Below are positions 1-64,000 of a stretch of DNA of 64,000 nt, in pieces; position 1 is the stretch's first letter, and the number at the start of each line of letters is the position of its first letter. Made by a program: the position numbers and the translations under genes. Origin of the DNA: Puniceibacterium sediminis (GTDB taxonomy: Bacteria; Pseudomonadota; Alphaproteobacteria; Rhodobacterales; Rhodobacteraceae); assembly GCF_900188035.1 (NCBI RefSeq), contig NZ_FZNN01000007.1, positions 62,001-126,000 of the forward strand, read 5' to 3'. Under the pieces are notes generated by a model that searched no databases, was not told the origin of the DNA, and was given only the letters and a program-made list of their open reading frames with translations.

Positions 1-138
1 CGAAGCCTGCTCCTGCGCCTTTGCCTTGGCGTATTCCGCATAAATCTCTTGAAAGTCCTTGTTGCGCAGGCTTGCATCCCGCTTGGCGGGCATGGCCCGT
101 TCGACTTCTACGAACTTCAACATTGGCTGCTTCGCCAT
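1..138 (-). CDS. gltD: Glutamate synthase (NADPH) small subunit, N-terminal part only
   Basis: The first 46 codons read MAKQPMLKFVEVERAMPAKR and continue through a charged KDFQEIYAEYAKAKAQEQAS stretch to the window edge. This is the opening of the GltD family, which passes electrons from NADPH through Fe-S clusters to the GltB amidotransferase subunit in ammonium assimilation. The cysteine motifs of the family would follow immediately outside the window. The ATG at 138 is preceded by GGGAG at a good distance, which fixes the start. It is divergent from uppP. Recognition rests only on N-terminal similarity recalled from the family. Confidence 0.8.
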   Translation of the reverse strand, partial: MAKQPMLKFVEVERAMPAKRDASLRNKDFQEIYAEYAKAKAQEQAS

Positions 139-353
139 AAACCGCTCCCATTCCGTCTGGAATTTCTCTTTACTCAACAGAAAAACGAAAGAAAAGTCAT
201 AAGTGCTGACCCATATGTCGAATAATTTTCGAAAACCCAAGCCTCAGTAAGCGACCACTTGGAAAATTAGGTATACATGCGGACCTATATTCGACCTTTC
301 CTCTTTATTCTATGGGCTTATACGAAGACACATCTTCACACACGAGGGCACCC

Positions 354-1157
354 ATGCCACTGACCCATCTGATCATTCTTGCCTTGATTCAGGGCATTAC
401 CGAATTCTTGCCGATTTCGTCCTCGGGACACCTGATTCTATTGCCAAAACTCGCAGGCATTCCGGACCAGGGTCAGGTGATCGATGTCGCCGTTCACATC
501 GGGACGCTGCTGGCGGTCATCATCTTTTTCTGGTCCGATGTGCGCATCGCCGCCGCGGGCACCCTGCGCCTGCTGCGTGGCAAGGTCGACACCCCGGGTG
601 CCTTCCTTGCACTTTGCCTCGCGATTGCCACGGTGCCGGTGGTGCTGGCCGGTCTGGCGCTCAACCTCAGCGGCCTGAACGACATGCTGCGCTCGGTCGC
701 TGTGATCGGCTGGACCATGCTGATTTTCGGCATCGTCCTTTACTGGACCGACCAGCGCGGGGCCGGAGTGAAGCAGGACACCGACTGGACCCTGCGCGAC
801 GCCTTCAAGATGGGTCTTTGGCAGGTCATCGCGCTCATCCCCGGCACATCGCGTTCGGGCATCACAATCACCGCTGCGCGCCAGATGGGCTATGCCCGTC
901 CCGATGCGGCAAAGCTGTCGATGCTGATGTCGATTCCGACTATCGCCGCCTCCGGCCTGCTGCTTGGCATCGAGGTGGTGCACGACGCCGACATGTCCAC
1001 AGCGCGCGATGGCGGAATTGCGGCGGTTCTGGCGTTTTTCTCGGCGCTGGTAGCGCTCACGCTGATGATGCGTTTGCTGCGTTCCGTCAGCTTTACCCCC
1101 TACGTGATCTATCGGGTTATCCTGGGGATCGCGCTGCTAGTCTACGCGTATAGCTAA
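354..1157 (+). CDS. uppP: Undecaprenyl-diphosphatase UppP/BacA
   Basis: Integral membrane phosphatase that converts undecaprenyl diphosphate to the monophosphate carrier for peptidoglycan and O-antigen precursors. It confers bacitracin tolerance when abundant. Both family motifs are present: the glutamate-rich QGITEFLPISSSGHL near the N-terminus and PGTSRSGITI in the middle, set among several hydrophobic segments. The ATG at 354 follows GAGGG and gives 267 residues, the usual family length. An upstream ATG at 312 would add 14 non-hydrophobic residues and is less likely. The AT-rich 215 bp between it and gltD holds the promoters of both divergent genes. Convergent with rlmH. Confidence 0.95.
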   Translation: MPLTHLIILALIQGITEFLPISSSGHLILLPKLAGIPDQGQVIDVAVHIGTLLAVIIFFWSDVRIAAAGTLRLLRGKVDTPGAFLALCLAIATVPVVLAGLALNLSGLNDMLRSVAVIGWTMLIFGIVLYWTDQRGAGVKQDTDWTLRDAFKMGLWQVIALIPGTSRSGITITAARQMGYARPDAAKLSMLMSIPTIAASGLLLGIEVVHDADMSTARDGGIAAVLAFFSALVALTLMMRLLRSVSFTPYVIYRVILGIALLVYAYS

Positions 1158-1246
1158 GGCCATACAAAGGGCAGTGCCACCCTTAGCGGGCAGGCGCTGC
1201 CCGGCGCTTTTGTGCGGACGTACCGCGTGGATCACATGCCGAAAAT

Positions 1247-1717
1247 CTAGACCCGATGATACGGACTGCCCGCCAGAATCGATGCCGCGCGGTAGAGTTG
1301 TTCGGCCAACATCACCCGTACGAGCATATGCGGCCATACCATTTTTCCGAAAGAAAGCGTGCTCTGCGCCTGCTCGCGCAGCGACGGGTCGATACCATCC
1401 GCGCCGCCGATCACAAATGCCAGATCACTGGTTCCGCTGTCACGCCATCCCGCCACCCGGTCCGCGAACTCGGGCGAGGACATTACCGGCCCGCGTTCGT
1501 CTAGTGCACAGATGAGGGCCCCGGTCGGGATCACCTTTTGCAGCAATGCCGCCTCGGCGGCCATGCCGCCACCCTTACGGTCCTCGACCTCATGCACCGT
1601 CACGGGGCCAAGACTGAGCGACCGCCCGCCGCGGTCGAACCGCCGCAGGTAGTCGTCAAGAAGCTCGCGCTCGGGACCGGTTCGCAACCGGCCCACCACG
1701 CACAGATGTACCCGCAT
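1247..1717 (-). CDS. rlmH: 23S rRNA (pseudouridine-1915-N3)-methyltransferase RlmH
   Basis: SPOUT-class methyltransferase that methylates pseudouridine 1915 in helix 69 of 23S rRNA using S-adenosylmethionine, acting on assembled 70S ribosomes. The 156-residue length is typical. The sequence shows the VIGGADGID loop of the trefoil-knot SAM site, the LSFGKMVWPHMLVRVMLAEQ helix and the conserved C-terminal YHRV end. It follows rsfS directly, with the rsfS stop abutting its ATG at 1717. This is a classic ribosome-maturation pair, so the two are surely co-transcribed. Confidence 0.96.
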   Translation of the reverse strand: MRVHLCVVGRLRTGPERELLDDYLRRFDRGGRSLSLGPVTVHEVEDRKGGGMAAEAALLQKVIPTGALICALDERGPVMSSPEFADRVAGWRDSGTSDLAFVIGGADGIDPSLREQAQSTLSFGKMVWPHMLVRVMLAEQLYRAASILAGSPYHRV

Positions 1718-2176
1718 CTACTGGGGTTTGGCCTTTGCCAATTCGCCAGCAGGCATCCACATCTTTTCCAGCTGATAGAATTCGCGCACTTCCGGACGGA
1801 AGACATGAACAATCACGTCGCCCGTGTCGATAAGCACCCAGTCGCCGGTTTCCTTGCCCTCGACCTTGGACAGCACGCCGAACTGCTGCTTGAGATCGTC
1901 GACCACCTTTTCGGACAGCGCAGCAACCTGACGGGACGAACGCCCCGAGCAGATCACCATGTAGTCGCCAATGGCAGTCTTGCCGCGCAGATCAATCTGC
2001 ACGACATCTTCAGCCTTGTTATCATCGAGACTGGCAAGGATCGACGCGAGAATCTTTTCGCTGGTCACATCCAGATGGGTCACGCCCGACATGGGCATTC
2101 CCGGGTGAGCGGCATGGGCCGCATCAGTATTGAATGACAGGACATTGTCCTCCTGATTTTGCTGCGTCGACCACAT
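1718..2176 (-). CDS. rsfS: Ribosomal silencing factor RsfS
   Basis: RsfS (YbeB/Iojap, DUF143) binds uL14 of the large subunit and blocks joining to the 30S subunit when nutrients are scarce. The core from SEKILASILASLDD through TGDWVLIDTGDVIVHVF and VREFYQLEKMW is intact. The start is uncertain. The ATG at 2176 lacks a ribosome binding site. The best site, GGAGGACA before an ATG at 2145, is in the wrong frame and opens only a 21-codon peptide. In-frame ATGs occur at 2098 and 2092, and a CTG at 2140 sits well behind GGAGG. A one-base deletion near the true start, or a leader peptide coupled to 2098, would explain this. Confidence 0.86.
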   Translation of the reverse strand: MWSTQQNQEDNVLSFNTDAAHAAHPGMPMSGVTHLDVTSEKILASILASLDDNKAEDVVQIDLRGKTAIGDYMVICSGRSSRQVAALSEKVVDDLKQQFGVLSKVEGKETGDWVLIDTGDVIVHVFRPEVREFYQLEKMWMPAGELAKAKPQ

Positions 2177-2348
2177 CCCCGACGCTGGTGTATTCTCAAG
2201 ATAACACCGCAGATGTGAAATCTCAATGTCAGGCTACATTTCAGCAGCGCAAGAGGGGTCCCATAGGGTGATTCTGGCGAAACCACCAGCACTGTCTCAG
2301 GGATGGATCACAATTGTTCGATCGCCGTCACTGGCCCGGTCGGCCGGA

Positions 2349-4688
2349 TCACGCGCCGTAGGGCACCCAAACCGTTTTGACCTCGGTCGCGGCATCCAGA
2401 AACGCTCGCCCTTCACCCGTCGGCCCCATCCAGTCGCACGCCATGCCGTTGTTAACCCAGGTCCGTTTCAATGAGCCCGCAGCCCCCTTTTCGATCACCG
2501 CAGAAACATCCGCCGTCGAAAAGCTCCAGACGGCTTCGACATCCATGTGGCTCGCCAGAGTCGGTGCCAGTTCCGCGTGGCTGCCGGTCAGGATGTTGAC
2601 CACCCCCCCGGGGACATCTGATGTATCGAGCACCTGATAAAGGTCCGCCGCGATCAACGGAAAGGCATCCGATGCGACCAGAACCGCCCGGTTGCCCATA
2701 GCGATCACTGGTGCCAGCACCGAGATGAGGCCCAACAGAGGCGCTTCATCCGGGCAAAGCGCGCCGATCACGCCACAGGGTTCGCGCAGTGCCAACGCGA
2801 CCCCGCGCATTGGCACCTGCGTCACGCGCCCTTCGTATTTGTCGGCCCAGGCTGCGTAGGTGAACAGACGGTTCACTGCAGCGTCAACCTCGCGGGCGCC
2901 GTCGCGGCCGCCGGTCATCCGGTCGATGGACCGTGCGAATTCGCCTGCACGGGCCGAAAGGTTCTCACCCAGATAATATAGGATCTGCGCCCTCAGATGT
3001 GCTGTCGTCCCGGCCCAGGCTTTTGCCCCCCGCGCTGCTTCGACCGCATTTCGGATATCCTTGCGGTTCGCCAACGGTGACTGTCCGATCAGTTTGCCCG
3101 CCTTGTCATAGACATTGCGCATATAGCCCCCGTCGGGCCGCGCCTGCTTGCCTCCGATATAGAGCTTTGCCGTGCGGTCGACGGCCTGGGGATTGGCCTC
3201 ATCGCCTTTGAACGCCTTCACCGGTTTCAGCGCCTTCGCGCCAACGTCCTCGCGCGTATAGGCCAGCAATCCGTCCCAGCCTCCCTCGCGACCAAAACCG
3301 GATTCGCGCATCCCACCAAATGGGGCTGACGCGTCAAACATGTTGGTTCCGTTGATCCAGACCACCCCGGCGACCAGTTTCGGTGCGATGTCCAGTGCGA
3401 CGTTGATATTCTCGCTCCACACCGTCGCGGCCAGCCCGTAGCGCGTGTTGTTGGCAATCTCGACAGCCTCTGACGGCGTGCGGAAGGTCGTCGCCACCAG
3501 CACCGGGCCAAAAATCTCTTCCTGCATCAGGGCCGAGGCCGGGCTAAGCCCTGTGATCAGCGTCGGCGGATAGAAACACCCCTCGGGACAGGGCGTTGCG
3601 GCCCGGTGGGTTTCGCCTTCGCTGTTTCGATCCACAAGCACCCGGATCCGATCCAGCTGCGCCGGATCGACGATGGCGCCCACGTCGATGCACTTGTCCA
3701 GCGGGTTGCCGATCCGCATGCCATCCATCCGCGCGCGCAACTTGGCATAGAACCGCTCGGCGATCCCCTCCTGTACCAGCAGGCGCGACCCGGCACAGCA
3801 GACTTGCCCCTGATTGAACCAGATCGCATCCACCAGACCTTCGACCGCTGAATCAATATCCGCATCCTCGAAAACGATGTACGGGCTCTTGCCACCCAGC
3901 TCCAGGGTCAGCGCCTTACCGGAACCGGCCGTCGCCTCGCGGATTTTGCGGCCCACCTCGGTCGAGCCGGTAAAGGCGATCTTGTCGACTTCTGCGCTGA
4001 CGATCATCTCGCCCACCGCGCCGTCCCCGGTCACGATATTCACCACACCCTTGGGCAGGCCCGCCTGTCGGCAGATATCGGCAAACAGAAGTGCCGTCAG
4101 CGAAGTGTACTCTGCGGGCTTCAATACGACGGTATTGCCCATGGCCAGCGCCGGTGCGACCTTCCAGGCCAGCATCAGCAGCGGAAAATTCCAGGGGATG
4201 ATCTGTCCGCAAACCCCCAGCGCGACGCGTCCCGGCAGCTCAGATTCCATCAGCTGCGCCATCCCGGCGTGGTAGTAGAAATGCCGCTGCGCGAGGGGAA
4301 TATCGATATCCCGGCTCTCGCGGATCGGCTTGCCGTTATCCAACGTCTCCAGCACGGCGAAAAGCCGCGAGTGTTTCTGCAACAGCCGCGCAAGCGCATA
4401 GAGGAACCGCGCCCGCCCCGGTCCGCCCAGCTTTGCCCACTTGGGCTGTGCGCGGCGCGCCGCCGCGACCGCCGCATCGACATCGGCCGACCCGGCCTGT
4501 GACAGGGTGGCCAGAACCTCTCCGGTCGCTGGGTTGCGGGTTTCAAAGCCGTCGCCCCGAGCAGTCATTTCACCGTCGATGAAATGGCCGAACGTGCTGC
4601 CCTGCTCTGCCAGCCAGGCCTTCGCCTCAGCGGCGCTCTCGGCTGCGGGGCCATATTCCATCGACTCGAATATCTCGCTCACGCTCAT
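2349..4688 (-). CDS. ALDH16-type two-domain aldehyde dehydrogenase
   Basis: NAD(P)-dependent aldehyde oxidation to carboxylic acid. Residues 1 to about 490 form a complete ALDH domain with PWNFP, the general-base glutamate in TLELGGK (about residue 263) and the nucleophilic cysteine in GQVCCAG (about residue 297). From about residue 510 a second ALDH-like unit begins (KLYIGGKQARPDGGY) that has no catalytic cysteine motif and ends in a shortened C-terminal stretch. A catalytic domain followed by an ALDH-like pseudo-domain is the hallmark of ALDH16. The ATG at 4688 follows a purine-rich AGAAGAG; a TTG six codons upstream is an unlikely start. It lies 48 bp behind deoC, so it probably oxidises the acetaldehyde DeoC releases (inference). 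Confidence 0.9.
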   Translation of the reverse strand: MSVSEIFESMEYGPAAESAAEAKAWLAEQGSTFGHFIDGEMTARGDGFETRNPATGEVLATLSQAGSADVDAAVAAARRAQPKWAKLGGPGRARFLYALARLLQKHSRLFAVLETLDNGKPIRESRDIDIPLAQRHFYYHAGMAQLMESELPGRVALGVCGQIIPWNFPLLMLAWKVAPALAMGNTVVLKPAEYTSLTALLFADICRQAGLPKGVVNIVTGDGAVGEMIVSAEVDKIAFTGSTEVGRKIREATAGSGKALTLELGGKSPYIVFEDADIDSAVEGLVDAIWFNQGQVCCAGSRLLVQEGIAERFYAKLRARMDGMRIGNPLDKCIDVGAIVDPAQLDRIRVLVDRNSEGETHRAATPCPEGCFYPPTLITGLSPASALMQEEIFGPVLVATTFRTPSEAVEIANNTRYGLAATVWSENINVALDIAPKLVAGVVWINGTNMFDASAPFGGMRESGFGREGGWDGLLAYTREDVGAKALKPVKAFKGDEANPQAVDRTAKLYIGGKQARPDGGYMRNVYDKAGKLIGQSPLANRKDIRNAVEAARGAKAWAGTTAHLRAQILYYLGENLSARAGEFARSIDRMTGGRDGAREVDAAVNRLFTYAAWADKYEGRVTQVPMRGVALALREPCGVIGALCPDEAPLLGLISVLAPVIAMGNRAVLVASDAFPLIAADLYQVLDTSDVPGGVVNILTGSHAELAPTLASHMDVEAVWSFSTADVSAVIEKGAAGSLKRTWVNNGMACDWMGPTGEGRAFLDAATEVKTVWVPYGA

Positions 4689-4736
4689 CTCTTCTTCTCT
4701 TTCCAAATACGCAAATCCGACCAGCCAAAAGCCCCG

Positions 4737-5747
4737 TCAGGCCATGGCGTGTCGCCAGTTGGCCGAATAGGCGCCAGTCACATAATGCTCCAGCTGCCGC
4801 TCGATGTCGCCCAGCAGCGAGGACGCCCCAAAGCGGAACAGATCGGGCCGCAGCCAGCGATCTCCAAGCTCGTCCTTGATCAGCGCGAGGTAAGTGAGCG
4901 CATCCTTGGCCTTGGATATCCCGCCGGCGGGCTTGTAACCCACGCGAAACCCGGTCGCCTCGTGATAATCCCGGATCGCCCGCAACATCACCAGGGTCAC
5001 CGGCAGTGTCGCGTTCACCGGTTCCTTGCCGGTCGAGGTCTTGATGAAATCCGCCCCTGCCATCATGCAGATCAGCGACGCCCGCGCCACGTTTTGCAAC
5101 GTCCCCAGCTCACCGGTGGCAAGGATCGCCTTCACATGCGCCGCGCCGCAAGCCGCACGAAAATCGCGCATCTCGTCATAAAGCGCCTGCCAGTTCCCCG
5201 TCAGCACATGCCGACGCGAGATCACAATATCGATTTCAGCAGCACCCGCCGCCACGCTTTCACCAATTTCGGCGACACGTAGGTGAAAGGGCGACAGCCC
5301 CGCCGGAAACCCCGTAGACACCGCCGCAACAGGAATGCCGGACCCGGCCAGCGCCGCGACAGCGGGGGCAATCATGTCGTGATAGACACAAACCGCGCCG
5401 ACCGTCAGCCTTGGCAGACCCAGTGCATCGAGCACATCTGCGCGCACCGGATGACGCGCCTTGGCACACAGCCGCTGCACCCGCCCCACCGTATCGTCGC
5501 CTGCCAGCGTCGTCAGATCGATGCAGGAAATCGCCCGCGCCAGCCAGGCAGCCTGCCACTCTTTCTTGACCGACCGCCGACCGGGCAAGGATGCCGCCCG
5601 CCGCTCGATCGCGGATCGGTTCGCCGTGGCCCGCATCACCCAGTCCAGATCCAGCGGGATCCCCGGGTTGCGCGGTTCAAGAGTTTGCGGAAGGTTTCCG
5701 ACCCCACTGAGGGCAGTCCCCTGCCCGGACACTCCGTAATCCGGCAT
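4737..5747 (-). CDS. deoC: Deoxyribose-phosphate aldolase DeoC
   Basis: Class I aldolase that cleaves 2-deoxyribose 5-phosphate to glyceraldehyde 3-phosphate and acetaldehyde in deoxynucleoside catabolism. The Schiff-base lysine lies in GADFIKTSTGK and the second active-site lysine in GYKPAGGI; EIDIVI precedes them in the barrel. The ATG at 5747 sits behind a strong GGAGG and gives 336 residues, matching the longer DeoC form with an N-terminal extension. It is the first gene of a two-gene unit with the ALDH16 enzyme. Its 5' region is shared with the divergent sitABCD operon. Confidence 0.93.
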   Translation of the reverse strand: MPDYGVSGQGTALSGVGNLPQTLEPRNPGIPLDLDWVMRATANRSAIERRAASLPGRRSVKKEWQAAWLARAISCIDLTTLAGDDTVGRVQRLCAKARHPVRADVLDALGLPRLTVGAVCVYHDMIAPAVAALAGSGIPVAAVSTGFPAGLSPFHLRVAEIGESVAAGAAEIDIVISRRHVLTGNWQALYDEMRDFRAACGAAHVKAILATGELGTLQNVARASLICMMAGADFIKTSTGKEPVNATLPVTLVMLRAIRDYHEATGFRVGYKPAGGISKAKDALTYLALIKDELGDRWLRPDLFRFGASSLLGDIERQLEHYVTGAYSANWRHAMA

Positions 5748-5868
5748 GTTATCCTCCGTCGTGAAGCCGTTTGCGACAACTGTGGCGGCCGCGGCACACA
5801 AGTTCAAGAGCAACGCAACGCCACCCCGCGCGCAAAGGCCGGGCGTTCCGGCGGAACTTCGCCCCGTT

Positions 5869-5887
5869 ATTGCGAGTTACTCGCAAT
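5869..5887. promoter_or_regulatory. Probable Mur/Fur-family operator, site A
   Basis: ATTGCGAGTTACTCGCAAT is a perfect inverted repeat with 9-bp arms around a single central T. It lies 61 bp upstream of the sitA start. Its size, palindromy and position fit a metal-sensing Fur-superfamily operator; Mur control of sitABCD is known in alphaproteobacteria. The assignment to Mur rather than Fur is inference. Confidence 0.6.
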
Positions 5888-5899
5888 TGAGTTGACTAT

Positions 5900-5917
5900 T
5901 TGCGAATGACTCTCATA
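5900..5917. promoter_or_regulatory. Probable Mur/Fur-family operator, site B
   Basis: TTGCGAATGACTCTCATA matches site A (5870-5887) at 13 of 18 positions and starts exactly 30 bp downstream of it, about three helical turns, so the two sites face the same side of the DNA. It is an imperfect palindrome and ends 31 bp before the sitA ATG, where it could block the promoter. Confidence 0.5.
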
Positions 5918-5948
5918 TTCAATTTTAACAAACAGGATTGAACCGACT

Positions 5949-6908
5949 ATGAAACTCGACCGCCGCTCGCTCCTCCTTGGCCTCGCCAGTGTGTCTTTTG
6001 TGCCCACAACCGGCTTGGCGCAGGACCGGCTGGCCATCACCGCCACCACCGGCATGATCGCCGACGCCGCGCGCCACATCGGCGGCGACGTGGTAGACGT
6101 GACTGCCTTGATGGGGGCTGGTGTCGATCCGCACAGTTACCGCCAGACCCGCACCGACATCGTCGCCCTCACACGCGCCGATCTTGTGTTGTGGAACGGT
6201 CTCTACCTCGAAGCACAGATGGAGGACTTTCTGCTTCGCCTTGGCGAACGCTCATCCGTCGCCCCCATCGGCGAGGCCGTCCCCAAGGACCAGCTCCTCC
6301 ACCACGCCGCATACGAAGGCCGCCCCGATCCGCATATCTGGATGGTTCCGGATATTTGGCGCCATGCAGTTCTGGCCGCCCGGGACGCGATGAGCCAAGC
6401 TCGTCCCGACCTCTCCGCGACGTTCGAGGCGAACGCCAAATCCTATCTGGCCGAAATCGACGCCACCGCGACCTACGCAGCCGACGCCCTGTCCAAGGTG
6501 CCCGAAGAAACCCGGATTCTTGTCACGGCCCATGACGCCTTCAGCTATTTCGGCCGTCAGTACGGTTTTGAAGTCCTCGGCATTCAGGGCATCTCGACCG
6601 AAAGCGAAGCCGGCTTGCAGCGCATCGGCGGCCTTGTCGATACGCTCGTCAGCCGCAAGATTGCGTCGGTGTTTGTGGAAACCTCAGTATCAGATCGCAA
6701 CATCCGCGCCCTGATCGAAGGTGCCGCGGCGCAGGGCCATGCCGTCCAGATCGGTGGTGAACTATACTCTGACGCCATGGGCGAACCGGGCACCTACGAG
6801 GGCACCTATATCGGCATGATCGACCACAATGTGACCACCATCGCCCGCGCACTGGGTGCCGACATCCCCGCGACGGGCATGTCGGGCCAGCTGACGAACG
6901 GAGCCTGA
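5949..6908 (+). CDS. sitA: Manganese/iron ABC transporter, periplasmic binding protein (SitA-like)
   Basis: Cluster A-I metal-binding lipocalin-unrelated substrate protein of the ZnuA/MntC/SitA family, which delivers Mn2+ (or Fe2+/Zn2+) to the membrane permease. The N-terminus DRRSLLLGLASV followed by a hydrophobic run and GLAQ looks like a twin-arginine signal. Metal-ligand histidines are visible in GVDPHSYRQ and GRPDPHIW, with later acidic ligands in the C-terminal lobe. There is no long His-rich loop, which argues for Mn/Fe over Zn. First gene of a tightly packed four-gene operon behind two Mur/Fur-type sites, which supports a manganese role. Confidence 0.88.
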   Translation: MKLDRRSLLLGLASVSFVPTTGLAQDRLAITATTGMIADAARHIGGDVVDVTALMGAGVDPHSYRQTRTDIVALTRADLVLWNGLYLEAQMEDFLLRLGERSSVAPIGEAVPKDQLLHHAAYEGRPDPHIWMVPDIWRHAVLAARDAMSQARPDLSATFEANAKSYLAEIDATATYAADALSKVPEETRILVTAHDAFSYFGRQYGFEVLGIQGISTESEAGLQRIGGLVDTLVSRKIASVFVETSVSDRNIRALIEGAAAQGHAVQIGGELYSDAMGEPGTYEGTYIGMIDHNVTTIARALGADIPATGMSGQLTNGA

Positions 6909-6911
6909 GCA

Positions 6912-7691
6912 ATGACCGCCGCCCTGCCCCACACCGATCCTGCGCAAAGCCCGCTTGCCATCCGGGGGCTCACCGTGTCCTACGGCGAACAGCCGGTGGT
7001 ATTCTCGGTCGACATGACCGTTCAGGACGGTGCGATGACTGCCATCATCGGCCCCAACGGCGCGGGGAAATCGACCCTTCTCAAGGCCGCGCTGAACATC
7101 GTGAAACCGCTGTCTGGCCACGTCACCGTTTATGGACGCCCGCTCGCCGAACAGGCCCACCGCATTGCCTATGTCCCCCAGCGCGCAAGCGTCGACTGGG
7201 ACTTCCCGACCGAAGTTCTGGACGTGGTCTTGATGGGTCTTTATCGCGACCTTGGCCTGCTTGGCCGCGTCCGTGCGCGCCACATTACCCACGCAAAGGA
7301 ATGCCTTGCCCGCGTCGGAATGGAGGATTTCGCCTCACGCCAGATCGGCCAGCTTTCGGGCGGCCAGCAACAGCGCGTCTTCCTTGCCCGTGCGCTGGCG
7401 CAAAAGGCCGACCTTTATCTGCTTGATGAACCCTTTGCCGGGGTCGATGCGGCAACAGAACGCGCTATTATCGACGTGCTGAAAAGCCTTCGGGCCGAAG
7501 GCAAGACCGTGGTCGCCGTGCACCATGACCTCTCCACTGTGCGGGCCTATTTCGACAATGTCTTTCTGATCAACCGCCGCAAGATGGGCGAAGGGCCGAT
7601 TGCCGCCTCCTTTACCCCGGAAACGGTGCAGGCCACCTATGGCGGGCGGCTGGCCGACGGACAGATTACCCAACTGACGCAGGAAGCCTGA
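6912..7691 (+). CDS. sitB: Manganese/iron ABC transporter ATPase (SitB-like)
   Basis: Cytoplasmic ATPase that powers the metal importer. It has Walker A (GPNGAGKST), a Q-loop region (YVPQRASVDWDFP), the signature LSGGQQQR and Walker B with catalytic glutamate (LYLLDEPF), followed by the switch histidine in VAVHHDLS. It is 259 residues long, a single nucleotide-binding domain as expected for a homodimer. Three bases separate it from sitA, and its stop codon is followed directly by the sitC start, so translation is coupled. Confidence 0.93.
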   Translation: MTAALPHTDPAQSPLAIRGLTVSYGEQPVVFSVDMTVQDGAMTAIIGPNGAGKSTLLKAALNIVKPLSGHVTVYGRPLAEQAHRIAYVPQRASVDWDFPTEVLDVVLMGLYRDLGLLGRVRARHITHAKECLARVGMEDFASRQIGQLSGGQQQRVFLARALAQKADLYLLDEPFAGVDAATERAIIDVLKSLRAEGKTVVAVHHDLSTVRAYFDNVFLINRRKMGEGPIAASFTPETVQATYGGRLADGQITQLTQEA

Positions 7692-8891
7692 ATGATTGAC
7701 GCGCTGCTCCTGCAGATCGGCTATAACGCCACGCTGGTCACGCTCGGCTCGGCGGCATTGGGCCTTGCCGCCGGTGCCACGGGCACCTTCCTGTTTCTGC
7801 GCAAACGTTCTCTGGTCGCCGATGCGGTTAGCCACGCAACGCTGCCCGGACTCGCGCTGGCCTTCATGCTGATGGTTGCCCTTGGCGGAGACGGGCGCAA
7901 CCTCGCGGGGCTGATGTTCGGCTCGGCTCTTTCGGCCTGGGTTGGCCTGCTCAGCGTGTCCTGGCTTACCCGCAAGACAAGGCTTGCCGAGGATGCCGCG
8001 ATCGGTGCGGTACTGTCAGTCTTCTTCGGCTTTGGCATTGTCCTTCTTACGGTTGTCCAAACCCTGTCCTCGGGCCGTCAGGCCGGGCTTGAAAGCTTCC
8101 TCCTTGGGTCCACTGCGGGTATGCTGTTCAGCGATGCCATGCTGATCGCCGCGGGGGGGCTCACAGTCCTTGCCAGCGCCCTCGCCCTGCGTCGGCCGCT
8201 GCTTCTGGTGGCGTTTGATCCCGGATATGCGGAAACCCAAGGCATCAACGTGCAACGGATGGACCTGGCTATCATGACGCTGGTGATGGCGATCACTGTT
8301 GTCGGCCTCAAGGTTGTTGGCCTGATCCTGATTGTTGCCCTGCTGATCATCCCCGCCGCCACGGCCCGGTTCTGGTCCAACCGCGCCGACCGGGTGGTGC
8401 TGCTCGCCGGCCTGTTCGGTGGCCTCTCGGGCTATGTCGGCGCCGCCATTTCCGCGACCGCCCCGGGCCTGCCGACGGGGCCGATCATCGTGCTGGTCGG
8501 ATTCGCATTCTTCATCGCCTCACTGCTGCTTTCTCCGGCGCGGGGAATTCTTTCTGCCGTTGTGCGCCACCGCGCCTATCAACGCCATGTCCATCTGCGG
8601 CAGGGGTTGCTGTCCCTCGCCCAGAACCAGCCGGTTTATGAGGCCATGACCCGCTGCCTATTGCGCCGCGCTGGCCTGGTGCGCGCCGATGGCGTCCCCA
8701 CCGCCAAGGGCCACAGCCATGCCGCCGCCGCCCTGCGGGACGAAACCCGCTGGCAGGCGCTGCGTTCGAGCGCGCATCTGTCGGAACTGTCCGCCCGCGA
8801 CGACGGCCTGACGCTGATCCTCGACGTGCTCACCCCCGACCAGATCGCTGAGTTGGACCGCCGCATCACTTCTGAGCAGAGGGCCATCTGA
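7692..8891 (+). CDS. sitC: Manganese/iron ABC transporter permease (SitC-like) with C-terminal extension
   Basis: ABC-3 family membrane permease with multiple hydrophobic segments from residue 1 to about 285, including the conserved GLKVVGLILIVALLIIPAATA stretch (split here as a motif of the family). The protein is 399 residues, about 110 longer than its partner SitD. The surplus is a soluble C-terminal tail (from about residue 290) rich in charged helices, with CLLRRAGLVRADGVPTAKG resembling a winged-helix or DtxR-like segment seen in some Mn/Zn permeases. Its role is unknown; metal sensing or gating is a guess. The stop overlaps the sitD ATG by one base. Confidence 0.9.
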   Translation: MIDALLLQIGYNATLVTLGSAALGLAAGATGTFLFLRKRSLVADAVSHATLPGLALAFMLMVALGGDGRNLAGLMFGSALSAWVGLLSVSWLTRKTRLAEDAAIGAVLSVFFGFGIVLLTVVQTLSSGRQAGLESFLLGSTAGMLFSDAMLIAAGGLTVLASALALRRPLLLVAFDPGYAETQGINVQRMDLAIMTLVMAITVVGLKVVGLILIVALLIIPAATARFWSNRADRVVLLAGLFGGLSGYVGAAISATAPGLPTGPIIVLVGFAFFIASLLLSPARGILSAVVRHRAYQRHVHLRQGLLSLAQNQPVYEAMTRCLLRRAGLVRADGVPTAKGHSHAAAALRDETRWQALRSSAHLSELSARDDGLTLILDVLTPDQIAELDRRITSEQRAI

Positions 8892-9796
8892 TGGGCGCCG
8901 AATTCGTCATCCTTTCGCTTGCGCCGCTGTTGATCGGCATCTTCGCCGCTGTGGCCTGCGCGCTGCCGGGCAACTTTCTGCTGCTGCGTCGGCAGTCGCT
9001 GATCGGGGACGCCATCAGCCATGTCGTCCTGCCCGGCATTGTCGTCGCCTTCCTGCTGACCGGCCAGATCGCCGCCTGGCCGATGATGCTGGGCGCCGCC
9101 GGGGCAGCCCTTGTGGCTGTGGTGCTGATCGAAAGCATCCGCCGTCTTGGCCGGGTCGATGTGGGCGCGGCGATGGGGGTTGTCTTTACCTCCATGTTCG
9201 CCGCCGGGGTGCTTTTGCTCGAACAATCCGACACGTCTTCTGTGCATCTGGACGTGGAACATGCGCTTTATGGCAATCTGGAAAGCCTGATCTGGCTAGA
9301 CGCCACCGGCTGGTCGTCCCTGCTCGACCCGGTGGCCCTGCAGGGGCTGCCCCCCGAATTGCCGCGCATGGCGCTGACCCTGCTGGCCGTTGCCTGCTTC
9401 ACCTGGATCTTCTGGCGTCCGCTGAAGCTCACCACCTTTGACGAAGGTTTTGCCCGCACCCTTGGCATCCCGGTCCAGTTGATCAGTCTTGGGCTTGTTG
9501 TCACCGCCGCCATCGCTGCCGTCGCCGCCTTTGATGCGGTCGGATCAATCATCGTGATCGCGATGTTCATCTGCCCCCCCGCGACGGCGCGGATGATGAC
9601 CAACCGCCTGTCCGCGCAAATATGGTGGAGCGTCGCCTTCGCTGCCCTCTCGGCAATTCTAGGCTATGTCCTTGCCGGCTATGGCCCGCTTTGGTTTGGT
9701 GCCACCGATGCAGTTTCGGCTGCGGGGATGATCGCCACCGTTTCCGGCCTTATGCTGGCCGTCGTCGCGACCATCGGGCCGCATCGCACCGCGTGA
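8891..9796 (+). CDS. sitD: Manganese/iron ABC transporter permease (SitD-like)
   Basis: Second ABC-3 permease of the metal importer, 301 residues with about eight hydrophobic helices. It keeps the family signatures DAISHVVLPGIVVAF near the N-terminus and FDAVGSIIVIAMFICPPATA near the C-terminus. It starts in a TGATG overlap with sitC and probably forms a heterodimer with it. It lacks the long soluble tail of SitC. Last gene of the operon; no clear intrinsic terminator was seen in the following AT-richer intergenic stretch. Confidence 0.92.
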   Translation: MGAEFVILSLAPLLIGIFAAVACALPGNFLLLRRQSLIGDAISHVVLPGIVVAFLLTGQIAAWPMMLGAAGAALVAVVLIESIRRLGRVDVGAAMGVVFTSMFAAGVLLLEQSDTSSVHLDVEHALYGNLESLIWLDATGWSSLLDPVALQGLPPELPRMALTLLAVACFTWIFWRPLKLTTFDEGFARTLGIPVQLISLGLVVTAAIAAVAAFDAVGSIIVIAMFICPPATARMMTNRLSAQIWWSVAFAALSAILGYVLAGYGPLWFGATDAVSAAGMIATVSGLMLAVVATIGPHRTA

Positions 9797-10092
9797 TTGA
9801 GACCAACCTTGCGGGAGGTCACCTTGGTTCCTTCGGCCACGCGGGAATGCTGTAGATCTAAAACGGCAATGCCGGGGAACGACTGTAATCGGACCGCATA
9901 TAACCAAGATCAACCACATGTGGAGTTTTGGGGAACAGGAAAACGGTCCGGCGACTTTTCACCTGATGAAGGTCACGCTTTAGCAATATGACAGCGGGGA
10001 TCATCTGCAGGTCCAATTCGCAAATTTCCTGGTGACCTACACAGGTGTACATGCATTTTGACCAGTTCTCAGCTTTTCTGAGACTGATCGGC
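9797..10092. other. Intergenic stretch between sitD and a frameshifted hydrolase
   Basis: About 296 bp, AT-richer than its neighbours. Short open frames on both strands show no recognisable protein. It separates convergent transcripts, but I find no stem-loop followed by a T-run. Confidence 0.5.
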
Positions 10093-10907
10093 TCAGTTAC
10101 GCAATGCTTGAGATCGCTGGATCGTCCGCCCGATCAGATCATTGACCTGCCTCGGAGCTTCGATTGATGAGGAATGCCCTGCGCCATTGAAGATCTCCAG
10201 TTTCGCCCCCTTGATCGCCGCATGTATGGCATGGATTTCCGAGGTTCCGTGGCGACATCCTCATCACCGACGCCAATACCGACTGGCATCCTGATCAATT
10301 CCAAAAGGTCACCGCAGCCGACACGTTCAATCACACCCGACACCGCCCGGGTGATGCCGATGCGATCATTGGCGGCAATCGCCTTCGCCCACCGCACCTT
10401 TTCCGTCGCTCGGGTAGCGTCGGTCAGAAAGGTCTGCCCAAACACGATTGGCATGACGCGACCAACAACAGCCCACAGCCCGATCCAGCGGGCCACAAGG
10501 TTAAGAAGCCGGTATTTTGCCCCGTTCTCAACAGGTTCAGGGTCTGCAGAAGTAGACAGAAGCGTGAGCGTTTTCAACAAATCCGGGTTTCGAGCCGCCA
10601 AGCGCATACCAACGAACCCGCCCATGCTGAGTCCGACAAAGTGGCACGGCGCGATCTCAAGGTGCCTGATAAGTGCCGCCGCATCTGCGGTCAGCGTCTC
10701 GATATCATATCCACCTTTGGTCACACCACTTTGGCCCTGACCACGGTGATCAAAGGCGATGCAGCGATGGTGCTTTCGAAAATGGGCTATTTGTGCCTCA
10801 AACATCGCGCCATTGAACAAAAGCCCGTGTGAAAACACGATGACCTCACCGTCACCACCAGTGTCGGTGAAATAGATACGCGCTCCATTCAGGTCAGCAT
10901 AGGGCAA
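10093..10907 (-). pseudogene. Alpha/beta hydrolase, frameshifted near its C-terminus
   Basis: The N-terminal 215 residues are a standard alpha/beta hydrolase: oxyanion region FSHGLLFNG, nucleophile elbow GLSMGG and acid loop GVGDEDV. In that frame translation then becomes low-complexity basic sequence and stops at 10134. Dropping to the neighbouring frame at about 10233-10238 restores HAIHAAIKGAKLEIFNGAGH and ends at a TGA at 10093. The restored part holds the catalytic histidine in GAGHSSSIE. The 815-nt span is one base short of a full reading frame, so a single-base deletion (real or a sequencing error) removes the catalytic His. The substrate cannot be told; esterase, lactonase or haloperoxidase-like folds all fit. 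Confidence 0.85.
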
Positions 10908-11335
10908 TCTTCTTTTCCTCGGGCAATGGCGATCTCGCCAAGCTTAGCATGATGCGAGTTCGTTCGGCAGAGCGACAGGTGCATGCCGACTGTCCACCAC
11001 ATTATATGCTTGTTGAACACACTTGCTGCTAGGCACAGGAAGGGCGGCATTGGCGACGCGTTTCGTATTGATCTGAGCATTTAGTGCCCTCCCATCCGAC
11101 AATCTTAAACGTCGGGCAGATGAGGAAGTATTTTGATGCATCAGTATATCCGCCCCTTCTGTTGAGGGCGGATGTCTTGAAGTGACTGTTCCGGGTGAAA
11201 GACTTTGACGACGAAATATGCATTGATTTTAACCTTTCAAACGTCGGCTTGAACGTTCGGTTAAGTCAACGTTAACCATGACTGAGTCTTCAATGTCTGG
11301 CGACAGAGGGCATACCCCGCGAAGAGGCATACGAA
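10908..11335. other. Intergenic region upstream of radC
   Basis: 428 bp without a credible gene. It contains a perfect 8-bp inverted repeat with a 10-base loop (11148-11155 with 11166-11173, ATCCGCCC/GGGCGGAT) lacking a T-tract, and a CtrA-type site at 11261-11276. Small minus-strand open frames here have no family features. Confidence 0.5.
11261..11276 (+). promoter_or_regulatory. Full CtrA-type binding site upstream of radC
   Basis: The sequence TTAAGTCAACGTTAAC fits TTAA-N7-TTAAC exactly, the consensus of the cell-cycle regulator CtrA in alphaproteobacteria. It is also part of a larger palindrome, GGTTAA-N7-TTAACC. It ends 59 bp before the radC ATG, a plausible activator position. CtrA control of DNA repair and uptake genes is known in Rhodobacterales; control of this gene is inference. 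Confidence 0.6.
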
Positions 11336-12283
11336 ATGGCGATGAGCAGATGGCTGGAAAACCATGTGCGCAGCATCGAAGACAGCCCCGTTCTTAAGGG
11401 TTTTCTGCGGGCGCGGCACAAGAAGGGGCCGTCAGGTCCTGCGGGGTTCTCAGAAGAAGCCTTGCAGGGTCTTCGCGACCTTGAGGCACGGTCGGTACCA
11501 GCCGGCGTCGAAACAAGACCCGCCAATGCGCCCGCCTACCAAAAAACCACCCGATTGTCGGCTGAACATTCTGCCGGCGGCGGGTTGGTCACAGGGGACG
11601 ATGGCGTGCAGAGGCCGCATTATTGGGGGCATCGGGAACGGTTACGCACGCGATTTCTCAAAGGCGGGCACGCACCTTTACCGGAATACGAATTGTTGGA
11701 ATTGCTTCTGTTCAATGCGATCCCGCGCATTGATGTGAAACCATTGGCCAAAAGGCTACTGGCCACTTTTGGCGATCTGAACGGCGTTATCGCGGCGTCC
11801 AAATTTCGCGTGCTGCAGGTCGAAGGGGCGAATGAATGGGTCTATTATCATTTGCGTCTGAGCGAGGCCTTTGCCCAGAGAATGGGGCAAGCCAAGGTTC
11901 TGAACCGGGAAATCATGTCGTCTTGGGGGGATCTGGTTAGCTACTGCCGCACCGTCATGGCACACCGCGAAACCGAACAATTCCGCATTCTCTTTCTCGA
12001 CAGAAAGAACATTCTCATTGCGGACGAAGCGCAGGCCACGGGGACAGTGGGCCATGTGCCGGTCTATCCCCGTGAAGTGGCCAAACGCGCGCTGGAACTG
12101 AATGCCAGCGCCTTGATCCTCGTTCACAATCACCCATCGGGTGATCCGACCCCCAGCATGGAAGACATCGACATGACGGAACGGGTTCGCTTTGCCTGCG
12201 AAGCCATTGAGGTCACCGTCCATGATCACGTAATCATCGGTAAAGACCGGGAAACATCGTTTCGAACAGAAGGTATGCTGTAA
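11336..12283 (+). CDS. radC: RadC family JAB/MPN-domain protein
   Basis: RadC-like protein of 315 residues. The C-terminal half has the JAMM metalloprotease-type motif: a histidine pair in ILVHNHPSGDPTPSMEDID with the upstream conserved glutamate region. The middle (YELLELLLFNAIPRIDVKPLAKRLL) is the helix-hairpin-helix-like UPF0758 domain. The first 90 residues are a variable, disordered-looking extension. The biochemical role of RadC is unsettled; its link to repair or recombination comes from induction in competence and from phage and plasmid anti-restriction contexts. AGAGG eight bases upstream supports the ATG at 11336. A CtrA box lies about 60 bp upstream. Confidence 0.9.
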   Translation: MAMSRWLENHVRSIEDSPVLKGFLRARHKKGPSGPAGFSEEALQGLRDLEARSVPAGVETRPANAPAYQKTTRLSAEHSAGGGLVTGDDGVQRPHYWGHRERLRTRFLKGGHAPLPEYELLELLLFNAIPRIDVKPLAKRLLATFGDLNGVIAASKFRVLQVEGANEWVYYHLRLSEAFAQRMGQAKVLNREIMSSWGDLVSYCRTVMAHRETEQFRILFLDRKNILIADEAQATGTVGHVPVYPREVAKRALELNASALILVHNHPSGDPTPSMEDIDMTERVRFACEAIEVTVHDHVIIGKDRETSFRTEGML

Positions 12284-12448
12284 CCGTATTCTATCGCTCC
12301 ATACGTCGAATTCGCGCTGCAACCACGCCGCTGGAAACGGAGTTTTCCAGCGCTAAGGTATCATGTCAGGGTGTTGCATTTGCCAATTGACCGGGCGTCG
12401 GACACTGCTAGCATCGCTCATCATTCCCTGTTTCAGGACACGTCGAAA

Positions 12449-13213
12449 ATGAGTCGAACCACCCGCCTTGTTCCCGCTCTGCTGGCTCTTTTCCTCGCGC
12501 CCGGCCCGCTGATCGCAGACAGCGCCTCTGGCGAGGCGCCGATCCCCAAGCTTGGGCCCGATGCCGTGCCCGTCACTGCTGATCACGCCTATCTGACCGG
12601 CGCGGCGGCCCCCGATTACTGGGCTTTCTCGGCCTTCATCAAGCCGCAGGTGACAACCTCCGCCTGCTCTATCGCTGCTGTCACCGGGGCGCTCAACGGT
12701 CTGCGCGGCCTGCCAGCTAATTCAGAAGACAAGATCACCACGCAGCAGCAGATGCTGGATCTGGTGGGCGAGGCCGATTGGGTCACTCTGTCAGCCGAAG
12801 GCGGCGACGGGGTGACGTTCGACCAGCTCGTTCGATTCACCGACGCGGCCTTGAAGGCCGCAGAAATGGGCGGCTATCACACAAAGATCCTCAAGCCCGC
12901 CAATGACGCCGCCACCACTTTGAACGATGTGCGCGCGCTGCTGAAGGCCAACGAAGCCTCTGCCGATGACGCGCTGCTGCTCTACTTCAATCAGGGTGTC
13001 GTCACCGGCGATTGGGACGGGCCCCATGTCGCGGTCATCGGAGCCTATGACGCCTTGGCCGACAAGGTCCTGATCCTAGAGGTAGATCAGGAATGGTATA
13101 TCCCCTACTGGACTCCGACCACGGTACTGCTTGCCGCCATGCTCAGGCCGACCGGAGCGGAACATGGGGTGCTGGAAGGGGAAACCGGCGGTCTTGTCCA
13201 CATAGTGAAGTAA
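12449..13213 (+). CDS. Exported phytochelatin synthase-like (peptidase C83) protein
   Basis: Papain-fold protein of the phytochelatin synthase family. Candidate catalytic residues are the cysteine in TTSACSIAAVTGALNGL, the histidine in GPHVAVIGAYD and the aspartate in LILEVDQEWY, matching the Cys-His-Asp order and spacing. MSRTTRLVPALLALFLAPGP at the N-terminus, ending in LIADS, is a signal peptide, so the protein acts in the periplasm. AGGA ten bases upstream supports the ATG at 12449; an upstream ATG at 12371 would bury the signal. Bacterial members often only hydrolyse glutathione rather than polymerise it. A role in glutathione turnover or metal tolerance is inference. Confidence 0.82.
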   Translation: MSRTTRLVPALLALFLAPGPLIADSASGEAPIPKLGPDAVPVTADHAYLTGAAAPDYWAFSAFIKPQVTTSACSIAAVTGALNGLRGLPANSEDKITTQQQMLDLVGEADWVTLSAEGGDGVTFDQLVRFTDAALKAAEMGGYHTKILKPANDAATTLNDVRALLKANEASADDALLLYFNQGVVTGDWDGPHVAVIGAYDALADKVLILEVDQEWYIPYWTPTTVLLAAMLRPTGAEHGVLEGETGGLVHIVK

Positions 13214-13491
13214 AGCCCGGAGCGCGATGGCAGGCACAGCCACGCCAATCAGACAGGTGACGCATCTGAGTTTCGGCACTGTCAGGCCGTTCCCGATCTC
13301 CCCACTGGACCAGTAAACACCTCGCTGAGCCGAAGGTTGGCTACGGCATCGGCGTTAAAGAAAGCAGCCATTGCGCAGCTTGCGCAATCCTGCGGTCGCC
13401 CCAAAAATCTGTGCAGGAGGGAGCGGACTTCCGTCCGAGACTGTGCTAGCCGAATTGGTCAACACTGACGCTCAATCCAGGACAGCCCTAC

Positions 13492-14460
13492 ATGACCCTC
13501 CCCAATCGCGTACTCGATCACGCTCGCATCCCCGAGCTCAGCAATCCCTACTTCGGAAAGGTTCGTGACTGCTACGACCTTCCTGGGAATCGGCGCATTC
13601 TCATTGCCTCGGACAGAATATCTGCTTTCGATCGCATCCTTGCCTCGATTCCGTTCAAAGGGCAGGTTCTGACCCAAATGGCGCGATATTGGTTTGAGCG
13701 CACCGCTGATATTTGCGCAAATCATGTTATTGAATATCCGGATCCCAACGTCGTGATCGCCAGAAAACTTCAGATCCTCCCGGTCGAGATCGTCGTGCGC
13801 GGATATCTGGCGGGAACAACCAGCACCTCCATCCTGACACGCTACAAGGCTGGCGAAAGGGTCATTTACGGGCACGCCTTTCCTGATGGGTTGCGCGATC
13901 ATGCAAAGCTGCCCAGCCCCATCATCACACCGACCACGAAGGCCTTTGATGGCGGGCATGACGAACCATTGACCGCTGAAGAAATCCTCTCGCAGGGCCT
14001 GCTGACAGAGGCCCAGTGGGACGCTGTTTCTTCAGCTTCCATGGCGCTATTTGCCCGAGGACAGGAGATCGCTGCGGATCGCGGTCTGATCCTCGCGGAT
14101 ACAAAATACGAATTCGGCACGGATGAGGACGGGAAGATCTTTCTCGCGGATGAGATTCATACCCCCGACAGCTCCCGTTTCTGGCTGGCCGATGGCTATG
14201 ACAGTGCTTTTGCGGGCGGCACCCGCCCGCCGTCCTTTGACAAGGATGTCATTCGCACCTGGGTCGATGCCAGATGTGACCCGTATCACGATGCGCTACC
14301 GGAAATTCCGGCAGAACTGATCGACACTACGGCTCAGGTCTATGTCGACGCTTTTCAAACCATCACCGGACAAACCTTTGAACCTGATGTTTCCGGAGAG
14401 ACGCCATTGGCGCGCATTCGAAACAATCTGTCTCGCTTTTTCAACATCCAGCAGATCTGA
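13492..14460 (+). CDS. purC: Phosphoribosylaminoimidazole-succinocarboxamide synthase, long form
   Basis: SAICAR synthetase: ATP-dependent joining of aspartate to CAIR in purine synthesis. Visible motifs are GKVRDCYDL (ATP-binding start), [21 protein letters not shown], the loop [12 protein letters not shown] and LADTKYEFG followed by [14 protein letters not shown]. At 322 residues this is the longer PurC type, like the yeast Ade1 enzyme, rather than the 250-residue form usual in alphaproteobacterial purine clusters. It stands alone, not beside purS/purQ/purL, so it may be a second copy; that cannot be judged from this window. Start ATG at 13492. Confidence 0.93.
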
Positions 14461-15000
14461 ACAGGTCAGGCGCGCCAAGTTTTTTGGTCAGTTGCGGGCA
14501 CGACTGACCGTCCCTCGTTGCAAGGGGCGGTCCGGCTTTGTGAGGCAGTGCTGGGTGCCATTGGCCTCGCATATCATGTCAAAGCGCATTGCACGGGAAT
14601 AGATGGTGCTCAGGCTCCGAAGCTGCTCCCGTGATGAACTTGTCCCATCTTGCTTTGTCCCACGCATGAGAGCGGGATCGCACCATAAAACCGTGGGATC
14701 AAATACATCTGCGCGATACGACAGCGGTCACGCTAATGGGTGCCATCGTCGCGCCGCACATGTCGGCGTTTTTACATCAAAACCAAAGGGCTGGAGAATT
14801 TGATCAATCATCACGCCAATCGCTGGTTGGACGTGCTTGGGATCGACGTCGATCTGGCGCGCTGTGGATCCCAGTTGTTTAGCCCTGCCAGATCCCGTCA
14901 AGGGGCGCGATTTTCTCTGCGCCCGGGGCAGTTTTGGCCCAAATTTCACATCCGCAGGGTATCAGTCAGCGCCCTGTGACTCTGGGGCAGACGTCGCACC
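14461..15000. other. Intergenic region after purC
   Basis: 540 bp without a recognisable gene. At 14506-14532 GACCGTCCC and GGGGCGGTC form a 9-bp stem (one G-T pair) with a nine-base loop, a possible purC terminator, though only a weak T-run follows. Short frames on both strands between 14600 and 14980 do not resemble any family I know and may be decayed sequence. Confidence 0.45.
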
Positions 15001-15843
15001 CTATCCCAGCTCCATCGTCGCAATCGCCTGAAGGCTTGGGCCGACACTTGGCGGGCAGCCGCGATACATCCGCGCTGTGGCGAAGGGCACCTGAAACCCA
15101 GCCCCCTCAAGCGCGGACCGCAGGGCCGCATTGGAGGACGGCAGATCAATGACCAGCGGCCCGTTGGGGCGAAGGTCGGCGATGTCAGCAATCAGATCAA
15201 GCGCCGACGCGGTATCCGGTGCAATGATTGGCCCGATCTTTGTTCCCTCACGACAGGCGCGCCAAGTTGCAAAGCCTATGATACCGCCATCGCGCCTCAG
15301 GATTCGGGTGCCGCGCAGATCGCCCTTGGGCTGCAGCCAAGCACTTAGAAACACCGGCCGCGTCACACCATTGGCCCGCGCATCCAGTTCGATCAACGTG
15401 GCCAAATCGCCTGGGAGCGGCGCACAAATGCCGGGCGTCGTTCTGGCAGGCCAGCGTCCTTCATGCCTGAGCGTGGATCCCACGCGCACGAACCCCGAAA
15501 TGCGGTAGTTGGCTTCCTGCTCCGGCACCCCATCAAGGCCGATCGATCGCGCCCCCGCATGCTCAATGGCATGGCGCCAGATCGCCATCCCAAGACCCTT
15601 GCCACGCCAATCCGGGTGGCAGATGTAAAGCCCCAGAAAGGCATCCTTTGCCCCGTGATTGACGACCGAGATCGCGGCAACAGGCGTATTTTCCACCCGC
15701 GCGAGGAAGAACCCCATTGGATCAGCGGCATGAAAAGCCTCTGCGTCGGCCATCCCCGGATTCCATCCGGCTTCGCCCGCCCAGCCGAGGACGGTTTCAA
15801 GCTCTTCTACACTCATCGCAGTGATCTGGATATCGCCGGGCAT
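15001..15843 (-). CDS. Two-part GNAT acetyltransferase with YitH/HolE-like C-terminal domain
   Basis: The N-terminal 140 residues are a GNAT acetyltransferase fold, with the acetyl-CoA loop in HPDWRGKGLGMAIW and the preceding FLGLYICHP strand. Residues from about 145 onward (ATLIELDARANGVTRPVFLSAWL) form a second GNAT-like half of the YitH/HolE type. The substrate is unknown; an amino or small-molecule acyl acceptor is typical. The ATG at 15843 follows AAGAGGCG and gives 280 residues; upstream in-frame ATGs add unstructured sequence. It is expressed alone, with a structured 5' region upstream. Confidence 0.85.
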   Translation of the reverse strand: MPGDIQITAMSVEELETVLGWAGEAGWNPGMADAEAFHAADPMGFFLARVENTPVAAISVVNHGAKDAFLGLYICHPDWRGKGLGMAIWRHAIEHAGARSIGLDGVPEQEANYRISGFVRVGSTLRHEGRWPARTTPGICAPLPGDLATLIELDARANGVTRPVFLSAWLQPKGDLRGTRILRRDGGIIGFATWRACREGTKIGPIIAPDTASALDLIADIADLRPNGPLVIDLPSSNAALRSALEGAGFQVPFATARMYRGCPPSVGPSLQAIATMELG

Positions 15844-16230
15844 AGCTGTTTCGCCTCTTGTCATGGAACTGGGGGTCATATGACCGTCGCGGCCATAGTG
15901 ATCGCACCTTTCGGGGCATTTCAAGGTGATGCGCCGTCATAGGTTGCCCCTCGCCTTTGGCCACTATCACCAAAGTTTCAATAGCCGACCTTTCCGTTCC
16001 CGGAACCCGAAAAATAGCGAAAAAATCCGCCCTGCAGAGCACAGAGAAGAGCCGCGAAATGGTCATTGTTTTACCTGACGGGCTCAACACATTTGTCGTC
16101 CTGCCCAAGCGTCTCACATGCAGGCAGGACCAATGAAGACCAACAGGCCCTCCGTTGGCCCCGGCTACCTGACAACCTCTCTGTTTCCCAAGGCCATCAC
16201 CCAGAGCGGAAAGCCGGCAGGACGACACAA
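15844..16230. other. Structured 5' region of the GNAT gene
   Basis: 387 bp with no gene. It holds a perfect 8-bp inverted repeat (16098-16105 GTCCTGCC with 16123-16130 GGCAGGAC), a CCAAC/GTTGG stem just beyond, and a direct repeat TACCTGAC at 16072-16079 and 16166-16173. On the minus strand this lies upstream of the acetyltransferase and could be a leader RNA. It matches no riboswitch class that I can recognise. Confidence 0.4.
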
Positions 16231-16266
16231 GAAAAAAGCCCCGCGCAGCGGCAAGGCTGGCGGGGC
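16231..16266 (-). terminator. Intrinsic terminator of ohr
   Basis: On the minus strand GCCCCGC and GCGGGGC close a stem that continues through CAGC/GCTG with one bulge, followed directly by TTTTTTC. It lies 27 bp beyond the ohr stop codon. A textbook rho-independent terminator. Confidence 0.88.
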
Positions 16267-16292
16267 ATCACTCGTTAAAAACGTGGCACAGG

Positions 16293-16721
16293 TCAGGCCA
16301 GCTCGGGCGTGATGGTCAGACCTTTGGTGATCGCGTTGGAATAAGGGCAGACGCCGTGCCCGCCCTCAATCAGGTTCTTCGCGATTTCGGGGTCAACGCC
16401 GGGCAGGTCGACCTTGATCTGGATGTCGAGGCCAAAGCCGAGATCTTCACGCGGGCCGATGCCCACGGTGACGTGCACCTTGGCATCATCCGGGACAGTC
16501 AGTTCTTTCTGGCTGGCGTAGAACCGCATCGCGCCCATGAAGCAGGCCGCGTAGCCCGCCGCAAACAGCTTTTCCGGGTTTGCACCGTCGCCGCCCGGAC
16601 CACCCATTTCCTTGGGAACCGTCAGATCAAACGCCAGCGTGCCGTCGTCGGTCTGTGTGTGACCGTTGCGGCCGCCGCCAGAGGACGTGGCGCTGATGGA
16701 ATAAACAATCTTGGTCGGCAT
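16293..16721 (-). CDS. ohr: Organic hydroperoxide resistance protein Ohr
   Basis: Thiol-dependent peroxidase of the OsmC/Ohr superfamily that reduces lipid and other organic hydroperoxides, using lipoylated proteins as reductant. The peroxidatic cysteine lies in AAGYAACFMGAMRF and the resolving cysteine in GGHGVCPYSNA. The 142-residue length is typical. The start is the ATG at 16721 with GGGAG upstream; longer in-frame versions would run through the promoter and operators. Divergent from the OhrR-type regulator, with its own terminator behind it. Confidence 0.95.
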   Translation of the reverse strand: MPTKIVYSISATSSGGGRNGHTQTDDGTLAFDLTVPKEMGGPGGDGANPEKLFAAGYAACFMGAMRFYASQKELTVPDDAKVHVTVGIGPREDLGFGLDIQIKVDLPGVDPEIAKNLIEGGHGVCPYSNAITKGLTITPELA

Positions 16722-16751
16722 TGAGCTCTCCCTTTTATCGTGCACGCTTAA

Positions 16752-16817
16752 ATCGTGAGCGATACATAATGTCCGCACGGCCATACAGTCAAGGCTTGCG
16801 ACTAGATCGTGCGCGAT
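16752..16817. promoter_or_regulatory. Divergent ohr/ohrR promoters with two OhrR-type operators
   Basis: Two near-identical 12-bp palindromes, ATCGTGAGCGAT (16752-16763) and ATCGTGCGCGAT (16806-16817), flank the promoters. For ohr (minus strand) TTGACT at 16792-16787, a 17-bp spacer and TTATGT at 16769-16764 form the promoter, placing the first palindrome at the transcription start. For ohrR, TATAAT at 16817-16822 with TTGCGA at 16796-16801 places the second palindrome between the -35 and -10 boxes. Assignment to OhrR is inferred from context. Confidence 0.65.
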
Positions 16818-16830
16818 ATAATTCTCGGCC

Positions 16831-17274
16831 ATGAGCAGAACCGATCCGGAAACCACTGGTCTCGAGCACATGCTGTGCTTTGACCTATATGCTGCGAACC
16901 ACGCCTTCGGACGGATGTACAAGCCGTTGCTGGAACCGCTTGGCCTGACCTATCCCCAATACCTCGTGATGGTGACCCTGTGGGCCGCCGCACCGCTGAG
17001 CGTCGGGGACATCGGACAGCGGCTCGCACTGGAATCCAACACGCTGACCCCACTTTTGAAACGACTCGAAGCGATGGGGCTGGTGCAGCGGACCCGGGAC
17101 AGCGCGGACGAGCGGCGGGTCTCTGTCGATCTGACAGACACTGGACGCGCGCGGGAGGCGCAGGCCGCCCATGTGCCAGGCTGCGCGGCTGAGGCGACGG
17201 GACTGAGCCTGGACGAGTTGCAGGCTTTGCATCAACAGTTGCGCAAGCTGCGATCCGGCCTGAAGCGGGTCTGA
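16831..17274 (+). CDS. ohrR: MarR-family organic peroxide sensor OhrR
   Basis: Winged-helix repressor of 147 residues. The reactive cysteine of the OhrR group sits near the N-terminus in EHMLCFDLYAANHAF; oxidation of it releases DNA. The recognition region is QRLALESNTLTPLLKRLEAMGLV and the wing RTRDSADERRVSVDLT. It is divergent from ohr and shares 109 bp with it, so it presumably represses both. The ATG lies only eight bases after a perfect TATAAT box and there is no ribosome binding site, so the mRNA may be leaderless. Confidence 0.92.
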   Translation: MSRTDPETTGLEHMLCFDLYAANHAFGRMYKPLLEPLGLTYPQYLVMVTLWAAAPLSVGDIGQRLALESNTLTPLLKRLEAMGLVQRTRDSADERRVSVDLTDTGRAREAQAAHVPGCAAEATGLSLDELQALHQQLRKLRSGLKRV

Positions 17275-17375
17275 TGGCCACGCACTTCTTCGATCAAGGC
17301 ACCTCGGCATAGATAGCGCCGCGGCTGGAAGTACGCTACGGATCGGTCCGGATACCACAGTAAGGAGAGCAAACA

Positions 17376-17642
17376 ATGATCGCCTTTCTGGAATTGATGG
17401 TCGGTGGCTTTGTCCTGCTGACGCTGGTCTATATCGGCATTTCGCTCTATTCCCGCTCTGTGCGGCGCGGCAAGTTGATGGCCGAATGGAAAGAGGAGGG
17501 CATGACCGGTGATCGGGATGCCTTTGTCGAACAGGGGCTCAAAGACTATGACGGATCCTTGCGGCGCAAGCTGATCCTTGGCGTCTATGTGGTGCCGGTT
17601 ACACTGATGGGGCTGATCATCTACCTCGTCAATTTCTACTGA
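17376..17642 (+). CDS. Small two-helix membrane protein, unknown function
   Basis: 88 residues with a hydrophobic helix at about 5-25 and another at about 66-86, separated by a charged cytoplasmic loop rich in Glu and Lys. I do not recognise a family. AAGGAG upstream of the ATG is a strong ribosome binding site. Twelve bases separate it from the DUF1523 gene, so the two form an operon and probably act together in the membrane. Confidence 0.75.
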   Translation: MIAFLELMVGGFVLLTLVYIGISLYSRSVRRGKLMAEWKEEGMTGDRDAFVEQGLKDYDGSLRRKLILGVYVVPVTLMGLIIYLVNFY

Positions 17643-17654
17643 GAGGAGACCGCG

Positions 17655-18299
17655 ATGGTCTACGTCAAATGGGTCTTTATCCTTCTGTTCTGGGGCTGCT
17701 TGGCCACCTTCCTGCACTACACCCTGCCGCAGCACGACATCGTGCGTATCACCGACACCTACGGTAAACGGGTCGATCCGGGCGAGAACAGCTGGTTCTG
17801 GGCACAGCCGGACGTGGGCACGGACGGGAGTGTCGCCAACCGGGACGTGTTCTTTATTCAGACACGGCGCGCCGGCGGGGATGTCATGGTCTATCGCAAC
17901 GAGGACACTGGCTGGGGCTGGCCGCCCTACTTCAAGTTCGACACCTCTAACCTGCAGGCCGAAGCCTCTGATCTGCGTTCGACCGCTGCAGCGCCGCAAT
18001 GGGCGGTGCTGACGCATTATGGCTGGCGCAACGAATTCTATTCGATCTTTCCGAATGCAGTGGGGATCCGCGCGGTGGACGGCCCGGATGTAACGATCAT
18101 CCCCTGGGTCAACATCATCATCCTGACGCTACTGGCCGCCTTTTTCTGGGCGATCTGGGTGCGGTGGCGGAGATTCCGCCGCAATCGAATCGATCCGATA
18201 CTGGAAGACATGAACGATGGCTTTGAGGCCGCCGGGGATTCCTTTGCCGAAAAGCGCGGCCGGTTTGGTCGCTGGCTGAACGGGCGCAGAACCAAGTGA
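17655..18299 (+). CDS. DUF1523 family membrane protein
   Basis: 214 residues with an N-terminal membrane helix (KWVFILLFWGCLATFLHY), a soluble central region and a second helix at about 150-172 (IIPWVNIIILTLLAAFFWAI), then a basic tail. The central motif TDTYGKRVDPGEN with Asn-Arg-Asp-Val-Phe-Phe-Ile downstream marks DUF1523, found mostly in Rhodobacteraceae. Topology suggests a periplasmic domain between two helices. Function unknown. It ends 16 bp before the convergent soeC stop. Confidence 0.82.
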   Translation: MVYVKWVFILLFWGCLATFLHYTLPQHDIVRITDTYGKRVDPGENSWFWAQPDVGTDGSVANRDVFFIQTRRAGGDVMVYRNEDTGWGWPPYFKFDTSNLQAEASDLRSTAAAPQWAVLTHYGWRNEFYSIFPNAVGIRAVDGPDVTIIPWVNIIILTLLAAFFWAIWVRWRRFRRNRIDPILEDMNDGFEAAGDSFAEKRGRFGRWLNGRRTK

Positions 18300-18315
18300 T
18301 ACGACCCGTCCGGGA

Positions 18316-19188
18316 CTACCGCTTGCCGTAGTAAAGCCCCACCACATGCTCGGCCTCGGCAAAGAACAGCCAGCGGGCGGTCAGAACGCCCGCGACATGG
18401 CTCAGCACCGCCAGCAGGGCGGTGATGTGGTGGAATGGCGCGAGCAAAAGCGCCACCGGTACAACCACCATAAAAACAAGGGCGATGATCCGAAGTTTCA
18501 GCGCGTGGCGTCGCGCAACGACATAGACCATTTCCCGCAGCAGATAGTTGCTGCCGGTATGGGGCGGCTCGAACGCGCGGACCGTGCCGCGCCCGCCCAG
18601 ACCCGTGGCGGTGCCAAGCGTGGTGCCGGATTGACCCAGCGCCTTGTCGCCTCTGTACCACCACCAGACTTGCAGCGCCCCGGCGATCAGCATCAATGAC
18701 ATCGCGACCGTGACCCGCCCCGACAGCAACGCGCCGCCTGCAAGCGACAGACTGAGGAACAGTGGCGGGGTCCAAACGCTGTGCCAGCGCGGGACGGTTT
18801 TCAGCTGGGCGTATATCATTGACGTGGTTAACACGGTCAAAAGCGACAGCGCGGCACCCAGCCAGCCAAGCGGGACAAGGTCATAACCGGCAAAGACCAG
18901 ACCCGCCGCGTAGAGGCCCATCGTGACAAGGGCGGCCACGGCGCAGCATGCCTCGCGCGAGAGCCAGCTGCTGCGCCATTGGGTGAACGCCTTGAGCGCG
19001 CGTTCGGGACGGCCAAGATGTTTCGCCGAGGCGGCCAAGCCACCGACGGCCATGGCGAAGCCTATGAAAAAGAACACGAAAGCGACCCATCCGGTGGGTG
19101 GTGTTGCGTCGATACCAAGCCAGAACAGCAGGCCGAAGCCAAGGCCCGAGAAGGTCGTGAAAGCGATGATCGAGGGGGCCGGGTGCAT
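18316..19188 (-). CDS. soeC: Sulfite dehydrogenase membrane anchor SoeC (DmsC family)
   Basis: DmsC-type integral membrane subunit with about eight hydrophobic helices that anchors the catalytic dimer and passes electrons to or from quinone. Typical features are GLGFGLLFWLG at the N-terminus and the SSWLSREACCAV segment. 290 residues from the ATG at 19188, which starts one base after the soeB stop. A longer reading frame upstream overlaps soeB out of frame and is not real. Named SoeC because of its partners; DmsC would be the name from this subunit alone. Confidence 0.85.
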   Translation of the reverse strand: MHPAPSIIAFTTFSGLGFGLLFWLGIDATPPTGWVAFVFFFIGFAMAVGGLAASAKHLGRPERALKAFTQWRSSWLSREACCAVAALVTMGLYAAGLVFAGYDLVPLGWLGAALSLLTVLTTSMIYAQLKTVPRWHSVWTPPLFLSLSLAGGALLSGRVTVAMSLMLIAGALQVWWWYRGDKALGQSGTTLGTATGLGGRGTVRAFEPPHTGSNYLLREMVYVVARRHALKLRIIALVFMVVVPVALLLAPFHHITALLAVLSHVAGVLTARWLFFAEAEHVVGLYYGKR

Positions 19189-19189
19189 G

Positions 19190-19936
19190 TCAGATCTTGT
19201 CCAGAGCCTTGTCGAGCCAGCCGAGGAACCCACGCGGTTCTTCGGCAACGGGGGTGAGGTACGGGGCGAGGACAGAGGTGTCGGCCCAGTCGTCTCTGGG
19301 TCGCGGTGGCAGGTATTTGTTGACCGGCTGTGTGCCTTGTTCGGGCATGATGTCCATGCCACCACGTTCCCTAACCAATTGAGAAACCTGACTTTCAGGG
19401 TCCGAAAAATCGCCGAAATGCCGCGCATTTGACGGGCAAGTGCGCACGCAGGCGGGGGTGCGATCCTCTTCGGGGAGGTTCTCGTTGTAGATCCGGTCGA
19501 CGCAGAGTGTGCACTTCTTCATCACCCCCTCGGCCGCGTCCATTTCGCGCGCGCCATATGGGCAGGCCCACGCGCAGAGCCCGCAGCCGATGCAGTCTTT
19601 TTCGTTGACCAGAACGACGCCATCCTCGGTGCGCTTGTAGCTTGCACCCGTGGGGCAGACGGTGACGCAAGGGGCATTTTCGCAGTGTAAACAAGACTTT
19701 GGAAAGTGGATGAGTTGAGCCGGACCGGTGTCTGGCTGGACCTCGTACGAGTGCACGCGGTTGAGGAAAGTGCCCGAGGGATCCGGGCCATATGGGTCCT
19801 GATCGGACAGGGGTGCACCGTGATTTTCGGTGTTCCAGCCCTTGCAGGAAATCACGCATGCCTGACAGCCGACGCAGGTATCGAGGTCGATGACGAGACC
19901 CAGCTTGCGGGTGGTGGATGCGGGCAGATCGGTCAT
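19190..19936 (-). CDS. soeB: Sulfite dehydrogenase iron-sulfur subunit SoeB
   Basis: DmsB/NrfC-type electron transfer protein of 248 residues with four cysteine clusters: CVGCQACVISCKG, CLHCENAPCVTVCPTG, CIGCGLCAWACPYG and CTLC paired with CVRTCPSNA, enough for four [4Fe-4S] centres. There is no signal peptide, so it is cytoplasmic. The start is the ATG at 19936 (MTDLPAS). No Shine-Dalgarno sequence precedes it; instead an array of 11-bp repeats ends eight bases upstream. It carries electrons from SoeA to SoeC. Confidence 0.88.
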   Translation of the reverse strand: MTDLPASTTRKLGLVIDLDTCVGCQACVISCKGWNTENHGAPLSDQDPYGPDPSGTFLNRVHSYEVQPDTGPAQLIHFPKSCLHCENAPCVTVCPTGASYKRTEDGVVLVNEKDCIGCGLCAWACPYGAREMDAAEGVMKKCTLCVDRIYNENLPEEDRTPACVRTCPSNARHFGDFSDPESQVSQLVRERGGMDIMPEQGTQPVNKYLPPRPRDDWADTSVLAPYLTPVAEEPRGFLGWLDKALDKI

Positions 19937-19944
19937 TTGAAGCC

Positions 19945-19994
19945 GTATGGAAAGCGTATGGCAGGCGTATGGTTTTCGTATGGCTGGGGTATGG
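19945..19994 (-). repeat. Five CCATAC units at an exact 11-bp period
   Basis: On the minus strand CCATAC begins at 19994, 19983, 19972, 19961 and 19950, each 11 bp apart, with variable five-base spacers (often starting G or GC). It lies between soeA and soeB, ending eight bases before the soeB ATG. The same kind of array sits before nrtB at 45380-45418, and both share CCATACGCTTTCCATACG. Confidence 0.9.
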
Positions 19995-20011
19995 TTGCGC
20001 GCGCTGGGCCA

Positions 20012-20058
20012 CAAAAGTCTTGTGAAGACTTTTGGCAAAACTTTTCTGAAAAGTTTTG
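20012..20058. repeat. Twin perfect inverted repeats in the soeA-soeB gap
   Basis: Two adjacent stem-loops with 10-bp perfect arms and three-base loops: CAAAAGTCTT with AAGACTTTTG (20012-20034) and CAAAACTTTT with AAAAGTTTTG (20036-20058). The arms are related to each other, suggesting duplication. They begin six bases after the soeA stop codon and precede the 11-bp array. The A/T-rich arms could also work as weak terminators or mRNA-end stabilisers. Confidence 0.85.
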
Positions 20059-20063
20059 GGCGC

Positions 20064-22907
20064 TCATTTGCCGATCTTCCAACGCAGATTACGAGGTGCA
20101 GGCGGGACGGGTGAGACCTGTGGCGGAAACACCGGTTGGGATTCCTTTGGGGGGGCGGATTTCTCGATCTTGACGCGCAGGTCGAACCAGGCGGCCTGTC
20201 CGGTGATCGGATCGGAATTGGCCCAGCGCAACCCGTCGCCCTTGGGTGGCAGCAGTTCGTGGATCAGGTGATTGAGCAGGAAGCCCTTGGTCGCCTCGGG
20301 GGCGTCCTTGTCCAGTGCCCATGCGCCCTTGCGTTTGCCGATGGCGTTCCAGGTCCAGACGGTGTTTTCGTTGAGTGCCGCCATATGCGCGCAGGGCACG
20401 GTGATTTCGCCGTGGCTGGAGGTGACGCGGACCCAGTCGCCATCGCGCAGGTCGTGCCGGGTCATGAGGTTCGTCGGCAGGTACAGCGGATTGTGTCCGT
20501 GGATCTGGCGCAGCCAGGCGTTCTGCCCGCCCCAGGAATGATACATCGCCATCGGCCGCTGGGTCAGGGCGTGGATCGGGTATTCCACCGGATCCTCGTG
20601 CCCGTCCGACATTGGCGGATACCAGATCGGCAGCGGATCAAAGGTGACCTGCATGCGGCCGCGCAGGTGGTCGGGCGGCTGGCGGTCGCCGTGTCCTTCG
20701 GCGGCGAGTTGGAATTTGCGCAGGGGTTCGACGTAGAGCTGGAACAAATAGGGCTGGGGTGTCTCATAGAAACCCATCGAGACGGCCCAGTCCTGATAGG
20801 CGGTGTTCCAGGGTTTGAAATAGCGCGCCTCCTGCGGGACATGGGCGGTGAAGAAACCGCCCTGCGCGATATAGCTGTCCAGCTGGGCCGCGTTCGGTTC
20901 GCCGCGTCCGTGGGTCAGCCCGTGGTCGCCCATGCGAAACCCGGCCAGCGGGCCGATTCCGGGTTTGCGCATGTGGTTGGTGATGTAGTCGGCATAGTCC
21001 GTATAGGCCGCGCTGCCGTCATCATTGATAAACCCCGGCAGGTTCAGCCGGTGGCCCAGATCGCAGAGCACGGATTGAAAGCCGCGCACATCGCGGTCGG
21101 GTTCCACCACCGGCCAGCGGATGGCGTCACCGGCAGCGTCGGGTTCGCTGATGGGCCGGTCGAGCAGCGAGATGCAGTCATGCCGTTCGAGGTAAGTCGT
21201 GTCGGGCAGGATCAGGTCGGCATAGGCCACCATTTCGGAACTGTAGGCATCCGAATAGATGATGTTGGGGATCTTGTAGGCGCCGTTTTCGTCCCGGTCG
21301 GTCAGCATTTCCATCACGCCGCGCGGGTTCATCGAGGAGTTCCACGCCATGTTCGCCATATACAGAAACAGCGTGTCGATCTTGTAGGGGTCGCCTGCGT
21401 GGGCGTTCGAGATGACCATATGCATCAGCCCATGCGAAGACATCGGGTTTTCCCAGCTGAACGCCTTGTCTATGCGCGCGGGGGTGCCGTCGTCCAGCAG
21501 GGCGAGGTCCTCGGGGCCCTGAACAAAGCCGAGGTGCGGGCCGTCCAGAGGGCTGTTCGGTTTGGAATGGCAGTGCGGCGTCGGGTGCGCTTCGGCGGGT
21601 TTGGGATAGGGCGGTTTGAAGCGGAAACCGCCGGGGGTTTCGACGCTGCCCAGCAGGATCTGGAGCACATGCAATGCGCGCGCCGTCTGAAACCCGTTGG
21701 AATGGGCCGAAACGCCGCGCATGGCGTGAAAGCTGACCGGGCGGCCGATCATTTGTTCGTGGCGTTCGCCGCGAAAATCGGTCCATGGCTGGTTCAGGAT
21801 CACCGGATCGTCAAAGGCGGTGTGTGCCAGTTCGGCGGCGATGCGGCGGATGCGGGCGGCGGGGATGCCGCAGCGGGTTTCGACCGCTTCGGGGCTGTAT
21901 TTGTTATCGAGGTAGCGTTCGGCCAGCAGATGCATCACCGGGCGATGGGTGACACCGGCGTGACGGTAGCTGGCCGCAAGATCGGGGCGCACGCCGGGCT
22001 GGTCAAAGGGCGCGGGTTTGCCGGTGTTGCGGTCGATGACCAGCGGTTTGCCGCTGTCGTCGCGCAGGAACAACCCGTGGTCCGGTGATTTGTCATCGCC
22101 GTTCAGCAGCACCGGCGCATTGGTGTAGCGCGACAGGTAATCGAGGTCGATCTGCCCTGCCTTGAGCAGTTCATGCACCAGCGACAGGATGAACAGCCCG
22201 TCGGTGCCGGGCGTGATGCCGACCCATTCATCGGCGATGGCGTTATACCCGGTGCGGATCGGGTTCACGCCGATGACCTTGGCCCCGCGTTGTTTCAGCC
22301 GTCCAAGCCCCATCTTCATCGGGTTGGAATCGTGATCCTCGGCCACGCCGAAGAGCATGAACAGTTTTGTGTGTTCCCAGTCCGGGCTGCCGAATTCCCA
22401 GAAGGCGCCGCCCATGGTGTAGATGCCCGCCGTGGCCATGTTGACCGAACAGAACCCACCGTGAGCGGCATAGTTCTGGGTGCCGAAATTCTGCGCCCAG
22501 AAGCTGGTGAATGACTGAGACTGGTCACGCCCGGTGAAAAAGGCGAGCTTTTCCGGGGCGGTTTCGCGGATGGGTTTCAGCCAGCTGACGGCGGTTTCCA
22601 GTGCCTCGTCCCAGCTGATCTCCTCGAACTCGCCCGAGCCGCGCGGACCGGTGCGGCGCAGGGGGGCGCGCAGGCGGGCGGGCGAATTGTGCTGCAGGAT
22701 GCCGGCGCTGCCTTTGGCGCACAGAACGCCCTTGTTCACCGGGTGGTCGCGGTTGCCTTCGATATAGGCGACCTTTCGTTTGCCATCGGGGCCGTCCTTG
22801 AGGTGGACGTTGATACCGCAGCGGCAGGCGCACATGTAGCAGGTGGTCTTGCGGACCTCGTCCGAGACCTTGGGCGATGTGTCGATCTGAGGCTGGATCG
22901 GGGCCAT
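20064..22907 (-). CDS. soeA: Sulfite dehydrogenase molybdopterin subunit SoeA
   Basis: Molybdopterin oxidoreductase of 947 residues that oxidises sulfite to sulfate in the cytoplasm. The N-terminal cluster motif is TTCYMCACRCGINVH with the fourth cysteine in KGVLCAKG, for one [4Fe-4S]; GRDQSQSFTSFWAQNF and HGGFCSVNMATAG follow in the Mo-bis-MGD domain. There is no twin-arginine signal, which separates it from periplasmic DMSO reductase DmsA and fits SoeABC, characterised in Allochromatium and implicated in sulfite oxidation by Ruegeria. Operon order is soeA-soeB-soeC. A polysulfide or thiosulfate reductase is the main alternative. Confidence 0.85.
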   Translation of the reverse strand: MAPIQPQIDTSPKVSDEVRKTTCYMCACRCGINVHLKDGPDGKRKVAYIEGNRDHPVNKGVLCAKGSAGILQHNSPARLRAPLRRTGPRGSGEFEEISWDEALETAVSWLKPIRETAPEKLAFFTGRDQSQSFTSFWAQNFGTQNYAAHGGFCSVNMATAGIYTMGGAFWEFGSPDWEHTKLFMLFGVAEDHDSNPMKMGLGRLKQRGAKVIGVNPIRTGYNAIADEWVGITPGTDGLFILSLVHELLKAGQIDLDYLSRYTNAPVLLNGDDKSPDHGLFLRDDSGKPLVIDRNTGKPAPFDQPGVRPDLAASYRHAGVTHRPVMHLLAERYLDNKYSPEAVETRCGIPAARIRRIAAELAHTAFDDPVILNQPWTDFRGERHEQMIGRPVSFHAMRGVSAHSNGFQTARALHVLQILLGSVETPGGFRFKPPYPKPAEAHPTPHCHSKPNSPLDGPHLGFVQGPEDLALLDDGTPARIDKAFSWENPMSSHGLMHMVISNAHAGDPYKIDTLFLYMANMAWNSSMNPRGVMEMLTDRDENGAYKIPNIIYSDAYSSEMVAYADLILPDTTYLERHDCISLLDRPISEPDAAGDAIRWPVVEPDRDVRGFQSVLCDLGHRLNLPGFINDDGSAAYTDYADYITNHMRKPGIGPLAGFRMGDHGLTHGRGEPNAAQLDSYIAQGGFFTAHVPQEARYFKPWNTAYQDWAVSMGFYETPQPYLFQLYVEPLRKFQLAAEGHGDRQPPDHLRGRMQVTFDPLPIWYPPMSDGHEDPVEYPIHALTQRPMAMYHSWGGQNAWLRQIHGHNPLYLPTNLMTRHDLRDGDWVRVTSSHGEITVPCAHMAALNENTVWTWNAIGKRKGAWALDKDAPEATKGFLLNHLIHELLPPKGDGLRWANSDPITGQAAWFDLRVKIEKSAPPKESQPVFPPQVSPVPPAPRNLRWKIGK

Positions 22908-23135
22908 GCGCCGCCTTTGTTGTGCCGTTGGATGAACGCTAGGGGATCACCGCGCGACGGGCCAGAATTTTCTGCAAAGCTGGGATGTTGCCGCGCGGGC
23001 ACGGTCCGCGATCTGGCCCTGCTCGGCGTCAGCGCACAGGCAGAGGGTCCATGAAAATGTGTCAGCAGACGCGGGTATGACCATGGAACGTACCAAAGTG
23101 GCCACACATTGTAAAAAATCCGCCACTTCTTTGCC

Positions 23136-24491
23136 ATGTTCGCAGCTGCAAACTATGGCCAAATCCGGGATTGGTCTAAAATGTGTCACCATATGTCGTG
23201 CTGCTGCGACAGGGAAAATCATACGAAGGCCGACGGTTTGGGACATCCTTTGCGGATCGGGTATCTTGTGCCGCAATTTCCGGGACAGACCCACATCTAT
23301 TTCTGGCGCGAAATCACAGCGCTTGAGGCTCTGGGGCACCATGTCGACATCCTTTCGACGGTTTTGCCGCCCCAACAGCTGATGCCGCACGGCTGGTCGC
23401 AGGAGGCCGTCGCGCGCACCACCTATCTGAGCGATACCGATATTGCGGCAGGCGCGGGCGCGCTGGCCCGGCTGCTGCCACGGGGTCTGCCGCTATGGAT
23501 GGCGCGGGGCGGTGTCCGGTTTTCGCGGGACGTGCTGCTGTCCCTGTCTGCGGCGCAGCGACTGCTGAGCTATGCCCGGGCACAGGAGCTTGACCACATC
23601 CATGTGCATTCCTGCGGGCGGGCAGCGGTGATTGCGGCCCTTGCCCAGCGTATGGGCGGGCCGAGCTATTCGCTGACGCTGCACGGACCGCTTGCCGAAA
23701 ATGGCCCGGGGCAGCGGTTCAAATGGCAGGGCGCGTCTTTTGCCATGACGATTACGGAACAGATGCACGCCGAGGTTTGTGACGCACTGGCAGGCGCCCT
23801 GCCCGACCGGGTTCTGGTCCAGCCGCTGGGCGTGGATGCCGACGTGCTGCGACGCGATACACCCTATGTCCCGCCAAGCCATGGCAAACCGGTCAAGGTG
23901 TTCAGCTGCGGGCGGTTGATCCAGCCCAAGGGGCATCAGGATCTGATGCAGGCGATGCGTCTGCTGCTGGATCAGGGGGTTGATGTGCGGCTTGAGATCG
24001 CGGGCGAGGATGATGTCGGCGGCACAGGTTACCGGCGGGTTCTGGAAAAGCTGCTCAAGGATCTGCACCTGCGCGATCATGTCAAACTGCTGGGCGCGAT
24101 CAGTGCCGAAGCGGTGCGTGACAAGCTGATGGAAAGCCACCTGTTTGCGCTGGCCGCGTGGCAGGAACCGCTGGGCATTGCCTATATGGAGGCGATGGCC
24201 TGCGGGGTTCCGACCATCGGGACAGAGGCAGGCGGCGTGACCGAATTGATCGTCGATGGCGTTTCCGGCCGCCTGGTGCCACCGCGCAACCCGCGCGTGA
24301 TGGCGCAGGCGATCCGTGATCTGTCCAACGATCCCGACGCCGCGATGCGTCTGTCGCAGGGCGGGCGCGCCCGGGTCGAGGCGCAGTTCACTTCGGGTGC
24401 CGGGGCGGCGACGCTGGTCGCGGAGATTGAACGGCTGCGTCCCACGCCCCTTGGCATTGCCGCGCCGGATGTGACAACCAGCGAAGTCTGA
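23136..24491 (+). CDS. Glycosyltransferase family 4 protein
   Basis: Retaining GT-B glycosyltransferase. The N-terminal acceptor domain begins at RIGYLVPQFPGQTHIYFWRE. The C-terminal donor domain has FSCGRLIQPKGHQDL and the family E-x7-E motif region EPLGIAYMEAMACGVPTIGT with EAGGVTELI. It probably adds sugars to a surface or capsular polysaccharide. The start is uncertain: ATGs at 23136, 23181 and 23193 and a TTG at 23250 are in frame and none has a convincing ribosome binding site; homologous proteins begin close to the RIGYLVP segment, which favours a later start. Divergent from soeA, convergent with the SulP gene. Confidence 0.85.
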   Translation: MFAAANYGQIRDWSKMCHHMSCCCDRENHTKADGLGHPLRIGYLVPQFPGQTHIYFWREITALEALGHHVDILSTVLPPQQLMPHGWSQEAVARTTYLSDTDIAAGAGALARLLPRGLPLWMARGGVRFSRDVLLSLSAAQRLLSYARAQELDHIHVHSCGRAAVIAALAQRMGGPSYSLTLHGPLAENGPGQRFKWQGASFAMTITEQMHAEVCDALAGALPDRVLVQPLGVDADVLRRDTPYVPPSHGKPVKVFSCGRLIQPKGHQDLMQAMRLLLDQGVDVRLEIAGEDDVGGTGYRRVLEKLLKDLHLRDHVKLLGAISAEAVRDKLMESHLFALAAWQEPLGIAYMEAMACGVPTIGTEAGGVTELIVDGVSGRLVPPRNPRVMAQAIRDLSNDPDAAMRLSQGGRARVEAQFTSGAGAATLVAEIERLRPTPLGIAAPDVTTSEV

Positions 24492-24513
24492 GAGTTTCGA
24501 CAGAGGCAGACCT

Positions 24514-25776
24514 TCACCGGTCCGGGGTGGACCAATCGGTGGGTGGGATGTTGCGTCGGCGCAGGCGCAGCGCCAGACCGATGGCGACACCGACGCCGAT
24601 GGCGACGGTGAGATCGGCAAAAACCGTCAGGAACATGGTCAAAAGCAGCAGGATGCGGTCAGAGACGCGTTCCCGCATGTATCCGCGCCATTTGTGCGGC
24701 TCGCTCATGTTCCAGGCGGTCAGGATCAGCAGGCCCGCAAGCGCCGGCATGGCCAGGTATCCGGCCAGAGGTGCGGCCACCATCATCACCAGCAAAATCG
24801 TCAGGGCATGTACGATGCCGGCAACGGGCGTCTTGCCGCCTGCACGCACGTTCGTCGCGGTGCGGGCGATGGCCCCGGTCGCCGGAAGGCCGCCAAACAG
24901 GGCAGAGCCGATATTGGCGGCCCCCTGAGCGAGAATCTCGGCATTTGGCCGATAGTGGCCACCGATCATCCTGTCAGCCACCGCCGCGGACAGCAGCGAT
25001 TCAACCCCAGCCAGAAAGGCGATGACAAAGGCCGAGGGCAGCAGTTCGCTGAGCCGGGCGAAGGAGATATCGGGGAAGCCGGGCACAGGCAGGGTGCTGG
25101 GCAGCGGGCCGAAGCGCGAAAAGATCGTATCGACCGGCAGGTTGGCCCAGGCGACGCAGGCCGAGGTGAGGGCCACGGCAACGATAAGCCCGGGAAGCCG
25201 GGGTGCAAGACGGCGCAAAAGGGTGATCAGCGCCATGGTGGACAGGCCGATCAGCAGCGCGGGCCAGCTGAGTGTATCGCGCGCCGACCAGAGCGTTTCG
25301 ACCTTGCCGATGAATTCGGCAGGCACCTGCGCGGCGGTGAGACCCAGCAGATCCTTGATCTGGCTGATCGCGATGATGGCGGCGATGCCGATGGTAAAGC
25401 CGTTGATCACCGGTTCGGGCACATAGGCCACAAGGCTGCCCGCCCGCAGAAAGCCCGCAACCAGCATGATCACCCCGGCCATCAGCGTGGCAAGGACAAG
25501 CCCGTCATAGCCGTGCTGGTGAATGACGCCGAACACCACGACGATGAAGGCGCCCGTGGGGCCGCCGATCTGCACCCGGCTGCCCCCCAGCAGCGAAATC
25601 AGGAGGCCCGCGACGATGGCTGTGATCAGCCCCTTTTCCGGCGTCGCACCCGATGCGATGGCGATGGCGATACTAAGCGGCAGCGCCACCATGGCGACGG
25701 TCACGCCTGCGACAAGATCACTGCTCAGCTGATGCCGGTCATAGGTGCGGAGCGTGGTCAGGATCTTGGGTGTCAT
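24514..25776 (-). CDS. SulP family anion transporter without STAS domain
   Basis: Membrane transporter of 420 residues with 10-12 hydrophobic helices. The SulP signature is in DLVAGVTVAMVALPLSIAIA near the N-terminus, with GGPTGAFIVVVFG and FLAGVESLLSAAVADRM downstream. It ends at the last helix plus a short basic tail, so the C-terminal regulatory STAS domain of classic SulP proteins is absent. Substrates in the family are sulfate, bicarbonate or other anions. Its place close to the sulfite dehydrogenase suggests sulfate handling, but a glycosyltransferase on the other strand separates them. The ATG at 25776 is chosen over an upstream start that would read through the terminator. Confidence 0.85.
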   Translation of the reverse strand: MTPKILTTLRTYDRHQLSSDLVAGVTVAMVALPLSIAIAIASGATPEKGLITAIVAGLLISLLGGSRVQIGGPTGAFIVVVFGVIHQHGYDGLVLATLMAGVIMLVAGFLRAGSLVAYVPEPVINGFTIGIAAIIAISQIKDLLGLTAAQVPAEFIGKVETLWSARDTLSWPALLIGLSTMALITLLRRLAPRLPGLIVAVALTSACVAWANLPVDTIFSRFGPLPSTLPVPGFPDISFARLSELLPSAFVIAFLAGVESLLSAAVADRMIGGHYRPNAEILAQGAANIGSALFGGLPATGAIARTATNVRAGGKTPVAGIVHALTILLVMMVAAPLAGYLAMPALAGLLILTAWNMSEPHKWRGYMRERVSDRILLLLTMFLTVFADLTVAIGVGVAIGLALRLRRRNIPPTDWSTPDR

Positions 25777-25847
25777 GGCCAATGACTGCGCCCTTTCAGA
25801 TCCCGGCACAATGCCACTTTGGAAGGATACCGTTGGCCAAAGGAAAA

Positions 25848-25874
25848 GCCCGCTGAGGCGATCAGCGGGCTTTT
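25848..25874 (-). terminator. Bidirectional-looking intrinsic terminator behind mscS
   Basis: GCCCGCTGA and TCAGCGGGC form a perfect 9-bp stem with a five-base loop. Four Ts follow on each strand. Its place between the mscS-type gene stop and the SulP start, both on the minus strand, shows that its job is to end the upstream channel transcript. Confidence 0.88.
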
Positions 25875-25914
25875 GCATGACGATTGCGGTTATCAGGCGG
25901 TTTTGCGACCCGCG

Positions 25915-28389
25915 CTATCGGTCGTCAAAACTGTCCCCATCGTCGGCGTCTGTGGCGAGCCGCGTGTCGACCTTGTTTTCCGAAGGCCTTTCATCGTGAT
26001 CTTCGGCTGGTTTCGCCTCGGTCGCATCGTTCTGAACCTCGGCATCTGCGATGCGGATCGGCTGGGTCCTGCCATCCTTGGATTCGCCAAAGACGATTGT
26101 CTGGTGCGGGAACGGAATTTCGATGCCGCGTTCGTCAAATATCCTCTTGAGGATTTCGTTATAGGCACGTCCGACGCCCCACTGGCTGCCCGGCAGGGTC
26201 TTGATCCGTGCGCGGCAGACCACAGCGCTGTCACCAAAGGCGTTGAGGCCGAACCATTCCAGATCGGCGGTGATCAGGGCGGCCTCTTCGGGATTGCTGC
26301 GCAATTCGTCAAAGCCGTCGAGCATGGCCTGTTTCACCTCGGAGACATTTTCGCGATAGGCGACGCCCATGTCACAGACAAAATATGAGAAATCGCGGGT
26401 GTAGTTGCTGACCATATCCACCGAGGAGAACGGGATGATGTGGAACACGCCGTTCACATCGCGCAGGCTGACCGAGCGCACGGTCAGCTTTTCCACCGTG
26501 CCCGTGGTGCCGCCGACGGTGATCACATCGCCGACGTTGATGGCGTTTTCGAACTGGATGAATACGCCGGTAATGATGTCCTGCACCAGTTTCTGAGCAC
26601 CGAAGCCGATGGCCAGACCCAAGACCCCGGCCGAGGCCAGAAGCGGGCCGATGTTCAGGCCGATTTCCGCCAGACAGAACATCAGCGTAAGAATGAAGAT
26701 CGCAATCGTCGCGGCGTTGCGCAGCAGGCTGAGCAGCGTCGTTTCCCGCGCCGTGGGAATTGATCCGTATTCGGGGTTGAGACGGTAATCGACCCAGGAG
26801 GTCATCGCCAGCCAGATGCCATAGGCCACCAGCAGCACCAGAATGACCGCAATCACGTTGCCGGTCATGGTCAGGCCGATCTGGCTTTCCATCCAGCCGC
26901 GCAGAGCGATGAGGCCGATGACATCAAAGATATAGAGCACCACCAGCGCCGCCACGAAGAAGCGCAGCAACAGCAGAACGCGGGGCACGAAACGGTTCAG
27001 GCGGGGCTGGAGCAGCGGCAGTTTTTTGGTCAGTTCGTCGGGCAGGTAGATGCCTTTGGAAATGGTCCGGGAAATAGCCCCCGTGATGACCGAGGCGAGC
27101 AGCACCGCCAGCGCGATCTTGCCCGAGGCGGCAAGGTAGCCCATCACCGCATCGGTTGGCTGGCTCATCACGACGATGAACATGAACGCCAGATAGGCCA
27201 GCGCGAACCAGTGCCAGTGCCGCACAAACGGCCCGAGGAAGCCCTGGATCTTGCGCTCGGCCAGATCGATGGCGTCGGGGCCGTCGCTGTACAGGTCTTC
27301 TTCGAGTCCGGTGTCTGCCACGACCGGCACTGGCGTCATGCGTTCGTGCAGCCAGTTTGCCACGGTGACGCGGTACATCAGAACGGCGGCGATCAGGCAC
27401 AGCAGCGCGATCACCGCCAGCAGCGCCGATACGGCGATTCCCGCGGCCGGTGAAACACTTTGGGTGATGAGCGGCGCGATGAGCAGCTGGCCGTAGCCCA
27501 GAATGCTGACCACCACGTTGACCAGCCGGTTCAGGCGGCGGGCGGCTCTGTCGCTGATCGGGATCAGCCGCAGACCGCTGGAGGATGGCGACAGCATGGC
27601 GCGCATCGCGACCTTGATCATTTCAACCAGCAGAAAGGCGTTGAGGTAGAGCGACTGGAGGAAATCGATCTGACCGAAGTCGCCCAGCACAAGGGTGGCG
27701 ACCAGATACCCGATGGCCCAGGCAATCACGACCGTCGACATGTCGATCAGGATGGACCCCAGAAACCGGAGCATATTGCCGACGAGCGATCCGGCGCGCG
27801 AGCGGGCACCCAGTTTCTTGAACAGCGGGATCGCCAGCCTGCGCAGGAACAGGAACACGGCCACGGTCAGCACGATCACCAGCAGAAGGCTTTGCGCCGC
27901 CTCCAGCAGCACGGCCAGTTCGCTGCCTTGCAGGCCTTCAAAGACCTTGCCGGCGTTTCGGAGGCTGTTCCAGGCGATGAGCGTCTGGGAGGCCGCTGTT
28001 TCGGCACCTTGTTGTGTGATCAGGGCGATCTTGCCACCCAATGAGACGATGCTGCCTTCGAGCCTGGTCACATCGTTGACGGCGGCTTTGATGGCGTCCT
28101 TGTCCTCAGTCGCTCTGACGGCCTCGGGTGGGGTGCCGGCGGACACCTGCTTTTCCAATTCGGAAACCAGCGTCGCGCGGGCCTGATCATCCTTCAGAAC
28201 ATCAAGCAGCGCGCTGAGCGCGTCGGCCTGAGCCGTTTCAGCCGAAGCTGTGCTGGCTCCGGTGGCGGATGATGGCACCAGGCTTTGCGCCTGAACGGCG
28301 GCGGGGGTGGCGCCCAAAAGGCTGATCGTCAGAAACAGACCCAGCAACCCACGAATAAAACCCGATGAAACGCTCTTTGAAAATTGCAC
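25915..28389 (-). CDS. Large mechanosensitive channel (MscS/MscK-like)
   Basis: 824-residue member of the MscS superfamily that releases solutes on hypo-osmotic shock. A signal peptide (SGFIRGLLGLFLTISLLG, ending AVQAQ) is followed by a periplasmic region to about residue 140, then about ten membrane helices. The pore helix and beta-domain appear as AGVLGLAIGFGAQKLVQDII and TGVFIQFENAINVGDVI, then the C-terminal alpha-beta domain. The best start is the GTG at 28389, preceded by AGAGG; an ATG at 28428 lies inside an inverted repeat. An acidic tail of about 40 residues follows the last conserved region. Confidence 0.9.
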   Translation of the reverse strand: MQFSKSVSSGFIRGLLGLFLTISLLGATPAAVQAQSLVPSSATGASTASAETAQADALSALLDVLKDDQARATLVSELEKQVSAGTPPEAVRATEDKDAIKAAVNDVTRLEGSIVSLGGKIALITQQGAETAASQTLIAWNSLRNAGKVFEGLQGSELAVLLEAAQSLLLVIVLTVAVFLFLRRLAIPLFKKLGARSRAGSLVGNMLRFLGSILIDMSTVVIAWAIGYLVATLVLGDFGQIDFLQSLYLNAFLLVEMIKVAMRAMLSPSSSGLRLIPISDRAARRLNRLVNVVVSILGYGQLLIAPLITQSVSPAAGIAVSALLAVIALLCLIAAVLMYRVTVANWLHERMTPVPVVADTGLEEDLYSDGPDAIDLAERKIQGFLGPFVRHWHWFALAYLAFMFIVVMSQPTDAVMGYLAASGKIALAVLLASVITGAISRTISKGIYLPDELTKKLPLLQPRLNRFVPRVLLLLRFFVAALVVLYIFDVIGLIALRGWMESQIGLTMTGNVIAVILVLLVAYGIWLAMTSWVDYRLNPEYGSIPTARETTLLSLLRNAATIAIFILTLMFCLAEIGLNIGPLLASAGVLGLAIGFGAQKLVQDIITGVFIQFENAINVGDVITVGGTTGTVEKLTVRSVSLRDVNGVFHIIPFSSVDMVSNYTRDFSYFVCDMGVAYRENVSEVKQAMLDGFDELRSNPEEAALITADLEWFGLNAFGDSAVVCRARIKTLPGSQWGVGRAYNEILKRIFDERGIEIPFPHQTIVFGESKDGRTQPIRIADAEVQNDATEAKPAEDHDERPSENKVDTRLATDADDGDSFDDR

Positions 28390-28407
28390 AGGCAGGCCTC
28401 TTTTTAT

Positions 28408-28428
28408 TTGCGCATACTGGATGCGCAA
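28408..28428. promoter_or_regulatory. Perfect inverted repeat upstream of the mscS-type gene
   Basis: TTGCGCAT and ATGCGCAA are separated by five bases (ACTGG). It lies 19 bp upstream of the GTG start and 147 bp from the divergent mlaE start. It could be an operator or a 5' stem-loop; no regulator is suggested by the neighbours. Confidence 0.5.
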
Positions 28429-28574
28429 TGCATTCGGGGGCCTGTTGGTTGCCGTTTTTCAGCAGATATCCAGTCGGCCAGGGATCCCATCCGGATTAAC
28501 CTGCCTTACCCTAGACGACAACCCGTGGTAGGGCTGGACCTTCTGACACAGTTGCACAGGCCGCGCATTGCAAG

Positions 28575-29705
28575 ATGTCCCCAAACCCTGACATGAACGT
28601 GGAAATCGACGAAACACAGGCAACGGTGCGGCTGGTGCTGCGCGGTGCGCTGACCATTGCGAATGTCACCGAACTGGAGGGGCATCTGGGCAAGATCGGT
28701 GCCACCGCGCCGGTCGCCGCCGACCTTTCCGGGGTGCAGCGGATCGATACGGCGGGTGCCTGGGCCGTGGCGACGCTGCGCGAACGAATTCAGGCGGGCG
28801 GGCAGCAGTTTGACATACTGGGCGCCACGGAACAGGTCGAGGACCTGTTGCACAGCGTCGCCAATGCCCTGCCCCACCCCGAGGCGCTGCCGGTCCGCCG
28901 CGCCACCCTACCCGACTGGATCATCCGGGTTGGCAAGGCTGTCAGCCGTTCGGTACAGTTTCTGGCGGCGCTGACCAGTTACCTTGGCCTTTTCCTTGCG
29001 CGGCTTGGCCGTGCCGCGCGTCACCCGACCGAATTTCGCCTGACGGCACTGGTGCATCACTGCGAAGAGGTCGGCCTGCGGGCGGTGCCCATCGTGGCGC
29101 TGATGTCGTTCCTGATCGGGGTGGTTCTGGCCTTTCAGGGGTCCACCCAGCTGCGCCAGTTCGGGGCCGAGGTGTTTGTGGTCGACCTGCTGGCCATTTC
29201 GATCCTGCGCGAATTGGGCATTCTTTTGACGTCGATCATCGTGGCGGGACGCACGGCGTCGGCCTTTACCGCCGCCATCGGGTCGATGAAGATGCGCGAA
29301 GAGATCGACGCCATGCGCACCCTTGGGCTTGATCCGGCCATGACGCTGTTCGTGCCGCGAATCCTGGCGCTGATCCTGATGCTGCCGATTCTGGGGCTGG
29401 TTGCCGATGTGATGGGGCTGGTGGGCGGTGGGCTGATGGCCTGGATCGACCTGGGGATTTCCCCTGCGATGTTCGTCACCCGCCTGATCGAAGGCACAGA
29501 CGTCAATCATGTGACGGTCGGCATGATCAAGGCGCCGTTCTTTGCCGTGATCATCGGCGTTGTGGGCTGCCATGCCGGCATGCAGGTCCAGAGCAACGCG
29601 GAATCGCTGGGACGGATGACGTCGAACGCGGTGGTGACGGCGATCTTTGCGGTGATCGTCGCGGATGCGGTGTTTTCCATCTTCTTCGCACAGATAGGGA
29701 TCTGA
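28575..29705 (+). CDS. mlaE: Lipid ABC transporter permease MlaE with fused N-terminal STAS (MlaB-like) domain
   Basis: Inner-membrane permease of the Mla/MCE system that moves phospholipids between the outer and inner membranes. Residues 1 to about 95 form a STAS domain (VAADLSGVQRIDTAGAWAVA), the part supplied in E. coli by separate MlaB. The rest is a MlaE permease with GVVLAFQGSTQLRQFGAEVF, LREMG-type segment ILRELGILLTSIIVAGRTAS and EEIDAMRTLGLDP. Fusion explains why no mlaB gene is present in the operon. First of four closely spaced genes. Confidence 0.93.
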   Translation: MSPNPDMNVEIDETQATVRLVLRGALTIANVTELEGHLGKIGATAPVAADLSGVQRIDTAGAWAVATLRERIQAGGQQFDILGATEQVEDLLHSVANALPHPEALPVRRATLPDWIIRVGKAVSRSVQFLAALTSYLGLFLARLGRAARHPTEFRLTALVHHCEEVGLRAVPIVALMSFLIGVVLAFQGSTQLRQFGAEVFVVDLLAISILRELGILLTSIIVAGRTASAFTAAIGSMKMREEIDAMRTLGLDPAMTLFVPRILALILMLPILGLVADVMGLVGGGLMAWIDLGISPAMFVTRLIEGTDVNHVTVGMIKAPFFAVIIGVVGCHAGMQVQSNAESLGRMTSNAVVTAIFAVIVADAVFSIFFAQIGI

Positions 29706-29707
29706 GC

Positions 29708-30508
29708 ATGCAGGAGACCGACGAAAAAGAGGTGATCATCAGCCTGCGCGGCATCCGCAACGAGTTCGGCAGCCATGTGGTGCATGCCGATCTGGATCTG
29801 GACGTCTACCGGGGCGAGATTCTGGGCGTTGTGGGCGGATCTGGCAGCGGAAAATCGGTGCTGCTGCGCACGATTGCCGGATTGCAGATCCCGATGGCGG
29901 GCACGATCAACGTGCTGGGCACCAATGTGCGCACCGCCGACGAAGACACGCGCGTCATGCTGGAACGGCGTTGGGGCGTGATGTTTCAGGACGGCGCGTT
30001 GTTTTCATCGCTTAACGTGCGCGAGAATGTCGAGGTGCCAATGCGCCCGGTTGTGGGGCTGGACCCCGCGATCCGCAGCAAGCTGGCTGATCTCAAGGTG
30101 TCCATGGTGGGGCTGCCCTATCTGGCGGGCGACAAGTTTCCGTCCGAGTTGTCGGGCGGGATGCGCAAGCGTGCGGGGCTTGCGCGCGCTTTGGCGCTGG
30201 ACCCTGAACTGCTTTTCCTCGATGAGCCGACAGCGGGCCTTGATCCCATAGGTGCCGCAGAATTCGACAAGTTGATCCATGGATTAAGCCGTTCACTGGG
30301 CTTAACTGTATTTCTGGTCACCCATGACCTAGATACCCTGCACGCAACCTGCGACAGGATTGCGGTGCTTGCGGAAAACAAAGTGCTGGTCACAGGAACC
30401 CTGAACGACATGCTGAAGGTGGATCACCCCTGGGTGCACGAATATTTCCACGGACCCCGGGCCCGGGCGGCGACCGCCTCGGCCCAGGCCGGGCATGGGG
30501 GTGACTGA
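29708..30508 (+). CDS. mlaF: Lipid ABC transporter ATPase MlaF
   Basis: ATPase of the Mla lipid transporter, 266 residues. Walker A is GGSGSGKSVLL (the MlaF type), followed by the Q-loop MFQDGALFSSLNV, the signature ELSGGMRKRAGLARA and Walker B ELLFLDEPTAGLDP. The C-terminal tail ends with an Ala-rich stretch after HEYFHGPR. Two bases separate it from mlaE and three from mlaD. Confidence 0.94.
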   Translation: MQETDEKEVIISLRGIRNEFGSHVVHADLDLDVYRGEILGVVGGSGSGKSVLLRTIAGLQIPMAGTINVLGTNVRTADEDTRVMLERRWGVMFQDGALFSSLNVRENVEVPMRPVVGLDPAIRSKLADLKVSMVGLPYLAGDKFPSELSGGMRKRAGLARALALDPELLFLDEPTAGLDPIGAAEFDKLIHGLSRSLGLTVFLVTHDLDTLHATCDRIAVLAENKVLVTGTLNDMLKVDHPWVHEYFHGPRARAATASAQAGHGGD

Positions 30509-30511
30509 GCC

Positions 30512-32248
30512 ATGGAAACGCGCGCCAACTATCTGCTGATCGGGATATTCACCCTTGCGGGCCTGACCGGCATCCTTGGATTTTTCCTGTGGTTCGCGCA
30601 GGTCCAGCTGGATCGGCAGTTCGCCTATTACGATGTCGCCTTCACCACGGTTTCGGGGCTGTCGAATGCGTCGGATGTGCGGTTCAGCGGTCTGCCGGTC
30701 GGACAGGTGGTCGATGTGCGCCTGTCGCCGGAACGCGACGGCACCATCACCGCGCGGCTCGAGATCGATGCAGACACACCGGTGCGCATCGACAGCGTCG
30801 CGACAATCGAATCCCAGGGTGTCACGGGGGTGTCCTATGTGGGCATCAGCGCGGGCACGCCCGAGGCGGCATTGGTTGAACCGGCACCGGGCGAAATTCC
30901 GCACATTGAACCGGGCCGGTCGGTCATCCAGACCCTGTCCGAGGACGCGCCCCAACTGCTCGAAGAAGCGCTGAAGGTCGTTCAGGGGTTGGGCGACATT
31001 CTGAACGGCGAAAACCGCGACCGGATCGCAAACATCCTGACCAATGTCGAAGCCGCGTCGGACGATTTTTCCACCACCTTGCGCAGCTTTTCCAACGTGA
31101 CCGAGTCGGTTTCAGGTTTTGCCGAACAGATCGACAGGTTCAACAGCACGCTGGAGGCCCTGACCAGCGACGCATCCCAGATGCTGAACACCGCCAGCAC
31201 CACGCTGACCACGATCAACGATTTGACCGAACAGGCCAAGGGCTTCCTGACGGACGGGTCCGCCACGCTGAACGCTGCGACCGGAACGCTGACAACGGCC
31301 GATAGCTATCTGGCCAACGACCTGCCGCAGCTGACATCCGAACTGGAACTGACGGTTACGGACCTGCGCCAGCAGGTGGCGAAAGTGCGCGAGGATGCCA
31401 GCCGCACGCTGAATACCTTTAACGAGACCGGCCTTGCCGCCACCGCCCGCCTGACCGAGGCCCGCAAGGTGCTGGCCGATACAGAGGTGATGATCGCCAA
31501 TCTTGAAGTCACGCTGGACACCATGGACAGCGCCGCCATCAGTTTCGAGGATCTGATGGAAAAGGACGGTGCCGAACTGATCGCCGACGCAAGTGTGATG
31601 ATCGCCGATGCCACCCGTGCGATGCAGTCGATCAACGCCGTGACCGAAACCGATCTGCCGGGCATCGTGGCCGACATCCGGACCGCCACGGCGACCGCGA
31701 ACCGGGTGATCGCGCAGGTTGGCGACGACCTGACCGGTGCCTCGGGGCGGATTGAATCGCTGTCGGCCACCGCCGAAGTGACGCTGAACCAGGTGAGCGA
31801 GACCTTTGCCAGCGCGAATGACACGCTCACCGCCGTCAACTCTGCGCTGGTTGTGGGTGAAGACGCGCTTGGCGCGGCCCAGCGGGCCTTCGACGGGGCG
31901 GACCGGGTGATCAACGACGATGTCGCCGGGATCACAGCCGATCTGCGGGGCGCGATCGCAAATCTGAATGGCGCGATCAATCAGGTATCCGCCGACATTC
32001 CCGGAATTTCGGCGGATCTGCGCGCCGCCAGCCGATCCGCCGAACAGACCTTTGCCGAGGTGCTGCGGGTGGTCAACGCGTCGGGAACACCGATCGCCGA
32101 GTTTGCCGCCAACGGTCTGCCGCTCTATAGTCGGCTGGCGCAGGAAACGCGCAACCTGATCGCCAACCTTGACCGGCTGACCACAAGCATCCAGCGTGAT
32201 CCGGCGCGGTTCTTTCTGGACAAATCGACCCCGGAATTCAGACGATGA
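30512..32248 (+). CDS. mlaD: MCE-domain lipid-binding protein MlaD, long form
   Basis: Periplasm-facing MCE protein anchored by one N-terminal helix (YLLIGIFTLAGLTGILGFFL). The MCE domain is at about residues 40-120 with FSGLPVGQVVDVRLSPE. The remaining 450 residues are a long alpha-helical, Ala/Thr/Asn-rich region with repeated heptad-like segments, much longer than E. coli MlaD (about 180 residues), so it could form an extended tube or tether spanning the periplasm. The stop overlaps or abuts the next lipoprotein gene. Confidence 0.92.
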   Translation: METRANYLLIGIFTLAGLTGILGFFLWFAQVQLDRQFAYYDVAFTTVSGLSNASDVRFSGLPVGQVVDVRLSPERDGTITARLEIDADTPVRIDSVATIESQGVTGVSYVGISAGTPEAALVEPAPGEIPHIEPGRSVIQTLSEDAPQLLEEALKVVQGLGDILNGENRDRIANILTNVEAASDDFSTTLRSFSNVTESVSGFAEQIDRFNSTLEALTSDASQMLNTASTTLTTINDLTEQAKGFLTDGSATLNAATGTLTTADSYLANDLPQLTSELELTVTDLRQQVAKVREDASRTLNTFNETGLAATARLTEARKVLADTEVMIANLEVTLDTMDSAAISFEDLMEKDGAELIADASVMIADATRAMQSINAVTETDLPGIVADIRTATATANRVIAQVGDDLTGASGRIESLSATAEVTLNQVSETFASANDTLTAVNSALVVGEDALGAAQRAFDGADRVINDDVAGITADLRGAIANLNGAINQVSADIPGISADLRAASRSAEQTFAEVLRVVNASGTPIAEFAANGLPLYSRLAQETRNLIANLDRLTTSIQRDPARFFLDKSTPEFRR

Positions 32249-32256
32249 GGTGCCAC

Positions 32257-32898
32257 ATGACGTTCCGATCCCCGATCCCGCGCGCCTTGGCGCTGTGCCT
32301 TGCCCTGTCGGGGCTTTCCGGCTGTTCCGCCCTGTCGGCTCTGTCGGATGTGAGCACCCCGCTTGACGTCTATGAACTGCGCGCGCCCGACGATGTGCCG
32401 GTGGCACGGGGCAATCCCCTACCGCTGGTCGTGACCATCGAGACACCGACAACTGGCGGCGCGTTGCAGACCGACCACATCATGATCCGCCCCGACCCCT
32501 ATCAGGCGCAGTACCTTCCCGATGTGCGCTGGTCCGAGGATGTGCCGCAGTTGGTGCAGACGCTGATGCTGCGCACGCTCGAATCGACGCAGGCGTTGCG
32601 CTATGTCGGCCGCACACCGCTGGGGGCGGGCGGGGATTACGCCATCATGACTGAAATTACCGATTTTCAGGCCGAGGCCGCAGCTGTCGATGCACCGGTG
32701 CTGATCCGATTGCGGATCGTGGCGAGCCTAGTTCGGGAACGCGATGTGCAGATTATCGCGAGCCGGACCTTTGGCGCGACGGCCGAGTCCCCGACCACAA
32801 AGACCGGCGATGTGGTCCGTGCCTTTGACGCCGCCAGTGACGAAATGCTGCGCGACTTTGCGGTCTGGGCGGCTGGTGCGATGGGACGCAGGCTCTAG
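32257..32898 (+). CDS. ABC transport auxiliary lipoprotein (PqiC/ABC_trans_aux type)
   Basis: Lipoprotein with the signal ALALCLALSGLSGCSAL; lipidation at the cysteine of LSGC anchors it in a membrane, probably the outer one. The mature part resembles the ABC_trans_aux family that partners MCE proteins such as PqiB. AGGTG six bases upstream favours the ATG at 32257; an ATG at 32245 overlapping the mlaD stop is the alternative. Last gene of the Mla operon, ending three bases before the convergent cysG stop. Confidence 0.85.
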   Translation: MTFRSPIPRALALCLALSGLSGCSALSALSDVSTPLDVYELRAPDDVPVARGNPLPLVVTIETPTTGGALQTDHIMIRPDPYQAQYLPDVRWSEDVPQLVQTLMLRTLESTQALRYVGRTPLGAGGDYAIMTEITDFQAEAAAVDAPVLIRLRIVASLVRERDVQIIASRTFGATAESPTTKTGDVVRAFDAASDEMLRDFAVWAAGAMGRRL

Positions 32899-32901
32899 CG
32901 T

Positions 32902-34296
32902 TCAGGCCATCATGCGCAGCGGTTGTTGCGCCACGCGCGCGATGTCCTTGGGCCATGACACCATGATCACGGCACTGCCTTTGATCTGTTCGGACGCCAG
33001 CGTCGTGGCAAGCGCGCTGATGGTCGTTTCAACGAAACGTTCGCCGTCCTGCGTCACCTTGACGGCGATGGTCACCGGCAGATCGGCAGGCATGCCATTG
33101 GCCAGCAATGCCGCCGTGATCTGTTCGGCATGGCCAACCGACATGTAGAACGCCAGCGCGGTCCCGGGGCGGGCATGATGCTGCCAGTCCGGTGCGGCGT
33201 CCCCGTCGCGACACTGGCCCGTTGTCAGGACCAGCGTATCGGTCTGCCCGCGCAGCGTCAGCGACCGCCCCATGGCCGCCGCCGCGCCGGATACCGCCGT
33301 CACACCGGGCACCAGTTCGATGGGAATCCCGGCGGCGCGGGCTGCATCCAGCTCTTCGGTGGCGCGACCAAAGACCGCCGGATCGCCGGATTTCAGCCGC
33401 ACCACGCGACGGCCTTTCAGCGCCTCGGCCACGATCAGCGCGTTGATGCGGTCCTGCGGCCAGGCGGTCGCGCCGACGACCTTGCCGACGAACACCCGTT
33501 CGGCATCACGCCGGGCGAGTTCGAGGACACCGGGATCGACCAGACGGTCGTAAAAGATGACATCCGCCTCTTGCAGACGCTCGACCGCGCGCAGCGTCAG
33601 CAGGTCACGCGCCCCGGGGCCGGCACCGACCAGCGCGATTTGTCCCTGCCGGGGTGTCTGCGGCGCGCCGCCGACCTCAATCGCCTGTTTCAGCAGTTGG
33701 GCGGCATCGCGTTCGGCACCACGTTTGTGGTTTTGCCAGGGGGTTTCGTGAAACGCCCAGCGCCAGAAGGCGCGGCGTGCGTCACGCGGGACCCGGGCGG
33801 CGACACGGTCGCGCAAACGGCCCGCAAGTGCGGCAAAGCTGCCAAGGCGCGGGTCAAGCTGTTCCTCGATCCGGGTCTTGATGGCACGGGCCAGAACGGG
33901 TGCCGTGCCTTCGGTTCCGATGGCGACGACGACGGGATCGCGGTCCACGATCGACGGCGTGGTGATGTCGCACAGCGCGGGCTGATCGACCACGTTCACC
34001 AACACGCCGGATTCCTGCGCCAGCGCGTGTAACGACGCGTCCACAGCAGGGCAGCCGGTGGCGATGAATGCCATGGCGGCGCCTTTGAAATCACCGGGGG
34101 CGATGGGGCCGTGTTGATGGATCGCGCGGCCTTCGGCCACCAGCGTCTGTAGTTCGGGGTCCAGCGTATCGGCCAGCAGGATCAGTTTCGCGTCGGTCTT
34201 GAGCAGCAGACGCGCCTTTTGCGCCGCCTGTTCGCCGCCGCCCGCGATGATGACGCGGCGACCGGTGGTGCGGATGAACATGGGAAAGCTTTTCAT
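32902..34296 (-). CDS. cysG: Siroheme synthase CysG (methyltransferase, dehydrogenase, ferrochelatase)
   Basis: Bifunctional protein that makes siroheme from uroporphyrinogen III. The N-terminal half (RRVIIAGGGEQAAQKARLLL) is the precorrin-2 dehydrogenase and ferrochelatase; the C-terminal half is the SAM-dependent uroporphyrinogen III methyltransferase with VGAGPGARDLLTLRA, RLKSGDPAVFGRA and PGVTAVSGAAAAMG. 464 residues, full length. Siroheme is the cofactor of NirB, which explains its place as the last gene of the nitrate assimilation operon. Confidence 0.95.
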   Translation of the reverse strand: MKSFPMFIRTTGRRVIIAGGGEQAAQKARLLLKTDAKLILLADTLDPELQTLVAEGRAIHQHGPIAPGDFKGAAMAFIATGCPAVDASLHALAQESGVLVNVVDQPALCDITTPSIVDRDPVVVAIGTEGTAPVLARAIKTRIEEQLDPRLGSFAALAGRLRDRVAARVPRDARRAFWRWAFHETPWQNHKRGAERDAAQLLKQAIEVGGAPQTPRQGQIALVGAGPGARDLLTLRAVERLQEADVIFYDRLVDPGVLELARRDAERVFVGKVVGATAWPQDRINALIVAEALKGRRVVRLKSGDPAVFGRATEELDAARAAGIPIELVPGVTAVSGAAAAMGRSLTLRGQTDTLVLTTGQCRDGDAAPDWQHHARPGTALAFYMSVGHAEQITAALLANGMPADLPVTIAVKVTQDGERFVETTISALATTLASEQIKGSAVIMVSWPKDIARVAQQPLRMMA

Positions 34297-34308
34297 CTCG
34301 GATCTCCT

Positions 34309-35271
34309 TCAGGCGGCTTTGGCACGGCGGCGGTCGGCCCAGAGGGCCAGCGCGGTCTGTTCGGGATCGCTGACACCAAGGGTATCGAGCGCAAGAGCGG
34401 CGGTGCCGGTGACGATGCGTTCCGCGAATTCATCGTTCAGGGTTCCCTGCCAAAGCTGTGTCAGCCGGGCCGGATCGTCGGCACCGTCGTTCAGCCTGCG
34501 GGTCTCGGGCAGGAGCGCATCAAAGGGTGCTTCCCAACGGGTCGCGGCGCGCAGGCCATAGGCCTGAACGCCCTTGCAGGGGTGACGTTCGAATTCGCCG
34601 CCGCCGCCCTTGATGATGGTCAGGGACTGCTGGCCCAGAAGGACGCCCGCATCGGCCTGAAGGTCGCGGTAGGGCGGATGGAATACGCCCTGCACACCGG
34701 CGGGGGCGCACGCGGGGTTGAGCACGCGCAGAACCGTGTTGATGCAGGACCGCAGGCCCAGCACATCGCGCAGTTGCAACAGGTCAAGCAACTGCGGCGC
34801 AAAGGATTCGAGCGGCAGATAGGCGATCCCGTCACGGTTCAGCACGTCCGCAACTGTGTCGGGGCTGGTCGATTGGATGCCGACATGGGGCAGCGCGCGG
34901 CGAACAGAGGCATGGCCCTGCTGGTGCGAATTCCAGCCGTGCAGCAGCACCGGATGACCGGCCTGCGCCACAAGGCGCGTCGCGAGCAGGAACCACGGCA
35001 GGCCACGCGTGCGCCCGGCGGCATAGCTTGGCCAGTCGAGCGCGGGGCGTGGCAGGGCGGGCATGGTGGCGCGGGCGGCGCTGACGAAACCGGCGATCTC
35101 GTCCGGGGTTTCGCCCTTCATCCGCAGTAGCATGAGCATGGCACCGACGGCTTGGGGTTCGGCCTGTCCGTTCAGGGTGATGGTCATTGCCTCTGTCGCC
35201 TCATCCCGGGTGAACGAGCGTGACCGGCCCGGGCCACGGCCCAGAATGCGCACGAAGGGGGCAAGGCTCAT
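34309..35271 (-). CDS. TrpD-like glycosyl transferase family protein (YbiB type)
   Basis: 320-residue protein of the anthranilate phosphoribosyltransferase fold: an N-terminal helical bundle (AVGAMLMLLRMKGETPDEIAG) and a phosphoribosyltransferase-like domain with the lysine-rich glycine loop IIKGGGGEFERHPCKG in place of the TrpD motif. It is related to YbiB, a nucleic-acid-binding TrpD2 group, so true TrpD activity is doubtful. It is translationally coupled to nasA (ATGA overlap) and often accompanies nasA in Rhodobacteraceae; its role there is not known to me. Confidence 0.8.
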   Translation of the reverse strand: MSLAPFVRILGRGPGRSRSFTRDEATEAMTITLNGQAEPQAVGAMLMLLRMKGETPDEIAGFVSAARATMPALPRPALDWPSYAAGRTRGLPWFLLATRLVAQAGHPVLLHGWNSHQQGHASVRRALPHVGIQSTSPDTVADVLNRDGIAYLPLESFAPQLLDLLQLRDVLGLRSCINTVLRVLNPACAPAGVQGVFHPPYRDLQADAGVLLGQQSLTIIKGGGGEFERHPCKGVQAYGLRAATRWEAPFDALLPETRRLNDGADDPARLTQLWQGTLNDEFAERIVTGTAALALDTLGVSDPEQTALALWADRRRAKAA

Positions 35272-37895
35272 TCCGCCGCCTCCTGTACCTGACCACGGGC
35301 CAGAAGTGCGGCGAGTTCCGGGCGGCAGGAGCCGCAGTTGGTCCCGGCCTGAAGAGCTATGCCGATCTGGTCAACGGTTGTCAGGGCGTCGGTTTCGATT
35401 GCGGTGAGGATGGTATTCATCCCGATGCCAAAGCACGAACAGACGATGGGGCCGGGATCGGGCATGTCGGCAGGGCTTTGCCCGGTCAGGACCGACGGCG
35501 CATCGGTGCCCGGCAGGGTCACGAGGTAGTCGCGCATCACCGCCACGGGTTCACGCGCCACGAAAAGCGCGGCAAGCAGACGGTCACCGTTGTGAAAGGC
35601 AAGGCGCGCCATGCCGCGGGCCGCGTCCTGCACCATTTGCACGGTTGCATCGGGCAGTCCAAACAGGGTGCGGGCATAGCCTTCCCAGTCCTGCGGGGTG
35701 GTAAAGGTGGCCAGTTCGGCGCGCCAGCCGCCGGGGGTGCGGGCCATGGCCCAGTAGTCGGTTTCGGGGGTCATCGGCTGCGAGGACACGGCGAACCCGT
35801 ACCAGCCCGCGTGATAGGGCGCGAGCGCGACCACGGCAGCCTTGCTTTCGGGTTGACCCGAAACGGGGTCGACCGCATCCGGCACAACCATGTCGATCCG
35901 GGCCGAGGGCGCGGTGTCGCTGGTCCAGTGCATCGGGGCAAAGACTTCGCCCGGGCGGACGCGGTCGGTGATCAGCGTGCGCAGGATGGCCGAGCCGACA
36001 GGGCTGGTCACCTGCACCAGCGAGGCCGGGCCAAGACCGGTGCGGGCGGCATCGTCGGGGTGAATTTCAAGAAACGGCTCGGCCAGATGCGCAGACAGGC
36101 GCGGCGACAGGGCGGTGCGCGTCATGGTGTGCCACTGGTCACGGACGCGCCCGGTGTTCAGCCGGAAGGGAAAGCGCGGCCCGGTTTTGGCAGCCGGCGG
36201 ACGGTATTGCAGCGCCAGCATCTGCGCCTTGCCATTGGGGGTGAAAAATTTGCCATCCGCAAAGAAGCGGCCACCCTGACGATCCTTGGTGACGGGCCAG
36301 CGGGTGGGGGCAAAGTCGGCATATTCATGGTCAGAAATGTCCGACAGGCCAGAGATGTCGAAATCACGGTCGAAATGCCCGGCGATATGCGACAGGGCGG
36401 CATATTCGCGAAAGATCTCGGCCGGGGTTTCATAGTCAAAGGCACCATGCCAGCCCATGCGGCGACCGACTTCGGCCAGGATGGCCCAGTCGGGGCGGGC
36501 CTGACCGGGGGGCGGCAGCGCGGCACGCTGGCGGCTGATCGTGCGATCCGAATTGGTGACGGTGCCGTCCTTTTCGCCCCAGGCGGCGGCGGGCAGCAGG
36601 ACGTGGGCAAGCCGCGCTGTGTCTGTCGCGCCGGTGATGTCGCTGACCACGGTAAAATCACAGCCCGCAATCGCCGCGCGCACGGCATCGGCATCGGGCA
36701 TGGTGACGGCGGGGTTGGTGTGGATGACCCAGAGCGCCTTGATTTCACCCTTACCCACGGCGCGGAACATATCCACGGCCTTGAGCCCCGCGTGGTCCGC
36801 AATGCCGGGCGATTCCCAGAAGCCGCGCACTGCCTGGCGGTGGTTCGGGTTCTCGATGTCGAGGTGACAGGCGAGCATGTTGGCAAGGCCGCCGACCTCT
36901 CGGCCACCCATGGCATTGGGCTGACCGGTGACGGAAAACGGCCCCATGCCAAGCAGCCCGATGCGCCCGGTGGCAAGGTGACAATTCAGGATTGCGTTGA
37001 CCTTGTCCGATCCGGCCGAGCTTTGGTTCACGCCCTGGCTGAACACGGTCACGGTGCGATCGGTGCGCAGGAACAGGTTGAAAAATGTCTGTATGTCGCG
37101 CCGGTCAAGGCCGGTTTCATCCATCCGGTCGATACTGGCGGCGGCAAGTGCTGCGTCAAAGCCATCGACATTTGCAATATAGGCCTTGTCGATGCAGCCG
37201 CCTTCGTAGATCGCCGAAAGCAACCCGTTGAACAGGGCCACATCCGTCCCGGCGCGCAGTTGCAGATGCAGATCGGCAAGGTCGCAGGTCGCGATGCGGC
37301 GCGGGTCGATGACGACGACGCGCATTTCCGGGCGCTGCTTTTTCGCCGCCGCCAGCCGCTGATACAGCACCGGGTGGCACCAAGCGAGGTTGGAGCCGAC
37401 AAGAACGACCAGATCCGCCTCTTCCAGATCCTCATAGGTGCCGGGAACGGTGTCGGTGCCGAATGCGCGGCGGTGCCCGGCGACCGTAGATGCCATGCAA
37501 AGCCTTGAATTCGTGTCTATATTCGCGGACCCGATGAAACCCTTCATCAGCTTGTTGGCGACATAATAATCTTCGGTCAGCATCTGACCCGAGACGTAAA
37601 AGGCGACCGAATCCGGCCCGTGTTCCGCGATCGTGGCCGAAAAACGGTCGGCAACTGTTTGCATCGCGTCGTCCCAGCTGGCCTCTTGCCCGTTGACAGT
37701 CGGGGACAGCAGACGGCCCTGAGTGCTGACGGTTTCGCCAAGCGCCAGCCCTTTGGAGCAAAGCCGACCCTTGTTGGCCGGATGGTCGCGGTCGCCCGTC
37801 ACATGCAGGCCGCCCTGACCGTCAGGCCGCAGGATCACCCCGCAGCCAACCCCGCAATAGGGGCAGGTGGAGCGGACACCATCTGTATCTTTCAT
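35268..37895 (-). CDS. nasA: Assimilatory nitrate reductase catalytic subunit NasA
   Basis: Cytoplasmic molybdenum enzyme reducing nitrate to nitrite. The N-terminal [4Fe-4S] motif is CPYCGVGCGV with NKGRLCSKG, followed by the Mo-bis-MGD domains. The C-terminal 60 residues are a BFD-like [2Fe-2S] module (IVCSCFGIGM and TNCGSCRPEL), as in Klebsiella-type NasA. There is no signal peptide. The ATG at 37895 sits behind GGAGGTG and gives 875 residues; an earlier ATG at 37922 lacks support. It follows the nirC-like gene by 23 bases and overlaps the next gene by four. Confidence 0.95.
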   Translation of the reverse strand: MKDTDGVRSTCPYCGVGCGVILRPDGQGGLHVTGDRDHPANKGRLCSKGLALGETVSTQGRLLSPTVNGQEASWDDAMQTVADRFSATIAEHGPDSVAFYVSGQMLTEDYYVANKLMKGFIGSANIDTNSRLCMASTVAGHRRAFGTDTVPGTYEDLEEADLVVLVGSNLAWCHPVLYQRLAAAKKQRPEMRVVVIDPRRIATCDLADLHLQLRAGTDVALFNGLLSAIYEGGCIDKAYIANVDGFDAALAAASIDRMDETGLDRRDIQTFFNLFLRTDRTVTVFSQGVNQSSAGSDKVNAILNCHLATGRIGLLGMGPFSVTGQPNAMGGREVGGLANMLACHLDIENPNHRQAVRGFWESPGIADHAGLKAVDMFRAVGKGEIKALWVIHTNPAVTMPDADAVRAAIAGCDFTVVSDITGATDTARLAHVLLPAAAWGEKDGTVTNSDRTISRQRAALPPPGQARPDWAILAEVGRRMGWHGAFDYETPAEIFREYAALSHIAGHFDRDFDISGLSDISDHEYADFAPTRWPVTKDRQGGRFFADGKFFTPNGKAQMLALQYRPPAAKTGPRFPFRLNTGRVRDQWHTMTRTALSPRLSAHLAEPFLEIHPDDAARTGLGPASLVQVTSPVGSAILRTLITDRVRPGEVFAPMHWTSDTAPSARIDMVVPDAVDPVSGQPESKAAVVALAPYHAGWYGFAVSSQPMTPETDYWAMARTPGGWRAELATFTTPQDWEGYARTLFGLPDATVQMVQDAARGMARLAFHNGDRLLAALFVAREPVAVMRDYLVTLPGTDAPSVLTGQSPADMPDPGPIVCSCFGIGMNTILTAIETDALTTVDQIGIALQAGTNCGSCRPELAALLARGQVQEAAE

Positions 37896-37918
37896 TGTCC
37901 GCACCTCCTGCATGTTGC

Positions 37919-38758
37919 TCACTCCGCCGGAGTGGCGATGGCTGTGGCCTCATCGCGGCCCAGTTCCGGAGAGGTCTTGTGATGTGTGGCATAGATCATC
38001 GCGCCAACGAAGGTCACGCCGCCGACAAGGTTACCGATCACGGTCGGAATTTCATTCCAGAGCAGGTAATCGACGACGGTGAAATTGCCGCCCAGCAGCA
38101 GGCCCGAGGGGAACAGGAACATGTTGACGATGGAGTGTTCGAAGCCGAGGTAGAAGAACACAAGGATCGGCATCCACATCGCCATGATCTTGCCCGAGAC
38201 TGAATCCGACATCATCGCCGCGACCACACCGGTGGACACCATCCAGTTACACATCACCGCGCGGATAAACAGCGTCAGCATCCCTGCCCAGCCGGCAGCG
38301 GCATAGCCCACGGTTCGGCTTTCACCGATAACGCCGATCTTCTGCCCGACGGCGTTCGGTTCGGTCGAAAATCCGGTGGTAAAGATGATCGCCATGAACA
38401 CGGCGACAGTGAAGGCCCCGCCAAAATTCCCGACAAAGACCAGCCCCCAGTTGCGTAGCATGCCCTTGACCGTCACACCGCGACGTTTGTCCAGCAGCGC
38501 GAGAGGCACCAGGGTGAAGACACCCGTCAGCAGGTCAAAGCCCAGCAGGTAGAGCATGCAGAAGCCGACCGGAAACAGCAGCGCGCCGATCAGGAAGTTG
38601 CCGGTGTTGACGGCGACGGTGACGGCAAACGCAGCGGCAAGCGCAAGGATTGCACCGGCCATATAGGCGCGGATCACGGTGTCCTTGGTGGACATGAAAA
38701 CCTTCGCCTCGCCGGCGTCGATCATCTTTTTCGCAAAGTCCTTGGGTGTAACATACAT
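37919..38758 (-). CDS. nirC: Formate/nitrite transporter family protein (NirC-like)
   Basis: 279-residue FNT-family channel with six hydrophobic helices that moves nitrite or nitrate-related anions through the inner membrane. Family features are FPVGFCMLYLLGFDLLTGVF early and GNFGGAFTVAVFMAI and CNWMVSTGV in the middle, including the NWxV segment at the second half. In this operon between nirD and nasA it most likely imports or releases nitrite, protecting the cell from build-up. The AAGGAAA upstream supports the ATG at 38758. Confidence 0.88.
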   Translation of the reverse strand: MYVTPKDFAKKMIDAGEAKVFMSTKDTVIRAYMAGAILALAAAFAVTVAVNTGNFLIGALLFPVGFCMLYLLGFDLLTGVFTLVPLALLDKRRGVTVKGMLRNWGLVFVGNFGGAFTVAVFMAIIFTTGFSTEPNAVGQKIGVIGESRTVGYAAAGWAGMLTLFIRAVMCNWMVSTGVVAAMMSDSVSGKIMAMWMPILVFFYLGFEHSIVNMFLFPSGLLLGGNFTVVDYLLWNEIPTVIGNLVGGVTFVGAMIYATHHKTSPELGRDEATAIATPAE

Positions 38759-38868
38759 GGGTATTTCCTTTCTCCGGGGTGAGGAGGGTTTCAGTCTGGA
38801 GGAATTTCCGATGGGTCTGCGTGGTGTCCTACTCGTAAAAAGATCCGCGCCCGAAGCGGCGGGGACAG

Positions 38869-38887
38869 CTGCCGCCTCAGGCGGCAG
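38869..38887 (-). promoter_or_regulatory. Stem-loop straddling the nirD stop codon
   Basis: CTGCCGCC and GGCGGCAG pair perfectly over eight bases, and the three-base loop is the nirD stop codon TGA itself. It lies in the nirD to nirC gap. It has no T-run, so an mRNA-processing or partial-attenuation role is more likely than termination. Confidence 0.6.
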
Positions 38888-39209
38888 AACGCTGTTGCAG
38901 TTGCGTCTGGTCGAGCATCAGGCGGCCGTCTTCGACCCGGACCGCATAGGTGTCGATCTGACCTTTGTCGGCACCCTGCGCCTGACCGGTTTCCAGCGAA
39001 AACACCCAGTTGTGGAGCGGGCAGGTCACCTGATGGCCGTGAACGATGCCTTCGGACAGGGGGCCGCCCTTGTGCGGGCAGGTGTCTGAGACGGCGAACA
39101 CCTGATCGTCGCCGGTGCGGAACAGGGCGATACAGCCCACTTGGGTTTTGACCACCCGCGCGCCGCGCTGGGGGATGTCAGTCAGGGCGCCAATGTCGAT
39201 CCAGTTCAT
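38877..39209 (-). CDS. nirD: Nitrite reductase (NADH) small subunit NirD, Rieske type
   Basis: 110-residue partner of NirB. It keeps a full Rieske [2Fe-2S] motif (CPHKGG and CPLHNW), unlike E. coli NirD, which has lost the ligands, so here the small subunit can carry electrons. It starts in an ATGA overlap with the nirB stop, which ensures stoichiometric translation. Its C-terminus lies inside a stem-loop. Confidence 0.93.
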   Translation of the reverse strand: MNWIDIGALTDIPQRGARVVKTQVGCIALFRTGDDQVFAVSDTCPHKGGPLSEGIVHGHQVTCPLHNWVFSLETGQAQGADKGQIDTYAVRVEDGRLMLDQTQLQQRSAA

Positions 39210-41638
39210 TCCGCAGCCTCCAGTGTGAGATCGGCAAGGGGGGCAAAGCTTTCGGCCTTGGCGGCCAGCGGGGCCCAGGGATCCTTGCGGTAGATGGTTT
39301 GGGACAGTTCGAACCGGGCGGCGAGCGCGCGACGGTTTTCAAGATCGTCAACCACCCGTTCCTTGACCCAATCAAGGCCGACCTTGGCAATCCATTTGTA
39401 GGGCCGATCGAGGTATTTGGCATTCTCGCGGTAGATCTGGACAAAGGCTGCGGTGACTTCCAGCGCCTCTTCCTCGGTCGGGACATCGCAAAGACGTTCG
39501 GTTTCCTTGAGGTCCATGCCCGCCGCGCCGCCGACACCGACCTGATAGCCCGAGTCCACGCAGATGATGCCAAGATCCTTGCAGGTCGCCTCGGCACAGT
39601 TGCGGGGGCAGCCCGACACGGCCAGCTTGACCTTGTGCGGTGTCCAGGACCCCCAAAGCAGTTTTTCCAGCTTGATGCCAAGGCCGGTGGAATCCTGCGT
39701 GCCAAAGCGGCAATGGTCTGTTCCAACACAGGTTTTGACGGTGCGCAGACCCTTGGAATAGGCGTGACCCGAGACCATGCCGGCGGCGTTCAGATCGTAC
39801 CAGATGCCGGGAAGGTCTTCTTTCTTGACGCCCAGCAGGTCGATGCGCTGGCCGCCGGTAACCTTGACGGTGGGCACGTTGTATTTGTCCGCCGCATCGG
39901 CAATGGCGCGCAATTCCGCTGCGGTCGTGATGCCGCCGAACATGCGCGGCACAACCGAATAGGTGCCGTCCTTCTGGATGTTGCCGTGGTTGCGTTCGTT
40001 CACAAAGCGGCTTTGCGGATCGTCCTGATATTCCAGCGGCCAGTCCGCCAGCAGGTAGAAATTGATCGCCGGGCGGCAGACGTGGCAACCGTTGGGCGTG
40101 GTCCAGCCCAACTCCTGCCAGACGGCGGATTGGGATTTCAGCTCTTTGCTCTTGATCAGCCGGCGCACGTCCTCGTGCGTGAGGTCGGTGCATTTGCAGA
40201 CCGATTGCGCCGTGGGCATGACAAAATCATCGCCCAAAGTAACGGCCAGCACCTGTTCGACAAGGCCGGTGCAGGTCCCGCAGGAGGCCGAAGCCTTGGT
40301 GGTTGCGCGGATGCCGGCAAGGTCGGTGGCCCCGCCCTCAATGGCAGTAACGATCTGACCTTTGCACACGCCGTTGCAGCCGCAGATTTCTGCGTCAGCC
40401 GGTAAGGCTGCAACGGCCGACAAAGGGTCCACAGCGGCCCCCCCCTGATAGGCAGGCCCGAATATCAGCGTATCACGCATCTCCGACACGTCAGTGCCGT
40501 CCTTGATCATCCCGAAGAACCAGTTTCCGTCGGCGGTATCGCCATACATCACGGCACCGATCAGGCGGTCATCCTTGAGCACGAGGCGCTTGTAGACGCC
40601 GCGCGCCGGGTCGCGGAACACGATGTCTTCGCGGTCGTCGGCTTCGGCAAAGTCACCGGCGCTGAACAGATCGCAACCCGTGACCTTGAGCTTGGTGGCG
40701 AGTTCCTTGACGGTGAAAACGTCGTCTTCGTTCATCAGGGTTTTGGCCAGAACCTTGGCCTGATCGTAAAGCGGCGCGACGAGGCCAAAGATATTGCCCG
40801 CGAATTCAACACATTCCCCCAAGGCGTACACGTCCGGGTCCGAGGTCTGCATCTGCGCATCGACGGTGATCGCGCGGCCGACCGCAAGCCCGGCATCCTT
40901 GGCCAGCTGGGCCGAGGGGCGGATGCCCACGGCCATGACGACCAGTTCACAGGGCAGCTCGGTGCCGTCGGCAAGTTTGACCATCTCAACCTTGCCATCA
41001 CCTTCGATGCTCTGGGTCGAGGCCTGGGTGATGACGGTGATGCCGCGTGCCTCAAGATCGCGGCGCAGAAGGTAGCCCGCTGCGGCGTCAAGCTGACGTT
41101 CCATCAGGTGGCCCGCGATGTGCAGGACGGTGACCTCCATGCCGCGCATCCGCAGACCGGCGGCCGCCTCAAGCCCCAGAAGACCGCCGCCGATCACCAC
41201 GGCGCGGGCACCGGGTCTGGACGAGGTTTCGATCATCGCATTGGTGTCGTCCAGATCGCGGTAGCTGATCACGCCGGGCAGATCGTGGCCGGGCAGCGGA
41301 ATGATGAAGGGGTTCGATCCGGTGCCGATGATCAGCTTGTCATAGGGGGTTTCGCCGCCTGCGCTTTTGACGACCTTGCGGGCCAGATCGATGCCTTCGA
41401 TCGCCTCGCCAAAGCGGCAAGTCACCCTGTTGTCGGCATACCAGTCGTCACCGTGGGTGATGATTTCGGCATAGCTTTTTTCGCCCGACAGGACGGGGGA
41501 CAGCATCAGGCGGTTATAGTTGCCGCGGGGTTCGGCGTTGAACAGGGTGACGTCAAAGGCGTCGGGGGCGGTTTCGAACAGGTGTTCCAGCACGCGGCCA
41601 GAGGCCATGCCAGCACCGATCACAACGAGTTTCTGCAT
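39206..41638 (-). CDS. nirB: Assimilatory nitrite reductase (NADH) large subunit NirB
   Basis: Reduces nitrite to ammonium with six electrons from NAD(P)H. Domains in order: FAD/NAD-binding (LVVIGAGMASGRVLEH), two BFD-like [2Fe-2S] modules (ICGCNGVCKG with CGTCTG; VCKCTDLTHED with GCHVCRP), then the sulfite/nitrite reductase half with siroheme and [4Fe-4S] ligands in CVGTDHCRFG and SGCPRNCAEA. Length 810 residues. The ATG at 41638 (MQKLVV) follows GAGGAG at the right distance. It ends in an overlap with nirD. Confidence 0.96.
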   Translation of the reverse strand: MQKLVVIGAGMASGRVLEHLFETAPDAFDVTLFNAEPRGNYNRLMLSPVLSGEKSYAEIITHGDDWYADNRVTCRFGEAIEGIDLARKVVKSAGGETPYDKLIIGTGSNPFIIPLPGHDLPGVISYRDLDDTNAMIETSSRPGARAVVIGGGLLGLEAAAGLRMRGMEVTVLHIAGHLMERQLDAAAGYLLRRDLEARGITVITQASTQSIEGDGKVEMVKLADGTELPCELVVMAVGIRPSAQLAKDAGLAVGRAITVDAQMQTSDPDVYALGECVEFAGNIFGLVAPLYDQAKVLAKTLMNEDDVFTVKELATKLKVTGCDLFSAGDFAEADDREDIVFRDPARGVYKRLVLKDDRLIGAVMYGDTADGNWFFGMIKDGTDVSEMRDTLIFGPAYQGGAAVDPLSAVAALPADAEICGCNGVCKGQIVTAIEGGATDLAGIRATTKASASCGTCTGLVEQVLAVTLGDDFVMPTAQSVCKCTDLTHEDVRRLIKSKELKSQSAVWQELGWTTPNGCHVCRPAINFYLLADWPLEYQDDPQSRFVNERNHGNIQKDGTYSVVPRMFGGITTAAELRAIADAADKYNVPTVKVTGGQRIDLLGVKKEDLPGIWYDLNAAGMVSGHAYSKGLRTVKTCVGTDHCRFGTQDSTGLGIKLEKLLWGSWTPHKVKLAVSGCPRNCAEATCKDLGIICVDSGYQVGVGGAAGMDLKETERLCDVPTEEEALEVTAAFVQIYRENAKYLDRPYKWIAKVGLDWVKERVVDDLENRRALAARFELSQTIYRKDPWAPLAAKAESFAPLADLTLEAAE

Positions 41639-41649
41639 CTTCATACTCC

Positions 41650-42576
41650 TCAGCAATACCAGGCGACGATGTGGGCCAGCTCGCCATTGCGATGGATCGG
41701 CAAGGCGACCATCGAGGCGTAGCCGACAGCACCGGCGCCGGTGTCAATCACGGGCAGACCGCTACCCAGCGCGCGACCGACGGGCCCCTGCCAGGCGGTC
41801 ACGGTCCGCTCTTTTTCAAAGTCCCACAGCGGGCCGCTTCGTTCGCAGATCCCGTCCGTCAGGATCGCCTTGCCGGATGCGCCGACCTTGGCCGAGCGGG
41901 CATCCCAGATTTCGAACCGGCGCGCGATCGGCGTGCCGCTGGCGGTCAGCAGGGTCAGCACATAGGTCGTGCCGTCCGGCACCGGGACCGGCAGGCCAAG
42001 CCCGGTGTTCAGGCCGATCTTGCCCGCGCTTTCGGACCGCACAAAGCCATAGCCCTGCCCCAGATCGCGCATCAGGATCGGTGTCTTGGACGACCAGACG
42101 CTGCCGGGAAGCCCCTGCCCGCGCTTGAAGGTGGTGCGCTGGGAGATCTCCTCGAACTGCTTGGCGGCGCCGTAATAGCCGTCTTCCAACGACAGGATGC
42201 CATCGTTTTCGGCCCAGACTTCGATCGCGCCAAAGCGATCAGCATCATCACTGCACAGCACCATCAGAACTGCCTTGAGGGTGCGCCCGGCAAAGACCGG
42301 GATCGCCACGGCGCTGGTCAGACCGGCCTGTTTGGCGGCATCGGTGCGCAGGAAATAGGACCCCTCAAAGGCCTTGAGAACAATGGGCCGCTCTTCTGCC
42401 CATGCCTTGCCCGGCAGTCCTTCGCCCTTGGCAAAGCTGGTCTTGCGCGAGGCTTCGGCAAAGGCGCTGAGGGTGCCGTAGTGACCGCCACCGGGGACCA
42501 GACGGTCGCCTTCGGGCACCCAGATCTCCATCACGTCGACAAAGGTTCTGACGGGCGGTTCCATAAGCGTATCCAT
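41650..42576 (-). CDS. Tandem GAF-domain protein in the nitrate operon
   Basis: 308-residue soluble protein made of two related halves. Residues about 16-115 (EIWVPEGDRL, then SFAKGEGLPGKAWAEERP) match residues about 120-220 (EVWAENDGIL, then TFKRGQGLPGSVWSSKTP), so an internal duplication of a GAF-like sensory domain is visible, and a third partial unit may follow to the C-terminus. No catalytic or DNA-binding domain is present. It begins one base inside the nrtCD stop and ends 11 bases before nirB, so it is an integral operon member. A small-molecule or redox sensor acting on transporter or reductase is inference. Confidence 0.78.
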   Translation of the reverse strand: MDTLMEPPVRTFVDVMEIWVPEGDRLVPGGGHYGTLSAFAEASRKTSFAKGEGLPGKAWAEERPIVLKAFEGSYFLRTDAAKQAGLTSAVAIPVFAGRTLKAVLMVLCSDDADRFGAIEVWAENDGILSLEDGYYGAAKQFEEISQRTTFKRGQGLPGSVWSSKTPILMRDLGQGYGFVRSESAGKIGLNTGLGLPVPVPDGTTYVLTLLTASGTPIARRFEIWDARSAKVGASGKAILTDGICERSGPLWDFEKERTVTAWQGPVGRALGSGLPVIDTGAGAVGYASMVALPIHRNGELAHIVAWYC

Positions 42577-44258
42577 CAGGCTGCTTCCTGTTTGCCGGGC
42601 TTCTTGTCGCCCTTGGGCTTGTGCCCGTGTTCGTATTCCTCAAGAAAATCAAGGACCTCCTGGCGATACGAATAGTAGTCCGGATGTTCGAGCAGCGCCT
42701 TGCGGGTGCGCGGACGGGGCAGGTTCACCTCGGTGATCTTGCCGATGGTGGCCTGTGGTCCGTTGGTCATCATGACCACGCGATCAGCCAGCAGGATCGC
42801 CTCGTCCACATCGTGTGTCACGCAGATCGCGGTGACCTTGGTTCGGGACCAGACCTCCATCAGGACCTCTTGCAGCTCCCACCGGGTCAGACTGTCGAGC
42901 ATCCCGAAGGGTTCATCCAGCAGCAGGAGTTTGGGCGAGAGCGCAAAGGCGCGGGCGATGCCGACGCGCTGTTTCATGCCATTGGACATCGACGCGGCGT
43001 TGCGGTCCATCGCATCGCCCAGACCGACGCGTTCGAGGTAATATTCCACGACTTCCTGCCGTTCGGCCTGCGACGCGCGGGGATAGACCTTGTCCACGCC
43101 GATGGCGACGTTTTCCTTGGCGGTGAGCCATGGGAAAAGGTTGGGCGATTGGAAGACCACGGCGCGTTCGGGATCGGCGCCCATGACGTGGCGACCATCC
43201 AGACGAATGGCGCCTTCGCTGATACTATTGAGGCCGGCGGCCATGGTCAGCACGGTGGATTTGCCACAGCCGGAATGGCCGATCAGGCTGATGAATTCGC
43301 CCCGGTTCACCTTGAGATCGAAGTTTTCGACCACGGTAAGCGGGCCTTTGGGCGTCGGATAAACCTTGTGCAACTGACTGAAATCAAGGAATCTTTCCTC
43401 GATCATGCCTTCCTGCGCATCTTTCACCGCCGAGGGAACGCCATGGATTGGCGTGACGTTGGGCAGCTGGCGGGTGCCTTCGACCTTGGCCTCGATCCCG
43501 ACGTCCATCAGGTATTTGGTGACCTGAGCGCGCAGGGCCTTGAACGTTTCATCGTTGTTCATCGCGGTGCGTTCGCGGGGGCGCGGGATGGTGACCTTGA
43601 ACTCTTCGCCGAGGGTGCCATCGGGGTTCAGCGCGATGATCCGGTCGGCCAGAACGATGGCTTCGTCCACGTCGTTGGTGATCAGGACGCAGGTTTTTTT
43701 GTCTGCCTCCCAGATCTTTTCGATCTCATCCGCCAGATTGGCGCGGGTCAGCGCATCGAGCGCCGAAAGAGGTTCGTCCAGCAGTAACATTTCCGGGCTC
43801 ATGGCGAGCGCGCGGGCGACGTTGACGCGCTGGCGCATGCCACCGGAGAGTTCCGCAGGACGGCGGTGCATGGCATGGCCAAGCCCGACCATCTGCACGT
43901 AATGCGCTACTTTCGCTGCCTTTTCCGCCTTGGGCATACCCGGAAAGATCGTGTCCACGGCCAGACCGACATTCCCGGCCACGGTCAGCCAGGGCATCAG
44001 CGAATAGCTTTGGAAGATCACGCCGCGTTCGGGACCGGGTTCGGTGATCGGCTTGCCCTTGAAGGTGACGCTGCCCTTGGACGGCATTTCGAGGCCTGCC
44101 ATCAGGTTTATCAGCGTCGTTTTGCCGGTTCCGGAAAAGCCGAGGAGGACCAAGAATTCGCCCTCTTGCACCTTAAGGTTGATATTTTTCAGGACTTCTT
44201 CGCGGTGGATGCCGGTTCCGAAACCCTTGGAGACGTTTTTGAATTCAAGAATGCTCAT
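42576..44258 (-). CDS. Nitrate ABC transporter, fused double ATPase (NrtC-NrtD type)
   Basis: 560-residue protein with two complete ABC domains. The first has Walker [11 protein letters not shown], signature [10 protein letters not shown] and Walker [11 protein letters not shown]; the second has [10 protein letters not shown], signature [10 protein letters not shown] and [11 protein letters not shown] linker of about 40 residues joins them. Cyanobacterial NrtC instead carries a substrate-binding domain and NrtD is separate. The fusion would guarantee a heterodimeric motor. The ATG at 44258 follows GGTGA; it starts six bases after the nrtB stop. Confidence 0.93.
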
Positions 44259-44263
44259 GTTGA

Positions 44264-45346
44264 TCACCGGTTGTTCGAGAAGGTGAAAAGCGATTGCAGC
44301 GCGAACATCACCCGGTCGAGAAGGAAGCCGATGATGCCGATGGTCAGCACCGCGACGATGATCTTGGCCAGTGACTGGCTGGAGCCGTTCTGGAATTCAT
44401 CCCAGACGAATTTGCCAAGCCCGGGGTTCTGCGCCAGCATTTCGGCCGCGATCAGAACCATCCAGCCCACACCCAGCGACAGGCGCAGACCGGTAAAGAT
44501 CAGCGGCAGGGCCGAGGGCAGAACCAGTTTGGTGATCTTGGTATAGGTGTTCATTTTCAACACCTTGGAGACATTCACCAGATCCTTGTCGATGCTGGCG
44601 ACGCCCAGAGCGGTGTTGATCAGCGTCGGCCAGAGCGAGCAAAGCGTGACGGTGATCGCCGAAACCAGAAAGGATTTCGAGAACATGCCATCGTTGGTCG
44701 CGTAGGCGGCGGAAACGATCATCGTGACGATGGGCAGCCATGCGAGCGGCGAGACAGGTTTGAAAATCTGGATCAGCGGGTTCAGCGCAGCGTTGGCAGT
44801 AGGCGACAGACCGGCGGCGATGCCCAGCGGGATGGCGACGGCAGAGGCGATCAGAAAGCCGAAAAAGACGGTCCGGATCGAGGTCCAGATCTGCGCGTAG
44901 TAGGAGGGCGCGCCGGTATAGGCGATGTCCTTGACATCCTCGGGGCGGCCAGCGGCGATCAACTTTTGGTTGCGCTGATCAAGGCGGTCGTAGAACTGCG
45001 CCTCTTTGGCGCCTTTGCGCACCGCGTCTTCGTGCAGGTTGACGGCCTCTTCCCAGACGGCGGCGGGCCCGGGGATGGCACCAAGCGAGGTCTGCACCGT
45101 GGGAGCGAGCACCGACCAGAGCATCAGAAAGACCCCGATGGCCAGCACAGGAACACCAAGAAGTCGCCAGATTTCAGAGACTTGACCGCGAGGATTGTCC
45201 CCGGCGGCAGCCTTGAGAACAGGCGTGATCCAGGCGAGTCCGAGGACCTGGAACCAGGCGTCAGCCTTGTTGATGCGGGTGAAAAGCCGGGCGCGGCGGG
45301 CCTCTTTTGCCTGGGTCGTGGCGAAATCCGGATCGACAGTCGTCAT
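44264..45346 (-). CDS. nrtB: Nitrate ABC transporter permease NrtB
   Basis: Inner-membrane component of the nitrate/taurine/bicarbonate importer family, 360 residues. A cytoplasmic N-terminal stretch of about 65 residues is followed by a first helix ([18 protein letters not shown]) and five more in the permease core, with [17 protein letters not shown] containing the EAA-like coupling region and later [19 protein letters not shown]. The ATG at 45346 is supported by AGAGGA upstream. The 121-bp gap to nrtA holds a hairpin and an 11-bp repeat array. Confidence 0.92.
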
Positions 45347-45379
45347 GTGGCTGGTCCTCTGAAAACGGGGCTGGCGGGC

Positions 45380-45418
45380 GTATGGTATGCGTATGGAAAG
45401 CGTATGGTTCGCGTATGG
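45380..45418 (-). repeat. Four CCATAC units at an exact 11-bp period
   Basis: On the minus strand CCATAC begins at 45418, 45407, 45396 and 45385. Spacers are GCGAA, GCTTT and GCATA. The array lies between nrtA and nrtB, 33 bases before the nrtB ATG, and is the same type as the array before soeB. Confidence 0.9.
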
Positions 45419-45434
45419 CTGCGGACCGGCGTGT

Positions 45435-45459
45435 GGGGTGCGCAATGACTGCGCACCCC
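45435..45459 (-). promoter_or_regulatory. Perfect 10-bp stem-loop after nrtA
   Basis: GGGGTGCGCA and TGCGCACCCC pair across a five-base loop nine bases beyond the nrtA stop. No T-run follows. Stem-loops after binding-protein genes commonly stabilise the upstream mRNA and give more binding protein than permease. Confidence 0.75.
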
Positions 45460-45467
45460 GGGGGGCA

Positions 45468-46835
45468 TCAGCCCTGAACTTCGTTGCCGACGACCTTTTG
45501 TTCGCCTTTGAGACCGATCGGCATGCTTTCGAGATAGGCGTTGGGGGTGCGGCCATCGTAGCCGATGCCGTCGATCACATCAGAAGCGGGGGTTGCTTCC
45601 TTGTAGCCGTCGCTGTCCCAGGGGAAGTCAGCCTCGGAGGCGAGACCTTCGTCCACCAGCAGGCGGGCCGCTTCGAGATAGATTTCGGGCTTGTAGACGG
45701 ATTTTGCGACTTCGTCGTACCAGCTGTCAGGCTTGGCTTCGCCGATCTGGCCCCAGCGGCGCATCTGGGTCAGATACCAGACGGCGTCGGAGTAGAACGG
45801 ATAGGTCGCGTTGTAGCGGAAGAAGACGTTGAAATCGGGGACTTCGCGGGTGTCGCCCTTTTCGTATTCGAACGTGCCGGTCATGGAATTGGCGATGACT
45901 TCGCGGTCGGCACCGACGTATTCGGGGCGCGACAGGATATCGACCGCCTCTTCGCGGTTGGCGTTGTCGTTTTCATCCAGCCACATTGCGGCGCGGATCA
46001 GCGCCTTGGTCACGGCGAGCGTGGTGTTGGGGTAGCTTTCGGTGAATTCGGCGGTCATGCCGAAGACTTTCTCGGGGTTGTTCTTCCACAGCTCGTAATC
46101 GGTGATGACCGGCACGCCGATGCCCTTGAACACCGCCTGCTGGTTCCACGGCTCACCGACGCAGTAGCCGTTGATCGTGCCGGCTTCCATTGTCGACGGC
46201 ATCTGCGGCGGCGGCGTGACGGAGAGGAACACATCGGCGGCGATCTGGCCGGTCACGTTTTCGGCCGAATAATAGCCGGGCGCGATGCCGCCGGCGGCGA
46301 GCCAGTAGCGCAGTTCATAGTTGTGGGTCGAGACCGGGAAAACCATGCCCATGTTGAAGGGCTTGCCTTCGGATTTGAAGGTTTCAATCACCGGCTTGAG
46401 GGCGCTGGCCGAAATCGGGTGCTGCGGGCGGCCGTCATCCATTTTGGGAATGTTCGGCTTCATCATTTCCCAGACCTGGTTGGAAACGGTGATGCCGTTG
46501 CCGTTCAGGTCCATGGAAAAGGGCGTCACGATGTGAGCTTCGGTGCCGTAACCGATGGTCGCCGCCAGCGGCTGACCGGCCAGCATATGCGCGCCGTCCA
46601 GCTGGCCGCCGATCACGCCGTCGAGCAGGACCTTCCAGTTTGCCTGCGCTTCGAGCGTGACAAACAGCCCTTCGTCAAAGAAATAACCCTGTTCATAGGC
46701 GACGGCGAGCGGCGCCATGTCGGTCAGCTTGATGAAGCCGAACTTCAGCTCGTCTTTTTCAAGCTCCAGCATCTCGGCAAAGGCGGGGCTGGCCAGAGCG
46801 GTTGTCGCGACAAGCGTAAGAATGATTTTCTTCAT
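45468..46835 (-). CDS. nrtA: Nitrate-binding protein NrtA
   Basis: Periplasmic nitrate-binding component of the ABC importer. The Sec signal peptide is [20 protein letters not shown]. The mature protein shows the CmpA/NrtA-family segments [42 protein letters not shown] and [14 protein letters not shown] that line the anion site. The ATG at 46835 is used; the region upstream holds a GAGGGAA ribosome binding site. First structural gene after the NasT-controlled leader. Confidence 0.94.
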
Positions 46836-46890
46836 CGGTGTGTTCCCTCGTTTCATACGATCCGGGACGCACAGAGATGCGGGGGCCCGG

Positions 46891-46947
46891 GCAAAACAAA
46901 AATAGCCGCTGACTCACCACGACGGATGTCGCGGAGGTCGAGCGGCT
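46891..46947 (-). terminator. Attenuator terminator in the nrtA leader
   Basis: On the minus strand AGCCGCT (46947-46941) pairs with AGCGGCT (46910-46904), extended by GAC/GTC with a bulge, then ATTTTTGTTTT. It ends 55 bases before the nrtA ATG, so it would block the operon unless disrupted. Its 5' arm is shared with the adjacent antiterminator hairpin. Confidence 0.78.
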
Positions 46948-46974
46948 TTGCTCAGATAAACCCAAATCTCTGGG
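46940..46974 (-). promoter_or_regulatory. Candidate NasT (ANTAR) target RNA: two-hairpin antiterminator
   Basis: P2 is GAGC-AAAGCC-GCTC (46953-46940), a 4-bp stem with a six-base loop having A at position 1 and G at position 4, the ANTAR rule. P1 is CCCA-GAGATT-TGGG (46974-46961), seven bases upstream. P2 uses bases of the terminator 5' arm, so the two structures exclude each other. P1 fits the loop rule less well unless its last A-T pair opens. Confidence 0.65.
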
Positions 46975-47112
46975 AGAATTTTGTCGGTGGACGCCATTGT
47001 CTGCCTACAGGACCTTTGTGCGACAGCGGCAGTTCTCTGGCAAATCTAATTTTATGAAAGACGTGGAAAATTGCGGCAGCGCAGCAATTTCAGACCGGAA
47101 GCGCCCGAAAAT

Positions 47113-48294
47113 TCAGCGTTCTATCTGTGAAGGATCAAAAACGCGGCCATCGAAAAACACATCGCGGCTCAGCGTTATGCGGCCTGATTCTGCGGGAAGC
47201 GTGGTTCTGGCACCAAGCGCGCCTTCGACCTTGGACGAGGCGGCGGGCAGTTCGGCGCTGGTCTGGCGCAGGGCATTGCGGTGCAGATTGCTGCGAAACA
47301 CGCCCTCGGCCGTGTTGACCGAAGCGACCCGGTCGAGCCCCGTACGCAGGGCGAGCTGAAGCCCGATCCACTGCGCCTGCGACCGCCAGGGAAAACTGGC
47401 CGCACCGGCGTGAAATTCGATAAAGCCTGGGGTGTCGCGCTGATCGCCACGCGCGGAAATGACCAGGCTGCCGTTCAGCGACCGGTCGAGAATTTCGGCC
47501 GGAAGGTTGAGATATGTGGGGCGGCTGAGCAGTTCCGCCGCCAGAGTGTTCGACGACGAATCCCCCAGCCAGCGCCCGGCACGCCAGACCGCGCGGATCA
47601 GACGACCCAGCAGGGCGGGTTCGGCATCGGCCCAGTCGCTGCGCACGGCAAGCACCTTTTCCGGGGCAAAGGCCCAGATCGCGGCCCCGGGCAGCAGCAG
47701 CGACCCGACACCGTTTTCAACCGCGATCGAGCCCCAGGGTTCACCGACGCAAAAGGCGTCAATTTCGCCCGCTTCGATCGCCTGCGCCATGAGCGAGGGC
47801 GGCACGGTGCGGATATCGACGTTCTGCGGCGCGGGCAGGCCCAGCGCGGAGAGCCAGTAATACAGCAGTTCGGCATGCATCGAAAACGGAAAGGGCACGC
47901 CGATCCGCAGGGTGGGCACGGCGGCCTTGATCAGTGCGGTTCCGGCCGCGCGGGCATCGTTGAATGCAAAATCATGACCGCCGTCGCGCAGCCGTTCCGC
48001 CAGCGCGTTGCTGACCCCGATGACCGTTCCGTTGATCGACAGCACCGACACGGCGGCGAGCGGCGCCTGCGTGCCGCCCAACCCCAGCGCCGCCGCCACG
48101 GGCATCGGCGAGAGCATATGCGCCGCGTCGACACGGCCAAAGCTGAGCATATCGCGCAGGGATGACCAGGACGGCGCGCGCACCAGATCAAGGGTGATGC
48201 CCTCTTCGGCGGCAAAGCCCATTTCCTGCGCCACGATCAGGGGGGCCGCGTCCAGCAGCGGGATGAACCCGACGGAAAGTACCGTGCCCTTCAT
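47113..48294 (-). CDS. nasS: Nitrate-sensing regulator NasS
   Basis: 393-residue protein of the NrtA/CmpA fold but without a signal peptide (it begins MKGTVLSVGFIPLLDAAPLI), so it stays in the cytoplasm. It keeps the ligand segments RVDAAHMLSPMPVA and IDAFCVGEPWG. Known NasS proteins hold NasT inactive until nitrate or nitrite binds and releases it. The start overlaps the nasT stop (ATGA), a coupling that fits a stoichiometric complex. Confidence 0.92.
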   Translation of the reverse strand: MKGTVLSVGFIPLLDAAPLIVAQEMGFAAEEGITLDLVRAPSWSSLRDMLSFGRVDAAHMLSPMPVAAALGLGGTQAPLAAVSVLSINGTVIGVSNALAERLRDGGHDFAFNDARAAGTALIKAAVPTLRIGVPFPFSMHAELLYYWLSALGLPAPQNVDIRTVPPSLMAQAIEAGEIDAFCVGEPWGSIAVENGVGSLLLPGAAIWAFAPEKVLAVRSDWADAEPALLGRLIRAVWRAGRWLGDSSSNTLAAELLSRPTYLNLPAEILDRSLNGSLVISARGDQRDTPGFIEFHAGAASFPWRSQAQWIGLQLALRTGLDRVASVNTAEGVFRSNLHRNALRQTSAELPAASSKVEGALGARTTLPAESGRITLSRDVFFDGRVFDPSQIER

Positions 48295-48875
48295 CCCAGC
48301 AGCCCCGCCGCCGTGACCAGCGCGCCGGCCACGTCTGCCACCCGCTTGCCCTGATCCATCGCGGCCTTGCGCAGCATGGCATAAGCCTCTTCTTCGCCCA
48401 CCCCGCGCGCCTTCATCAGCATACCCTTGGCGCGGTCGATGACCTTGCGTTCTTCGAGCGCGCGCTTGGTTTCCATCAACTCCGTGCGCATGCGCTGGAA
48501 CATATGGAACCGCGCGATGGCGGCATCGAGAATGGGTTTGAGCCGTTTGGGGTTGAGCCCGTCGACCACATAGGCCGACACGCCGGCCTCGATCGCGGCC
48601 TTGGTCATGCCGTCGTCCGAACGGTCCACGAACATCGCCACGGGCCGCTCCATCGGGCCAGAGGCCAGCGCGAGTTCTTCGAGCATGTCGCGTGAGGGAT
48701 TCGAGATGTCGATCAGCACCACATCGGGCGACAATGCCTTGACGCGGCGGCCCAGACCGGTCGCCTCACCGATGACGTGGATGTCGAAATCGCCCGCCTC
48801 GCGCAAGCTGTCCACAATGAGCAGCGCGCGGTCCCGGTCGTTTTCGACCACGATTACGGAAAGACGGTCAGCCAT
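48291..48875 (-). CDS. nasT: ANTAR response regulator NasT
   Basis: 194-residue RNA-binding antiterminator. Residues 1 to about 120 form a receiver-like domain (LSVIVVENDRDRALLIVDSL, then DVVLIDIS); the rest is an ANTAR domain with the coiled-coil and helix bundle KRALEERKVIDRAKGMLM and EEEAYAMLRKAAMDQ. NasT binds hairpin pairs in nas leaders to prevent termination. It is transcribed from its own upstream promoter ahead of the attenuator. Confidence 0.94.
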   Translation of the reverse strand: MADRLSVIVVENDRDRALLIVDSLREAGDFDIHVIGEATGLGRRVKALSPDVVLIDISNPSRDMLEELALASGPMERPVAMFVDRSDDGMTKAAIEAGVSAYVVDGLNPKRLKPILDAAIARFHMFQRMRTELMETKRALEERKVIDRAKGMLMKARGVGEEEAYAMLRKAAMDQGKRVADVAGALVTAAGLLG

Positions 48876-49024
48876 GCCCTAGCGGCGCTGAGTCGGGAGC
48901 AAATGTAAATGTCGCATGGCGTGTTCCGGCACGTCGTTCGGGGGCTGCGCCCAAAACTTGGGCGTCTTTGCCCGGGGTCGGATTGTCCGCCCCAGAGACG
49001 CGGCGCACAGAGTCATCGGCCGGA

Positions 49025-49543
49025 TCAGGATTCCTGCTTGTTGATTTCGGTGATCAGAACGTCCTTGACGATCGGGCCGACACTGGTCCGCGCCGCCGTA
49101 AGCAAGATCCGACGCAGCGGGTCCAGTTTGTTGGGCTGGGTGAACGCGCCCTCAAAGCCGCCGACATTCGCGTGGTCAAACAGCACCTGCAGAAAGCCGT
49201 CCCGCAGTTTGGGTTCGCGCTGTAGCACCTGGCTAGAGGTGCCCGCGTTGACCTCAAGGCTGAGCGAGACGACCACAAGCGCCGAAATACGGTTCTCTCC
49301 GATCACCGGCACCACGAACTGGTTGGACATCTTGACGTATTCAGCCGTATCAACTTCGCCCTCGCCGCCCTCTTCGCCATGCGACGCCGCAGGCGCCGTT
49401 TCGGCATGGGCATCCCCGGCAGGCGGCGCGCAACCATCGGCGGTGACCACTTCTTCAGGAGCGGCGGGTTTGAGAAGAATACCCGCGCCGAGCCCGCCGC
49501 CGATGCCGACCAGTGCAAGAATTATGGGAAGCAGCTTGCGCAT
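49025..49543 (-). CDS. fliL: Flagellar basal body-associated protein FliL
   Basis: Single-pass membrane protein at the stator-rotor interface that supports torque. One N-terminal helix (LLPIILALVGIGGGLGAGIL), an acidic Gly/Ala-rich linker, and a periplasmic FliL domain (QFVVPVIGENRISALVVVSL, then a C-terminal KDVLITEINKQ end). 172 residues, typical. Last gene of the basal-body operon, 12 bases behind flgH. Confidence 0.9.
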   Translation of the reverse strand: MRKLLPIILALVGIGGGLGAGILLKPAAPEEVVTADGCAPPAGDAHAETAPAASHGEEGGEGEVDTAEYVKMSNQFVVPVIGENRISALVVVSLSLEVNAGTSSQVLQREPKLRDGFLQVLFDHANVGGFEGAFTQPNKLDPLRRILLTAARTSVGPIVKDVLITEINKQES

Positions 49544-49555
49544 CTTTATGTTCCT

Positions 49556-50305
49556 TCAGAAAGGCAGGACAGCATCAAGAACCTGCTGACCGATCCGGGG
49601 TTGCTGCATGTCCGAGATCTGACCGCGTCCGCCATAAGAGATGCGGGCCGAGGCGATCTTGTCATAGGTGATTTCGTTCTGCCGCGAGACATCGGCGGGC
49701 CGCACGTAGCCGGTGACAAGCAGTTCACGCAGTTCGAAATTCACCCGCACCTCTTGCGAGCCCTGAATGGCCAGAACGCCGTTTGGCAGCACCTCGGTGA
49801 TGGTGGCGGCCACGCGCAGGGTCAGTTTTTCGTTTCGTTTGACCGATCCGTCGCCCTTGGATTGGCTGCTGCTGTCCAGAGACACCGCAGAATCCAGCGA
49901 AGCACCGTCGGTCAGACCCTGATTGATCCGCTCCGGAATGCCGAGGAGGTCCGGTACACCAAGGGATTCGGACCCCGAACGCGACCGTGCGGTAGTGTTC
50001 GAAATCTCGGCTTTTTCGTCGATCTCGATCACGACTGTCATGATGTCGCCGCGGCTCATCGCGCGCCGGTCGCCCAGCAGCGATTGCCGCCCGCCATCCC
50101 AAAGGCTGGCGCGGACAATGCTGTTTCGACTGGGCAGAGTGCGCGGCAGGCTGGCATAGACCATGGCATCATGCTGGGCATCATCGTTGGGCGGGGTAAA
50201 CGTTGGGGCACGTCCGATATGATCCATGCGGCCGCACGCGGAAATGGCAAAGGCAAGGGCAGCAAGGGCAAGGAGGGTTCTTGGCATCATGGGAAGTGCT
50301 TTCAT
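49556..50305 (-). CDS. flgH: Flagellar L-ring protein FlgH
   Basis: Outer-membrane lipoprotein forming the L-ring around the rod. The lipobox is LAFAISACG; the mature part has the FlgH segments YASLPRTLPSRNSIVRASLW, RAMSRGDIMTVVIEIDEKAEI and the C-terminal RISYGGRGQISDMQQPRIG. 249 residues. The start ATG at 50305 overlaps the flgA stop by four bases; a nearer ATG at 50287 is possible. Confidence 0.95.
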   Translation of the reverse strand: MKALPMMPRTLLALAALAFAISACGRMDHIGRAPTFTPPNDDAQHDAMVYASLPRTLPSRNSIVRASLWDGGRQSLLGDRRAMSRGDIMTVVIEIDEKAEISNTTARSRSGSESLGVPDLLGIPERINQGLTDGASLDSAVSLDSSSQSKGDGSVKRNEKLTLRVAATITEVLPNGVLAIQGSQEVRVNFELRELLVTGYVRPADVSRQNEITYDKIASARISYGGRGQISDMQQPRIGQQVLDAVLPF

Positions 50306-50718
50306 TGCGAAACGTGAACAGAGCCGTCGGGCTGCACGGCGCCAAACAGGGTGGTGTGGGAATCCAGATTCATCACCCGGATCCGTTCGCCCACCCCACC
50401 GCGATCCAGAGCGCGCCCCTCTGATGTGATGCGCAGCCCGCCGCGCGCGAACACGAGCGAGATGATCTGGTTGCGTTCGATCAGCGCCGCGGGGCCAACA
50501 TGTGCGCGCAGGACCGGCCGACCGGCATAGAGCGAGACGCGCGCCTCAAGCCCGAGGACATCCATCGGATCTTCGAAACCGGCGTCGAGGCTGCCCGCTT
50601 TCATGCTCAGCGCGTCGGCAGTCACGATTTCCTGCGCGCGAATGGTGCGGTTGGCGATGACCATGTCGGCCCATGCAGGCCCGGCGAAGATCAGCAAGAG
50701 GAGAGCGAGCCGGATCAT
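50302..50718 (-). CDS. flgA: Flagellar P-ring assembly chaperone FlgA, short form
   Basis: Periplasmic chaperone for the FlgI P-ring. Signal peptide MIRLALLLLIFAGPAWA, then a SAF-like domain (IRAQEIVTADAL, VSLYAGRPVLRAHV and ERNQIISLVFARGGLRI). At 138 residues it is the short alphaproteobacterial form. It overlaps flgG upstream and flgH downstream by four bases each. Confidence 0.92.
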   Translation of the reverse strand: MIRLALLLLIFAGPAWADMVIANRTIRAQEIVTADALSMKAGSLDAGFEDPMDVLGLEARVSLYAGRPVLRAHVGPAALIERNQIISLVFARGGLRITSEGRALDRGGVGERIRVMNLDSHTTLFGAVQPDGSVHVSQ

Positions 50719-51500
50719 CGGATTTGCGTCGTCGCGCCCAGCATCTGGTCGGCGGCGGAGATGACCTTGGCATTCAGTTCATAGCCGCGCTGCGCCTCGA
50801 TCAACTCGGTGACTTCGCGCACCGCGTCGACGGAGCTGTCCTCAAGATAGCCTTGCCGCAGGGTGCCAAGACCGTCGAGCCCGGGAGTGGTGACATTGGG
50901 GGGGCCTGACCCTTCGGTTTCGACAAAGAGGTTCGAGCCGATCGCCTCGAGTCCCTTGGCGTTGGTAAATCCGGCCAGAGTGAACTGACCCAGAAGCTGT
51001 GCACCGGCGGTGTCGGCGAAGTAGGCGTAAACTTCGCCAGAGCCGTTGATCGAAATACTGCGGGCATCGTCGGGAATGGTGATTTCCGGCGCCACGGCAT
51101 AGCCATCCGAGGTAACGATCAGCCCCTCTGCGTTGCGTTTCAGCCCGCCGTCACGGGTATAGGCCGCCTGTCCCGAGGGCAGAGTAACCTCAAGATAACC
51201 CAGACCTTCGATGGCAACATCGAGATCGCCGCCGGTGACCGAGAGCGCGCCCTGCTCAAGCTGCATCGATACGGCGGCGGGCCGCACGCCCATGCCAAGC
51301 TGAACACCGGTGGGCAGCACCGTGCCGTCGTTGGCATTGACCGTGCCCGCGCGCATCATCTGCTGATAATGCAGATCCGAAAATTCGGCCCGGCGCGTAT
51401 TGTAACCCGTCGTGCTCATGTTCGAGAGGTTGTTGGCAATGACCTCGACCCGCATCTGCTGGGCGCTCATGCCGGTGGCGGCGATTTTCAGTGCACGCAT
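50715..51500 (-). CDS. flgG: Flagellar distal rod protein FlgG
   Basis: Builds the distal rod. N-terminal rod motif NLSNMSTTGYNTRRAEF and C-terminal VREVTELIEAQRGYELNAKV are the axial-family ends. 261 residues, the usual FlgG length; AGGAG precedes the ATG at 51500. Followed by flgA in an overlapping start-stop. Confidence 0.96.
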   Translation of the reverse strand: MRALKIAATGMSAQQMRVEVIANNLSNMSTTGYNTRRAEFSDLHYQQMMRAGTVNANDGTVLPTGVQLGMGVRPAAVSMQLEQGALSVTGGDLDVAIEGLGYLEVTLPSGQAAYTRDGGLKRNAEGLIVTSDGYAVAPEITIPDDARSISINGSGEVYAYFADTAGAQLLGQFTLAGFTNAKGLEAIGSNLFVETEGSGPPNVTTPGLDGLGTLRQGYLEDSSVDAVREVTELIEAQRGYELNAKVISAADQMLGATTQIR

Positions 51501-51518
51501 TTTGCTGCTCCTTGCAGA

Positions 51519-52229
51519 TTATCTGATGAACGTCTTGATGGCGTTGGTGATGCGCTCGTTCTCGGCCTGGAGAAAGTTCTGCCCCATCTCGTAGGCGCGC
51601 TGCACCTCGATCATGCGGGCGATCTGACCCACGGCATTGACGTTGGAGGATTCGAGAAAGCCCTGCATCACCATCGGCTGCTCGACTGGTTCGAAACCGT
51701 CCGTGCTTTCAAAAAAGGTGCCGTTTTCGCGGATCATTCCGTTGAAATCAGTAGGCTGCACAACGCCGACCTGCCCCAGTGGACGGCCCTGACTGCTGAG
51801 CGTGCCGTCCTGCGCGATGGCAAGGTCGCCGGCATCCGGCGGAATGAAGATCGGCGCACCACCGGCATCGAGCACCGGATAACCATCGGGCGTGACCAGA
51901 TCACCGTTCGCGTTCGGGGTGAAGGCGCCCGCGCGGGTCAGGCGATCACCATTCGGCGTCTGCACCAGAAAGAATCCATCGCCCTGAATACCGATGTCGA
52001 ACTGTCCGCCGGTCTTGGTCAGAGTGCCCTGCAGGGTCGAGGTGTTGTGGATCTGCGCCGTCGCCATCGAGATGCTGCCCATATCGGTGCGGGCGATGAA
52101 TTCGGCAAAAACCACCCCTTCCTGACGGAAACCGGTGGTGGCGGTGTTCGCGATGTTGTTCGCAATCACCTGCATTTCGCGCATCAGCCCCGACTGGCGG
52201 GTAAGGGTCGTATATCCTGCAGTTTCCAT
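51519..52229 (-). CDS. flgF: Flagellar proximal rod protein FlgF
   Basis: Rod protein of 236 residues with the axial N-terminal motif VIANNIANTATTGFRQEGV and C-terminal QIARMIEVQRAYEMGQNF. It resembles FlgG but is shorter and lacks part of the middle domain, the usual FlgF pattern. GGAGG just upstream supports the ATG at 52229. Between fliQ and flgG. Confidence 0.93.
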   Translation of the reverse strand: METAGYTTLTRQSGLMREMQVIANNIANTATTGFRQEGVVFAEFIARTDMGSISMATAQIHNTSTLQGTLTKTGGQFDIGIQGDGFFLVQTPNGDRLTRAGAFTPNANGDLVTPDGYPVLDAGGAPIFIPPDAGDLAIAQDGTLSSQGRPLGQVGVVQPTDFNGMIRENGTFFESTDGFEPVEQPMVMQGFLESSNVNAVGQIARMIEVQRAYEMGQNFLQAENERITNAIKTFIR

Positions 52230-52231
52230 GG

Positions 52232-52501
52232 CTAGCCTCCGGCTATGATGGGAATGATCTGGTTTTGGAAAAAGGCCACCAGGGTTTGGGTCATGAAGCT
52301 CATCGAGAGCCAGAAGACGCCGACGATGCAGGCCAGTTTCGGCACAAAGGTCAGCGTCATTTCCTGGATCGAGGTAAGCGCCTGGAACAGGCCGACCGTA
52401 ACACCCGCAACAAGCGCCGCCGTGAGGATCGGCACCGACGTGATGGTGGCGATCCAGAGTCCCTGGCGGAGCGTGTCAAAGAAGATGGCCTCGCTTAGCA
52501 T
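52232..52501 (-). CDS. fliQ: Flagellar export apparatus protein FliQ
   Basis: 89-residue inner-membrane export-gate protein with two hydrophobic helices (IATITSVPILTAALVAGVTV and KLACIVGVFWLSMSFMTQTL) and the FQALTSIQEMTLTFVPK loop between them, typical of FliQ. One base separates it from the fliE stop and two from the flgF start. Confidence 0.95.
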   Translation of the reverse strand: MLSEAIFFDTLRQGLWIATITSVPILTAALVAGVTVGLFQALTSIQEMTLTFVPKLACIVGVFWLSMSFMTQTLVAFFQNQIIPIIAGG

Positions 52502-52502
52502 A

Positions 52503-52808
52503 TCAGACCGGCATTCTCAGGATTTCCTGATAGGCCTCGACCACCTTGTTGCGGACGGTAACCACCGCCTCGACGGCAATCTCTGACTGGGCCAGCGCCT
52601 GAACCAATGTATGCGGGTCCGCGTCGCCCACCATGGTCGCCTTGGCGGCATTCTCGCCATCACGCAGGGTCTGCGCAAAGTCGGTGGCGAGCTGGCCAAA
52701 GGCCGATCCGGGTTGATCCGCCCGCGGTGTTGCCGTTTCAGGCTGCGGTTCGGTGACGGGGCGGGATGCCGCATAGGTCTGCGCGGCGAAAAGTGAACGA
52801 ACGTCCAT
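52503..52808 (-). CDS. fliE: Flagellar hook-basal body protein FliE
   Basis: Joins the MS-ring to the proximal rod. The C-terminal 50 residues carry the family helices HTLVQALAQSEIAVEAVVTV and RNKVVEAYQEILRMPV; the N-terminal third is variable. The ATG at 52808 has GGAG six bases upstream, making it 101 residues; an upstream ATG at 52820 adds four residues. Confidence 0.92.
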   Translation of the reverse strand: MDVRSLFAAQTYAASRPVTEPQPETATPRADQPGSAFGQLATDFAQTLRDGENAAKATMVGDADPHTLVQALAQSEIAVEAVVTVRNKVVEAYQEILRMPV

Positions 52809-52831
52809 TCTGGTCTCCATTCGGTAGGGGG

Positions 52832-53224
52832 TTAGCGGCGCAACAGCTCGAGCAGGCTGGACGACATTTGCCGGGCCTGATCAAACATCTTGAGGTTGGC
52901 GTCATAGGAACGCTGCGCCTCGCGGGCGTCCGCAATTTCGATGATCATATCCACGTTCGAGCCGTCATAATTGCCGTTCGCATCCGAGAGGGGGTTTGAC
53001 GGATCGTGGATCTGCTGCAGATCCGAGCGGTCGAGGTGGACCCGCCCGGTGCTGACTGTGGCCACGCCAGTGCGCGGGTCGGTGTCTGCTTCGAACGGCA
53101 CCGTCTTTCGACGGTACCCGGGTGTATCGGTATTGGCGATGTTCTCGGACGTGAGCCGCAGGCGCATGGCCTGAGAGCGCAGGCCACTGGCCGACATCGC
53201 AAGAGAGTTGGTAAAATCAGACAT
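52832..53224 (-). CDS. flgC: Flagellar proximal rod protein FlgC
   Basis: 130-residue rod protein with axial N-terminal RLTSENIANTDTPGYRRKTV and C-terminal MIEIADAREAQRSYDANLKM. The length matches the FlgC family. It follows flgB by 15 bases. Confidence 0.95.
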   Translation of the reverse strand: MSDFTNSLAMSASGLRSQAMRLRLTSENIANTDTPGYRRKTVPFEADTDPRTGVATVSTGRVHLDRSDLQQIHDPSNPLSDANGNYDGSNVDMIIEIADAREAQRSYDANLKMFDQARQMSSSLLELLRR

Positions 53225-53239
53225 GGTTTCCCCCTGCCG

Positions 53240-53623
53240 TTAACCGCGCCCAAGACTGGTGCGCAGGATGTTGAGGTTTGAGCGATAAATCGCCAGCGAC
53301 GTGTCATGCTCGCGTCGGGCTTCGACAGCGGTCAGCATCTCGGTTTCGATGGACACGGTGTTACCGTTCGGATCTGCCGATTCGCGACGTTCGGTGGTGG
53401 GGATTTCGGTTGCTGTCTGGCCCATCAGATGAGCCGCCCTTGTGGCCCGCAGCTGATCCGGGCCGGAATGGCGATCCATCATCTGCGCAAAGCCCATGAC
53501 GTCGTGGCCACGGTAGCCAGGCGTGTCGGCATTGGCGATGTTCTGCGCGGTAACGCCCTGCTGGGTCCCGGCATGCCGTGCCATTGCCATGGCGGTTTTG
53601 AATATTTCCAGGTTCTGGAACAC
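53240..53623 (-). CDS. flgB: Flagellar proximal rod protein FlgB
   Basis: 127-residue rod protein with TAQNIANADTPGYRGHDVM near the N-terminus and a C-terminal TAVEARREHDTSLAIYRSNL. The start is a GTG at 53623 behind GAGGGAG. First gene of the long minus-strand basal-body operon, divergent from fliI across 91 bp. Confidence 0.94.
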   Translation of the reverse strand: MFQNLEIFKTAMAMARHAGTQQGVTAQNIANADTPGYRGHDVMGFAQMMDRHSGPDQLRATRAAHLMGQTATEIPTTERRESADPNGNTVSIETEMLTAVEARREHDTSLAIYRSNLNILRTSLGRG

Positions 53624-53714
53624 CGGGGCTTCTCCCTCGATTTATCTTGGCTTCAATCAAGGCTTAACCCTGATTCCTTTAGAAACAGTGATCAGAGCAT
53701 GAAGGGATCGCACG

Positions 53715-55109
53715 ATGGACCGAGACGAGATTACGGGCCTGCGTGCCCAGCTGGCTGGGCTGCAGACCGTGCGCGCCGTTGGCCGTGTAAGGTCGGTTGA
53801 TGGTACGGTGATTTGGGTGCGGGGCTTGGCGCATCTTGCGTCGATCGGCGACCGGGTCCGCCTTTTGCGCGGTTCGGGCGAACCTGTGAGCGGCGAGGTC
53901 CTGCGCATTCGTGAGGATCTGGTTGGCATGCTGCCCGACACCGGGATCGAAGGCGTTTCACAAGGTGACCGCGTGGCAGTATTGGGTCCGCCAACGCTGG
54001 CCCCATCCGATTCCTGGATCGGCCGGGTGATCGATCCCTACGGCGCTCCGCTGGACGGGCCACCCTTGGTTAACGGACCGCAGCGTCGCCCGTTCCGCGC
54101 CGCACCTCCGCCGGCCGCGCAGCGGCGCGGGCTTGGTGAGCGGCTTGAAACAGGTCTGTCGGTGTTCAACACACTGCTGCCCGTGGTCAAAGGCCAGAGA
54201 ATCGGTCTTTTCGCCGGGTCGGGCGTCGGCAAGTCGCGCCTGCTTGCCCAATTCGCCAAGGGGATGCAGGCCGATGTGGTCGTCCTTGCCTTGGTTGGAG
54301 AAAGAGGCCGCGAAGTGCGCGACTTCGTCACCAACGTATTAGGCCCCGAAGGTATGGCGCGCGCGGTCGTCGTTGCGGCCACTTCGGACCGTTCCCCGCT
54401 TGAACGTCGTCGCTGTCCGCAGGCCGCGATGACCATTGCAGAACACTTTCGCGACCAGGGAAAACACGTTCTCTACCTTGCCGATTCGATAACGCGTTTT
54501 GCCGAAGCGCACCGCGAGGTGGCCATCGCATCGGGCGAAATGCCGGCTCTGCGCGGCTTTCCCCCATCGACCGCGCATCAGATCATGACTCTGGCGGAAC
54601 GTGCAGGTCCGGGGATGGGCGACATGGGTGATATCACCGCGGTTTTCAGCGTACTGGTGGCTGGGTCGGATATGGACGAACCCGTGGCAGATATCCTTCG
54701 CGGTGTGTTGGATGGGCATGTCGTGTTGGACCGGCAGATCGCAGAGCGGGGACGCTTTCCTGCTGTGGATCTTCTGCGCTCTGTCTCGCGCAGTCTGCCC
54801 GAAGCTGCGAGCGACGAAGAAAATGTTCAGATTGCTTTGGCGCGCAGATTATTGGGCGCCTATGCACGCTCTGAAACCATGATCCGCGCTGGCCTCTACC
54901 GTGATGGTAGCGATGCGCAGCTGGATCAGGCGATCAAGGCATGGCCTGAATTAGAAGCCTTCCTTGCCGAAGCTTCGGCTTCCGGAATCGAAAACAGCTT
55001 TTCCCGGCTTCAGTTACTCTTGCGTCGGGCCACTTCAGGAAACGGATCGGCTGCGCCACTCAGAAACACAATGACCCCGGCAAAGAACCCTGCAGGACGA
55101 GGCGCATGA
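53715..55109 (+). CDS. fliI: Flagellum-specific ATPase FliI
   Basis: Hexameric ATPase of the flagellar type III export system, 464 residues. Walker A is GLFAGSGVGKSRLL; the beta-subunit-like Walker B region is VLYLADSITRFAEAHRE and the catalytic ring includes RGFPPSTAHQIMTLAERAG. The N-terminal beta-barrel (VRSVDGTVIWVRGLAHLASI) is present. Its TGA overlaps an ATG (ATGA) that opens a short disrupted frame into the CTGGGA repeat. Confidence 0.96.
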   Translation: MDRDEITGLRAQLAGLQTVRAVGRVRSVDGTVIWVRGLAHLASIGDRVRLLRGSGEPVSGEVLRIREDLVGMLPDTGIEGVSQGDRVAVLGPPTLAPSDSWIGRVIDPYGAPLDGPPLVNGPQRRPFRAAPPPAAQRRGLGERLETGLSVFNTLLPVVKGQRIGLFAGSGVGKSRLLAQFAKGMQADVVVLALVGERGREVRDFVTNVLGPEGMARAVVVAATSDRSPLERRRCPQAAMTIAEHFRDQGKHVLYLADSITRFAEAHREVAIASGEMPALRGFPPSTAHQIMTLAERAGPGMGDMGDITAVFSVLVAGSDMDEPVADILRGVLDGHVVLDRQIAERGRFPAVDLLRSVSRSLPEAASDEENVQIALARRLLGAYARSETMIRAGLYRDGSDAQLDQAIKAWPELEAFLAEASASGIENSFSRLQLLLRRATSGNGSAAPLRNTMTPAKNPAGRGA

Positions 55110-55249
55110 ATTTAGCGGTCGGCTAACTGGGACTGGGACTGGGACTGGGACTGGGACTGGGACTGGGACTGGGACTGGGACTGGGACTGGGACTGGGACT
55201 GGGAAACGCCTATTTGCTCTATCGAGAGCGTTCAACCCGCGAAATTTGA
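55106..55249 (+). pseudogene. Disrupted small reading frame after fliI containing (Leu-Gly)13
   Basis: An ATG overlapping the fliI stop starts MNLAVG, then TAA at 55124-55126. Directly behind the stop, in the same frame, the CTGGGA repeat encodes 13 Leu-Gly pairs followed by NAYLLYRERSTREI and a TGA at 55247-55249. If the TAA were a sense codon this would be a 47-residue protein with a hydrophobic Leu-Gly helix and a basic tail. Whether it was ever a gene, in the position often held by fliJ, is unproven; the coupling overlap is the main evidence. Confidence 0.35.
55127..55204. repeat. CTGGGA hexanucleotide microsatellite, 13 perfect copies
   Basis: 78 bp of uninterrupted CTGGGA units, beginning 17 bases after the fliI stop. 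Such perfect long hexamer arrays are rare in bacterial genomes and prone to copy-number change by slippage. Because the unit is six bases, length changes would not shift any reading frame. Confidence 0.97.
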
Positions 55250-55302
55250 CGTGGGAAAAGGCGATTTGTCTGACCGGGCCAGATGACTTTGGTCGCGGTT
55301 GT

Positions 55303-55707
55303 TCAGGTCAAATGCGCCGCAAGAAGCCGGTCTTCTCTGGGAATGAGCGCACGCAGTGACTTCAGGCACTGATAAAATTGATCGCCAAGCAAAGCTTCGG
55401 TGGCCGCTGACAGAAGGGTGCGACTGTCAGCGTCAGTCAGGATGCGGCTGAGTTCCTCGATGTGGCGCAGGAGCCTGTGGCGACTCTCTTCCGGATCCGC
55501 ATCGCCCGTCAACACGAGCTGAGTTGCATAGCAGATGCGGCGAACCGGGGTGCAGGCTTCCTCAGGGTGAATGGCATCCCGCAAACGCAAGATATTGGCG
55601 TTCGGTGACACAATCGATAGGCGGCTGCGTTTGTCGCCGTTTTCGATCACCGCGCCGTTGATCAGCACGCGTTCCTTGGGGGCCAGTTTCAAGACAAGTC
55701 CGCTCAT
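55303..55707 (-). CDS. flbT: Flagellin mRNA regulator FlbT
   Basis: Post-transcriptional regulator, known in Caulobacter to bind flagellin 5' leader RNA and promote its decay. 134 residues: LVLKLAPKERVLINGAVIEN, RLRDAIHPEEACTPVRRICY and LRHIEELSRIL are typical of the family. It overlaps flaF by four bases (ATGA), with the flagellin gene just upstream of flaF, so the whole set is a regulatory unit. Confidence 0.93.
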   Translation of the reverse strand: MSGLVLKLAPKERVLINGAVIENGDKRSRLSIVSPNANILRLRDAIHPEEACTPVRRICYATQLVLTGDADPEESRHRLLRHIEELSRILTDADSRTLLSAATEALLGDQFYQCLKSLRALIPREDRLLAAHLT

Positions 55708-56081
55708 TTATTCGCCCTCCGTCCGCTCAGTCCACGCAGGACAGCGACGTTGATTTCGAGAATCGGACCAACCTTGGCCTCGCGCTTCAGGACCCGGCGG
55801 GTGTGTTGCTGCATGAATTCGGCAAGGTAGAATATCCGTGCGCGTAGTTCCTGAGGAAGGTCATTTCCGGAACTGCTGACATCGACAGCCAAAGCGGTCC
55901 AGAGCTTGCGGTTCTCGTGTAAAGCCTCGACCAATTGCGGAAAGCCGCCCTTACCCTTTTGGGCTGCAGTCTTCAGTCGGTATGTCACCTGCGCAATCAG
56001 TTCGTATTCGGTACTGCGTTCCGAACGGGTTGAACCCGCGTTAGCCGAGTAGGCGCGTTGAGCCAGGGAATGTGCGTTCAC
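55704..56081 (-). CDS. flaF: Flagellin synthesis regulator FlaF
   Basis: 125-residue partner of FlbT needed for flagellin synthesis and secretion. It begins MNAHSLAQRAYSAN, continues with STEYELIAQVTYRLKTAA and LHENRKLWTALAVDVSSSGN, the family core. The start is a GTG at 56081 with AAGGA six bases upstream. It follows flagellin by 89 bp. Confidence 0.92.
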   Translation of the reverse strand: MNAHSLAQRAYSANAGSTRSERSTEYELIAQVTYRLKTAAQKGKGGFPQLVEALHENRKLWTALAVDVSSSGNDLPQELRARIFYLAEFMQQHTRRVLKREAKVGPILEINVAVLRGLSGRRANK

Positions 56082-56170
56082 GTCACATCCTTCCAAAATT
56101 CATATTTCTTACTAGATTAGGAGATCGGCCGGGTACGGAGGCCGGATAACCGGCCTCCGTTGAGCTGCGC

Positions 56171-57523
56171 TTAACGGAAGAGCGACAGCAGGGACTGCGG
56201 TGCCTGGTTGGCAATCGACAGCGACTGAACACCCAGCTGCTGCTGAACCTGCAGAGCCTGAAGGCGCGCAGAAGCTTCTTCCATGTCTGCATCGACCAGT
56301 GCGCCGATGCCCGACTTGAGCGAGTCGCTCAGGCTGGTGATGAAGCCAGCCTGGGTTTCGATACGACCCTGGGCCGAACCAAAGGCTGCCGCCGAGTCGA
56401 TCGACGTCTGGATCAGTTCCTCGACAGCTGCGATAGCTGCTTTTGCACCACCTTCAGTGCTGACATCGATATCTGTCAGGATATCAAGACCACCACCGGC
56501 AGTACCGCCGGAAGTCACCACGATGTCGGTAGCAGCAAAGGCGGCGGTGCCGACCACACCAGAGTTGTTGGTGATCGTGAAGGTCGCGGTGCTATCGCCA
56601 TCATCAGTGAAGCTTGCAGCGAAATCTTCGTCGTAGCCAGCTTCGGCCAGCGCCATGTTCACGCGTGTGGCAAGACCTTTGGCGATATCGGCAGTGCTAT
56701 CACCAGCTTTGGCAACATAAGCCACCGCCGAGGTGATATCGGTACCCGCACCTGTCGAGAGCTTGTCAAAGAAGGTTGCCGCAAGCGTGTAGGTATCACC
56801 GGCAAGGACGCGATTGCCGCCACGAGCCGCGGCCGTGGTGTCACCGTTGATCGCAAAGTCTTCAGAAGACCCGACTGGTGCTGCAATCGTACCGGTGCTG
56901 CCTGCGACTGCCGTTGTGGCGATAGTGGTTGCTGATGCAGCCACGGTGCCAGCAATCTGGGCTGTTTGCGCCAGCGACTGCTTGGTGACCCCAATGGAAG
57001 CAGAGGTCACGCCGCTTGCTGTCCGGTCGAGCGAGGACAGGACGTTCACGGTGCCCGAGGTGGTGTTTGTGACCTGCTGGGCAATGCTGTTGGTCGCGCC
57101 GCTAGTTTCGGCATCGAAGTCGAGAAGGTTCAAACCGTTGAACTGAGCTGCGCCCGTAACGGATGCAATCTGATCACGCAGAGCACCGATATCGGCCTGG
57201 ATCTTGGTCCGGTCAACGTTCTCTTCCTGCGACGCGACGATCTTGCCCTTCATCTGGGTCAGCAGATCGGTAACAGTTTCCGCAGCAGAGCGGGCAACGG
57301 CGACAGTGGATTCACCGAGGTTAAGGCTGTCCTCAATCGCTTTGAAACCCTTGACGTCCGATTCCATGACCTTGGAAATGGCCCAGACAGCGGCGTTGTC
57401 CTTGGCGGTGGCGACGCTTTTACCAGTCGAGATCTGGCCCTGGATCGTGCCGAGGTTCGAGTTGATGGATTTCAGGGTTTGCAGCGCAACCATTGCGCCA
57501 TTGTTTGTCAGAATGCTTGACAT
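56171..57523 (-). CDS. Flagellin
   Basis: Filament subunit of 450 residues. The N-terminal D0/D1 region (SSILTNNGAMVALQTLKSIN, then GKSVATAKDNAAVWAISKVM) and C-terminal region (GALVDADMEEASARLQALQV, ending SLLSLFR) are conserved. The middle (about residues 180-370) is a Thr/Ala-rich variable surface domain. The ATG at 57523 follows AAGGAAG. It has a 5' leader of up to about 205 bases with two hairpins and is followed by flaF and flbT. Confidence 0.96.
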   Translation of the reverse strand: MSSILTNNGAMVALQTLKSINSNLGTIQGQISTGKSVATAKDNAAVWAISKVMESDVKGFKAIEDSLNLGESTVAVARSAAETVTDLLTQMKGKIVASQEENVDRTKIQADIGALRDQIASVTGAAQFNGLNLLDFDAETSGATNSIAQQVTNTTSGTVNVLSSLDRTASGVTSASIGVTKQSLAQTAQIAGTVAASATTIATTAVAGSTGTIAAPVGSSEDFAINGDTTAAARGGNRVLAGDTYTLAATFFDKLSTGAGTDITSAVAYVAKAGDSTADIAKGLATRVNMALAEAGYDEDFAASFTDDGDSTATFTITNNSGVVGTAAFAATDIVVTSGGTAGGGLDILTDIDVSTEGGAKAAIAAVEELIQTSIDSAAAFGSAQGRIETQAGFITSLSDSLKSGIGALVDADMEEASARLQALQVQQQLGVQSLSIANQAPQSLLSLFR

Positions 57524-57547
57524 GTGATGTCTTCCTTGCAGTCGGTC

Positions 57548-57587
57548 GGCGCTTTTGCGCCTGGTTTCGATGTCGCCGCTTTCGGCG
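57548..57587 (-). promoter_or_regulatory. Twin hairpins in the flagellin 5' leader
   Basis: On the minus strand CGCCG-AAAG-CGGCG (57587-57574) and GGCGC-AAAA-GCGCC (57561-57548): two 5-bp stems with A-rich tetraloops 12 bases apart, the second 24 bases before the flagellin ATG. Candidate target for FlbT/FlaF control; the link is inference. Confidence 0.55.
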
Positions 57588-57728
57588 TCTGAAAGGTCTT
57601 TCTGACACTTGCAGAGGCGGTGTTGCCGCGTCTGCGCCACCTGTTCGGGTGCATCACCGTTTTACATCCATCAATCCTAATGGAGTGCTAAAACCGCTAT
57701 TTGGGTTAAGGCACATTTGAGACAAATT

Positions 57729-58088
57729 TCACGCTCGCCGTTCGAGTTTGTTTTCCGCGCTGGTCAGCAATGCCGACTTGCGCCCGTGCTGGTCATATGT
57801 CTCAAGCGTTTTGCGCAGGTGGCGCATGGCACTTAGCCGACTGGCCACATTCCGTATACCTGCAAGGGCCTGATCAAACAGAGCCTGATTGCGCCCAAGC
57901 TTGGCCTGCAGGGCGGACACAGTTTCGACATCATCTACGCCAGATTCGGCAAGGGCATCGATCAGCGCCGACTTGCGTTCCATCACGTCTTCGATTCGGT
58001 CCAGCGCGCCGTTCAGCAGCGCAGAGCGTTCTTCTTCCAGCAGCGCATCGAGCGCGGCCATGATATCCGTTGTGGTTTGCTCAGTCAT
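57729..58088 (-). CDS. FlgN-like flagellar export chaperone
   Basis: 119-residue helical protein: DALLEEERSALLNGALDRIE and ERKSALIDALAESG early, and a C-terminal RKTLETYDQHGRK. The pattern of helices with repeated Leu, Glu and Lys is typical of FlgN/FliT chaperones that bind hook-filament junction proteins. AAGGAA upstream supports the ATG at 58088, which overlaps the rod-binding gene stop by eight bases. Confidence 0.75.
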   Translation of the reverse strand: MTEQTTTDIMAALDALLEEERSALLNGALDRIEDVMERKSALIDALAESGVDDVETVSALQAKLGRNQALFDQALAGIRNVASRLSAMRHLRKTLETYDQHGRKSALLTSAENKLERRA

Positions 58089-58359
58089 TTTCGCGTTCCT
58101 TCAATGCATGATAAAGCGATTCAGCAAGTCCAATTCCACCACCCTCAACCATCGCGCGGGCCTGCTCCTGGCGCAGAAAAGAGGAAAACTGCTCCTCTCC
58201 CTGACCCCCACCGAAAGATTCGCTGGTCTTGCCCAACCCGGCGGCCTTGAGCATTTCGGCAAGAAATCCAGCCTCCAACTCTTTGGCGGCTTCGCGCAAT
58301 GCCAAATCGCGGCGCGCAGACACGTCCGGGATTGAGGGGGAGAGAGAAACGGGATCCAT
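58081..58359 (-). CDS. Rod-binding protein, FlgJ N-terminal domain only
   Basis: 92 residues corresponding to the rod-binding half of FlgJ (REAAKELEAGFLAEMLKAAG, then SSFLRQEQARAMVEGGGIGL and AESLYHAL). The muramidase domain of enterobacterial FlgJ is absent, the usual state in alphaproteobacteria where a separate SltF-like enzyme cuts peptidoglycan. GGAGC precedes the ATG at 58359. Divergent from fliK. Confidence 0.82.
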   Translation of the reverse strand: MDPVSLSPSIPDVSARRDLALREAAKELEAGFLAEMLKAAGLGKTSESFGGGQGEEQFSSFLRQEQARAMVEGGGIGLAESLYHALKEREND

Positions 58360-58469
58360 ACTTTTGCTCCAATTCGAGTCACTTTCCCAATTAGGCTCTA
58401 GAGTCGGTAAAGATGCGGTAAGGAAACTCGGACTATTGTGAAGCACACGGAAGAATTCCCGGAGCACAC

Positions 58470-60239
58470 ATGATACCGAATCTCACTCCAATCCCGTTCA
58501 AGAACCCGACGACCGTGGCGCAGGCCTCGGCAGAACCGTCGCCTGCAACAAAACGGTTTTCCTCTTTGTTTGCAGCCATGGGCCGGGAGGGTCAGTCGGA
58601 TCGCGATGCGCGGTCGGATTCAGGTCTGCCCCAGGGCGGGGTAAGGGAAACTGAAGAGTCGACTGATTCCTCATCAGTTACCGAGGCGGAAGCCTTGGCT
58701 GCCGATACGGGCATCAATGCCGATCTTGCCGAAGAGGAGGGCCGGACCGTCCGGATCCCTTATCTTTCTGCGAAGAGTCCACTCGGGCATGCAGAAGATA
58801 TCGGGGCAGAGGATTCTGTCGAAGAAGCCCTCGTTCCTCCGCTGGGTAAAGCCAGCCGAGGCACAGGAATTGCCGAATCGAATCTGTCTGCAATGGACCC
58901 GCGAAAGCAGGCTCCAGAAAATCAAAAAACGCAGCGATTCAATCTGATGTCGAATCAGCCTGTTGGCACAGCGAGCAACCATTCGCCCGGTTCAGATCCC
59001 AAAAGCGGTCTGAAAACTGGCCTCCCTGCGGAACCTGCGGCGGCAGTAGTCGGCGCACCGCCCGGCATCCCCGCCGCAGGGCGCCCGGGCGGCAGTCAGG
59101 CGACATCCGAAGATGCAGTGCAGCCTTCAACCGCGAGCCGGATTGCTCCCGGGACCATGGCTCAAAGTGGCCAAGCAGCCTTGGGAACCAATGCGTCTTC
59201 ATCAGCCATAAGGGCGCAATCCGGCCAGACAGCTGTTCAAACGGATGCCCCCACCACGCCAAATAATAGTGCTGGTTTGCATGAGATGCCTTCATCGTCC
59301 CGCGCTTCGGAAAACAGGACCGATATTACATTGCAGCCAGCCACCGCCATGACGGACGCGGAGAAGGCGGCCATGGCCATTGCGTTCAAGACCTCTCTTC
59401 AGCGCACCCAGAGATCGCCAGCCGGGGCATCTATGCCTGTTGCAACCGCCGCGCAACGCGCGGAACAGCAATCCGGGCAAACCATCCCCACCGGGCAGAG
59501 AATCATTCCCGAAGGATCGGTCGGCGAAGTTGCCCCGATTCTAGCCGCGACAGGGCAACTCTCCTCGCCCTCTGCGCGTTTTATAAGGAGCAGCGCACGG
59601 GATGAGAGTTTTGCACACGCCCGCTCCGTGACAACGGATACGACTGCAGCGACACCACAATCTGTAAAGACGGCGGCACCGGTGCCCGTTCAATCCGTGT
59701 CAGTGCCATTCAGCGCCGAAGTTCTCACCGGCGACACCGCTGAATCAGAAGAACTGGCGCCCCTGCCCCCCCTATTCGGAGACGCGCGCAGTCAGGCGCA
59801 GGCGTCTCAGATGCCAGGTGTGATCCAGCCGATTCGCGGCGATCACGGCGCTTCGGCAATGCGTCAGATGATCGAGGTCACTGGCCAGCTCAAGGATGGC
59901 CCCGTCGATCTGCGGCTGAACCCAGAAGAGCTCGGCCGGGTGCGCATGCATATGGTCAGTTCGGAAAACGGGATCGTGATGCACATCACATCGGAACGCC
60001 CGGAAACGCTGGATCTGCTGCGCCGCCATATCGACCAGCTTCACCGTGAACTGACCGATCTTGGCTATACTAGCGTGGATTTCACGTTTGGTCAGCAAGG
60101 CTACGAAACCGGTACCGGTGATGCGCCAAACGGGGGCACCGAATCTTCGCGTTCGGCACCCTCTGGTTCGTCAGAGCAAAGTGCGCCCCTCCCCACACCC
60201 CTGTCTGTCGCCAGCGACGGGCTCGATATTCGACTTTAA
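58470..60239 (+). CDS. fliK: Flagellar hook-length control protein FliK
   Basis: Secreted ruler that sets hook length and switches export specificity. 589 residues: a long low-complexity N-terminal part rich in Ser, Pro, Gln and Ala with no predicted fold, then the conserved C-terminal switch domain at about residues 480-565 (LKDGPVDLRLNPEELGRVRM, then ERPETLDLLRRHIDQLHREL). GGAG precedes the ATG at 58470. Followed by flgD after 10 bases. Confidence 0.9.
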   Translation: MIPNLTPIPFKNPTTVAQASAEPSPATKRFSSLFAAMGREGQSDRDARSDSGLPQGGVRETEESTDSSSVTEAEALAADTGINADLAEEEGRTVRIPYLSAKSPLGHAEDIGAEDSVEEALVPPLGKASRGTGIAESNLSAMDPRKQAPENQKTQRFNLMSNQPVGTASNHSPGSDPKSGLKTGLPAEPAAAVVGAPPGIPAAGRPGGSQATSEDAVQPSTASRIAPGTMAQSGQAALGTNASSSAIRAQSGQTAVQTDAPTTPNNSAGLHEMPSSSRASENRTDITLQPATAMTDAEKAAMAIAFKTSLQRTQRSPAGASMPVATAAQRAEQQSGQTIPTGQRIIPEGSVGEVAPILAATGQLSSPSARFIRSSARDESFAHARSVTTDTTAATPQSVKTAAPVPVQSVSVPFSAEVLTGDTAESEELAPLPPLFGDARSQAQASQMPGVIQPIRGDHGASAMRQMIEVTGQLKDGPVDLRLNPEELGRVRMHMVSSENGIVMHITSERPETLDLLRRHIDQLHRELTDLGYTSVDFTFGQQGYETGTGDAPNGGTESSRSAPSGSSEQSAPLPTPLSVASDGLDIRL

Positions 60240-60249
60240 GGAGACTTCC

Positions 60250-60951
60250 ATGGTTACCACTCAAGTCGCCCCGCCCGCCTATAGCGGCCTTGCGTCCGAG
60301 AAAACATCGACAAACGCGAGCGCCACGGGCGCAGTGTCTACGGGCACCAGCAACCGCGAGATAAGTTCGGATTTCGAGACCTTCCTGCGCATGTTGACCG
60401 TCCAGATGCAGAATCAGGACCCGCTCAACCCGGTGGATTCATCAGATTACGCGGTCCAGCTTGCGACATTTTCATCGGTCGAACAGCAGGTACTGACCAA
60501 TGACCTTCTGCGCGCATTGGGCGATCAGATGGGCGGCGGTGCGCTTAGCCAGTTGGCAGGCTGGGTCGGGATGGAGGCACTGGCGCGTGCGCCTGTCGCC
60601 TTTGACGGAAGCCCGATTCATCTGAGGCCCGAACATGCCTCTGATGCGGATGCGGCCAAGCTGGTTGTACGAGATTCCGCAGGGTCGGTCGTTTCCCGCG
60701 AAACCCTGCCCCTGGGGGAGGATTCAGTCATCTGGGCCGGGGTCGATGCCACGGGCGCAACCTACCCTTCGGGCACTTACAGTTTCGAAGTCGAAAGCTA
60801 CCAGAGCGGCAAGGTGATCGAAAGCACTGCGGCCCTTGCTTTCAGCACCGTTCAGGAGGCGCGCATTAGCGGAGAAAAGATCTTGCTTCGCTTATCCGAT
60901 GGCTCCGAAATCGAATCAACTCTGGTTACGGGCATGCGCGCCCCAGACTGA
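60250..60951 (+). CDS. flgD: Flagellar hook capping protein FlgD
   Basis: Scaffold at the hook tip that promotes FlgE polymerisation. N-terminal export signal and conserved FETFLRMLTVQMQNQDPLNP and SSDYAVQLATFSSVEQQVLT, then FlgD Ig-like and Tudor-like domains (GATYPSGTYSFEVES). 233 residues. AAGGAG upstream fixes the ATG at 60250; a longer frame overlaps fliK out of frame. Confidence 0.94.
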   Translation: MVTTQVAPPAYSGLASEKTSTNASATGAVSTGTSNREISSDFETFLRMLTVQMQNQDPLNPVDSSDYAVQLATFSSVEQQVLTNDLLRALGDQMGGGALSQLAGWVGMEALARAPVAFDGSPIHLRPEHASDADAAKLVVRDSAGSVVSRETLPLGEDSVIWAGVDATGATYPSGTYSFEVESYQSGKVIESTAALAFSTVQEARISGEKILLRLSDGSEIESTLVTGMRAPD

Positions 60952-61061
60952 GCCGACACTCTGTACTTTCTGAATCATGTCGCCCCGGGGATGCGCAAAC
61001 GTGTCTGCGATGCCCGGGACGGCGGGGGCAAGAACAGCGCGAGAATTAGATTAATCGTATC

Positions 61062-61098
61062 GATGGCCGACAACGCCGGTCTTAAAGCGACGGCCATC
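61062..61098 (+). terminator. Possible terminator after flgD
   Basis: GATGGCCG and CGGCCATC form an 8-bp stem with a 21-base loop, followed by only TTTCT. It lies about 110 bp beyond the flgD stop, between convergent genes. The long loop and short T-run make this tentative. Confidence 0.4.
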
Positions 61099-61152
61099 TT
61101 TCTGGTTCGGATTTACATCGGGTCGCGGTCAGAAGAGCAATTCCCCGAATCT

Positions 61153-62685
61153 TCAGAACAAGACCTGAGTTGCCAATGCCAGAACCAGTCCCACAGCCAG
61201 TCCAGTGCCCCCCCATAGCAGGCGGCTCCACCAGGGTGACCGCGAAAAAGGGGCGGGATCCTGTGCCTGGCGGATCAACGCGGCCTCGACGAGGCGCGGC
61301 AGGCGCGGCCCAAAGCGGGCAAGGACCAGCGCCGTCTTGTTCAGATCGCTGAGGATTGCGCGCGGCCCGATGGACTTCTTTATGTAGTCTTCGACCACTG
61401 GCTGGGCGACCTTCCAGATGTTCATATGCGGGTTCAATGACCGCGCAACGCCTTCGACCACGACCATGGTGCGCTGCAGCAGGATCAGCTCCGTGCGGGT
61501 TTCCATGCCAAAACGTTCCGTCACCTCGAAGAGATACGAGAGCAGACGGCCCATAGAAATGCGCGTGGCGTCCATGCCAAAAATCGGCTCGCCCACGGCG
61601 CGCAGAGCACGGGCGAATTCATCTACATCCCGATCGGCGGGGACATAGCCGGCCTCGAAATGCACTTCGGCGACGCGCATGTAATCGCGGCGGATAAACC
61701 CGAACAGGATCTCGGCATAGACGCGGCGGGTGTATTCGTCGATATGCCCCATGATCCCGAAATCAAGCGCGACGATGTCGCCATTCGGCGCGACCTTGAG
61801 GTTGCCCTGGTGCATGTCCGCGTGGAAAAACCCATCGCGCAAAGCGTGGTTGAGGAAGAGTTGCAGCACCCGTTCGCTCAGCACGGCGCGGTCGTGGCCC
61901 GCGGCGTCGATGGCGTCGTTGTCGCCCATCGACACACCTTCGGCCCAACTGAGGGTCATCACACGACGGGCAGAAAAATCCCATTTGACCGATGGCAGGG
62001 TAAACCCGGCGTCATCTTTGGTGTTGGCGGCATATTCCGACGCGGCGGCAGCTTCGAGCCGCAGGTCAAGTTCGCCTTTCACGACGCCTTCGAAATGCGC
62101 GATCACGTCCATTGGCCGCAAACGGCGCGATCCGGGCGAGATCCATTCGATCAGGGTCGCAGCCAGCCAGAATGCATCGATATCCTTGCGAAAGGCCCGT
62201 TCGATCCCCGGCCGCAGAACCTTGACCGCCACAACTTCGCCTGTGTCGATCAGTGTTGCCTTGTGAACCTGGGCGATCGATGCCGCCGCAACCGGATCGC
62301 TGAAGGTGGCATAGAGGCTGTCCGCGGGGGCGCCCAATTCGTGCGCCACCATCTGCTTGGCTTCGGCCACCGGGAAGGGGGGCAATTTGTCCTGCAGCAC
62401 GCGCAGTTGCACGGCCAGTTCGTTGCCTACCAGATCAGGCCGGGTGCTAAGCACCTGACCGAACTTGATATATGCGGGGCCAAGGGCCGACAGCGCGCGG
62501 GTGGCGGGTGGCATGGCCGGGTCACCCTCATAGCCCAGCCACTTGAACGGCCAGCCCAGAACCCGGGCGGCAATACGCAGCGATCGCGGCGCGTCAAAGG
62601 CATCCAGTACCACGCCCATGGCGCCGGTGCGTTCGAGCGTGGCGCCGGTGCGGATCAACCGCCAGATATTGTGGGGTCCGCGCAT
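61153..62685 (-). CDS. ubiB: Ubiquinone biosynthesis regulatory kinase-like protein UbiB
   Basis: ABC1/ADCK atypical kinase family ATPase needed for ubiquinone synthesis. The family KxGQ motif is in AYIKFGQVLSTRPDLV; nucleotide-site segments are AAASIAQVHKATL, VAVKVLRPGIERAF, and NLKVAPNGDIVALDFGIMG with the metal-binding DFG. Two C-terminal hydrophobic helices anchor it in the membrane. 510 residues. It starts one base inside the ubiE stop. Confidence 0.94.
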   Translation of the reverse strand: MRGPHNIWRLIRTGATLERTGAMGVVLDAFDAPRSLRIAARVLGWPFKWLGYEGDPAMPPATRALSALGPAYIKFGQVLSTRPDLVGNELAVQLRVLQDKLPPFPVAEAKQMVAHELGAPADSLYATFSDPVAAASIAQVHKATLIDTGEVVAVKVLRPGIERAFRKDIDAFWLAATLIEWISPGSRRLRPMDVIAHFEGVVKGELDLRLEAAAASEYAANTKDDAGFTLPSVKWDFSARRVMTLSWAEGVSMGDNDAIDAAGHDRAVLSERVLQLFLNHALRDGFFHADMHQGNLKVAPNGDIVALDFGIMGHIDEYTRRVYAEILFGFIRRDYMRVAEVHFEAGYVPADRDVDEFARALRAVGEPIFGMDATRISMGRLLSYLFEVTERFGMETRTELILLQRTMVVVEGVARSLNPHMNIWKVAQPVVEDYIKKSIGPRAILSDLNKTALVLARFGPRLPRLVEAALIRQAQDPAPFSRSPWWSRLLWGGTGLAVGLVLALATQVLF

Positions 62686-63437
62686 CAGATCTTCCAGCCC
62701 GAGTGCAGGCAGGCAACGCCCAGCGTCAGGTTGCGGTATTTGGCCTGTTCAAACCCGGCGGCGCGAACCATGCCCAGAAACGTTTCCTGATCGGGGAACT
62801 TGCGGATCGATTCCACAAGGTACTGATAGGAGTCGCGATCATTCGCAATCACCTGCCCCATCGCGGGAATCACGTTGAACGAATAGCGGTCATAGGCCCA
62901 TTGCATCGCCGGATTGGGGATCTGCGAAAACTCCAGCACCATCAGGCGGCCACCGGGTTTGAGCACGCGATAGGCTTCGTTCAGGGCCTCTTGCGGGCGG
63001 GTCACGTTCCGGATGCCGAAAGAGATGGTGTAGACGTCAAAGGTATTGTCCTCGAACGGCAGGGCCATGGCGTCGCCGACGATCCATTCGAGGCTGTCGG
63101 CCATTGCCTCAGCCTCGGCGCGCTTGCGGCCTTCGATCAGCATCGGTTCGGTGAGGTCAAGCACGGTGGCATGGCCCGATCCGGCACGTTTGAGAAACCG
63201 GAACGAAATGTCGCCGGTGCCCCCCGCCACATCGAGAAGTTTCTGACCGGCGCGCGGAGCCAGCCAATCCATCATCGCGTCTTTCCAGACACGGTGGATG
63301 CCCATCGACATGGCGTCGTTCATCACATCGTATTTGGAAGCCACCGAACCGAAGACGCCGCGCACGCGGCCCGCCTTTTCAGTTTCGGGGATGTCGGTAA
63401 AGCCGAAATGCGTGGTTTTTGCGGTGTCGTCGGTCAT
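62685..63437 (-). CDS. ubiE: Ubiquinone/menaquinone methyltransferase UbiE
   Basis: SAM-dependent C-methyltransferase that methylates demethoxyubiquinol (and demethylmenaquinol) rings. Motif I is [13 protein letters not shown], then [33 protein letters not shown] and [15 protein letters not shown]. 250 residues from the ATG at 63437. Co-transcribed with ubiB, divergent from mutM. Confidence 0.96.
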
Positions 63438-63523
63438 GGCGTATTGTTGTCCTTGGTTCCGCCCTTTCTTATAGAGCGCGAGGTCGCCGTTACAATGCAC
63501 CCCATGCCACAGGACCCCGCAAG

Positions 63524-64000
63524 ATGCCCGAATTGCCCGAAGTCGAGACAGTCCGTCGCGGGCTGGCCCCCGTGATGGAGGGACAGGTCATCGTGCGTGC
63601 GGATGTGAACCGCCCTGATCTGCGCTGGCCATTTCCCGAGCGCATGGCCGAACGGTTGACCGGCGCGCGTGTGCTGGGGCTGCGGCGGCGGTCGAAATAC
63701 ATCCTTGCGGATCTGTCCACAGAGGCGACTTTGTTGGTTCATCTGGGAATGTCCGGACGGATGCTGATTTCGGGCGATCCGCTGGGGACGTTTGTCCATG
63801 AGCACCCCGCGGCGCAGAAACATGACCACGTTGTGTTTCATATGGGCAACGGTGCGCGCATCACCTTTAACGACCCCCGCCGGTTCGGCGCGATGGATCT
63901 GATGCCAACGGCGACGGCGGATCAGCACCCGCTGCTGGCCGCGTTGGGGCCGGAACCGTTAAGCAACGCGTTTCACGAGGCGCATCTGGTCGAAAGGCTC
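63524..64000 (+). CDS. mutM: Formamidopyrimidine-DNA glycosylase, N-terminal part only
   Basis: Bifunctional base-excision glycosylase removing 8-oxoguanine and FaPy lesions. It starts [14 protein letters not shown]; after Met removal the N-terminal Pro is the nucleophile and Glu-3 the acid. The catalytic lysine lies in [11 protein letters not shown] and the strand-gap residues in VHLGMSGRM and FNDPRRFG. The window ends after 159 codons; the C-terminal zinc finger lies beyond. Divergent from ubiE, with 86 bp between. Confidence 0.95.

Follow-up and report, generated by a model that had tools for sequence, protein, structure and literature searches.

Direct-repeat arrays at an 11-bp phase, written in lineage-specific units, as possible chromosome marks in Puniceibacterium sediminis and its relatives

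The genome of Puniceibacterium sediminis (G000; G and L numbers are our handles for genomes and loci) carries about 56 short arrays in which the hexamer CCATAC is repeated at a period of 11 bp, and relatives in the Rhodobacteraceae carry arrays of other units, or dialects, at the same phase, some of them at shared positions and mostly in the same orientation. Judged from sequence comparison, we give roughly even chances to the reading that these arrays are a chromosome-wide set of protein-bound DNA sites that mark chromosome positions, and that the specificity of their reader has drifted. A putative DNA-binding protein would recognise each 11-bp unit with one protomer (or dimer), and with three to six units in phase on the helix its copies would line up head-to-tail along a single face of the DNA. 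Bound arrays would then act as fixed chromosome marks, in anchoring, nucleoid organisation, segregation or the timing of division, and not as switches of single genes. Many positions would be inherited, drift of the reader would cause arrays to be rewritten in place, with one dialect per lineage, and lineages without the reader would lose their arrays.

The window, that is, the whole stretch of 64,000 nucleotides that was analysed, holds two arrays, both on the minus strand. The first (19945..19994) lies between a soeA-like molybdopterin oxidoreductase gene upstream (20064..22907, minus strand) and a soeB-like Fe-S subunit gene downstream (19190..19936, minus strand). Its five units start at 19994, 19983, 19972, 19961 and 19950, separated by the spacers CCCAG, GAAAA, GCCTG and GCTTT, which confirms the unvarying 11-bp period reported in a first-pass annotation of this DNA. 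Reading the gap also bears out that the array stops 8 nt short of the soeB-like ATG at 19936, and that the intervening GGCTTCAA holds no Shine-Dalgarno-like sequence. The names soeA and soeB, taken from the same annotation, fit the alpha subunit of a molybdo-oxidoreductase and an Fe-S subunit, but the family matches of both genes (for soeB, to Fe-S beta-subunit families) all fall below cut-off and no NCBIfam model matches at cut-off, and we use the names as labels only. Two AT-rich inverted repeats (20012..20059) lie past the soeA-like stop codon and ahead of the array; they are a different kind of repeat and probably do not belong to the array, and similar hairpins were found in the soeA|soeB gap of loci L395 and L449. 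The second array (45380..45418; four units at the 11-bp phase, spacers GCGAA, GCTTT and GCATA) sits between codirectional genes for an NrtA/SsuA-like binding protein (45468..46856, minus strand, upstream of the array; SsuA match below cut-off) and an NrtB-like permease, and a GC-rich inverted repeat (45435..45459) separates it from the binding-protein gene. A three-unit CCATAC pattern matched five times in the window and in 0 of 100 dinucleotide-preserving shuffles. Elsewhere in the window, a perfect run of the hexanucleotide ACTGGG (55126-55204; 13.2 copies, 100% match) starts 16 bp past the end of an ORF (53715-55109) that we take to be FliI-like; the run is a possible contingency locus.

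Across the G000 genome, the three-unit pattern gave 125 matches (63 forward, 62 reverse) and the four-unit pattern 69, which together indicate about 56 arrays. Slippage can create short direct repeats, and could in principle have been their source. We give almost no credence to neutral tandem duplication, or to an assembly artefact, and the results already contradict both: unit and phase are constant but the spacers are not, the reversed control pattern had 0 matches in G000, and genomes of other genera, assembled independently, have arrays at matching places. Fifty-four of the arrays were fetched and placed against genes called by a simple finder, whose start codons may be off. All but one are intergenic (53/54, with L083, which overlaps a called 37-codon frame that we judged spurious, counted as intergenic); the remaining array, L073, lies inside the coding sequence of valS. 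The arrays occupy both strands and every gene context: some are sense and some antisense, and others stand between convergent or divergent genes. With the CCATAC strand as reference (n = 54), the flanking genes are arranged ++ at 24 arrays, +- at 12 (L073 included), -- at 10 and -+ at 7, and at one further array a flanking gene was called on a single side; the apparent deficit of divergent gaps was not significant (P = 0.06). Among nine antisense cases with gaps of up to 700 bp, the stop codon on the 3' side of the array was near, at 4-53 nt; among twenty sense cases, the stop codon on the 5' side was farther off, at 3-586 nt. The 3' end of the arrays often continues into GCCGTTTTC-like sequence. 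The array beside soeB had been proposed to control soeB translation. Since the genome has about 56 arrays, on both strands and next to genes in any orientation, with one of them inside valS, we conclude that the array beside soeB is no switch specific to that gene.

The consensus of the arrays is fuller than CCATAC alone. In G000, spacer base 1 is G in 168/177 spacers, base 2 is C or G in 157 of 177, and base 4 is A or T in 172/177. Moreover, A-rich and T-rich neighbouring spacers alternate (47 alternations vs 35.8 +/- 3.1 in within-array shuffles, 1/5000 of which was as high). Complementarity between neighbouring spacers, considered as a hairpin, proved to be this same alternation, with no single hairpin register, and no excess of folding was found on either strand (15/200 and 98/200 spacer shuffles were as low). 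An RNA element in the transcript, serving translation control, attenuation, Rho loading or mRNA stability, would suit the many arrays that lie in 5' leaders and intercistronic gaps and a CCATAC strand that mostly follows the upstream genes. We nevertheless regard it as very unlikely, given the missing folding signal, the antisense arrays at two of the recurrent places (a LivG-like gene and gltD), and the result of the Rfam search, which at gathering score returned 0 matches in 19000-21000. That the phase is kept while the spacers vary, that orientation is not tied to transcription, that one array occupies a site in valS, and that there is no folding excess, suggest to us that the arrays are read as DNA, on one face, by a protein. 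The earlier proposal of a multi-site for a repeat-reading protein, with one site per helical turn, is supported as a reading, with the protein itself still putative.

Related genomes were searched for CCATAC arrays, as the first-pass annotation had advised. They were present in 10/394 genomes of the family, and other units occur at the same 11-bp phase elsewhere: TCATAC, CCAGAC, GCAGAC, ACCGAC and TGTGCAT. A relaxed pattern, CAKAC, matched in 54/394 genomes, a count that includes some (e.g. G132 and G276) whose matches look like simple tandem repeats, and for which the reversed control is void because CAKAC is identical when reversed. ACCGAC arrays were found in 24/394 genomes (the reversed control gave 3 matches, all in G211) and TGTGCAT arrays in 3/100 (G032, G084 and G063; control 0). 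At the places listed, TCATAC is dominant in G146, G341 and G071, and CCAGAC in G175. No genome carries both CCATAC and ACCGAC; as 0.6 such genomes are expected by independence, this is not significant alone. The ACCGAC dialect, the one pattern used at this range, was found in 0/150 genomes from other families of the class, in a search of 152 genomes that also took in G000 and the family member G210, which has ACCGAC. On a valS tree (a single gene from 29 genomes, with several forks open and the G032 row 43% filled), six dialect labels, one of them 'none', need 13 changes, and 5/200 shuffles needed as few. Dialects thus cluster somewhat on this tree yet switch repeatedly; G049 (CCATAC) and G032 (TGTGCAT), for instance, are neighbours there (support 81/87) across a change of dialect.

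The valS gene shows such a switch within a coding sequence. Among the 31 genomes examined, 30 of which were chosen and not random, eight have a valS array, always on the coding strand and in one loop, bounded by FAEMN and N[KRQ]W[IL][IVL]GE. Four units are found there: CCATAC in G000, G145 and G105, TCATAC in G341, ACCGAC in G151 and G261, and TGTGCAT in G032 and G063. The encoded peptides differ accordingly, e.g. QPYASHTESIRFPD in G000 and CITCASDVHA in G032. Loops with an array measure 75-87 nt (6 parsed); those without measure 57-66 nt in 19/22 genomes and 72-78 nt in 3. The loop did not parse in G261 and G282; the array of G261 is known from its coordinates and from a separate scan, which gave none in G282. 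Several array-rich genomes (G175, G242 and G269) have no array in valS. Rickettsia palindromic elements are palindromic inserts that can also lie in frame within protein-coding genes; the arrays here consist of direct repeats, and those in valS share one site across four units.

Gene gaps that hold arrays are also shared across genera. With the CAKAC and ACCGAC arrays combined, 58/189 arrays adjoin a gene that is also array-adjacent in another genome. The genes immediately flanking an array are array-adjacent elsewhere in 78/372 cases and second neighbours in 15/319 (odds ratio 5.4, P = 1.2e-10). Adding 19 TGTGCAT arrays raises the counts to 74/208 arrays and 97/409 first neighbours, but takes second neighbours from the CAKAC and ACCGAC arrays only, so that the former contrast is the cleaner one. 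Left out of these counts were nine loci that look like simple tandem or coding repeats (L099, L100, L105, L109, L113, L117, L121, L124 and L194; L105 is possibly a true ACCGAC array), six loci ascertained through soeB (L138, L148, L406, L409, L420 and L434), which are kept in the list of recurrent places, and, from the count with TGTGCAT, also L451 and L548. A neighbour is shared with an array of a different dialect for 25/161 CAKAC-type, 11/28 ACCGAC and 10/19 TGTGCAT arrays. With TGTGCAT included, the strand relative to the array is the same in 74 matched gene pairs and flipped in 12, in a count that omits pairs on the same strand but on opposite sides of the gene. The change of dialect at constant positions hints that the reader may change together with its sites. 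Against the reading as chromosome marks, most arrays (131/189, in this partial sample) have no adjacent gene in common with another genome, the soeA|soeB gap is array-free in the majority of relatives, and strand polarity is absent from G175, as described below.

The recurrent places are soeA|soeB, rpoA|rplQ, serC|serA (where orientation flips between genomes), the regions upstream of lpdA and of the chorismate mutase gene, the gap at the LivG-like gene and the end of gltD. Names for rplQ, serC, serA, lpdA, rpoA, valS, chorismate mutase and gltD come from a profile search with one representative each, in which the LivG-like gene fell below cut-off; other gene names are those we take to apply. 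The soeA|soeB gap holds arrays in G000, G145, G196, G055 and G119, those of other genera in other units and in the same orientation as in G000. An unbiased period scan found an array in this gap in 3/30 loci (G000, G055 and G119) and in 4/80 named relatives (Shimia aestuarii, with unit ACCGAC, Salinihabitans flavidus, an uncultured Roseobacter and a Rhodobacteraceae MAG, the last with unit TGTGCAT), to which a degenerate one in L434 was added by eye; most relatives examined have none. The recurrence across genera indicates that the soeA|soeB position is itself meaningful. Array-free soeA|soeB gaps of several named relatives (e.g. L428, L440, L459 and L466) contain a different element, a GC-rich hairpin of the type CCCGGGGTCTGGGGCAGCGCCCCAG. 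In L391 (G067) and the Marivita loci L392, L396 and L397, but not in G000, the soeA- and soeB-like genes are separated by a putative small frame that includes an FIWFVA-like membrane segment.

Array density is roughly one per 50-110 kb, and gaps between arrays are more even than under uniform placement: the coefficient of variation (CV) was 0.64 in G175 (39 arrays listed; P = 0.0017), 0.56 in G145 (P = 0.0002) and 0.62 on seven contigs of G000 (P = 0.007), with smallest gaps of 12, 17 and 12 kb, respectively. Part of this evenness could stem from the distribution of suitable gaps in core genes. KOPS-like strand polarity was not found along the single contig of G175 (220/300 shuffles were as high), despite the polar look of early listings. 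In array-bearing loci, the unbiased period scan recovered 55 period-11 arrays in G000, 39 in G145 and 19 in G175, with 0-1 per control period; as those 19 came from 27 G175 loci, the scan misses some arrays. The same scan gave one weak match, no better than at control periods, in 585 kb of the congener Thalassococcus profundi (G067), where about 7 arrays are expected at G000 density, and likewise in 400 kb of G045. Genome-wide, G067 had 0 matches to the CCATAC, CAKAC, ACCGAC and TGTGCAT patterns, and its soeA|soeB gap has no array. Absence from close relatives with no effect on soeB expression, or random scatter, had been named at the outset as signs against a functional element; the arrays are indeed absent from this congener, but their placement is not random.

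The arrays might instead be operators of a transcription factor, e.g. a winged-helix response regulator of the OmpR/PhoB type, regulating the adjacent genes. PhoP/PmrA/PhoB-type boxes consist of a hexamer and a spacer of about 5 bp in head-to-tail direct repeats at 11 bp, an architecture that the arrays match, and such boxes are promoter-proximal and have few units. Also in keeping with operators, arrays lie 22-26 nt from the start codon of lpdA in five genomes and 28-29 nt from that of the chorismate mutase gene in 4/5, and sense arrays exceed antisense ones in codirectional gaps (++ 83 vs -- 41, the six soeB-ascertained loci dropped), an excess that a purely chromosomal role does not predict. 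OmpR/PhoB boxes belong to promoters, however, whereas the arrays also occur within the coding sequence of valS, beside stop codons and in gaps where genes converge, and switch units. Together with the orientation flips at some places, the even chromosomal spacing and neighbours that, where identified, are mixed housekeeping genes, this makes operators an unlikely explanation. A reader with an AP2 domain (PF00847) was sought in sixteen genomes other than G000, eight with and eight without known arrays, and was found in none; like the lack of a RAYT in G000, described below, this counts against the chromosome marks.

Alternatively, the arrays could be members of a repeat family scattered over the genome, with a transposase or some other mobile function behind their spread or upkeep and a preference for permissive gaps and loops, and independent re-insertion at permissive spots may explain the shared positions. 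REP/BIME elements are dispersed and intergenic, often lie beside stop codons and have lineage-specific sequences, all of which the arrays resemble; REPs are hairpins, whereas the arrays have no hairpin signal and G000 has no RAYT. The patchy presence in the family, the intergenic gaps, the permissive valS loop and the greater length of that loop where an array is present would all suit a mobile repeat. In L035 (genome G074), a RAYT-like transposase gene lies 101 bp from an array, and the idea of a RAYT as mobiliser originated there; RAYT-like genes are present in 121/394 genomes of the family, but G000 has no match at E<=1e-12, and the idea was rejected for that reason. The inspected G000 arrays share no flanks beyond a loose 3' motif, agreement of position and orientation across genera exceeds expectation, and CCATAC and ACCGAC keep to separate genomes, all of which speaks against mobility, and we consider this explanation improbable. 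A search of PLSDB plasmids gave nothing convincing (blastn with 42-nt queries, of low sensitivity). Viral contigs held 35 CCATAC and at least 120 ACCGAC stretches, those inspected being mostly simple tandem or coding repeats. Three phage contigs (L249, L335 and L340) carry 11-bp direct-repeat arrays near terminase-region-like genes; these are possibly operators or packaging sites, and are unrelated by context.

Known systems of chromosome and plasmid marking share single features with the proposed chromosome marks. One account (PMC4726725) gives about 70 NBS for Noc in Bacillus subtilis and 24-52 SBS for SlmA in E. coli; in each case a single DNA-binding protein has tens of sites scattered over the chromosome, and the about 56 arrays of G000 are comparable in number. 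Sites of the Noc, SlmA and MatP type are palindromic, in contrast to the non-palindromic tandem direct repeats described here, with their lineage-specific units. Noc and SlmA sites are, in the same account, underrepresented in Ter, whereas the arrays are more even than random. ParR of plasmid R1 requires two or more 11-bp repeats, and the repeats of parC vary between ParR families (PMC9426499). These direct repeats of about 11 bp resemble our arrays, which have a period of exactly 11 bp; parC, however, is one plasmid centromere beside parMR, against tens of arrays per genome here, and no par genes (actin-like or ParR) were recognised by eye among the recurrent array neighbours. We claim none of the Noc/SlmA, parC and OmpR/PhoB families as the home of the arrays, because each failed a tested feature or left one unsettled. 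In agreement with the first-pass annotation, which knew of no such element, we met no description of arrays of this form in the open-access literature searched.

Somewhat more tentatively than for the chromosome marks as such, we suggest that the arrays amount to a positional code, in which evenly spaced arrays of a short word, with one copy per helical turn, would keep inherited places while a fast-evolving reader causes them to be rewritten in place and with unchanged orientation, even within the essential valS, where an array would seem to be needed more than a given peptide sequence. Such a code would be a prokaryotic analogue of boundary or anchor elements whose reader and sites co-evolve. 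Even if the arrays serve transcription, the switching of units at fixed positions, also within an aminoacyl-tRNA synthetase gene, would be unusual. Chromosome marks of this kind, if the reading holds, would represent a new marking system in a largely marine family whose members are common. They would also offer a natural experiment in protein-DNA co-evolution, with the same sites written in several dialects and system-free sister species as controls, and how a genome-wide set of sites tracks a changing DNA-binding specificity would become directly testable.
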